Shown here: one piece after another, positions 1 to 40,626 of the stretch
Position numbering within the stretch: position 1 is the stretch's first letter
Layout: each line of letters starts with the position of its first letter
Source: Beroe ovata
Taxonomy: Eukaryota > Ctenophora > Nuda > Beroida > Beroidae
NCBI GenBank assembly: GCA_946803715.1
Contig: CAMPET010000099.1
Location: 70,804 to 111,429, forward strand
Direction of reading: 5' to 3'
DNA: 40,626 bases
Made by a program: the position numbers and the translations under genes
Notes under the pieces: generated by a model
Told to the model about the DNA's origin: nothing
The model's database searches: none
Seen by the model: the letters and a program-made list of their open reading frames with translations, nothing else

Positions 1-744
1 TTACCGTCTCGCCCCCCTCCCCTGTTCCCCCTCGTGGCAGCTCCGGCTGTCTAGAGCCAGGCAGTATCCCTCTCGGGATAATCCTCTTGTGGGCCTTTCA
101 GGTCCAGGCTCTCTTTATATATAGCCCGGTGTATGATGTGTGTATCTTTATTATAATTTTGTTGTTTGTTTGTTTGCTTATTCGTCACAGAATGCACATG
201 CTGATTAGGTGCCAGTTTTTAGGGACATGTGCTACAACTGTTGCAGTAAAGTTAAGTGGGAGCTCATTTCTGCTGATGGTGCTTTGAATACATTTTAGTC
301 TTTGTTGATCAAATGAATGCAAGGTTCTGAATTTAGCAACAGTCAAATTTATCTTGAATTGTTCCTTTTCCTCTGCAGTCATTCTTTACAACATTAAATA
401 CTATGTTATTTTCAATAACAAAACACAACGCAAATTGAAACAATTAACAAAAGTCACACAACCAGGCAAGCAACATTTTTTGTGCTTATTCGAACAAATG
501 GCTGAATTGTGACCATGTGCTCCTTCATAAAAGCATGGTTTTAAATGAGTACGTTGGATTTTGATCACAGGTTATGTTTAGCTGTCATTTGCCCTGTTGT
601 CGTTTTTACTGGGTAGTGTACCACGTCCACTTGGCGGGTTTTCTAGTGAATATTAATTTGTTCCTTTCATTTATTTCATATTAATATTTTATGCAATATG
701 AAAAAAACATTGGCTGTCGATGATAGCCCCTTTCAAAAATATCA

Positions 745-900
745 TTGCGCGCGCGCCGCAAATTATCGTCAGACAGCAAATTATTCTCAGACAGCAAAAT
801 ATTTTCGCGTCAGCTGGGCCTAGCATGCGCATGTCACCAGGCAAATAAAATCATTTTTTCTTTGCCGGATGTTATCTGTCCACGCGCGCGCGCCTTCATC
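745..900. repeat. Fragment of dispersed GC-rich foldback element
   Basis: The block starts with alternating GC sequence, contains repeated short units of the type TCAGACAGCAAA, and holds at 861-882 a 22-base string identical to both arms of the hairpin at 35619-35700. It is flanked again by alternating CG. The shared core at two places 35 kb apart shows a dispersed repeat family; the transposition mechanism is not visible. Confidence 0.6.
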
Positions 901-1317
901 GAATCAATCCAAAACATGCGTGTCATGTTGCCTGTTTTAGCCTTCGATGCATGCGAGGGACAAAGGAATATGATATAGAGCCTTCTCCGGTGGATTACAA
1001 GCTAGATGGGGGTCGGGGCAAAATGACTATTGACTTGCTCTGCTGTCGGCTAGTGTTCAGATCCCTTGAGTGGCAACCTTGAACATTTTGATGAAGGACT
1101 CGACAGACATGCCTTTAGGATGTTCACAGAATTGCTTACACTCGCCCTACAGGCTGCTTTCGGCTTTGATTGCATAGTATGCTGACTGTTATTCACTGTA
1201 TTGTATCCGGTGAAGCCTCTTGGCCATTTTGAGTGGAGTACTGAGTTTATACGCTCAGTAGTGACGATCCACAGCAAGTGTATCTTTGAAGGGAGTATAG
1301 TTAGTACTATACTAAGT

Positions 1318-1495
1318 TGTATACAGTGAGTATACGCTCGTTAGAATGGGGCAGAGTGAATGCTAGCGATATACAGTGAGTAGGCTCAGTAGAAGGAAGC
1401 ACAGTGAGTGCTCGCGATATAAAGTGAGTATTGGCTCAGTAGAAAGGAGCACAGTGAGTGCAAGCAATATACAGTGAGTATACGCTCATTACACA
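1318..1495. repeat. Imperfect tandem repeat, about 55-60 bp unit
   Basis: About three copies of a unit containing ATACAGTGAGTA, GCTCAGTAGAA and GCACAGTGAGTGC in the same order. The copies differ by point changes and small length differences. No coding frame runs through it. Confidence 0.7.
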
Positions 1496-1765
1496 CTGCT
1501 GAAGTGTCATGTGATCTGATAATTACACCCATGACATACCAAGTGACCCGCCAGAGGGATGCACACTTACTGTGAACCTTATCAGAGAAAATGATGCATG
1601 TCAAACTTTGAACTTGCAGTCTGACCGGCGTTGAGGGCCAAGTGACAAGATGACGAACTTATAGCATGTTATGAAATTTATTTTGAATAGTGGGATAGAA
1701 TAGTTCCCACTTCTCTGCCTGATCAGAACATAGCACGCATCATTGCAGTCTCTTATCGCTAATTA

Positions 1766-1895
1766 GTTGGGTATTCGCGACCTTGGGTATTCAGGGTATG
1801 AAGTCGCGAATACCCAACTCTGTAATTCCTGTTGGGTATTCGCGACATTGGGTATTCCCGACATTGGGTATTCTAGAAATTGGGTATTCCGTACC
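1766..1895. repeat. Short degenerate tandem repeat around TTGGGTATTC
   Basis: TTGGGTATTC occurs about five times at irregular 15-20 bp spacing, followed by CGCGAC or a variant; one copy at about 1803-1818 is inverted. This gives a small array with internal dyad symmetry. Function unknown. Confidence 0.65.
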
Positions 1896-2321
1896 CCAAT
1901 CAAGAATTCTTAAAATGTCTTGATTACGTAATCAAGGTCAACCCCCCCCCTCCGTAATCAATCGTAATTATTTGGAAACCCCCTCCCCCTCGGCTAAGTA
2001 CGTAATATGTGAACGGTCCCTTGTTGGTTGATATATGTAACAGTATTTATGTTATTTTTAGAAAAGGTTTAAGGAGGTATCCCACATAGGCGCAAGAAGA
2101 GACTCTTTATAAGAGTGTGAAGCAAAATATATTTAATTTCTTTGATATTGTGCTGTAAAAATATAATTCAATTCAATTCAAATAAGATGTCACAATAACA
2201 TTGACATGGTATACCTAGTTAAGACAATAATTCACTTAATTGAGGAGGTGCCTATTTGTTTCTTTAGTCTCATAGCCATAGCTGACAATTGATTCTGCTT
2301 CCAGTCCCTTTTAGAAGCAAA

Positions 2322-4370
2322 ATGGTTAAAGCTTTTGGAAAAAAGGAGAGTAAGCGGATGACATGCCACAAAAAATACAAAATCCGAAAAAAAGTTAGAG
2401 AGCACAACAAAAAGCTAGCCAAGACTGTGAAAGCCACGGTGAATAAAAAGAAGAAAAAAGGAGATGGTCATGTGCCCAATCTTGCACCATTCAAAGAGAA
2501 TCTTTTGTTGGAGGCTTTGCATCAATCAGAGGCAAAGAAAGAAATAAAAGCAACAAAGAAAACCAAGAGTTCAATTATAGTCAGCAAGAAAGATGAACCC
2601 AAAAATCCTAAAACTTTGTCTCAGAGTTCAGTCCCTTATCACACTACAGTTGCTCAATGTTGTACTCTATTATGGGTCATAGATGTTAGAAGTGCCAAAG
2701 AGTGTTATTGTGATAAACTATTCACAGAAATACAGGGCCAAGACAAAACTGTTATTTTCATTCTCAACAAAGTTGACCTTGTCCCTCAGTCCGTTTTTCA
2801 ATATTGGTAAGTTAATCATATAATATCTCAATTATAGACACTTTCTGAATACTTCATTATAGTCTTCTAAATTATCCAATGAATATTAACTTAATTTCAG
2901 GTATTCTGTTTTCTCCCAAAAAGCATTGACATTTGTCTTCAAGAGTACACAGATCTTGTTGAGTGACTGTGAACAGATAATTCCAGCACTCAAGCAGGTT
3001 CTTTCAAGATTTGGTGGGGTGAAACCTCTTTTGAGTAATTTAAAGAAAAATATTGAACAAGGTAATTTTAAACGTTTTTGTCTATGAATGAAAAGCTATC
3101 CACTAGAAAACATTTTCATCCGAATTAACCCACAGTCCACACTCAGAAACTACAGTTGGGGTAATTGGTATGTCAAATGTTGGCAAATCATGTGTTGTAA
3201 GTTCTATACTGAAATGCTGTGGCAGAACTAAAGCAAAGAACGCCAACTTTACAAAACTGAGTGATAATCTCAAGCTATCCACTATTCCAGGTTTTATTTT
3301 CGAACATTAGGCCATTTTTAACATTAATTTTCACACTCCCATTTGCTTGTTTGCCCATATAGCACATTGTTCAAATTTTACAGTGTCGTCCCCCACACTC
3401 CTTCCTGTCATAAGCAATCAATAACTTTGCATCGCAATACAGGACTGATTACAACGGAATATAGTGGCATGCTGAACATTCTCCTAAACATCAACTCCTA
3501 CATGAATCAACCGGCCGAGGTCCTCACTGCTATGTCCCACCACATATCCAAGGATGATGCCATGTTCCACTTCACCCTCCCTGATTATGATCACCCATCC
3601 GGATTCCTTGATGCTCTTGCCATAAGGTACAAAATCATGCCCGTCAGTTGAGTACCTCATGTTGTCGTCACGAAGCTGTATTGCTACATATAGGAGACAT
3701 AACGTGCTAACGTGATTCGAGGTCATCTGCAGGCTAATTATAGAATAGAACATTATACATTGAAGTTACTTTTGATGACTTAAAATGGCGTTGCCTCCTA
3801 ATAAATTAACATGCATAACTTGTATCGTATCAGCTGTCGGTCACCACATTTTGATATTTGTTATCCTCAGGTACAACATGATGCAGAATAGGGAGCCTGA
3901 CCACGCTGCTGTGGGTAGACTGATCCTCAAACAACTGCGAGACCAGAAACTGAAATTCTATGTTTGTGAGGGTGATAACTGTGTTGAGAATGTTGCTATT
4001 CCTGCTGATGTTGTTGGTGATGTAAGCAGCTTTGTTTACAGTGGTGATGCTCTCAGGATACGGTCGTCTGAGGTAAGATGTCAGGCCCATGTTTAGATTG
4101 ATTGTATCCAATCACTGGATTCCAGTAGATTGAGATTTTAAAAAAACCACCAGCAAATGAAAATATGAGATTTACAGGAGCGATTTATGCGGTATATCTG
4201 CTTAAAAATAAGTTCACGTTCAGATCAATGTTGTGATCCAAAAGAAGGAGAAAAAGAGGAAGGGAAATGACATGGATGTTGACGAAGAAGAGGATGAGGA
4301 AAGTGGAGAGGAGGAATTTGAGGAGAGTGAGGATGAGGATTTCCAGAGCAGTGGTGAAGAGATGAGTTAG
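2322..4370 (+). CDS. GNL3: GNL3/nucleostemin-type circularly permuted nucleolar GTPase, 6 exons
   Basis: Predicted 440-residue nucleolar GTPase of the GNL3/GNL3L (Nug1) group, which acts in large ribosomal subunit maturation. Exons: 2322-2806, 2901-3061, 3147-3290, 3443-3626, 3871-4072, 4224-4370; phases match and introns are GT-AG. Residues 1-50 form the strongly basic Grn1-like N-terminus (MVKAFGKKESKRMTC). The GTPase motifs come in permuted order: G4 NKVD at 149-152, then G1 GMSNVGKS at 223-230. The G3 position reads STIPG instead of the usual D-x-P-G. The last exon is highly acidic and ends EEMS, as in many family members. The start is the first ATG, 7 bases after a TTTTAG acceptor-like site. 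GNL3 versus GNL3L cannot be settled by eye, and divergence is high, so GTP turnover may be altered. Confidence 0.85.
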
Positions 4371-4591
4371 ACATCAGGGACGAATACTCTGTTCAATGCA
4401 TATATATTGTAGTGTCTTTTAACCATTTTATCTTTTCAAACATGTGTTCTGTTTTTCTTCCATGATGAGGTTACGACGGATAATCAGGATACATATTGAG
4501 TAGTACCTTCGTCATTGAATATGAGTTATGACTGTTGGAGAAGCTGATTTTAAATATCTCGTATTATTTTTCTAGCAATGTCCATCGTCCA

Positions 4592-5626
4592 ATGACAGAC
4601 TGCCGTAATCTCCCTACGCTGCTATCCCTCTTCATACTTCTCACATTCCTCGGGGTGAGCTACATCCTCCTCAACCTCTCATACAAAGACAGCAGTACAG
4701 ACCTCTCATCTCAGACATTTTCCTGGTTGTTACGCAACGACAATGTTGCTGAGCAACAAACAGAGACGATCGCAGAGCAACATAATGTTGCTCCTACAAA
4801 CACCAGCAACATAACAATTGTTTCTAAACCACGGTATAAGTTCATGGTGTTTATCATAACAGCCCCCGACCACTTTCAACACCGGTCTGTTTTAAGGGAT
4901 AAGAGTTGGTTAGGCTATCAATGGACAGATAAGGATGGCCAGAGTTTAGATCACGAGTGGAGGCATGTATTCGTGGTGGGAAGGAGTGAGAGTGTTAAGC
5001 GGACTGAGGAACTTGAAGAGGAAGCAGCAATGTACGGTGATCTCGTGATTGCGGAAAACCTGGACAGTTACCACAATCTTGTGCTGAAAGTGCTCTGGAT
5101 GCTGGAGTATAGCACGGAAAACTATGACTTTGATTATCTTGTAAAAGCAGATGATGACACTTTCATCAATATTCAGTTGTTAGACAAGTTTATCACCGGT
5201 TTAAACCACGAAAAGATGTTTTTTGGTGGCGTCAGAATGGCTAACTCGCCAGTGTTCAGAACTGGTCGCTATGGCGTGAGCAAGGAGTTGTGGGGCCCTG
5301 ACGTGTACGCCCCCTATTGCAGCGGCAGTGGCTATGTCCTGGGTTACGATAGTGTTATCGAATTGGTGCGGGTGTTCAAATCAGGAGTCCAGCCTGTGTT
5401 TTATGTCGAGGATGCGTTCATGGGTGCGTTGGCATTTCATTCTGCAGTTGTGAAACCGCAACACATTCAGAAGTTCTACTGGCATCAGAAGTACGGGTGT
5501 AAAGACAAGGGTGCGATTCTCATGCATTATGTTAAACTGGAAATGCTAAGTGAGTTCATGGATAAATATAAGGAAGGAGAGCCGTACTGTTCAGGTGTAG
5601 TTGCGGCTATAAAGTCCAAACTATAG
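4592..5626 (+). CDS. Beta-1,3-galactosyltransferase (GT31), B3GALT6-like, single exon
   Basis: Type II Golgi glycosyltransferase of family GT31, 344 residues. Residues about 9-28 form the membrane anchor (LLSLFILLTFLGVSYILL), followed by a short stem with NTS and NIT glycosylation sites. Catalytic features: a RSVLRDKSW motif, matching the family R-x-x-I/V-R-x-T-W; the metal-binding triad DDD at 187-189 within KADDDTF; and VEDAFMG with ED at 273-274. The C-terminal QKYGCKDKGAILMHYVK resembles B3GALT6, the galactosyltransferase II of the glycosaminoglycan linker, so that is the best guess for its acceptor; other GT31 roles remain possible. The open frame extends upstream to 4535 without an ATG; 4592 is the first ATG and lies 16 bases after a TTTTTCTAG acceptor-like site. 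It starts only 221 bp after the GNL3 stop. Confidence 0.85.
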   Translation: MTDCRNLPTLLSLFILLTFLGVSYILLNLSYKDSSTDLSSQTFSWLLRNDNVAEQQTETIAEQHNVAPTNTSNITIVSKPRYKFMVFIITAPDHFQHRSVLRDKSWLGYQWTDKDGQSLDHEWRHVFVVGRSESVKRTEELEEEAAMYGDLVIAENLDSYHNLVLKVLWMLEYSTENYDFDYLVKADDDTFINIQLLDKFITGLNHEKMFFGGVRMANSPVFRTGRYGVSKELWGPDVYAPYCSGSGYVLGYDSVIELVRVFKSGVQPVFYVEDAFMGALAFHSAVVKPQHIQKFYWHQKYGCKDKGAILMHYVKLEMLSEFMDKYKEGEPYCSGVVAAIKSKL

Positions 5627-5882
5627 CTAAAAAACGTTTTTAGATAATGAGTCTCATTTCATATGTTCCGATTATTTTCAATTCACCAAAAAATTCACCT
5701 AACTTGTAATTTTCGAATTTCACAACGATTCATTAACAATTGTAAAGTTGTCACTCCATGAATATCTTTTGATATGTTTTTGTTTTACTTGATGAATATA
5801 TGTCTTTATATTAACAAAAAAAGAAGCAAAGATATCGATAGTATTGCGTCAAGTTTCCTGAAAAGTGAATGAATTGGCAGAC

Positions 5883-8165
5883 ATGACAATGTTGAGCAGT
5901 GAAGGGGCCCTACAGCAAACAGTTCAATCTAACAAGCACATTCTGGTACTGCACTTCACTGCACCGTGGTCCGAACCTTGTAAAACTGTAACCGCGTCCC
6001 TGCACGCCTTATCTCTCAAATATACATCCCTCACTATTTATCAGGTACGTTTAAATTACATTCGATCCGAAATTGGGGAACTGTAGTAACTACAGTACCC
6101 CAATTTTCGGTTTTACAGTGTAGTTGGTTGTGTGGATTTTAATCTTTGGTCTTTGGCCACGTTTTACATTCCCCTTTAATTTTATGCTGTGCTGAAAGAT
6201 GATTGTGGAATTTTGCTGACACCAGTTCGTCATGAAGGATCTGTGTCATGTGTGGCGGTTATCTCTGACGAAGGAATGCAGATAAATAATTCGCTGACAC
6301 CAGTACGTCAGGACAGACCTTTGTGACTATGAAGTTAACCTATTCGTCACCGCTGGTTGACACCACTGCGTACTTCTGATATAGAAATGCTGACGATGGA
6401 ATTTTTTGACACCATTTTGTCGGAACAACCCTATATGACGAAAATGTACCTATTAGTCACTGCAGGTTGACACTAATGCATATTCCTGACATTGGAATGC
6501 TGACGTAGGAATTCGTTGACAGTTGACACCACTTTTCTGCGCTAACGATAATACGTTGTTTCAGGTAGACACAGAGAATGTACCCAAGTTCTGCGAGGAG
6601 CATAACATCGAATCAGTTCCGACTTGTCTCATTTTTCACAAGAATCAGCTGAAGGTTTGAATTTAAATTAAATTTTAATCATTCTTGGCACCTGTGCTAC
6701 AAGAATCATTTTTTGCGTTTCTATGGAAGAGCTCTATATCTCATCTTTGCGTTTCTATGGAAGAGCAGAAACGATTCATGAGTCTCATTTCACCTGTTTT
6801 GATTGTGTATACATGGTTTGCCACTTTGCGACAACTATGGATTGGACATGTTAGTTCACGGGACGCGCGAGAGCATTTTTGTTAACGTCATGAAATTGTC
6901 AGTCGTTCCCTCGCGCGCAGTTTGGAATTCACGTGAAGAAATGACAAAGTTGATTGCTCGCCTTATTACGAAGTTTCATTGTAACATTTCCGCCAGGAAA
7001 CCGTCAGTGGTTTGAATGTTCCTAAGATTGCTAAAACTGTGGACCAGCTGGTATCTGAGTGTGGGGATGATACAGTCGCGCAGAAACCGGTGGAAGATAT
7101 AAATGAACGCTGTGAGAGACTGACCAAGATGGCAAAATGTGTGACTTTTATCAAAGGGAGTCCACAGGTTCGAATATCATGACAGCTTCAGTGTTCATTT
7201 CGCTGTTATTCAACCTGAAGCTACATTCCAAGCATTCTCAGGCTCCTAAGTGCAAATTTACACGTGCTCTCATGGAGTTATTTGCTGCTAAAGAGATTGA
7301 ATTCTCTTATTTTGACATTTTGGCTGACAACGAAGTGAGGGAAGGGTTGAAAAAGTATGCTGAATGGCCTTCTTACCCTCAGGTAAGAATTGGGTTCAAT
7401 ATCGTGTTTACTTAGCGAAATTGACTCATGCCGGTGTGTTTGACATGTTTGAGATCATGCGAACTCATGCGGCACTCTGTCAGATGATCAGTTGATTGTG
7501 TTTCAACCAATCACATGCTTTCGTTCCAGGTTTGGCACGATGGCGAACTTATCGGAGGATTGGATATAATCAAGGAGATGGATGAAAATGGCGAGCTCGT
7601 TTCAACACTGCCGGTCAAAATGTCCCTCGATACTCGACTCAAAAACCTCATCAACTCACACAAAGTAAGACTGCATTCTTTGTAATGATGCACTGTTTGA
7701 ACAATATCAAATGATCTATAGGGGGTCAGATTCCCTCATTTTGCATCTTTATCTCTCATCCCTGCAACTCTCCATTCTTTCCAGATAATGCTGTTCATGA
7801 AGGGAAACGTCAGTGAGCCCAGGTGTGGATTTAGCAAGACAACAGTTGCCCTCCTCTCCGAATACACAACAGATTTCAACACTTTTGATATCCTTTCCGA
7901 TAACGAGGTTAACATCATTAGTGATTTTCACACCACCATGTCAACTGTATGACCGTGATGCTAGTGGAATGGTTGAAAACTCTCCATTTTCACTTGTTCT
8001 ATCAATCCGTGTTATCATTTTTATCATCAGGTAAGGGAAGGATTGAAAGTTTTCTCCGAATGGCCGACGTTTCCCCAACTATACGTGGGTGGTGAGTTTA
8101 TTGGCGGCTTGGATATTCTCAAGGAGATGCATGAGTCTGGTGAACTGGGTGATATTTTGAAGTGA
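5883..8165 (+). CDS. GLRX3: Glutaredoxin-3 (PICOT), Trx-Grx-Grx, 7 exons
   Basis: Multidomain monothiol glutaredoxin that traffics [2Fe-2S] clusters with BolA-type partners in cytosol and nucleus. Exons: 5883-6044, 6565-6654, 6997-7167, 7242-7382, 7530-7664, 7785-7907, 8031-8165; they join to 318 residues (human about 335). Domain 1, residues 1-105, is a thioredoxin fold whose active site is WSEPC at 29-33, a monothiol site as in other PICOTs. Domain 2, about 125-215, has FIKGSPQ, then CKFT at 145-148, WPSYPQ and ELIGGLDI. Domain 3, about 228-318, has FMKGN, the classic CGFS at 247-250, WPTFPQ and [12 protein letters not shown] instead of CGFS in the first Grx domain is unusual. The start could also be the ATG six bases later. 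Intron 1 (6045-6564) carries degenerate repeats. Confidence 0.95.
6045..6564 (+). repeat. GLRX3 intron 1 with degenerate repeats
   Basis: From about 6216 to 6535 the phrases TGACACCA, TTCGTCA and GAAATGCTGACG recur every 60-130 bp, suggesting three to four decayed copies of one unit. No coding frame is present. The intron ends in GTTGTTTCAG. Confidence 0.5.
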
Positions 8166-8362
8166 TCAGTCACTACTCGTGAAGTCCTAATGTTCCTTTT
8201 CATGATATTTGCTCGAAAATCTACTCGAATTTGTTCAGAAACGGTTGCATTATTGCTCTACTTCCACTATTTGGAATTCTGACTAAAAGTAAACTTCCGC
8301 CATTCCTTATTTCTCACAATGCGAACTTTAGACTGACTAAACGAAATCTATCCGCCACTAGC

Positions 8363-10062
8363 ATGAAATTGGAATCAAAGGACCCGGGTTTTTCCCTATT
8401 CAACCCCTCTGACAATTGTCTCCCAACAGAGGAAAGAGCACAGGTGATTTGAGCTTGATCTCATCAGTGATGAGTTATCGCTCCTAACCGAACCGCTGTC
8501 GTGAAACTGAATAACTCGTTTTTTTAATAAATACAACACCTAAACAACACCATTCACCACTCTCATCTCAGTTCCGAAGTAGAGCTAATGACGTGTTCGC
8601 GGCTCTGTCACGTGACAATGTCGCTCCGTCTGATCTGACGCCTGTCATGGCACCTCCCGCCCTACCTCCCCCCAGGTGTGACAGATATAATTCCCAAATT
8701 AGTGACACCGGATTGAAATAATGCGGATGTCATTGATATGAGATATCCGAATAATTTCAATTCTAAAATCTCCTGCGGGTCCTCTCTTGGACTGGTAAGT
8801 GGTAAACCCTCCATCTGGATAGTGGATTTGAATGAACCCCCGTCCTGCCAACCGTCCCCTTTTCAACACAGATCCAATATTAGGGGTGCTGATCACAAGG
8901 TGAACATTGGTCCCTCTCCACAGCTATACGCTAGTCTGGTCAGTGACAAGGCAGAACAATCGACAGAGCAGCGACAGCCTCGAACAGGATTCGGTATGTG
9001 CGTCACCTGATGAGTTGGGCAATTTAAAACTTGATTAATGGCACACTTCCTACTGTAATTCACAAATGGGGATGATTTCTGCGATTTGTTGTTGGACATT
9101 TGCCATATCAACTGTCCAATATTGTATCAGGGAGTAATAAGAGATGTTACCGAGCACAACACGAGATACACCCGAACAAGTTCACAAAGTACACCCTCCG
9201 TGACACTGACCTCAGTGATGATAGGTCAGTAACTATAGATGAAATCGGATTTGATAACCAGAGCTGAGATATAGCCTTATTGTGTCAGTTACTGTGGGTT
9301 TAGAAGTGTTTGGGACTATTGGTTGTAGTTACTAGTTAAATTCGTGTTAATTTTCAGCCAGAATAAGGAAATTGCGCTTGGCTTCCTACGTGATCTTAAG
9401 AAAGACAAGGAACAGGAGGAAGAAGAATGTACGCCGGCAGAAACAAAGATAACTTTTTGCAAGCGCCGGGTTGAGCCCAAACAGGTTAAATTTTCGAGAA
9501 ATATTGCCACATCGAGTTTTTTATGATAGGGGAAACTGATCAAAAACCTTCCCCTTAGGATGGAGAACAGAGAAAAGTTGTTGTTGGCCAGAAAAACGCA
9601 TTCGTTAAAGAGGAGTATGTGATTGGACGGACAAAATCAGTCTCAAAACGGAGGGCACGTGATTGCGCGGCTTTAGCACATGACCGCACGTCAGGTGATT
9701 CCTCGTCACATAGCAACAGATCCAAGCAGGGCAATGTGTCGGCGTGCTATCTCGGAGGTAATTTGAAAATATCCGAATGTTTCCCCTCGCGTTTCCCAAT
9801 CTCAATTGACTTTCCATCCAATATTACAACAGTCAGTGATTTCTGTGGTCATATATAGTTATACCATGATATTATACCTAGACAGCTGACCAGTTGAGAA
9901 AAGAAAGTTACTATCATGTTACTGGCATGACCATTTTATACTCCTTATCGTTTTTGTAACGCGACACGGACCTCGTGAATTAGCTAACAGATTCTCTTGT
10001 TTTTGTTGTATTTCTCAGAATCTTCACATTTCCCAGACGAAGAGGAGACCGAAGAGGGCTGA
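8363..10062 (+). CDS. TSSC4: TSSC4 ortholog (U5 snRNP biogenesis factor), 7 exons
   Basis: Predicted 256-residue protein of the TSSC4 family, a largely disordered chaperone of U5 snRNP and tri-snRNP assembly. Exons: 8363-8443, 8572-8675, 8872-8993, 9131-9224, 9358-9484, 9559-9757, 10019-10062, all in frame. Two family blocks are recognisable. FRSRANDVFAALSR near residue 28 matches the conserved F-x-x-R-S/A-x-D-V/I-F box. HPNKFTKYTLRDTDLSDDS near residue 115 runs into NKEIALGFL, matching the H-P-x-x-W-T-K-Y-S-L-x-D block. KITFCKRRV resembles the downstream I-F-x-K box. The C-terminus is acidic (DEEETEEG). It starts 197 bp after the GLRX3 stop with no AATAAA between, and the ATG lies one base after a CACTAG acceptor-like site. 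The identity rests on short boxes, so it is good but not certain. Confidence 0.75.
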
Positions 10063-10167
10063 AGTAGAGCTGGTATCACCGTGGCAGGTGATCGCTGCTG
10101 TCACCAGTGATCTGTGCTCTGACATAGGAATTGACAGTCGACACAGATTGCTGAATTCTGTGAATCG

Positions 10168-10173
10168 GAATAA
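10168..10173 (+). terminator. Candidate poly(A) signal of TSSC4
   Basis: AATAAA lies about 105 bp after the TSSC4 stop and about 100 bp before the cystinosin TATA box, a fitting place for 3' end formation. Confidence 0.5.
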
Positions 10174-10274
10174 AAATTATTGACATGATTCTGCTTCAGC
10201 TGACGTATTCATAATTTATCTCAAAATGAACTGTATTCATTCCTTTTACTGCAGTTTAAGTGTGAGTGAGTGAC

Positions 10275-10284
10275 TATATAAAAA
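10275..10284 (+). promoter_or_regulatory. TATA box of the cystinosin gene
   Basis: TATATAAAAA stands 79 bp before the cystinosin ATG at 10354. A transcription start about 30 bp downstream would leave a 5'UTR of about 50 bases. The bHLH gene has a similar box at nearly the same distance from its ATG. Confidence 0.6.
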
Positions 10285-10353
10285 CACTGATTGGTGATCG
10301 GTGATCAGCAGAATATGTAGTATTCGAGTAACCAGTCAAACCCTGACACAGCC

Positions 10354-13300
10354 ATGATTCTCCTCCCTCTTCTCTCCCTGAGTACCATCCTCCTTTTCAC
10401 CGGTGTTTCCTCCTCATTTGATATCAACACGACTGTCAGTGTGGTAACCCCGGAAACCAAACTCACTCTAAACCAGTCATCCTCCCTCACCATTCAGCTG
10501 GATAGGTGAGGGGAATTCTGTTCTCCCTGCACAGATATAATAGACAATAGACACATCATTCCAACTTATTTTTGACTCCATCCCGTCTCGGAATTTGACT
10601 TATCTTCTTGCACCACTGCTTTGCCCCTTGCGACTTGACACCACTCTTTTTCCCTCATACAGGTTAACGGACGAAGATCTCGTATTCAACTGTACACCAA
10701 GCAGTGAGGCCAGGATATCGCTCGAGAACGGGAACATAATAACGGTACGATGTTTAGACCGATAGAATGAAATGACAGGAAATGAGCCACACCCATAACA
10801 CCACCATAGTTCACGGGGTTATGGCAGGCTGCCAGCTCATCATAACCCAGTCGTCATCTTGGTCACCATGGTAATACTAACTGCCAGTAAACAACACGTT
10901 GTAAATTAGGCATGTATTCTTTTCGATCGTAGTACTGAAATCCAAAGTCTTATCTATAGAGTTGTATGGGTATACTGCAAACATAGCAAAATACTGGATA
11001 TCGATTTTCTAATCCAAGGATTGACATAAGAGAGGGAAGAATCTAAACTGTGAATCATCAGCGGTTACCCTACAGATGTAAGGCCCTCTCCTGTCAACTG
11101 CGATGTGGATCTCAGTATCAGCAGGTGGCAAGAGAGAACGGAGGAGTTTCGGCCCACCGTACCCCTCGCAGCTTACAACTGCAAGGCTGGGCCACCCAGA
11201 ACTCCGGAATTCTGAGCTTCACAGTTTAGAGAGACGGGGGGATTGGAGATAAGAATCAATGGAGGGGAAGAATTGAACTGAATAAATAAATNTAACACGG
11301 GATTAACATCATGAACAATATCATAATATGCTGGATAAGTGAATATTGTGTCATTTTCTCTTTGGCTACACTCACTCATACACAAACATACACACACTCA
11401 TACACACATACATTGACACACACACACACACACACACAAAGACTCATCGCGGAAGTTCATCATGTTTCTAAAAAGCAGCTGAGCGTCATAACAATTGATT
11501 TTCTTGGAACAATGTCTTTGTTATCGAGAAGAGGTGTACTTCTATCTTTGATAAATTCCATGATGAAGCAATTTCCAAGAACTGCTTCAACAACACGACA
11601 GATTATTGAGTCAATATTGAGTCATCTATTTCCGTCATTCGAACTTACGCAAATTAAGCGAGATTAACTTAACAAACGAAGATTTTCGGAATAATATTTG
11701 GATGTTATTACCCGCAGGTTAGGAATGCCACCAATCACACGACTGTGGGCATTACTGCGGGCGTGAAAGGCGGCACTTGCTACCTGAGCACGGTGATGAT
11801 TGAACCCGCGGGATTGGGTCTCAACATAACAGGTACCAGCTGATGTTGCTTCTGCGGGTGATTTATTATCTCAGGGATCGGAAATGATGTAGCTTAGATA
11901 AGACAATTAAAGAGTAGGATTTGATCCTCTTCTCGGTAGAAAAAGTGGAACATTAACGAAGGGTATTAAGTTGTGATATCCATGAACACAGAACGTTGTT
12001 CGGTGAAGCAGTAAATACACGGGTTAACAGGACATGTTTCGCTAATAATAATAAGCTCATCGCCTCATCAGCTGTCTCAACTTTGATTGTATAAAGTAGT
12101 GTTTCTTGAGCTGTTATTGTTAACATCTCTTCTCTCAGATCTGGACATGTCAGTGGTACACTCAAAGCCGTTGGAGGTTTTCATATCCATACTTGGCTGG
12201 ATATGTTTTGCTATGTGGTCCCTATCGTTTTATCCTCAGATTGTCAAAAACTGGAAGAGAAAGAGTGTTGTCGGTACGTTGATAGCTGGTGTTATCTATC
12301 AACTATGACGAATTTTTCTGTTAATCTATGTATTATGTACCTAATGCACCTGACCTTAGCGGAAACCCACTCCTACGCAAGATGTAACTTCACCTCTGCT
12401 CTGTTTTTGCCTCTCAGTCATCGTGTCTTTTCCAGGTCTCAGTTTTGACTTCCTCGGATATAACACACTCGGATGGATTTGTTACACTGTCTTCAACTTG
12501 TCTCTACTCTGGGTGGATCCAGTGAAGAGACAGTACTACGAGACATACCCGCACGGAGTGATCAATGTCCAGATCTCAGATTTCTGTTTCTCTGCCCACG
12601 CCCTAGTACTCACACGTAAGTAGAACAACGCACCAAAAATCCCTTAAATTCGGAGTACCTAAACGCTTTAAAATCGATAATAATCTTACAAGAACCTGAA
12701 AATATATACTGACGTCATTTCTCTCCATCTGCCAGTCCTTACGATTGCTCAGTGTTCGATTTACGATAGAGGAGGACAAACTCCAAGCTTCCTTTGCAAA
12801 GTTATCTTTGGAGGTAAGATATCAGTGGTTGAAATTGGATCTCGTTTGATTGATCATTTAACATCGGTATCATCTACCAAATGATAGGGTGGCCAATTTC
12901 ATCCTGCCCATACCATGTCCGTTCTGCCCATACCATGTGATCTGGTTCAGATCAAACACATCAGACACCAAAACTCGGCTGATACGTTCATATGGCTCAA
13001 TGAGATTTGCACACCCTCTTCCCCTTTCAGCTGTGATATCGGCCATGGTTATACTACTCATAGTGACAGCCTCCTGTTGCATGACGTGGTTCCAATACGT
13101 GTCCTTGTTCAGTTACGTCAAGCTTGCTGTCACACTCTTCAAGGTATTTACATCAGCTGTGACATATAAATTGCAGGGATTGTGCCGAGATGTTCACATG
13201 ATCTGAACAACCAGTACCATTGACTTATCGATACTCCAACTTTTGCAATTTGAACAAATAAATGGGAAGTTTTATCAAATTCAACACTTCCACCCAGGCC

Positions 13301-13972
13301 TCATCAGCGATAAGGTCTCGGTGGAAGTATTGGAATATTTCTGCATTTCCATTTCTCACACTTCTATCTTCTCCCCACCCGCCAGTACTCACCCCAAGTG
13401 TATGTGAACTTCAAGAATAAGAGCACGGAAGCAATAGCAATATCCGTCTTTCTGCTTGATGCCGGTGGTGGTCTTACATCGCTCCTTCAGGTACACGTGT
13501 GTCACGTTTTATCACGTGTTTTATCACGTGTTATATCACGTGATTTGTCACTATAATCACGTTATTTGTAATTTCACAAGTCCCTGCATACAATGAACTT
13601 CATGATATATGGGAAACTCAGCATGGGAAGATGTAATTCAGTAGCGATGTGACTTCCATCTTCAAAATATTTCATAATTGAGCAGTGCGTTTCGTCAAAC
13701 ATTTTCATAGCTCGATAAAAACCACGTGATAGCAACCATTGTATTTGTAAACCACGTGCTTTCCTCAGATGGCCCTTATCGCCTGGAACTACGACGACTG
13801 GATGACCTTCATCGGGGACTTCACAAAGTTTGGTCTAGCTGTTCTGACCATTATGTATGATCTGATATTCATCGTACAACACTACTGTTTGTATAGACAT
13901 GATACAGGGCCCTACAAGGACCCTAATGACGAGGAAGAGGGAGATAGGGCCCCGCTCATAGCAGGGACCTAA
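10354..13972 (+). CDS. CTNS: Cystinosin, lysosomal cystine/H+ symporter, 9 exons
   Basis: Lysosomal seven-helix PQ-loop protein that exports cystine with protons; 387 residues (human 367). Exons: 10354-10505, 10663-10744, 11718-11832, 12139-12273, 12436-12615, 12736-12813, 13031-13143, 13386-13490, 13769-13972. Residues 1-21 are a signal peptide (MILLPLLSLSTILLFTG). The luminal domain, to about 120, carries N-glycosylation sequons NTT, NQS, NAT, NHT and NIT. PQ loop 1 is FYPQIVKNWKRKSVVG with PQ at 149-150; GLSFDF, GWICYTVFN and YPHGV follow as in other cystinosins. PQ loop 2 is YSPQVYVNFKNKS with PQ at 288-289, then FLLDAGGGLTSLLQ. The FGDxTKFGL block appears as IGDFTKFGL. The C-tail ends DRAPLIAGT, an acidic dileucine-type lysosomal signal in place of the vertebrate GYDQL. 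Intron 2 (10745-11717) holds an AC microsatellite and an N. Confidence 0.95.
10745..11717 (+). repeat. Cystinosin intron 2 with AC microsatellite
   Basis: The largest intron of the gene. It contains an N at 11292 and an AC-rich microsatellite at about 11379-11440. A frame from about 11310 to 11667 opens through the AC run but has no recognisable domain. The intron ends TTACCCGCAG. Confidence 0.7.
13494..13758. promoter_or_regulatory. Cluster of six CACGTG E-boxes in cystinosin intron 8
   Basis: CACGTG occurs at 13494, 13513, 13525, 13537, 13723 and 13753, all inside the 278-bp intron 8. The copies at 13513-13542 sit in a small tandem array of ATCACGTG units. CACGTG is the core of the CLEAR element bound by MiT/TFE factors, which control lysosomal genes in vertebrates. 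Regulation of this gene by such a factor is an inference; a simple repeat is the alternative. Confidence 0.4.
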
Positions 13973-14455
13973 TTGCCAATTAGTCCAATAAGTAATTAGT
14001 CCAATAAGTAATTGGAGAAAGGGGCAGGTGTACGGGACTTACTATGTACTTAAATGTATTCTGACGAAGCAGGAGTTTGTTAAAATGTGAGTGTAAGAAA
14101 CTATGGAACAGTTTTATTTTGTATCGAGATATTGATATTTTCAGAAACCTGGTTTTGAGATGACAGTCTCATTTTGATGATTTATCTGATTCAGTTCTTT
14201 GAAATTCTATCTTGAAGTTGATTTTTTGATTTGACCATCATTTCATACTGTTATTTTGATTTAATATCTGTTGTTATGTTACAAGATAAACACCGATGAT
14301 GAGTCCAAACTTGTGTGGCTAACTGTCTTCACCCTCCCTTTATACTACCACCGCATGCAACACCAAGTTTAATTCAAGCCCTCCCCTATTCCCCATTCCT
14401 GATTTTCAATTTGACCTCACCCACAATGATATGTTACCTCTCTGTTTAGCTGATC

Positions 14456-17400
14456 ATGGGAACTGTGGTGTTTCCGGCACCTCCCCCACTAACAGACCTA
14501 CAGAAACGAGCCCTCACCATGTACATCAAGAAGAAATGGTGAGAAGCGTCGCTTATTTTCAGTTTCAAATTTTCTCAAAACAGTTGCATTTCGACAACTC
14601 ATCGCTGAAATTTTCACGCTGATAGCAGCTCCAATCTAGTCTGAAATCTAGTCCTATAATCGCTACTGGTTGCAGGGCTTACCATGAGAAGAAAGACCAG
14701 TACATCAGTCGGAGGTACCGGTGGTTGGAGGACCACAACCAGCGTGATCCCGATCTCGAGGGTATAGAAATCTCCCACACAAGTCTGGAGGAACTCAAAA
14801 AGAAACGCGAAAGTTTGGTGAGTTTCAATCTCAGGAATGCCGATTGATTCCGAGTTATCTGAACTTCGGTTCCAAATAATCGGGATCTACATAAAGTATC
14901 TGCATTTTGCGCTGAATGCCGTTTGATTCCGGGTTATCTGAAATTCGGTTCCAAATAATCGGGATCTACATATAGAATAAAGTATCTGTATTTTTTCATG
15001 ACGGAATTGTTGCACAGTGCGAAGAGAAGCACAGACTGTTCGAGAAGTTTAAGAATCTCCTCCCCCCGACGGAGGAAGAGGATTCAGCAGCTGCCCCCCA
15101 GGAGGGAGGCCCGATGGGCCCGGTCCCCGGGATGAACCATCCCGGGGGAACATTCTCCACTGCAGGTACGGTGTGGACGTTTTGGTAATAGTAGGTTGTG
15201 TAACGGATTAAAGTTTCGAGAGATAAGATTTATCTCGACTCGAAGTTAGAGGGTATCGTATTTTCAGGCGGTTATCCGAATAATAGCTACGGTTCAAACA
15301 CAACGGATCCTTACTACAACGGTGCGTCATACCCTACACCAACCCCTTACTCACTTGTAACTGAGCCGATCACACCCAAAAAACCCTCTGAAATGAGCCC
15401 AGTGAGTATTCTTGAATCGATCTTAAAAATAAAAATCTTCCTAATTCTCGAAAAAGAATGAGCAAACTTTTTTAAAATTTGATTTATCAAAAACGACCTT
15501 CCTCTCAGATTCATACAGACCGTACCAAGCCCTCCATAATGTCGCCAATCACCTCTCACGACCGAGTATATGGCCGGAAGTGGGACGATGTTAGTCCTGT
15601 TGGCACCAAGCCAGCTGATGACGGTAAATACACGGGGGAGTTTCCCCCGACTGCCACGCCCACGTCGTCAAAGTTTGCAGAGACCCGAGAAAACCGCATG
15701 GACTCCTTCACAAAAGCACTCACTGACACCATCAGCAAAGCCATGCGGTCAGAACAGAGTATGAATCGTCAGGATAGTATTGTCAAGACGGATGGAGACA
15801 CTGAGCAAATCACATCTCCCAATCGGAGCAGGGCTAACTCTGCAAAAACTGAGTCAGCGATGCTCAGTCCGAAAGTACGTGACCCGCTAGAAGGCAGGGC
15901 TGACGTTCTCAAAGGTCCGAGAACACCGGAGTCGGTATGGAAAACTGAACCTGACACACCGGAGTTACCTGTACCCCAAAAACCGGAACCTAACACTCCA
16001 GAGCTACCTGCGCCGAGGAAGCAGGAGCCAAAAACTCCTGAGTTACCCAAGAAACAGGATCCAGACTTACCATCCAAGAAACAGGGGCCCAAAACTCCGG
16101 AGTTGCCAAGGAAACAAGAACCCAAAACTCCGGAGTTACCACGGAAACAAGAACCCAAAACTCCCGATCTAACGCGGAAGCACGATCAGGAAGTTCGGAA
16201 GCAGGAACCGAGAACTCCTGACCATGGGAGGAGGGCAGAAGGCATCAGAGTCGAGGAAAAGCGGAAACATGTTGTGGAACATTCTCGATCGAGGAAGTCG
16301 GAATCCAACTCTTCCGTTTCATCTAAACAGCTCCCTCATAGGTTTGGACACTATATCACAGATGAAATCCAAAAACGGTTGTGAAGATAGGTAATCGTTC
16401 AACAAATAAATAATCCTCATTTCAGTCCTCATTCCCTGAAGAAGAAGGAAGAAGTTTCTGATCTTCCACCAGTTATAAAGATCAGTAAAGCGGAAATAGA
16501 TTCCAAAGTCATGTCATGGCCCACATCATATCCCTATCAGCGCAAGGTAACCTTGTGAAACCTTAAATCTGAATGCAGATGAAATATCCAGAGTGTCACT
16601 ATTTGGTATGTCATGTTTGGTTTCAGCAGAGTTCACAGAGTGGTGGTTCAGACGACAAGACCTCGGCGACAGATAATAAGAAGGGAGCGATCAGTGGTAA
16701 GAAAGAGAATGCGGACCCATCAGGAAGTTCGCTCCTAGAGTTCGCATTCCAGTCCGCTCTCTTTGGTAACTCTCTGTTCCATGAACGGGAGGGCAGCAAC
16801 TCACAGCAACAACAACCTACAGGACAAGGTTTATAGTAACCTAAATAGCTCTAGGTACACTATCAGTAGGGTGATCAGTAGGTTTATCTGAGCTAACGGC
16901 TCGTATGTAGGAACGGACAATTTATTGTACCCGTCCAACTCACAATAACACAAAGGGAAGCGTGAAACACAAGGAAAAATCAGAGTTGAGAACCATGATT
17001 GTTCGGCCGGTTAAGTTAATATTCCACGCCTATATTCGCCAGGTCCGAAGACCCCTCCCCAATCTACTTCCACAACCTCAACATCGGCTGCTGGACCCTC
17101 AGACCTACTGGCTGCACTATCGCTGAGTTACGGGGGAGGACCTCCCAAGAAAACATCGGAGAAGACAAGCGAAGAGAAGAAAGCACAGGTAGGATGATAA
17201 TAGATGATATAGGTTGAGCGGTAGATCCTTTATAGACGGTAGATCCTTTATAGACGTCTCAAGCGGTCTCATGAAGACACAAACCCTCATTAATTATGGG
17301 ATGGAATATGAAGTAAGATGCTCCGATCTCCGATAATCACAGGAGAAGTCGAGGAAGAGAGACAGATCGCCGGAACAAGTGCGGTCACCATCTCCAGAGT

Positions 17401-20400
17401 TAGTGACTGTTTACAAGCAGGAGGAGAAGCAGCCACCACCGGTTAGTGACAACTGTGACAGTGTGACAGTGTGACACTGCAGTGCTTTGTTTTACTGTAA
17501 CGACTGTGACACTGCAGTGCTTTGTTTTACTGTAACGACTGTGAACTGCAGTGATGTGTGACACTGCAGTGCTTTGTTTTACTGTTGTTAGAGACAACTG
17601 CAGTGATCTTTGGTTGAATTGCACTGCAGCGGTGTTTGTGGATTGGAGGGGGCTATAACAGATGTCAGAGCCAACTTCTATTACTACTGTTATCATTATC
17701 CAATTCTACACTCATCTCTATTCAACTGCAGTAGCCAGTACTCATGCTCAAATCCAAGGTGACATGGTGATTTGCATGGGTAATTGAAACTGTGATATAG
17801 ATCAATTAACAGTCATACTCGTGATTATACCGTCTAATTACATTCTCACCTCACACTTCATCTTACCCTGGATCCTATATCTCACGAGAGAATTGGCGGA
17901 CTGTTGACCAGCAATAACCAATCAACATGCTCCGTCTCACATATCGGTCAATCTGCACGTGTAGTTGATTGAGATCCAGTGCAACAACTGCACTATTGCA
18001 CGGTAACCATGACGATACCCAATCATCAACAAGCTTGCTTGTGTTGTGCTGTGTGAGAGAGAACGTATAAAAACTGCACCGGCAAGATGTGGAATATGAG
18101 CTGTTTACAGTTACCGCAGTTTACCTCAAGATCCGAGCAATGCAACATCCATCTCTAAGTCATGATACCATGGCATCCTACCCTGGTCTCCAGTGTGCAG
18201 GACTACCTCCAACTAACATGATGCAGCCCCCATTCCATACCCCCACCACTCCCTCTCCCCCCTACTCCAGCCCCACATCTGCTCTACAGCACTTCTCATT
18301 CAGCCCCGACACCAACATGCCCTACCCTCCTCCTCATCCGCCGCCGCCAATCTCGCCACTCCTCGCCGCCCAACAACAGCCGCCATGCACCTGGAACACT
18401 GAGCAGCCTGAGCGCCGGCTGGCGGTGAACGCGCGACAGCGGAGTCGTGTCCAGAACATGAACGAAGCGTTCCGGGCTCTCAAAGAGAAAGTTCCGGGTC
18501 TAAACGAGGAGGAGCGGACGTTTAGCAAGCTGGAAGTACTCCAGTGTACGATATCCTACCTGCAACACCTGTCCAAAGTGTTGGGTATAGAGCGTCGCGA
18601 GGGTGACAGTCAGGTGAGGGAGAGGGTGGAGCAGCTGGAGAAGAGATTCGTGGTCCACGGAGCCGGGGTGAAGAAACGAGGAGTGAAGAGGAAAGCAGGG
18701 TCATCGCCCGACCCGTACTGAGGTCACCACTTCTGGCAAGGAACACGTGGTCAGGAACAAAAACTGAAGTGATTAGTGACCACGTGGCATTTTGACAAGG
18801 AACACGTGGTTAGGAACAAGAACTGAAGCGATTCTGAATTAGTTTTCATGCGGATAAATTTGCTATATGTAACAGAAATGGAGGAAAATATGTCGTGAAG
18901 TGAATTTGTCGTGAGGTGAAATGTACATGTACCTCGAGATTTTATACTATTCCAAAACTTCTGTGTTTGATGTTCCTGAAATTGCTTAAACCAAGTCTCA
19001 TAAACATCCCTCTCACTGTAATAATGTCCATTGAGTGACATCACTCTTATTGACAGTTCATCGCCCTACAGAAAGAAGTAGAGAAGAGTAAGGAAGGCGG
19101 GAAGAAGAAGACGCCCCCGCCTCCCCCGCCCCCTCCACCCCCGCCAAAATCAGGCACGCTAGTCAACACTCCAACCCCGACCAAGAAACACCCTCTAGTG
19201 GCGACCCCGGTGGTGTCATCAGCCTGGGTAAGAGCTACACGCTGATATCTATAGTTTTCATAGATCATGATTGTGGATAAGGTGAGATTAATCAGGTGAT
19301 TAACAAGTCAGGCCTTTATCCGACACATATCTGCAATTAGGGCCGACTAATAAGGTCATGTGAGATTGTGAGAGCATGATACAATAGGACTACTGAAATG
19401 ATCGTCTATGATCGTCTATGATCGTCTATGTAATTCCTGTAGAAGCAGCGTGACCACGAGTACCCCTCTTCTCGAACCTCCTCCTCCACGAACCGACGCG
19501 GGCTTTATTACCAACAGGTTCCATCTTCATGTATCTCCCTTTCATTTGCACGTGCTAGTGCGCGGCGCGTGCACTTGGCGACTGCGCGCGCGACTGCGCG
19601 CGCGGCAGTAAATTTGCTGTGCATCGCTCTCTGTATAATTCTGTTGCTGCTGTCAATGTGAATACTATCCTTTCTTCTTATCACTAAGACACTTACCACT
19701 GCCTTACAAGCTCTGACTCTAGAGTCTAGAATTCTCTGATCTGAGATCAAACTTGAGACAACGTTGAAACACTATGACTAAGCAAGGAATTGATAGCTAG
19801 AACGCATAACCCTTGTTATGCAATTTGCATATATGGCACTCTGACAGATTGGCAGAACCTATAAATCCACTATAATAGGTAATTCATTTTGATAATTATA
19901 TCAACACAGCTCGATCATTCGCTGTCCTTGTACTCACACAGTCACAGCTGCATCTATTTTCGACTGCACATTCTCATTGAAACAATCACATGAATTCTTC
20001 AAATGTGCTTACTACACCTTCAATGTATCCTTGATTGCCTTATCCCCGGTTAAGTCTATCTTTAAACTAGAACATAGCAAAATTACCCGCCATTCTAGCC
20101 CGCCATTTCCCGCCAATATCTAACACCCGTCCACTATCCCAGCAGCAGTTATACACGCCACAGTCGCCGTCAACGTCGCCCGCGCTGGGGCACCCTGTAT
20201 CCTACCCAGCGTACCACGCGTTCCTCTCCCCCACCCATAGCTCGCAGTACGGCAACTCCCAGTTCTCCTCTCCCCGACAATTCCCCTCACCACTCCCCCC
20301 TCACTCACCCTCACCAGGGAGTCTGAGGAGCCCGTACTACGGGAGTTATCCAACCCCTCACTCACCGGGCATGGGTGAGTAGTGAGTGCTCTTGAGCTAT

Positions 20401-20722
20401 ACGTAGTGTACAATGTATACAATGTATACATTGCACAACGTGTATATTGTAGTTGTACAATGTATACATTGTATACATTGTATACATTGTATACATTGTA
20501 CAACGTGTATATTGTAGTAACAATTGTAGTAACAATCTTATGATTGATTATTACAGATTAATCCAATAAACCGTGAGTAATTGGGAATTCTCCGCAGGTC
20601 TGCTGGCGCCGCAACTCCTTCAGCCGCCGATGCACATGCCGCCACTCCCGCCTCCGCCCCACGTGCAGTATCCACCGCCGCCGCCACACAACTCCCGCAA
20701 CTATACAAACCGGTTTATGTAA
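14456..20722 (+). CDS. Long proline-rich protein with N-terminal coiled coil (weakly GPS2-like), 12 exons
   Basis: Not firmly recognised. Exons: 14456-14538, 14676-14817, 15018-15165, 15268-15401, 15509-16341, 16426-16546, 16627-16828, 17043-17188, 17343-17441, 19057-19227, 20143-20374, 20598-20722; phases agree and the product is 811 residues. Residues about 10-95 are charged and helical. LEELKKKRESLCEEKHRLF with a following FEKFKNLL is reminiscent of the GPS2 coiled coil that binds NCoR/SMRT, but GPS2 is only about 330 residues in humans. Exon 5 encodes about seven copies of a KQEPKTPELPR-like unit with proline-directed TP sites. Exon 10 holds a polyproline run; exons 11-12 are rich in S, P, Y and Q, and the protein ends NYTNRFM. 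This composition fits a disordered nuclear cofactor. The start lies 6 bases after a CTGTTTAG acceptor-like site. The last three exons could belong to a separate gene, since 1.6 kb holding a bHLH gene separates them. Confidence 0.6.
15940..16230 (+). repeat. In-frame repeats encoding KQEPKTPELPR units
   Basis: An array of 33-bp-class units inside exon 5 of the coiled-coil protein gene, with about seven copies varying around KQEPKTPELPR. Two neighbouring copies (about 16105-16160) are nearly identical at the DNA level, so the array has expanded recently. Each unit supplies one TP, a possible proline-directed phosphosite. Confidence 0.75.
17446..17620. repeat. Tandem repeat of about 43 bp in an intron
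   Basis: Units containing GACACTGCAGTGCTTTG, TTTTACTGT and AACGACTGTG recur three times, with a decayed fourth. The array lies directly after exon 9 of the coiled-coil protein gene. GCAGTG/CACTGC makes a small dyad in each unit. Confidence 0.75.
18066..18073 (+). promoter_or_regulatory. TATA box of the nested bHLH gene
   Basis: TATAAAAA 74 bp before the bHLH ATG. It supports an independent promoter inside the host gene intron, rather than an exon of the host gene. Confidence 0.6.
18140..18721 (+). CDS. Group A bHLH transcription factor, intronless, nested gene
   Basis: 193-residue transcription factor. Residues 1-90 are proline-rich (PPPHPPPPISPLL). Residues 91-149 are a basic helix-loop-helix: ERRLAVNARQRSRVQN as basic region, NEAFRALKEKVP as helix 1, then FSKLEVLQCTISYLQHLSKVL as loop end and helix 2 with the typical SK-x-E-x-L signature. 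A basic stretch KKRGVKRK (178-185) is a likely nuclear signal. The family resembles the paraxis/MESP/TCF21/atonal-related group A; I cannot place it further. The conserved glutamate of the NARERxR core, which reads the E-box, is glutamine (Q100). The open frame reaches to 18089 without an ATG, so 18140 is the first possible start. The gene lies in an intron of the proline-rich protein gene on the same strand. Confidence 0.85.
   Translation: MQHPSLSHDTMASYPGLQCAGLPPTNMMQPPFHTPTTPSPPYSSPTSALQHFSFSPDTNMPYPPPHPPPPISPLLAAQQQPPCTWNTEQPERRLAVNARQRSRVQNMNEAFRALKEKVPGLNEEERTFSKLEVLQCTISYLQHLSKVLGIERREGDSQVRERVEQLEKRFVVHGAGVKKRGVKRKAGSSPDPY
18737..18833. repeat. Direct duplication carrying CACGTG E-boxes after the bHLH stop
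   Basis: A unit of about 59 bp starting CAAGGAACACGTGGT and including GGAACAA-ACTGAAG is present twice. CACGTG occurs at 18744, 18781 and 18803, within 90 bp after the bHLH stop codon. It could be 3'UTR or a downstream element. Confidence 0.6.
19228..20142 (+). other. Intron with no further gene seen
   Basis: The 915-bp stretch between two exons of the proline-rich protein gene. It holds a threefold ATCGTCTATG repeat (about 19399-19428) and an alternating CG-rich patch (19555-19605). The short open frames here show no domain. Confidence 0.5.
20405..20516. repeat. Palindromic ATACATTGT microsatellite
   Basis: The 9-mer GTATACATT is repeated in tandem with inverted copies (AATGTATAC), so the whole tract can fold. 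It lies in the last intron of the proline-rich protein gene. A related TACAATGTA-rich tract lies at about 36537-36665. Confidence 0.75.
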
Positions 20723-21320
20723 AGAGGAACATGATCAGATCTTCCCGATTCCCGGCCGTGAAGCTGAAATTACACTTAACCGCGGAATCGATGTAGCTGA
20801 GATATTCCTGATCCTCTGTAAATTGGGTCCCGGGTGCGAAAGTACCGTTCTCCACCGAACAGTCCAATTTCAGTGATCTCTATTAGATGAACTGATATAG
20901 ACAAACAAGTCGAGCTGACTACTGAAAAATGAAAAAGTAGATGAAGTGAAACTTTTAGTTTTAAAATGTTTTACGTTTCAATTTACCTTTAGACATTGTT
21001 CAATGTCCACAGAAGGACTTCTGTCTTTAACTTTTACGTGCTTTCTGTTTTACCCAAGGATGATATTTATTCCGGATCAATGGAAGTATTTTTGCTTTGT
21101 TTTGCTCTGCCATTTGATGTAAGTGTAACTATCTTGATATTCTTCATTGTGCTACTATTTGATATTAATGGATGGTTCAATATTTCAATTGATAAATGAA
21201 AAGGTCGTTTTCGTTTGTTGACGAATCTGGTAAATTTGAGTCTGGAAATTCATATCTATCATCGCTACTCAAACCCAGGCCCCAGGGCTACCAGTACCTA
21301 TTAAAGAGAGGCGCCCAATC

Positions 21321-21430
21321 TATAGGTCTAGTTCTACAACCACTATAGGTTTAGTTCTACAACCACTATAGGTCTAGTTCTACAACCACTATAGGTCTAG
21401 TTCTACAACCACTATAGGTCTAGCTCTACA
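21321..21430. repeat. 23-bp tandem repeat, about five copies
   Basis: The unit TATAGGTCTAGTTCTACAAC plus CAC is repeated head to tail with only one or two changes (one copy has TTTAG). The last copy decays into TAGCTCTACAGCA. No spacers, so it is a minisatellite. Confidence 0.9.
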
Positions 21431-22237
21431 GCACACTAACCAATAGTATACAATTTAGAGTATACCAAAGCCTCCAGAGCTAATTTCCATTGGCAGGTAT
21501 TTACTTTTAGAGAAACTGGTTGGTTATTGTCGGTATAATGCGCGCAGTCTAACACGTGGAGAGAGTACGAATCATCATCGTGGAACTTGCGGTAAATTCC
21601 GTAGACAAATTATCGATGGCAAGTCTCCACATTGAATTTCAATATGGATCCACAATGTATCAGTATGCACCTTGGTTAATGTGCACTGTGCAGTGCACAT
21701 TGTTGAGCGAGATACTTAATCTTGATGCTTCCCATCGATTCAGAATTCACCGCAGGTTTCGAGATATTATCCCTCACAGAGTGCTGTCGCACTAAAACAA
21801 CGCGCGCGTTCCGGGCCACGTGCTCTGTGTTCAGCGAACCAATCAGGAGATAGCACACGCGTGCCGCTACGATAGACAGCATATTAATGGTCGTCTTGCT
21901 CCGGCAAAACTGACTTATCTCGTCCTGCCAGTTGTCCTACAATGGGCGTTATTTCGCAATACCATAATTATATGATCTTGCCAGCTGTTTTGCACGTGCA
22001 TTGACAATGTGTGAATAAGAATTTGCCTTGATGCTTGAAGTTGAGGTGAATTTCGTGAGCTTTTTTTTGTGTACACACGTTGCGTGCCCCTCTTCTACTC
22101 TGTGAACTGAAATGACGCGGCAGGTTGGGTCATGCAACGTGGGAAAATTTTTTGGCAAGTCACAAAATTCCATTCTGACACGTAGACAGGGGGGGCCAGG
22201 GGGCCGCCCCCCCCCCACCCCCGGAAAAATTGGACCT

Positions 22238-22528
22238 CTGACGAAAATTTTCAAGGACTTCGCCCTTCCATGCAGAACTTAACGCCTGGCTTCTGGGGGC
22301 TGCGCCCCCAGACCCCTGCTTCTACTTTAAATTGAAGGAGCACATTGAATTAAAACGACATGTGATACTGAAATATTACTTTATACTACAATATGGTGTC
22401 GTTCTATATCAGGGCAGTGCCCCAAGACCAGTGTAACGAAGCAATAAATGGAAAATTCTGAAGGATTTCACCTTATCGAACAGAACTGAACCTCTGGCTT
22501 CTGGGGGCTGCGCCCCAGACCCCTGCTC
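22238..22528. repeat. Two copies of a dispersed GC-rich repeat
   Basis: About 85 bp at 22238-22322 and 22451-22528 share GAAAATT-AAGGA, CAGAACT-AA and the CTTCTGGGGGCTGCGCCCC hairpin followed by AGACCCCTGCT. Such CCCC-loop repeats are typical of short interspersed elements. Coding capacity is absent. Confidence 0.65.
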
Positions 22529-23823
22529 CTGATTATAAAGGTGATACTCAGCTTTTGTTTGGATATCTCATATCGGTGGCACTGCCCTAAAACCACTACA
22601 TTTCCATTGCTACGACAAACAATAAAGGGATAAAAGCCATGTTTTTTGCAATTCAAATGAGTATCTTACGCCTCAGATCATCACATTTTCTTCAGTTATT
22701 CACTCTTGCAGAACTTTTTGCTCCTCTTATTTCTGTTACTGTGATATTTTCTTACATACCAGATTTCTTCTGCAAAACTCTATTCTCAAAAACGTTTCTG
22801 TAAAGTGCATATTTTTGAGCCACATTTAATTTAATGATGAATATTCAGGCTTCAGCAATATGCCAATAGAATATGCAGTTGCACTGCACATTCTATTGGC
22901 AATTTATTATAATTGAATCTTGGGGCTACCGGACCACGTATTGTTAAGCGAACCAATCAGTAGCAAGCAAGCGCCGCGAAGGTAGACAGTTGATTATGTT
23001 TTGGTTGTCTATAGCTGCCACTGTTATTTGACAAAACTAATAGTAAAAACTTTATTTCTAGATGTCATACACCTCTATATAGATAAGACTTTGGATTCCC
23101 TGCAACCAGTCTTGGAACTCATGATCTGCCGAGTGTTTTTGCACGTGTGCAGCTCAACTGAGTGATCCGTTGTTTCAGTGATAAGCCAACTTAATGCCTA
23201 TATCATATGCCGGATCAGCAACCATGGTTTGACAAATGACAGCTTCATGTAAAGGCGCCATGGTCGCTCTGAGGCCTTATCCCTTTAATTCCAATATCCA
23301 CGTCTAACATAACGGTACTTTTCATTCTTCACTACAGTACACTGTCAGTCTCGAAAAGCGTAGTAACCGTAACGCAAACGGTTGCCATTTTCTCTCAACT
23401 ACCCTGCATAATTCGGGGAATTCAGTGATACTGATAAGCAAAGATTACCTGATAGCTCAAATCGAAATGGTCGCATCATTTATAATCATGCTTGTCAAGG
23501 AAATTGCGATAACACAGAAATAAGAAAAGCTTATCTGCACTGATAAAATGGAATTGGCTTATCATTTCTCATTCCAGCTGTTGTTGGTGATGTGGGGAAT
23601 AGAATGTCGAGATACTATCGACTGAGACACAAGTTTTGCGCTTAGTCAGTTGCAGTTTTGCGTTTTTTCAGTTTGAGTATTTTCTGACTTTATAACTATC
23701 CTCTTCAATTCCATTCAAAATTCCTCACTTACTATGAAATTTCTCCTTTTTCAAATCAAGTCTTATCACTTGCACTAATAATCATTTTCGTCTTACAGCG
23801 ACATTTAATTGGGACAGCAACTA

Positions 23824-25947
23824 ATGGCAACGATCAAAGTCACAGAAACCTGTGAATTTACGGGGACAGTTGATTTCGAGCAGTTCAATATCAACCAAAA
23901 CATCCAGAAGAAGTATGGTGAAGAAACAATTTCCACAGTCAAGCAGATATTCTTCATTATCTTGGAAGACTGGATGTACAATTACAAGAAGCTCTACACC
24001 GCTAATCACTTTAGCTCGCTTTTTGACCGAATCCTGGATCTAGTGACGAGGAAGAAAGTTCTGGACTTTCTCCTGCCAGGGTTTCCCGCCAAAAGTTCAA
24101 ATGACGTCAGGAAAGTGCTCGGGACGAAGGTCGACTTCGGAGAGTTTATTGCTTTGCGAACTCTGATGAGGACTTCACGGAAGATAGAGAAGATCTACGA
24201 GCATGGAGTGCTGATCACAATTCTGTCCGACTACCACACCTTTGACCAGTATGTCGGAGTAGAGGAAGAGGTGTATAGGGAGTATCACGCTGGGTTGAAG
24301 TCAATGATAGCGGGTATGGGAGGTGAGGACACCTTCAGGGTGGTCAGCCTAGCTTCATTCCCAGAGTTCATGGACACCACATCGAGGAACTTATCCAGGA
24401 AACTGAACGACGATTACGGTCCCGGGGACTTTGCCAGCAGTTTTGATCAGAAAGTGAAGGAGGATGCAGCCCTCTTGGAGCGGTACAAGCAGATGAAGAA
24501 ATTTATGACAACGGATCTGGCAACGAGACTTCCCAGCAGCTCACCAAACTCAAGGACGAACCGGAAGTTCCTGAAAAATGTGGTTGTCGGCATGATGGAG
24601 CAAGGAAAAGCTCTGGATTCCTTCCTACAGCAACAGAAGATGCTTGTCGATTATATCCGGATCAGTATTCATGCTCACCACCCGAGTAAAGGCAAGTTCG
24701 CAGTTGACCTATTCAATACATGTGCCTCAACAGAAGATCACATTCTACGAACACCCTGGCATCATACTGTTCTATTCAACACAGAGGTGGATGCATTTGA
24801 AATTGGGTGGAAACAGGATTTCTTGCAGGCCGAACAGGAGGGAAGGTCTAAATCTGTCATCTTCACCGTCTACTACGATGACAGTCCATGGCTCCTATTG
24901 AAGATGATTGTCAATGATAAATTAGATTTGGAGTTACATGAAGATGACTTATCCATTGACCTTCTCAAACAAGGCAGCGGAATGATAATCACCAACACCT
25001 CAGAGAACCCAGATTTGCCGTCCAGTGTGATAGACAAGGTTACCCTGACCTCTCTCATCAAACACTTTGGACTAGTTGTGTTGAAGGGGTTCAAGCACTT
25101 TTCCTCGGAGAGGGAGTTGTATGACCAGTACACGGGTAACTCATCATCGGGTGCACTCCCTTGGAAACATGGACCAGTCCACAAGGTCAAGTTTATTAAT
25201 GGAGAACCCGGTATTGTAAACAGACGGGGACCACTTCCCATGCACTGGGATGTCTCCTTTCCCCCACCTTACATGGGCATTTCACAGAAACAGTACAAGT
25301 ACGAAGACTTCACTCCACGGGAATTTCTTCTCTACTGTCACAAGAACTCAAAAACTGGAAAGAAAGGACCCACAACGTTCGTTGATGCTATCGGCGTAGC
25401 TCTGAGCCTGCCTGGGCACTTTGCCAAGAAATGGGAAGAGACAGAGCTGTGTTACGAGAGTAGACTCGTCAACCACGTCACAACTCCTGCATCCGATACG
25501 AATTTGAACTGCAATGGGGACACCAGCAAGAAGCAACTCTATTTCGGAGGGAAGGGGCACACTTTCAACTATCCACTCATCATGGCCTGTCCCTGGACAA
25601 AACAGCCTGTTCTCCGATGGCAGGAGATGTGGAGCCTGGCAGAGCAGCCGAACACCGTACAGGAACAAGTCTACACCATCGGCAAGCACCCAGCTGAAGA
25701 CAAAGCCAGCTCAATATCCGAGCTAGAAGAGGAGATCAAGAAGGTAGCCCTGAATGAGAGGTTCTTCATGAAATACACTGCGGAGGAGGGGGACCAGATG
25801 TATGTCAACAACTACACCACGCTTCACGGGAGGGAGTCCTTCACCAATGAGAGGGAGCTGTGGAGGGTACAACTCATCCCACCAACCCAGAATGTTCCAG
25901 AATACTTCAAGAAGTTCGCGTTCAAATTCTACGATGCACATCACTGA
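23824..25947 (+). CDS. Isocyanide synthase (DIT1/PvcA) fused to a TauD-type Fe(II)/2OG oxygenase
   Basis: Single-exon 707-residue bifunctional enzyme. Residues about 20-335 match the isocyanide synthase family (PvcA, IsnA, yeast Dit1), which turns the amine of an amino acid, usually Tyr or Trp, into an isonitrile using ribulose-5-phosphate. Diagnostic blocks are LLPGFPAKSSN (83-93), KVLG (97-100), DFGEFIALRTL, YIRISIHAHHPSKGK (about 277-291) and TPWHHT (310-315). Residues about 390-690 are a TauD/PvcB-like dioxygenase: MHWD with iron ligands H474 and D476, GPTTFVDA, TLHGRESF with the distal H668, and RELWRVQL with the likely 2OG-binding arginine. PvcB/IsnB-type enzymes act on the isonitrile product. 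The open frame begins at 23809 but the first ATG is 23824; an acceptor-like TCTTACAG ends at 23798, so a 5'UTR intron is likely. No other biosynthetic gene adjoins it. Substrate is not visible from sequence. Confidence 0.88.
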   Translation: MATIKVTETCEFTGTVDFEQFNINQNIQKKYGEETISTVKQIFFIILEDWMYNYKKLYTANHFSSLFDRILDLVTRKKVLDFLLPGFPAKSSNDVRKVLGTKVDFGEFIALRTLMRTSRKIEKIYEHGVLITILSDYHTFDQYVGVEEEVYREYHAGLKSMIAGMGGEDTFRVVSLASFPEFMDTTSRNLSRKLNDDYGPGDFASSFDQKVKEDAALLERYKQMKKFMTTDLATRLPSSSPNSRTNRKFLKNVVVGMMEQGKALDSFLQQQKMLVDYIRISIHAHHPSKGKFAVDLFNTCASTEDHILRTPWHHTVLFNTEVDAFEIGWKQDFLQAEQEGRSKSVIFTVYYDDSPWLLLKMIVNDKLDLELHEDDLSIDLLKQGSGMIITNTSENPDLPSSVIDKVTLTSLIKHFGLVVLKGFKHFSSERELYDQYTGNSSSGALPWKHGPVHKVKFINGEPGIVNRRGPLPMHWDVSFPPPYMGISQKQYKYEDFTPREFLLYCHKNSKTGKKGPTTFVDAIGVALSLPGHFAKKWEETELCYESRLVNHVTTPASDTNLNCNGDTSKKQLYFGGKGHTFNYPLIMACPWTKQPVLRWQEMWSLAEQPNTVQEQVYTIGKHPAEDKASSISELEEEIKKVALNERFFMKYTAEEGDQMYVNNYTTLHGRESFTNERELWRVQLIPPTQNVPEYFKKFAFKFYDAHH

Positions 25948-26428
25948 AGCAGGTTATACTCGACATGACTGGTCATATACGCTGATGTTAGTCTTGGACC
26001 GGGACTGAGATCAATATGTTGGTCAGGGCACGGACTAGATGAGCGGAAAGATTAAAGACGCTGCCAGAAACTCAACAATCAAACGAGTTCTATATGAGCA
26101 ACAAAAGACACATTATTGACACTGCATGCACAGACCTCAATGGGAAGATGATGGGGATAAGAGACCAATTAGTTGATAAATATTGATCGGTCCGACATTT
26201 AAATTTTACTTGTTTTCTCTATGAATCGTACCCGGTTTATCTCCATCATCTTCATCTAGCAAATAGGTAGGAAACCATGGAATGAAAACAGCTCATGAGT
26301 GAGTATGCACTTTGAAATGGAATCATTATTTCATCCGAATTCCGTATTTTAGTATTATGTGGATTATTTTTTCCGGAATTATTTCATTTCACCGATACTA
26401 AATTTTGAATGATAATTCATAAAGATAC

Positions 26429-26434
26429 AATAAA
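26429..26434 (+). terminator. Candidate poly(A) signal of the isocyanide synthase gene
   Basis: AATAAA about 480 bp after the stop codon, in AT-rich sequence. It is the first canonical signal I see downstream, and fits a eukaryotic transcript rather than bacterial DNA. Confidence 0.4.
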
Positions 26435-28459
26435 ATCTATCCAACCAATCAGGTGTCTTCACTTATCTCAAAATGCTTGATTACTTGATGGTTTAGCCGG
26501 AAGGCGGATCATCATTGACATTCCTTCATCTGTCGTATCAGCTTCCTTGAACCCTTTGGAGATATTTTACTAACCCCACTTCAATCCTAGGCATGGATGT
26601 AATGACTAGCAGAAGCAACTGCACTACAGTTCGAAAAGAGGTCACGTGATGCATCTCTTTCCAGAAACAGGGAAATGGGGGATTGCTCATTGCACGACAC
26701 GTGGTAAAAGCATGAGCATGGAATACATATGATAAGTGAAGCAGATCATTCTCTACGATTTGAAAAGGACACACAATACTAAAACTGTCTTATTTGAAGG
26801 TAACTTGCTTTCTCTTAGGACACGTCATGGAGATTGAAGAAGTGTATGATGAATGAGGACTGAACTTGGAAACGTGTTAATGTTCATATATTCAGGTTTC
26901 ACAGGTGATGAAGAGTGAAGACGGATGTGAAGTGCATCTTGGAGGCTAAATAATCGTCGATATCCTGAAATGCTGGATGAGAGTAAAGAGAGACATTGTA
27001 TACTTCATGACTTGAGCTAGGAACTCGCGATTGGGCAAGTAACACCTCATCAACACTTGTGCTATGGCAGGGAAATGGAATTTTATGATGAATGCGCCAT
27101 GGACTGAAATGTCGACCTAAAAATAGGGTGACAATAGGACAATATTCGATAAGGTTTCAAGCGAGTATATGCTTATTATTCCAGTGTCATTCACTGTTGG
27201 TACCTGTGTTATGTGTATGACTCATTTTATTATTTATGCGCCGGAAACACATTTTTCTATTCAGCATTTCATAAAATGGTAGGGACGGCTGTCAGAGTTT
27301 GCATTTCTTTTGAATATTTCGGTTTACACAAAAATGAAGATTCACTTGTCAATGTTGTTGATGTTGAGTTTTGAACGTCTCATGCTTTGAGGGTACTGGA
27401 GGGTACTTTGATAGCTTAGCTTTTTCTAATAAAAACGTCGTTTGATTTTCTCACAGCTGTCAATATAAGAATATAGAGTTAAACGGAGCCTACCTATAGA
27501 TGCTGTTACAATATTCCTTCATGCTAACGTAATAATCAGCACCCATACTTTAATTTTAGCGTGCGAAATTTTCATAAGCCACCTGTGTGACTTATAGTAG
27601 TTAGTGTAGAGCATTCCTTTACCTAGAGGACCATTACCTATTCAATAAGTATTACTCTTGATAGACCATATTAAAGAACCGTAGCGCAGACTCGTACGAT
27701 TCCCAATCTCAGATGGATTTCTCGGACTATATCGCATCTAATTTGAAAATAATGACATGTTAACAACCCTTGGAGGAATGTTAGTAACCCTACACAGGTT
27801 CCAGACACCTACGTCATACTACTTGCTGTACTATTCGCTCATCAATGCACGATCAGCTGTAGTAAGCTGCGCGCGGCTGGTCTCATAGTCATAGAACTGT
27901 CATCTGACAACAGTTCCATGCTGACATGCTATCCAAATACCTGTCCTTACACGCGTGTCATCAGTCTATAATATTAATAATGCTGTGCTATGAATTTCAT
28001 ATCGAGTCAAATGAGTGTATAGGTATGTTTTCAACGTAGCTTTACTATAGGTAGGTAGGTACCTACTACTTGTGATGAAAAGTGTACTGTTGGTAGGTAC
28101 CTACCTTCATTGTACATCACAGTTCAGTGCGTTTTGTCTTGCATGTAGCTTGTAGGTAGGTCCCAAGTTCATACTTCATACCTTATCCTATACCTAGGTC
28201 CTAGGGGTGACGTAATTCACCCCATGTACCGCGGAAGTAGTGCATGACGTGACCTGGTATTTTCCTGGTTGTATACCTACACAGACACCAGGACGCGTGT
28301 GATGACACAACCAAGTTGCAGATGGTGTGAATGTCATGATGTGTGATGATTTAGCCACGAAACAGAAGTGGTATGAGTCATACTTTTGTACACGCATATT
28401 CACATAGGTACTCATGCGACGGAAACATAATTTCTTGCTATTTTGCTCGTGAGTGATGA

Positions 28460-28518
28460 GTCGCCAGTGCCCAGTCGCCAGTGCCCAGTCGCCAGTGCCC
28501 AGTCGCCAGCGCCCAGTC
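28460..28518. repeat. 14-bp minisatellite, four copies
   Basis: GTCGCCAGTGCCCA repeated four times head to tail, the last copy with one change (AGCGCCCA). No spacers. Confidence 0.9.
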
Positions 28519-28946
28519 TGCAAAATAACGACCTCCGGTCGTTGGGAACTTTCACAAAAACTGTGCAACCCTATGAAATCTGATACCCCAGTCCCCACAG
28601 ATACCCAGAGTTACACAATATGATCACGTCATCATGTATCCGGGAATCCGATTATCATCAGGACGATGATCGTGAATTTTCGATTTCTATGCTCGCCATG
28701 ATTTATTTGCCTTCCTTGCAGTATAGTTGATTTGTTGCTGCATACAAAATGTACTAGAGGAAGTCGTGTACTCTTATTTCAACACGTCTTAAATAGCTTT
28801 AAATCGCGTGCATAAATCAGAGTTTGTAGTTTCGTACTTTACTGAAACACTGTTTGTTGACTGTTGTTTGATCATATTGCTGAAAAACTCATCCACTCCT
28901 ACATTTTAGCTGCAGTTCTCTATCCGTCCTGGAGTAGACCGCGATC

Positions 28947-30113
28947 ATGACGTCATCACAACAAATCACCACGGGGCTATCCACTCCTCCGGACTATGAA
29001 CTTGTGACCACATCTTCCCGAAACGGGGGCGGCGGGGACACAAACCACCACGATCCCGATATGATCACTCGAGGTGACGTCACAGCTGGTGGAATCTTCC
29101 TACTGGTCCTCTCTTTTGCATCACTCCTTATCAACGTGTACCTGCTCTTTTTGGCGGGAAAAAACTGGAGAAAACTCCGAAAATCGTCGTATTTCAATAC
29201 AAATGTGCTGTGCTTGGTGTTAGCCGTGGCTGATCTAGGATTGGCATTGCTTGTGGCGTTGCCAGCAGGCGTACATATGACATGGGTTGATCTGTTTAGA
29301 CAGATGGACGGAATGATGTTCCACTCAAAATACACGGGTTTTGTGATATTCGAGTATCTGTTCCTGCTACGAATTGTGCTGCTAGCGGTACTAACAACTG
29401 ATAGAGCAGTGAACTTTGTGAGATCTGTCAACCACACTAGAATTGACACGACAAGTGGACAGATTAGATATGGGATGCTAGCCGTGGTTGTGTTTTTACC
29501 TCTCCTCGCAAGAGCCGTCCCAAATATCATGTTTCTTGTCACCAATAACGGGAACATTCTCTGCAAACACTACATTGATAACACAGTCGGTCTCACGGAC
29601 ATGAACCGGACCAAATCACAAATTGTCCCCCTCACATGCAATGCAGTGGGTGGACGAGCTGAAGCCACTGCTGAACTGGTGATAGTGGCAACATTCACGA
29701 CAATATCGTGGATTCTCATCACGAGTTCTAACACGGCTATACTCCTGACTACGTTGAGACGGGGAGTATACAAATCCGCGATGCACACCAAAAACCAGGA
29801 TAAAGCAAGGAAAATGAGGAGGAAGCTACAGTTCTACGTGGTGATCATTTCGGTGACATTTTTCATAACAAACTTCCCATATGTGTGCATATGGCTGGCT
29901 GATTATGTTCATTCTTACATGCATTTCAGCCGCGATGCCCGAATCAACCCGGTCACGAGGTTTTATCTCACTCTCCTCATCTTCCTGTCCTTACTTTTCG
30001 ATCCGTGGCTATACCTACTGAAGATGCTACCAGTGAAAAGTGTTTGGCCCTGCAACTGTCGTAAGGAAGAACCTAAACCGAATAGAGCGAAGCAACATTA
30101 TAGCATCGTCTAA
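28947..30113 (+). CDS. Rhodopsin-like (class A) G-protein-coupled receptor, single exon, orphan
   Basis: 388-residue seven-helix receptor. The N-terminus (1-43) is hydrophilic. Helix 1 (about 46-70) has the conserved N63; helix 2 (about 86-107) has LAVADLG with D96; helix 3 ends TTDRAVNF, a DRA version of the DRY motif at 152-154; helix 5 lies at about 243-268; helix 6 carries FFITNFPYV with the conserved proline; helix 7 ends FDPWLY (351-356), a DPxxY variant of NPxxY. The cytoplasmic tail has WPCNC, possible palmitoylation sites, and ends YSIV, which fits a class I PDZ ligand. No cysteine sits at the usual top of helix 3, so the common disulfide to loop 2 is absent. Ligand unknown. The ATG at 28947 is the first in frame. 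Confidence 0.8.
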   Translation: MTSSQQITTGLSTPPDYELVTTSSRNGGGGDTNHHDPDMITRGDVTAGGIFLLVLSFASLLINVYLLFLAGKNWRKLRKSSYFNTNVLCLVLAVADLGLALLVALPAGVHMTWVDLFRQMDGMMFHSKYTGFVIFEYLFLLRIVLLAVLTTDRAVNFVRSVNHTRIDTTSGQIRYGMLAVVVFLPLLARAVPNIMFLVTNNGNILCKHYIDNTVGLTDMNRTKSQIVPLTCNAVGGRAEATAELVIVATFTTISWILITSSNTAILLTTLRRGVYKSAMHTKNQDKARKMRRKLQFYVVIISVTFFITNFPYVCIWLADYVHSYMHFSRDARINPVTRFYLTLLIFLSLLFDPWLYLLKMLPVKSVWPCNCRKEEPKPNRAKQHYSIV

Positions 30114-30872
30114 TTTCGCGATTATCATAGCTGCCAAGGGTGGCAGATTTCTCAATACTTGAGACTGTGTTAGGGTGAGAATACCAGTAACTTTCTGCTT
30201 TTTAGTTCCAAAAATAGTGCCGAATTACAAATTATTAGTGATTTATTAGCTAGAAGTGTGAAATGTTGCATGTAAATATAAACAGCACTTCAAATCAGTA
30301 TTCCACTTACTTGTCATGATGCATGGAAGATTGACGGAAATTCAACAAAGGAAGCGAACGGTGAAACGAAGATGACATTCGTGTTCATCGGAACGAAATG
30401 GAGTTCTATGAACCGCGCCTATTTTATGCGCGCGAATTAAAACGAAACGCGCGCTAAAACGTCACCTTGCGCCAAGAGTTCTATTAACTTGTTTTAGCGC
30501 GTTACCAAAAACAAGAATAAAATTGTGACCGGCCCACAATTACGACGCCTTTGCTGTAGAAAATTGGGCATCGGACAAGTTCAGAATTTGGTTGATTGAA
30601 TCAGATTTCAACAAAGATAAAATGCTGCTTTTGTTATGGATAAGAAGATAAATAATAGAACAGTACACATGAGATTAGTGGCAACAATTGAACATTCAAT
30701 TCGGCCGTTTTACGAGTCAAGATAAATTATAATCGTATGGAATGATTTCGGTCAACATCACTTTTAACATCACTTCTCGTTTGCATCGTCTCAGTTCTTT
30801 ACATTTCTAAGAGTTTCTGAGCACAGGATATGTATAACAACATCCTGTTAATCAGCCTGTTCACACATTATC
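30114..30872. other. Convergent intergenic region between the GPCR and TOX4-like genes
   Basis: Both neighbouring genes end here. An AATAAA near 30515 on the + strand could serve the receptor transcript. The stretch holds alternating CG patches (about 30427-30460) and no gene. Confidence 0.5.
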
Positions 30873-32330
30873 TCAGTCTATCATATTTGCACGACGCGCG
30901 CCCAACCACGCATTGAAAATAACCTTAGAATAAAGTATACAACACTTGTTGCTACACCAATATTTCCCTCTCGTTGCTTCAGTTGTTGCTTCCTCATAGC
31001 AACCCTCGTGCAAACAGATCAGTTTCAGGTTGCTCTTCCTATCGCTCGTAGGCACAGCACTCTCTATCTTTCTCAAAGGGGGTGGCGGTGTCGACTCTTT
31101 TATCACTTCATGTTTCAAGGCTTCCGTTTTCTTCGCTATGGGAGGGGGTTCTGACGGCTTCTCTTCTATATCCATAACTGAGGGTAAGTCTAAGTCATCG
31201 CTTCCCTTTTCCGTTTTATAGTGGAGCGGAGTGGATTTAACACTGTCTCCGCTGTGCTTGCTTTTCTTCTTGAACTTGAGTGGTGGAAGGGAGGACGGAA
31301 TGGCTCCATCAAGAGGATTCGATTTCTGTTCGGGAAGTGTCCAGTCAGCGTCTTCCATATCGTAATCCTCGTCTACATCGAAATATTTCCGTTTTATATT
31401 CCGTTTCGGATAATTGTAACCTGAATCGCTCTCCTCCTTATCTTTCGAGGAGGTAACTTCTGACTTGGAGGGGACGGTGTCACTCTTGTCTTCAGTAGGA
31501 GATGAAGTTTTGGAAGTAGGAGATGACTGTTTTGTACTTTTCTTCTCACTCTTGGACAACTGCTCAGGAGTGATGATCCCTTTTTTCAACTTGTATGCGT
31601 CACTGTTACGAATGTAGTGATTCTTCTTCGGTATATCGAGGCTGTCCCAAATACTCTTTACTTCTTTAGCCATCTCTTTCTCAGACATGCCTGGCCTTTT
31701 CTTCATCAGTTCGGGCCTTTTTTCTTCCAGGAATGCTCCGAAACCAGTCTGAGGCTTTTTATCAGACTTATCTGTGCTACTTTTCTTTGAACCCGACTTC
31801 TTCTTCTCAACAGGTGGTGTCTCATTTCGTTCTTCCTTTGAACTACTGATTTTTGAGAGTGGGGCGTCATCTTCAGAGCTCGATCTCTTTGTTTTGGGGG
31901 TTGAAACTTGTTCTGAAGTACTGGGATCAGCTTTTCCCGGCTTGCTACTCAGTTTATCGAACAGATTAGACGGCTGAGACTGTTGACTTGGAGCAGGTGA
32001 TTGTTTAACTGGTGATGCGGGTTTTACCGGAGAAGTGGCTGTCGGAGCGGCACCCGTTGAGAGGGTTTTAGGCGTAGCGGCGTCACTACCCGACGCCTCG
32101 GACTCAGCAGCCGCCTGCGCCACATACTTCTCCACTACTCCGGGCGGCGCCATGACAGTCACGTGGGCTATTGTCTGCTGATTGGGTAATGTCAGGACCT
32201 TGACAGGGCCCGCAAGAGTGGCGCCTGGTGGCAGATTTATCTTCGCCACCTGACCGCCTCCTATGTCAATGGGGATTGCCATAGTCGTTCGCACCATCTG
32301 TGCGTTTCCATTCTCTATGTTCTTAGCCAT
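30873..32330 (-). CDS. TOX4: TOX4-like HMG-box nuclear protein
   Basis: 485-residue protein in one coding exon. Residues 1-75 are a hydrophobic, glycine- and proline-containing segment without a known domain. Residues 76-193 are S/P/K-rich. Residues about 194-256 form an HMG box (GFGAFLEEKRPELMKKRPG, then IWDSLDIPKKNHYIRNSD). A long charged, disordered region follows. The C-terminus (about 436-480) has a cysteine knuckle with C439, C444, C459 and C463, followed by VIFNAWLGAR; this C-x4-C ... W/Y-C-S-N-x-C ... F-x-A-W arrangement is characteristic of TOX4 in the PTW/PP1 phosphatase complex. Basic YPKRNIKRKY at 307-316 is a likely nuclear signal. The ATG lies 3 bases after TCTCATTCCAG, a strong acceptor-like site, so a 5'UTR exon upstream is likely. 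Other HMG-box families are possible but explain the C-terminus less well. Confidence 0.7.
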   Translation of the reverse strand: MAKNIENGNAQMVRTTMAIPIDIGGGQVAKINLPPGATLAGPVKVLTLPNQQTIAHVTVMAPPGVVEKYVAQAAAESEASGSDAATPKTLSTGAAPTATSPVKPASPVKQSPAPSQQSQPSNLFDKLSSKPGKADPSTSEQVSTPKTKRSSSEDDAPLSKISSSKEERNETPPVEKKKSGSKKSSTDKSDKKPQTGFGAFLEEKRPELMKKRPGMSEKEMAKEVKSIWDSLDIPKKNHYIRNSDAYKLKKGIITPEQLSKSEKKSTKQSSPTSKTSSPTEDKSDTVPSKSEVTSSKDKEESDSGYNYPKRNIKRKYFDVDEDYDMEDADWTLPEQKSNPLDGAIPSSLPPLKFKKKSKHSGDSVKSTPLHYKTEKGSDDLDLPSVMDIEEKPSEPPPIAKKTEALKHEVIKESTPPPPLRKIESAVPTSDRKSNLKLICLHEGCYEEATTEATRGKYWCSNKCCILYSKVIFNAWLGARRANMID

Positions 32331-32483
32331 AGCCTGGAATGAGAGCAGTAACTTAAACTTGACTCGTTAATTAACGAAAACTGAAAAGGAATACATATTA
32401 CATAGTCAGTGCGTTGAATTATCGAAAGTCTCGTCAATCTAATCAAGGAATAAGCCAGTCAAAACTCAACAAATCATATCAGA

Positions 32484-32489
32484 TTTATT
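32484..32489 (-). terminator. Candidate poly(A) signal of CCDC12
   Basis: AATAAA on the minus strand about 170 bases after the CCDC12 stop, before the TOX4-like gene begins. Confidence 0.4.
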
Positions 32490-32657
32490 AGCAGAATTTG
32501 TGGATATGACAAATTGAACAACAGTATATGGAACATCAAGTCTGTTGAAAGTAATCACCTCTTGCCTCGAATGACCCAAATGAATTGTTATCGCAACTTC
32601 CTATGATGGCGATTGAAACTGTTTGATCAAATAAAATATGCTGGTTACAAAACAAGA

Positions 32658-33359
32658 TCAGTCACTGTCGTTATCGTCCTCGATAGCGGTTACTCCCGCC
32701 GACAAATTCTGTTCTGATTTCAGCTTTTCTCGTATCATCTCAGCCATTGCCTTCTTTGTGCGTTTGTCAAGCTTCAGAAGCTTCTTTTCGACATCGCGTT
32801 TCAAGTCCCAGTTAGCTTTCCTGCGAACCATAAATCATTACTCTACAAAAGTTACTATGAAGATCAGCCGTAATATCAGCCGTAGCGAAACTTAACAATG
32901 TTGATAATTGAGAAGCATAGTTGAATGAGATTGGCAGATTCATGGTTAAATCAGAGGCTTGACCTGGGTGCTAAAACATTGAGGTCGATATCTGCGGGCT
33001 GATTCTTTGCCTCATTTACAATTTCTGACACTGCATCTTCTATCGATGTGGCAACAGCAGGATCCAACTGAAAACAGAAGATATCAGAGATAATTAAAGC
33101 TCACCAGGAAATGCGAATTTTTGTATTTTGAAACGTAGGACAATTCTGGAAATTTGTCCTCATCTTTGTCAGACAGCAGAACACTCATGCATCTAAAGCC
33201 TAAGCCAGCAAACAAACTCCTTATCTTGAGATAACTAGGCTTACTTACAGTTTTCCCCTGCAGTGATCCATCATGTGGTTTGTAACTTCGGAACTTCAGA
33301 CGTTTCCTACTTGGCTGAGAATCTTCATTAACATTGATGGAGTCGCCAGCAGCTGTCAT
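32658..33359 (-). CDS. CCDC12: CCDC12 ortholog, spliceosome-associated coiled-coil protein, 3 exons
   Basis: Predicted 125-residue protein of the CCDC12 (Cwf18) family, found in the activated spliceosome. Exons on the minus strand: 33359-33249, 33067-32964, 32820-32658. Family blocks: RKRLKFRSYKPHDGSLQGK near the start (family L-R-x-Y-x-P-x-D/E-x-x-L), then DIDLNVLAPRKANWDLKRDV followed by KLLKLDKRTKKAMAEMIREK, the most conserved part, and an acidic C-terminus DDNDSD. Human CCDC12 is 166 residues; the N-terminal coiled coil is short or missing here. The ATG sits 2 bases after a CTCCATTAG acceptor-like site, so an upstream coding exon could supply it, although none is obvious in the 313 bp to DAD1. 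The frame stays open above the ATG back to a TAG. Confidence 0.9.
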
Positions 33360-33672
33360 TTCTAATGGAGAGTATAAAATGATGAGCTACATAGTATTTG
33401 ACCTCTAGGGTTCCTATGATATGTTATATGATATGTTAATTGTTATATATGCATAATCTACTATGTAAACATTGAAACTCATACAAATCTGTTACATCAA
33501 ACACTGATTAAAAGTATGTCAAAAGTATTGTAAGCTTATCAACACTATGATTAATCCAAGTGAAACAACCCAATATGAAACTATGAACATAAAATGCTAA
33601 ATGTGTTATTGTGTTTCTTTGCCTGTTCCATCAAGGAACAATCACTGTGATCATTGAATCTGCCCCAGCTGT

Positions 33673-34276
33673 TTATCCAATAAAGTTCAACACTACAAGG
33701 TGAAGAACACAGTGAGCAAATACAAAGTCTGCAAATGCTCTCTCAACAGATATATCCTTGAAGACGTTTACATTTGCTGGGTTTGTTTGAATTCGTAGAC
33801 AAACTGAAATAGAACAATCATGAGTTGTCATGATAATAGCAAATAGGGTTGATGAATTGAGTTATGAGTAGTTACCAAATCGTAACAAAAAGTGCAATGT
33901 TCATGTGAATGTAAGAGGACAAACCTCCTAGGATAAAACTTGCAACTGTACTGATAAATCCAGAAAGGAAGGCATTGAAAGGGAATGTACCAACCAAGCA
34001 ACAGTATACAAACTGGAAAATTCCAGTGAACATTATGTATCTGAAAATGGTGATTTTAGTTTTAATATCATGAATAGATGTCTCAAAAGAATATTTCGCT
34101 CCTTAAATAAATCGTTTTGATATCAGAAGGTGTATCATTAATCATTATCCATACTCTTTCTCTCACCCTAGATAAGCATCGATAAGCTTTAACTTCTGAG
34201 GAGTTTTGGCACTGTATTCATTGAAAAGTCTGACCAGGACTTCAGTCATGGTTGGATTATTATTAGCAGATACCAT
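33673..34276 (-). CDS. DAD1: DAD1, oligosaccharyltransferase subunit, 3 exons
   Basis: 118-residue integral ER membrane subunit of oligosaccharyltransferase, needed for N-glycosylation (human 113 residues). Minus-strand exons: 34276-34167, 34040-33925, 33803-33673, in frame. Recognisable blocks in order: [20 protein letters not shown], then [35 protein letters not shown] and the C-terminal [11 protein letters not shown] plus [10 protein letters not shown]. Three hydrophobic helices are evident. The start chosen, MVSANNNP, is the first ATG and lies 3 bases after AATCTCAG; a second ATG nine codons on (MTEVLVR) is possible. The stop is 313 bp before the CCDC12 start on the same strand. Confidence 0.95.
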
Positions 34277-35029
34277 CTTCTGAGATTAAGTTTCCTGTTA
34301 ATTTTGAAGTCTACTTCACAAAAAGATATATTTGAAGAGGTAAGATATATTTGAAATCTTGGAATTAGTGTTTCGTGGCACACCTGGGTGTAATAGAAGT
34401 TGTGCCACAATAAAATATAAACTTATTACTATTATCATTATATTGATGGTAAGCACTAATGTTGATTCATTCAAAGATCTCCTGAAAGCAATCCTATTCA
34501 GTCTTTCTACATCAGACACAATGAAACTGATAAAACAAATTTTCAGCCATGGGGCTTTCATAATGCGCAAGAGACAATTTTTCTTTTTGAATTTGTCACT
34601 AGTTTTGTAAGATTCCTGACCAATAAGGTTTTATGAAAGGCACTAGAGTTTTGTTAGACTGGAAGGTTTCCTTTCTGGCTCAACACTGCTGAGAATAACT
34701 TTTTTCAAAGAATATGGCAGATGTTATAACTCAAAACATTGTATTAAGCAACACAATTCACAACAGAGTAAAGCAAGAGGACAGACAAACCTGGTCTTGC
34801 CAGATTTCACCTTGGCATAAACTCAAGGAACTGTACAGTGTACAACATGTGTACCCTATTCATTCTACTCTATTTATAAAATGCTAGATCATGCACAGTT
34901 CACGCAAGGTTCTAGGAGACAGTTTGTGTCTCATCAAATAAATTTGTCTGAGAATAAGTGCGAGTCATGGGCGCAAAACGAATTTTTTGACGTTACTAGA
35001 ACGCTGGTGCAAGCTGCATAACGCAAATG

Positions 35030-35820
35030 AAATTCTCGACGGGGTCCATCATCAATCAACAAAACAGCGTCTATATATTCTGTTCATGTTTCTCGTGCGT
35101 GGGAAACGGATCGTGTTAGCGCGCGCAACGTTATGACAGGGTGTGCACATTTTTATTTGTTTCGCGATGCTGGACCGCTGATGCAAGCAGCACCGAGAAT
35201 AATTTTGCGCCGCGCGCGCAAAACGAAATTCTCGACAGGGTCTACATATTCCCGCGCAACGTGACCCAAATTGTCAAATACTTATACTTCGCGCGCGCAA
35301 TGTCAAACGCACGTGCACAGTCTATCATCGATCGCGACAAATTCCTATACACGGTTTTGCGCCTTTTTTGCGTTCCTTGTTATGTGACTTAAATTAAGCT
35401 CATTTGTTGTCGATCGATGATAGACCCTGTCGAGAATTTCGTTTTGCGCGCGCGCGCCGCGGCGCAAACTTATTCTCGCAAACTTATTCTCGCAAACTTA
35501 TTCTCGCAAACTTATTCTCGGCGCAAACTTATTCTCGGCGCAAACTTATTGATCTCAGTTGCTGAAGCAAGCCGCTTCGCGGCTTGCATCAGCGGTCTAG
35601 CATCGCCAGACAAGCTCATTTGCCGGATGTTATCTGTCCACTGTTTCTTGCGCGCGGCGCGGCGCGCGCAAGAAACAGTGGACAGATAACATCCGGCAAA
35701 AGCTCATATATGAGTTTTTTGTCGATCGATGATAGACCCTGTCGAGAATTTCGTTTAATGCGGCTGACGCAAGCCGCTTCGCGGCTTGCATCAGCGGTCT
35801 AGCATCGCCAGACAAGAGTT
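35030..35820. repeat. Foldback/dispersed repeat cluster rich in alternating CG
   Basis: Several mosaic units recur: GATCGATGATAGACCCTGTC followed by GAGAATTTCGTTT (about 35411 and 35722), GCAAACTTATTCTC in tandem about six times (35464-35550), and a 54-bp direct repeat at 35561-35614 and 35763-35816 that itself contains the palindrome AAGCCGCTTCGCGGCTT. Partial copies lie at about 35035, 35227 and 35320. The cluster looks like a non-autonomous foldback transposon family. Confidence 0.7.
35619..35700. repeat. 82-bp near-perfect hairpin
   Basis: Left arm 35619-35659 and right arm 35660-35700 are reverse complements with one mismatch (35657/35662) and no loop. The outer part begins TTTGCCGGATGTTATC and the centre is alternating CG. 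The outer 22 bases recur at 861-882. Confidence 0.9.
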
Positions 35821-36087
35821 TTTTGAGTTCCTGGTTCGGCCCTTTGACCTTAACCCTAACTCACGGCCTGGCCAGATGCTTCCAATTCCAACTTTGACCC
35901 AAACCCTGACCCGAGGGTTTAAAAGTAAAACGCGATTATTGATTAAGTGGAATTAAAATGTCTGGTCACGTGACCAAATCAGTTTTTCGCCAATAACTCG
36001 CAAGAAAAGCATTTACCCTACATCACATGGGGTGATTTGGAATCACTATCAGCGCCTAAAAATGCGTCGATTCATGATTCACGTCTG

Positions 36088-36495
36088 TTTTACCGAAAAA
36101 AGACAAAAATAAGAACTTTCAAATTCAAAAAATTAGGGCGACGAGTTTCATGTCAGTACGAATGCGCTTGCGGAGCATTTTGCCGGATGTATTAAAAATT
36201 GTACTATTTGTACATTCTATATTTGTAGATTTGAATAAATTGTCAACTGTATATTTTGTATTCAGTGGTGCANGCGGATTCAAACGAGGCAGAATAGCAC
36301 GAGCCTTTTTGCATTGGTTTCTGAGTTTGTTTTACCGAAAAAAAGACAAAAATAAGAACTTTCAAAAAATTAGGGCGACGAGTTTCAGTACGAATGCGCT
36401 TGCGGAGCATTTTGCCGGATGTATTAAAAATTGTACTATTTGTCCATTCTATATTTGTAGATTTGAATAAATTGTCAACTGTATATTTTGTATTT
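36088..36495. repeat. Direct duplication of about 170 bp
   Basis: 36088-36262 and 36328-36495 align from TTTTACCGAAAAAAG to CAACTGTATATTTTG with few changes and two short indels (one copy lacks TTCAAATTC, the other TGTC). Both include TTTTGCCGGATGTATT, which shares TTGCCGGATGT with the foldback hairpin. An N lies between them at 36273. Confidence 0.85.
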
Positions 36496-38031
36496 GTAAT
36501 TGTATAAATGTAATGCCTGTGTACATGGGCAGTGTAGATTGTACAATGTACAATGTACATTGAATCACACAATACATAGCCCTTGGGCAACGTATAATGC
36601 GTCAGAAAATGAAATACAATGTACAATACAATGTATAATTAAAATACAATATTCATATACAATGTATCATATCAGAAATTGAATAATTATAAAAATGAAC
36701 AATGCAATGAACTATGAATGCTGAATGCACAATGGTACTGGTAGCGACTCATTACAGCAGACATGATCACTGTAACATGATATACACGTGCGAATATCAT
36801 TTGCGAATATCATTTGCACTTCTTCATTTTATGATTCGCGTCATTCCTCATCCTCAATCCTGTCACCTGATCATTTGTATGGGGTCTTCTTACGCGCGTT
36901 GATGTTTGTCATTGTGTAGGAGGATATCGCGGTTGTGCGTTGATTATGTGTTCTCGCATTAGCTTACCCACTCGTTATGTTTCAGCTATTACTGAACCTA
37001 CCTAGCTAGTAGCTACACGACGTTTTCATTCCTGCAGTTGTCCTTGAGTTTCCTTCACGTAGTGTTATAGGAGCCTTCCTACTTTCTTACTTAATAGTTT
37101 ATCTGCTATATCTTATCCACACTGAGTAAAATAGGTAAAATAGTTTTCTACCCTGCATCCATGTTAATGTTTTACCTACAGCTTCTCAAGCTTGAGAACC
37201 TAAATTTTGAAATTCCAATCGTATATGATTTACAGTGTAGCTCGGTGAGTAACGTTACATCTAGCTGCATAATTATCACGAGCATTCTTGACTCTTTTAT
37301 CACTTGGGATCTCCGCGTTGATCAGCCGTTTCCTATCTATTTGTCAAGCAAATGTCTGCAAATGTCGAGCAAATGTCCAGAGACGCCCCCTTTCTTTTCG
37401 CTCGTTCGCACGGTTTTGCTGGTTTCTGAAAGTGAAACTCAAATAAACCAAACAGCCACTGTGATTTGACTCCTGCAAACAGTCAAATAGTCATTTGAGT
37501 TTGACTTCAGTATGCGAGTCCGTCCTTATTTCGTCTGCTGTTTACACGAACTAATTTCGCGGTAAAACCTTATAAATCGACTGATTCCGCCTATTTTAGC
37601 ACCTATATGGAACTGTATTGTCCATTTGAACAATGTACGTTGATCCGGGTAATAGATTATGTCAATTGCTTACCATGCCTATGTTAGGTAAGGTTGGGAC
37701 TGTAAACACATCGGACTGTCTAGAGACCCTCCATAGTCCAAATTGGTATGTTAACGTATAATATAGATGGATGAGTATAGTAGTCGATGAGTAGTAGTCG
37801 ATGAGTAGTAGTAGTCGATGAGTAGTAGTAGTCGATATCTCATTATAACTTTATTATTAACTTGTCAGTTGTATTTCAGTCATTGCTGAAAATTTTCAAA
37901 ATTTCTATGATCGAGGTCAATCAATATCATTGACCTTGATGTTTATATGATAGGTACTGACTATTATTATAGTGAGGTCTCACGTTCACTCGGACTCTCT
38001 GTGTTAAGCGAGGTCTGTCTAAGCTTCACAA

Positions 38032-38780
38032 CCAGAATTCCTTTCTATCATCCATTGTCCACTCTATTTACCAGGGCTGTCTGTCGTCGACTGTGTTTGA
38101 GGGCAGTAAATCCGTGAACTTGAGCATTGAGAGAAAATTCGTAGTTTTGAATTGGCTTTGCTCGATCGCACAGACATAGACAAGTAGGTACAAGCACAGA
38201 CAAGAACATACCGAGACAGCCACACAGACACACGTCACACATACAAACAAAGACAGAGCATGACTATAGTAACATTTTTCCCAAAACCAAATATTATTTG
38301 GTTGTTTCTGTTCGCGGCATCTGGCGTTCTTTATTCTAAACTCTATGATATGAAAAAGAACGCGGCATGTACGACAGACTGCCGCCACATCACTAGAAAA
38401 AGCTTTAGTGTTTCTACCGTGAGGTGGCGGCAGTCTGTCGTACATGCCGCGTTCTTTTTCATATCATAGAGTTTAGAATAAAGAACGCCAGATGCCGCGA
38501 ACAGAAACAACCAAATAATATTTGGTTTTGGGAAAAATGTTACTATAGTCATGCTCTGTCTTTGTTTGTATGTGTGACGTGTGTCTGTGTGGCTGTCTCG
38601 GTATGTTCTTGTCTGTGCTTGTACCTACTTGTCTATGTCTGTGCGATCGAGCAAAGCCAATTCAAAACTACGAATTTTCTCTCAATGCTCAAGTTCACGG
38701 ATTTACTGCCCTCAAACACAGTCGACGACAGACAGCCCTGGTAAATAGAGTGGACAATGGATGATAGAAAGGAATTCTGG
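38032..38780. repeat. 749-bp near-perfect palindrome
   Basis: Arm 38032-38388 and arm 38424-38780 are reverse complements around a 35-base centre (38389-38423). Every part I compared matches: both ends, the arm junctions, and mirrored open frames at positions summing to 76812, which encode the same peptides. An N stands directly after the right arm at 38781. The arms contain CA-rich stretches but no recognisable gene or transposase. Confidence 0.92.
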
Positions 38781-40349
38781 NTTTTTCCTAGTTCAAGTTA
38801 CTCCTCGCACATTTTAGGTAGCACATATTTTGAGTTATTTCAAAGAATGTGATGTGTTTTTGTTTTTTCTAACACAAACTTCTTTCTAACTACAACCTTC
38901 TTTCTAACTCCGACTTTCTTTCTAACTCCGACTTTCTTTCTAATTCGGACGCTTGTATGGGCGTTGCCCAACTCTCTGATGGAGCTGGACCTGCTTTATG
39001 ATGCTATTCTCCGTGATATGGCGTGGTTTGTGAGTGTTATTGGCTGCGTTTTTCCAACTTCACGTTGACATGGCGTGGTGTGTACTTGGGTGGATTCTAC
39101 AAATGGCGCAAATCCAATTTTCATATATTTCTCACTGTACTTACCGCACTTTTGCAGCGTATTCTTTACTCTTTCCCTTCTCTGCCATGCGGATGTATAA
39201 AAACATTATGATAGGTACTTGCTAGATTTTACTACTCTTTAGTCTTTACCTAACGGAATAATTCTCCCCGAATTTTCAATTTCCCCTTCTCACGTGTTTA
39301 GGACTGTAATATTTTGGATCCAATAAAAGAATAAAATGTCCTCATTGCCGAAATTGTTTCAGTTGTAGATACCTCATTTTATATCGCCACCTGGATGCTA
39401 ATTAAGTACGCTATCCAGACGCATATATAGCCCCAATATGATCTAGACTTCATAGTTGCTGTCTGCTGTTCAACCAAAATCAATAAATAGTAGTGGGAAT
39501 CAAGTAATAATGGGAATCAATTAAGAGTGGGAAGGAATAGTGATTAGTGAACCTAAATGTATCGACAACAACTTCATATTGGTGGTACGGGGCGTCATCA
39601 GTCCTATAGTCTGTTTGTGACGATTCAGTGTCGTATTTTCTTCCCCTTTTCCCCTTGCCCTTTGTGCTTTGGATCTTCGGTCAAGTGTCTGCCCATCCTT
39701 AATATCGCACCCAATCCACCAGAACACTTCAATAACCATTATAAACCTGACACAACGTGTCAACTGGTAACATGTGTCTCAGATACGCGCACGATCCCGG
39801 TGATTTCAGCCACTGATTACCCCACCATCTGGTTGTCCAAATTGGCACGTGCTAGTTTGTGGCGTTGTCATTGCAACGATCATAACATGTGACTGATCAT
39901 GATGATGCGGCAACCCACTATCTCAAGAGTATGATGGGTAGTTTATGTGATCAGGTTCACTGGGCAAGACCCACACTTTCTCACGTATCACCCTGATGAT
40001 GATAAGATGTGTAGCATGCTCTAGATATACGCTATGATCAATTAGCTAAACTCTGTGATATATGCCTACTGTCACGTGGTCGAATCTTAGCGGCCAGTAA
40101 TTAGACGAAAACAATAGCTGGACAGATTGTAGTGGGTAATATAGTGGGTGAGAGGGTCCGTGCTATAGGTAAAGCAAGTAGGTACCTCGTAATCAGAAGT
40201 TCAAACGTAGATAAGCGTAATATCTTCACTCTGTGTTGAGCGTTGACTAATTCAAGTTTACTGTCCTCACTGAGAAATACTCAGGTTTTCACTCACATTG
40301 GAGTCTGCTTGTTTTCTCTTACAGGTGACTGGGAGGAGGTTTATAATCA

Positions 40350-40390
40350 GGGGGTTTAATTGTCTCACCTGGTGAGACAATTAAACCCCC
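40350..40390. repeat. 41-bp perfect hairpin
   Basis: GGGGGTTTAATTGTCTCACC (40350-40369), one T, then its exact reverse complement (40371-40390). The core resembles head-to-head termini of an element. It is not followed by a T run and no gene ends nearby. Confidence 0.9.
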
Positions 40391-40590
40391 TTTCTTACCA
40401 CTCATGTGTATTGTACCTGTAGCATGGGTAGTGGGTACCGCGCTATGCAGATAATCTCCATCACAATGTACTATCATACTTGGGATTCTGTGAGATACGT
40501 GAGTTAAACAGTGGGATATCAGATGGGAAATCCTTTGTTCCTCCTTTAACTCTTCTTCTTCTCGTGTTGCTACTGCAGTTTAGAGAGAAC

Positions 40591-40626
40591 ACACACACAA
40601 ATTCACACACACACACGCACACACAC
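40591..40626. repeat. Terminal AC microsatellite
   Basis: Mostly AC dinucleotides with single interruptions, running to the last base, so the tract is truncated by the window edge. Confidence 0.9.

Follow-up and report, generated by a model that had tools for sequence, protein, structure and literature searches.

Isonitrile synthases have been characterised from bacteria and fungi only, in the literature surveyed here, and they occur either as separate proteins or as fusions with an oxygenase. PIsnA and PIsnB (PDB 9dh4, 9dhm, 7tcl), the second of which comes from Photorhabdus luminescens according to the accessible part of PMC9467999, are two separate proteins, as are PvcA and PvcB of Pseudomonas aeruginosa (3e59, 3eat, 4ylm). 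The first-pass annotation took separate and fused enzymes as established in bacteria and fungi, and two-domain isocyanide synthase (ICS)-dioxygenases are described in both groups in the available sections of PMC5974471. Among them, cholerae IsnAB and XanB and IcsB of A. fumigatus carry the two domains in one polypeptide. ICS-TauD proteins make up 36.2% of fungal ICS proteins (PMC10153163, available text). Beyond fungi, the available portion of Lim 2018 (PMC5974471) counts 10 oomycetes, a single amoebozoan and a single moss as eukaryotic holders, and its Discussion has one mention of metazoans, as outliers that carry ICS homologues. A literature search that covered titles and abstract starts, in partial listings with few subscription papers or preprints, returned nothing on isocyanide synthases of animals. 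PMC4784904 deals with prokaryotic genes in Amphimedon, and its main text contains none of the terms searched for.

The gene described here lies in a window of 40,626 nucleotides (the whole stretch of DNA analysed) and encodes a protein of 707 amino acids, named P0001. The protein is built in the manner of IsnAB, XanB and IcsB, to which it is likened by description and not by sequence, but it sits in an animal genome. With PIsnA and PIsnB it has in common the predicted folds of both halves, the iron triad and the carboxylate anchors; it differs from them, as from PvcA and PvcB, in being a fusion, its identity to PIsnA and PIsnB is 18-23%, and Lys107 of PIsnB is replaced by proline. Identity to characterised enzymes is only about 17-23%. 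The best explanation, with a probability of roughly 0.7, is a host gene encoding a bifunctional isonitrile synthase-oxygenase. P0001 is probably catalytic; its architecture is already known, but from kingdoms other than the one in which it turns up here.

Domain content and active-site residues

The reading frame has zero internal stops, and the chosen start codon agrees with the N-termini of two relatives, P0002 and P0004, in the alignment. Both halves had been recognised in one frame at first sight, and the motifs then named can each be read in the translated protein: LLPGFPAKSSN, KVLG, YIRISIHAHH, TPWHH, HWD, the distal HG (within LHGR) and RELWR. Pfam assigns the N-terminal half to DIT1_PvcA (PF05141; 167.3 bits, cut-off 26.4; 6.4e-49) and the C-terminal half to TauD (57.3 bits, cut-off 27; 3.1e-15), and since both scores exceed their cut-offs a chance match is ruled out. 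The NCBIfam equivalog TyIsonSynPvcA (NF045653) is also matched (1.8e-21), yet with 76.4 bits against a cut-off of 600, so that P0001 is kept out of the PvcA class. The PDB sequences matching at E<=1 are four distinct ones, namely two isonitrile synthases (PIsnA), PvcA and 7tcl (PIsnB), and the predicted fold of the synthase half is that of PvcA and PIsnA.

Table 1. Features of the fusion gene and its surroundings (window coordinates).
Feature	Position	Strand	Basis or remark
Flanking single-exon bHLH gene	18164..18718	+	Pfam HLH 3.1e-12
Putative acceptor-like site in 5' leader	23785..23798	+	TTTTCGTCTTACAG, ends 23798
Intact DIT1_PvcA-TauD fusion gene	23824..25947	+	ATG 23824 to TGA 25947, 707 aa
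Isonitrile synthase half	23911..24906	+	residues 30-361 by structure
Pfam DIT1_PvcA match	24037-24789	+	residues 72-322
Fe(II)/2OG oxygenase half	24937..25899	+	residues 372-692 by structure
Pfam TauD match	25036-25869	+	residues 405-682
W447, PIsnB Trp74 equivalent	25162..25164	+	alignment to 7tcl, hand-numbered; PMC9467999 (accessible part)
H474-W475-D476, HxD iron site, PIsnB His101-Trp102-Asp103	25243..25251	+	alignment to 7tcl
H668, distal iron-binding histidine	25825..25827	+	alignment to 7tcl
R681, PIsnB Arg265 equivalent	25864..25866	+	alignment to 7tcl; PMC9467999 (accessible part)
AATAAA, polyadenylation-like signal	26429..26434	+	482 bases past stop
Flanking single-exon rhodopsin-like GPCR gene	28947..30113	+	Pfam 7tm_1 5.8e-07, 29.7 bits vs cut-off 30.5
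Flanking HMG-box protein exon	30873..32330	-	Pfam HMG_box 1e-06

The HxD...H iron triad of the PvcB/IsnB oxygenases is present in P0001 as H474, D476 and H668. In PIsnB, as described in the accessible part of PMC9467999, the substrate is held by His101, stacked on its ring, and by Arg265, which anchors its carboxylate and is itself stacked upon by Trp74; all three are retained, as H474, R681 and W447. The pocket residues M105-Y106-K107 are different in P0001 (S478, F479 and Pro480). The same part of that paper gives a product rule for position 107, where Lys or Arg marks the PIsnB type and Leu the PvcB type. Since Pro480 fits neither, the product type is left unpredicted and no subtype is claimed. 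A further marker of the subtype, Asn/His or Cys at PIsnB position 188, falls in a stretch outside the 7tcl alignment.

For the synthase half, 21 positions were picked from alignment columns invariant in the starting set, a choice that makes the count circular for those rows. Proteins outside this set agree with P0001 at 16 to 19 positions: 16 in Hymenobacter, 17 in both B. stagnalis ICS1 and P0025, 18 in each of two Streptomyces proteins, and 19 in the B. stagnalis fusion and in P0023, by resemblance a yeast-type Dit1. The relatives P0002-P0017 keep all 21, with the sole exception of Ser to Ala in P0008; they also keep the HxD and, wherever the region is covered, the distal His and the Arg.

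Genomic setting and host origin

The gene had been placed between clear animal genes, and this holds: apart from the bHLH, GPCR and HMG-box neighbours, a galactosyltransferase gene is recognised by Pfam, and the sequence between 11293 and 36272 contains no N (one N each stands at 11292, 36273 and 38781). For the flanking GPCR, 7997 candidates were scored and one relative passed E<=1e-5, namely P0026 (51%, on a 2455-base contig). The single-exon bHLH gene apparently sits inside, or next to, a proline-rich gene with introns (about 19058-19228) that has the same orientation, with splice signals judged by eye. Short tandem repeats with 23-base and 14-base units occur at 21320-21434 and 28447-28516, and the window has no match to Rfam families or in a tRNA scan. 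Of the processing signals pointed out earlier, the upstream acceptor-like site and the downstream AATAAA are both present, but a scan of 22001-23790 for donor-like sites that agree with the consensus at 8 or more of 9 positions found none; the 5' UTR intron is therefore only putative.

The genome (77.8 Mb, 534 contigs) holds one match to the P0001 protein and one to DIT1_PvcA. The CpG observed/expected ratio is 0.58 in the fusion gene against 0.71-0.85 in five other window genes, a small and unexplained difference. Codon usage is too noisy to be of help: correlations between six genes of the window run from -0.21 to 0.35, and those of the fusion gene with three bacterial fusions from -0.12 to -0.05. 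An Antennapedia homeodomain query found 19 places at E<=0.001 of 39 scored (best full-domain match 46%, best partial 56%) in a six-frame, intron-blind search that split homeodomains may escape; 12 loci were read, and the homeodomains with QVK-[TI]-WFQNRR would, by reading, be ANTP-class. Identical homeobox matches on C33:106141 and C457:3285 are possibly a residual haplotype copy. Collagen IV C4 domains gave 12 matches, 10 of them above cut-off. No contaminant signal was seen in any test made, and the fusion gene is almost certainly encoded by the host, a non-bilaterian animal and probably a sponge.

Relatives, trees and bacterial fusions

A database of about 5.8 billion proteins, from which most intron-bearing genes would be absent, was searched; of 7994 candidates scored, 22 had E<=1e-5, and P0024 and P0025 came in addition from a profile search. 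The nearest are P0004 (66%, partial) and P0002 and P0003 (both 52%), while P0005-P0015 and P0017 are 43-47% identical to P0001; P0002-P0017 are presumably eukaryotic. A host-encoded gene had been called new; no paper on an animal enzyme appeared in the titles and abstract starts covered, but the gene is not unique, with relatives of 43-66% on other contigs. P0021 and P0022, which we take to be dinoflagellate-like proteins, are ICS-TauD fusions as well and carry a long extension at the C-terminus; one of them has a weak EF-hand-like match below cut-off. In a bacterial and archaeal collection (84,980 species), two peptide patterns retrieved 10 loci, all gammaproteobacterial and 26-34% identical. 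Plasmids yielded 12 records at about 25-28% identity, and viral contigs and phages no relative.

In the tree of 32 rows, P0001-P0004 group together (100/100), and P0005-P0015 and P0017 join them in a larger group of 16 rows (96/92); next outward come P0016 and the long-branched P0020, and then P0021 and P0022. The 12 gammaproteobacterial rows (the ten loci together with P0018 and P0019, assigned by position) lie across a 99/98 branch. An ICS-only tree of 39 rows places P0001 in an 18-row clade (100/100) and P0021 and P0022 loosely; this tree includes outgroups and has long branches that meet, so that only its well-supported groups were used. The trees are unrooted, were built without fungal ICS-DOX and give no date for the family.

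The bacterial fusions serve as a contrast. In 7 of the 10 loci (Vibrio, Marinomonas) the fused TauD half has lost two or all three of its iron ligands. A stand-alone TauD gene lies upstream in all five decayed loci scanned (L004, L005, L006, L009 and L010), and L007 and L012 have the same layout with a separate TauD gene, by ORFs. These seven decayed halves possibly reflect a passage from enzyme to scaffold. The P. antarctica fusion (L008) keeps the HxD, and its distal end is not readable in frame. The triad is intact in two fusions, L003 from Algicola sagamiensis and L011 from Pseudomonas spelaei, which are 33-34% identical to P0001; they fall on the other side of the tree and are 65-84 residues shorter. 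Judged by its residues, P0001 is of this intact kind, unlike the decayed Vibrio and Marinomonas fusions. A FAD_binding_3 gene is found near the decayed fusions in 3 of 3 scanned Vibrio and Marinomonas loci (L004, L005, L006). On a Burkholderia stagnalis plasmid (L030, 1535-11125), a single-domain ICS, a fused ICS-TauD, a UbiA prenyltransferase, a methyltransferase and an efflux pump lie together in what looks like an isonitrile natural-product cluster.

Proposed function and its meaning

Taken together, we infer for P0001 an activity, a substrate, a product, a cellular place and a biological role, either metal binding or chemical defence. The N-terminal half would take an aromatic amino acid, most probably L-tyrosine but perhaps tryptophan, and condense its amine with ribulose-5-phosphate to an amino-acid isonitrile. 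The Fe(II)/2-oxoglutarate oxygenase half would grip this product by its carboxylate and desaturate the side chain to a vinyl isonitrile or isocyanoacrylate. P0001 quite likely does isonitrile chemistry, and tyrosine or tryptophan as substrate seems slightly favoured. The Algicola fusion gene lies near a sigma-54/ACT/PAS regulator gene and a hydroxyphenylpyruvate dioxygenase gene, neighbours that give a weak hint of tyrosine. CrmA forms a valine-derived isocyanide (PMC9381783, available text), and ICS homology is therefore no proof of an aromatic substrate.

This same use of valine, together with the altered pocket at S478, F479 and Pro480, speaks for an oxygenase half with another reaction, such as hydroxylation, or for a fusion that takes a non-aromatic amino acid to a different isonitrile; with R681 and W447 kept for the substrate carboxylate, such a variant is unlikely. 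A role like that of Dit1, in which the isonitrile is a mere intermediate and the end product an N-formyl amino acid that cross-links a structural layer, draws on the 19 of 21 synthase positions that P0023 has in common with P0001 and on the N-formyl tyrosine formed by Dit1 through a postulated isonitrile intermediate (PMC13005658, accessible portion). P0023 nevertheless has no oxygenase half, whereas that of P0001 is intact and PIsnB/PvcB-like, the two proteins fall in separate well-supported groups of the ICS tree, and the Dit1 isonitrile is itself described as a stable natural product in that portion of PMC13005658; this role is accordingly improbable.

The decay of the oxygenase half in most of the bacterial loci raises the thought of a non-catalytic or decaying enzyme, which is very improbable for P0001, whose frame and residues are intact and whose relatives P0002-P0017 keep synthase and oxygenase residues likewise, where covered. 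Still less credence is due to a bacterial contaminant or a recent bacterial transfer. The same fusion does exist in Algicola, Pseudomonas, Marinomonas and Vibrio, but these relatives are distant (26-34%), and animal genes lie on either side of the gene in N-free sequence. The trees also argue against recent transfer: forcing P0001 alone with the bacteria costs 107.4 log units (p 1.4e-05) and forcing P0001-P0004 costs 50.5 (AU p 0.001), with groups that were chosen after the tree was seen. Recent transfer was rejected on these tests. The reading as a host-encoded isonitrile synthase-oxygenase is preferred.

The first-pass annotation had also drawn a link to the known isonitriles of sponges, and this link finds no support. 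According to the available part of PMC4728513, most marine isonitriles are terpenoid and draw both carbon and nitrogen of the isonitrile group from cyanide, and feeding of Ala, Gly, Leu and Arg (Tyr and Trp were not among the four) gave no incorporation, whereas the enzyme class of P0001 uses amino acids. The fusion gene is therefore a poor candidate for the sponge isonitrile terpenes. Terpene isocyanides are discussed for demosponge orders in the accessible text of PMC8398655. The same text names a basement membrane with collagen IV as the feature by which Homoscleromorpha differ from other sponges, and the collagen IV of the present genome points away from demosponges. Taken with the small genome, it suggests a homoscleromorph sponge as host, a ctenophore being the less likely alternative. 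A search of the genome for terpene synthase PF19086 gave no match, the controls being equally without one.

The putative amino-acid route would be distinct from that of the cyanide-derived sponge isocyanoterpenes, so that it poses a new question and leaves the old one unanswered. A host-encoded, intact fusion offers a single-gene hypothesis for animal amino-acid isonitriles and suggests that some animals may make isonitriles themselves. If P0002-P0017 are eukaryotic, the family is wider among eukaryotes than in the survey of PMC5974471, as far as its available text goes. A tentative and rather doubtful extension is that an old eukaryotic ICS-oxygenase family has been kept by animals, which would make their own amino-acid-derived isonitriles, for example for copper binding or defence. 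If this were true, the relatives P0002-P0017, some of them on contigs up to 3.8 Mb, would include further animals and point to a wider unstudied metazoan pathway.
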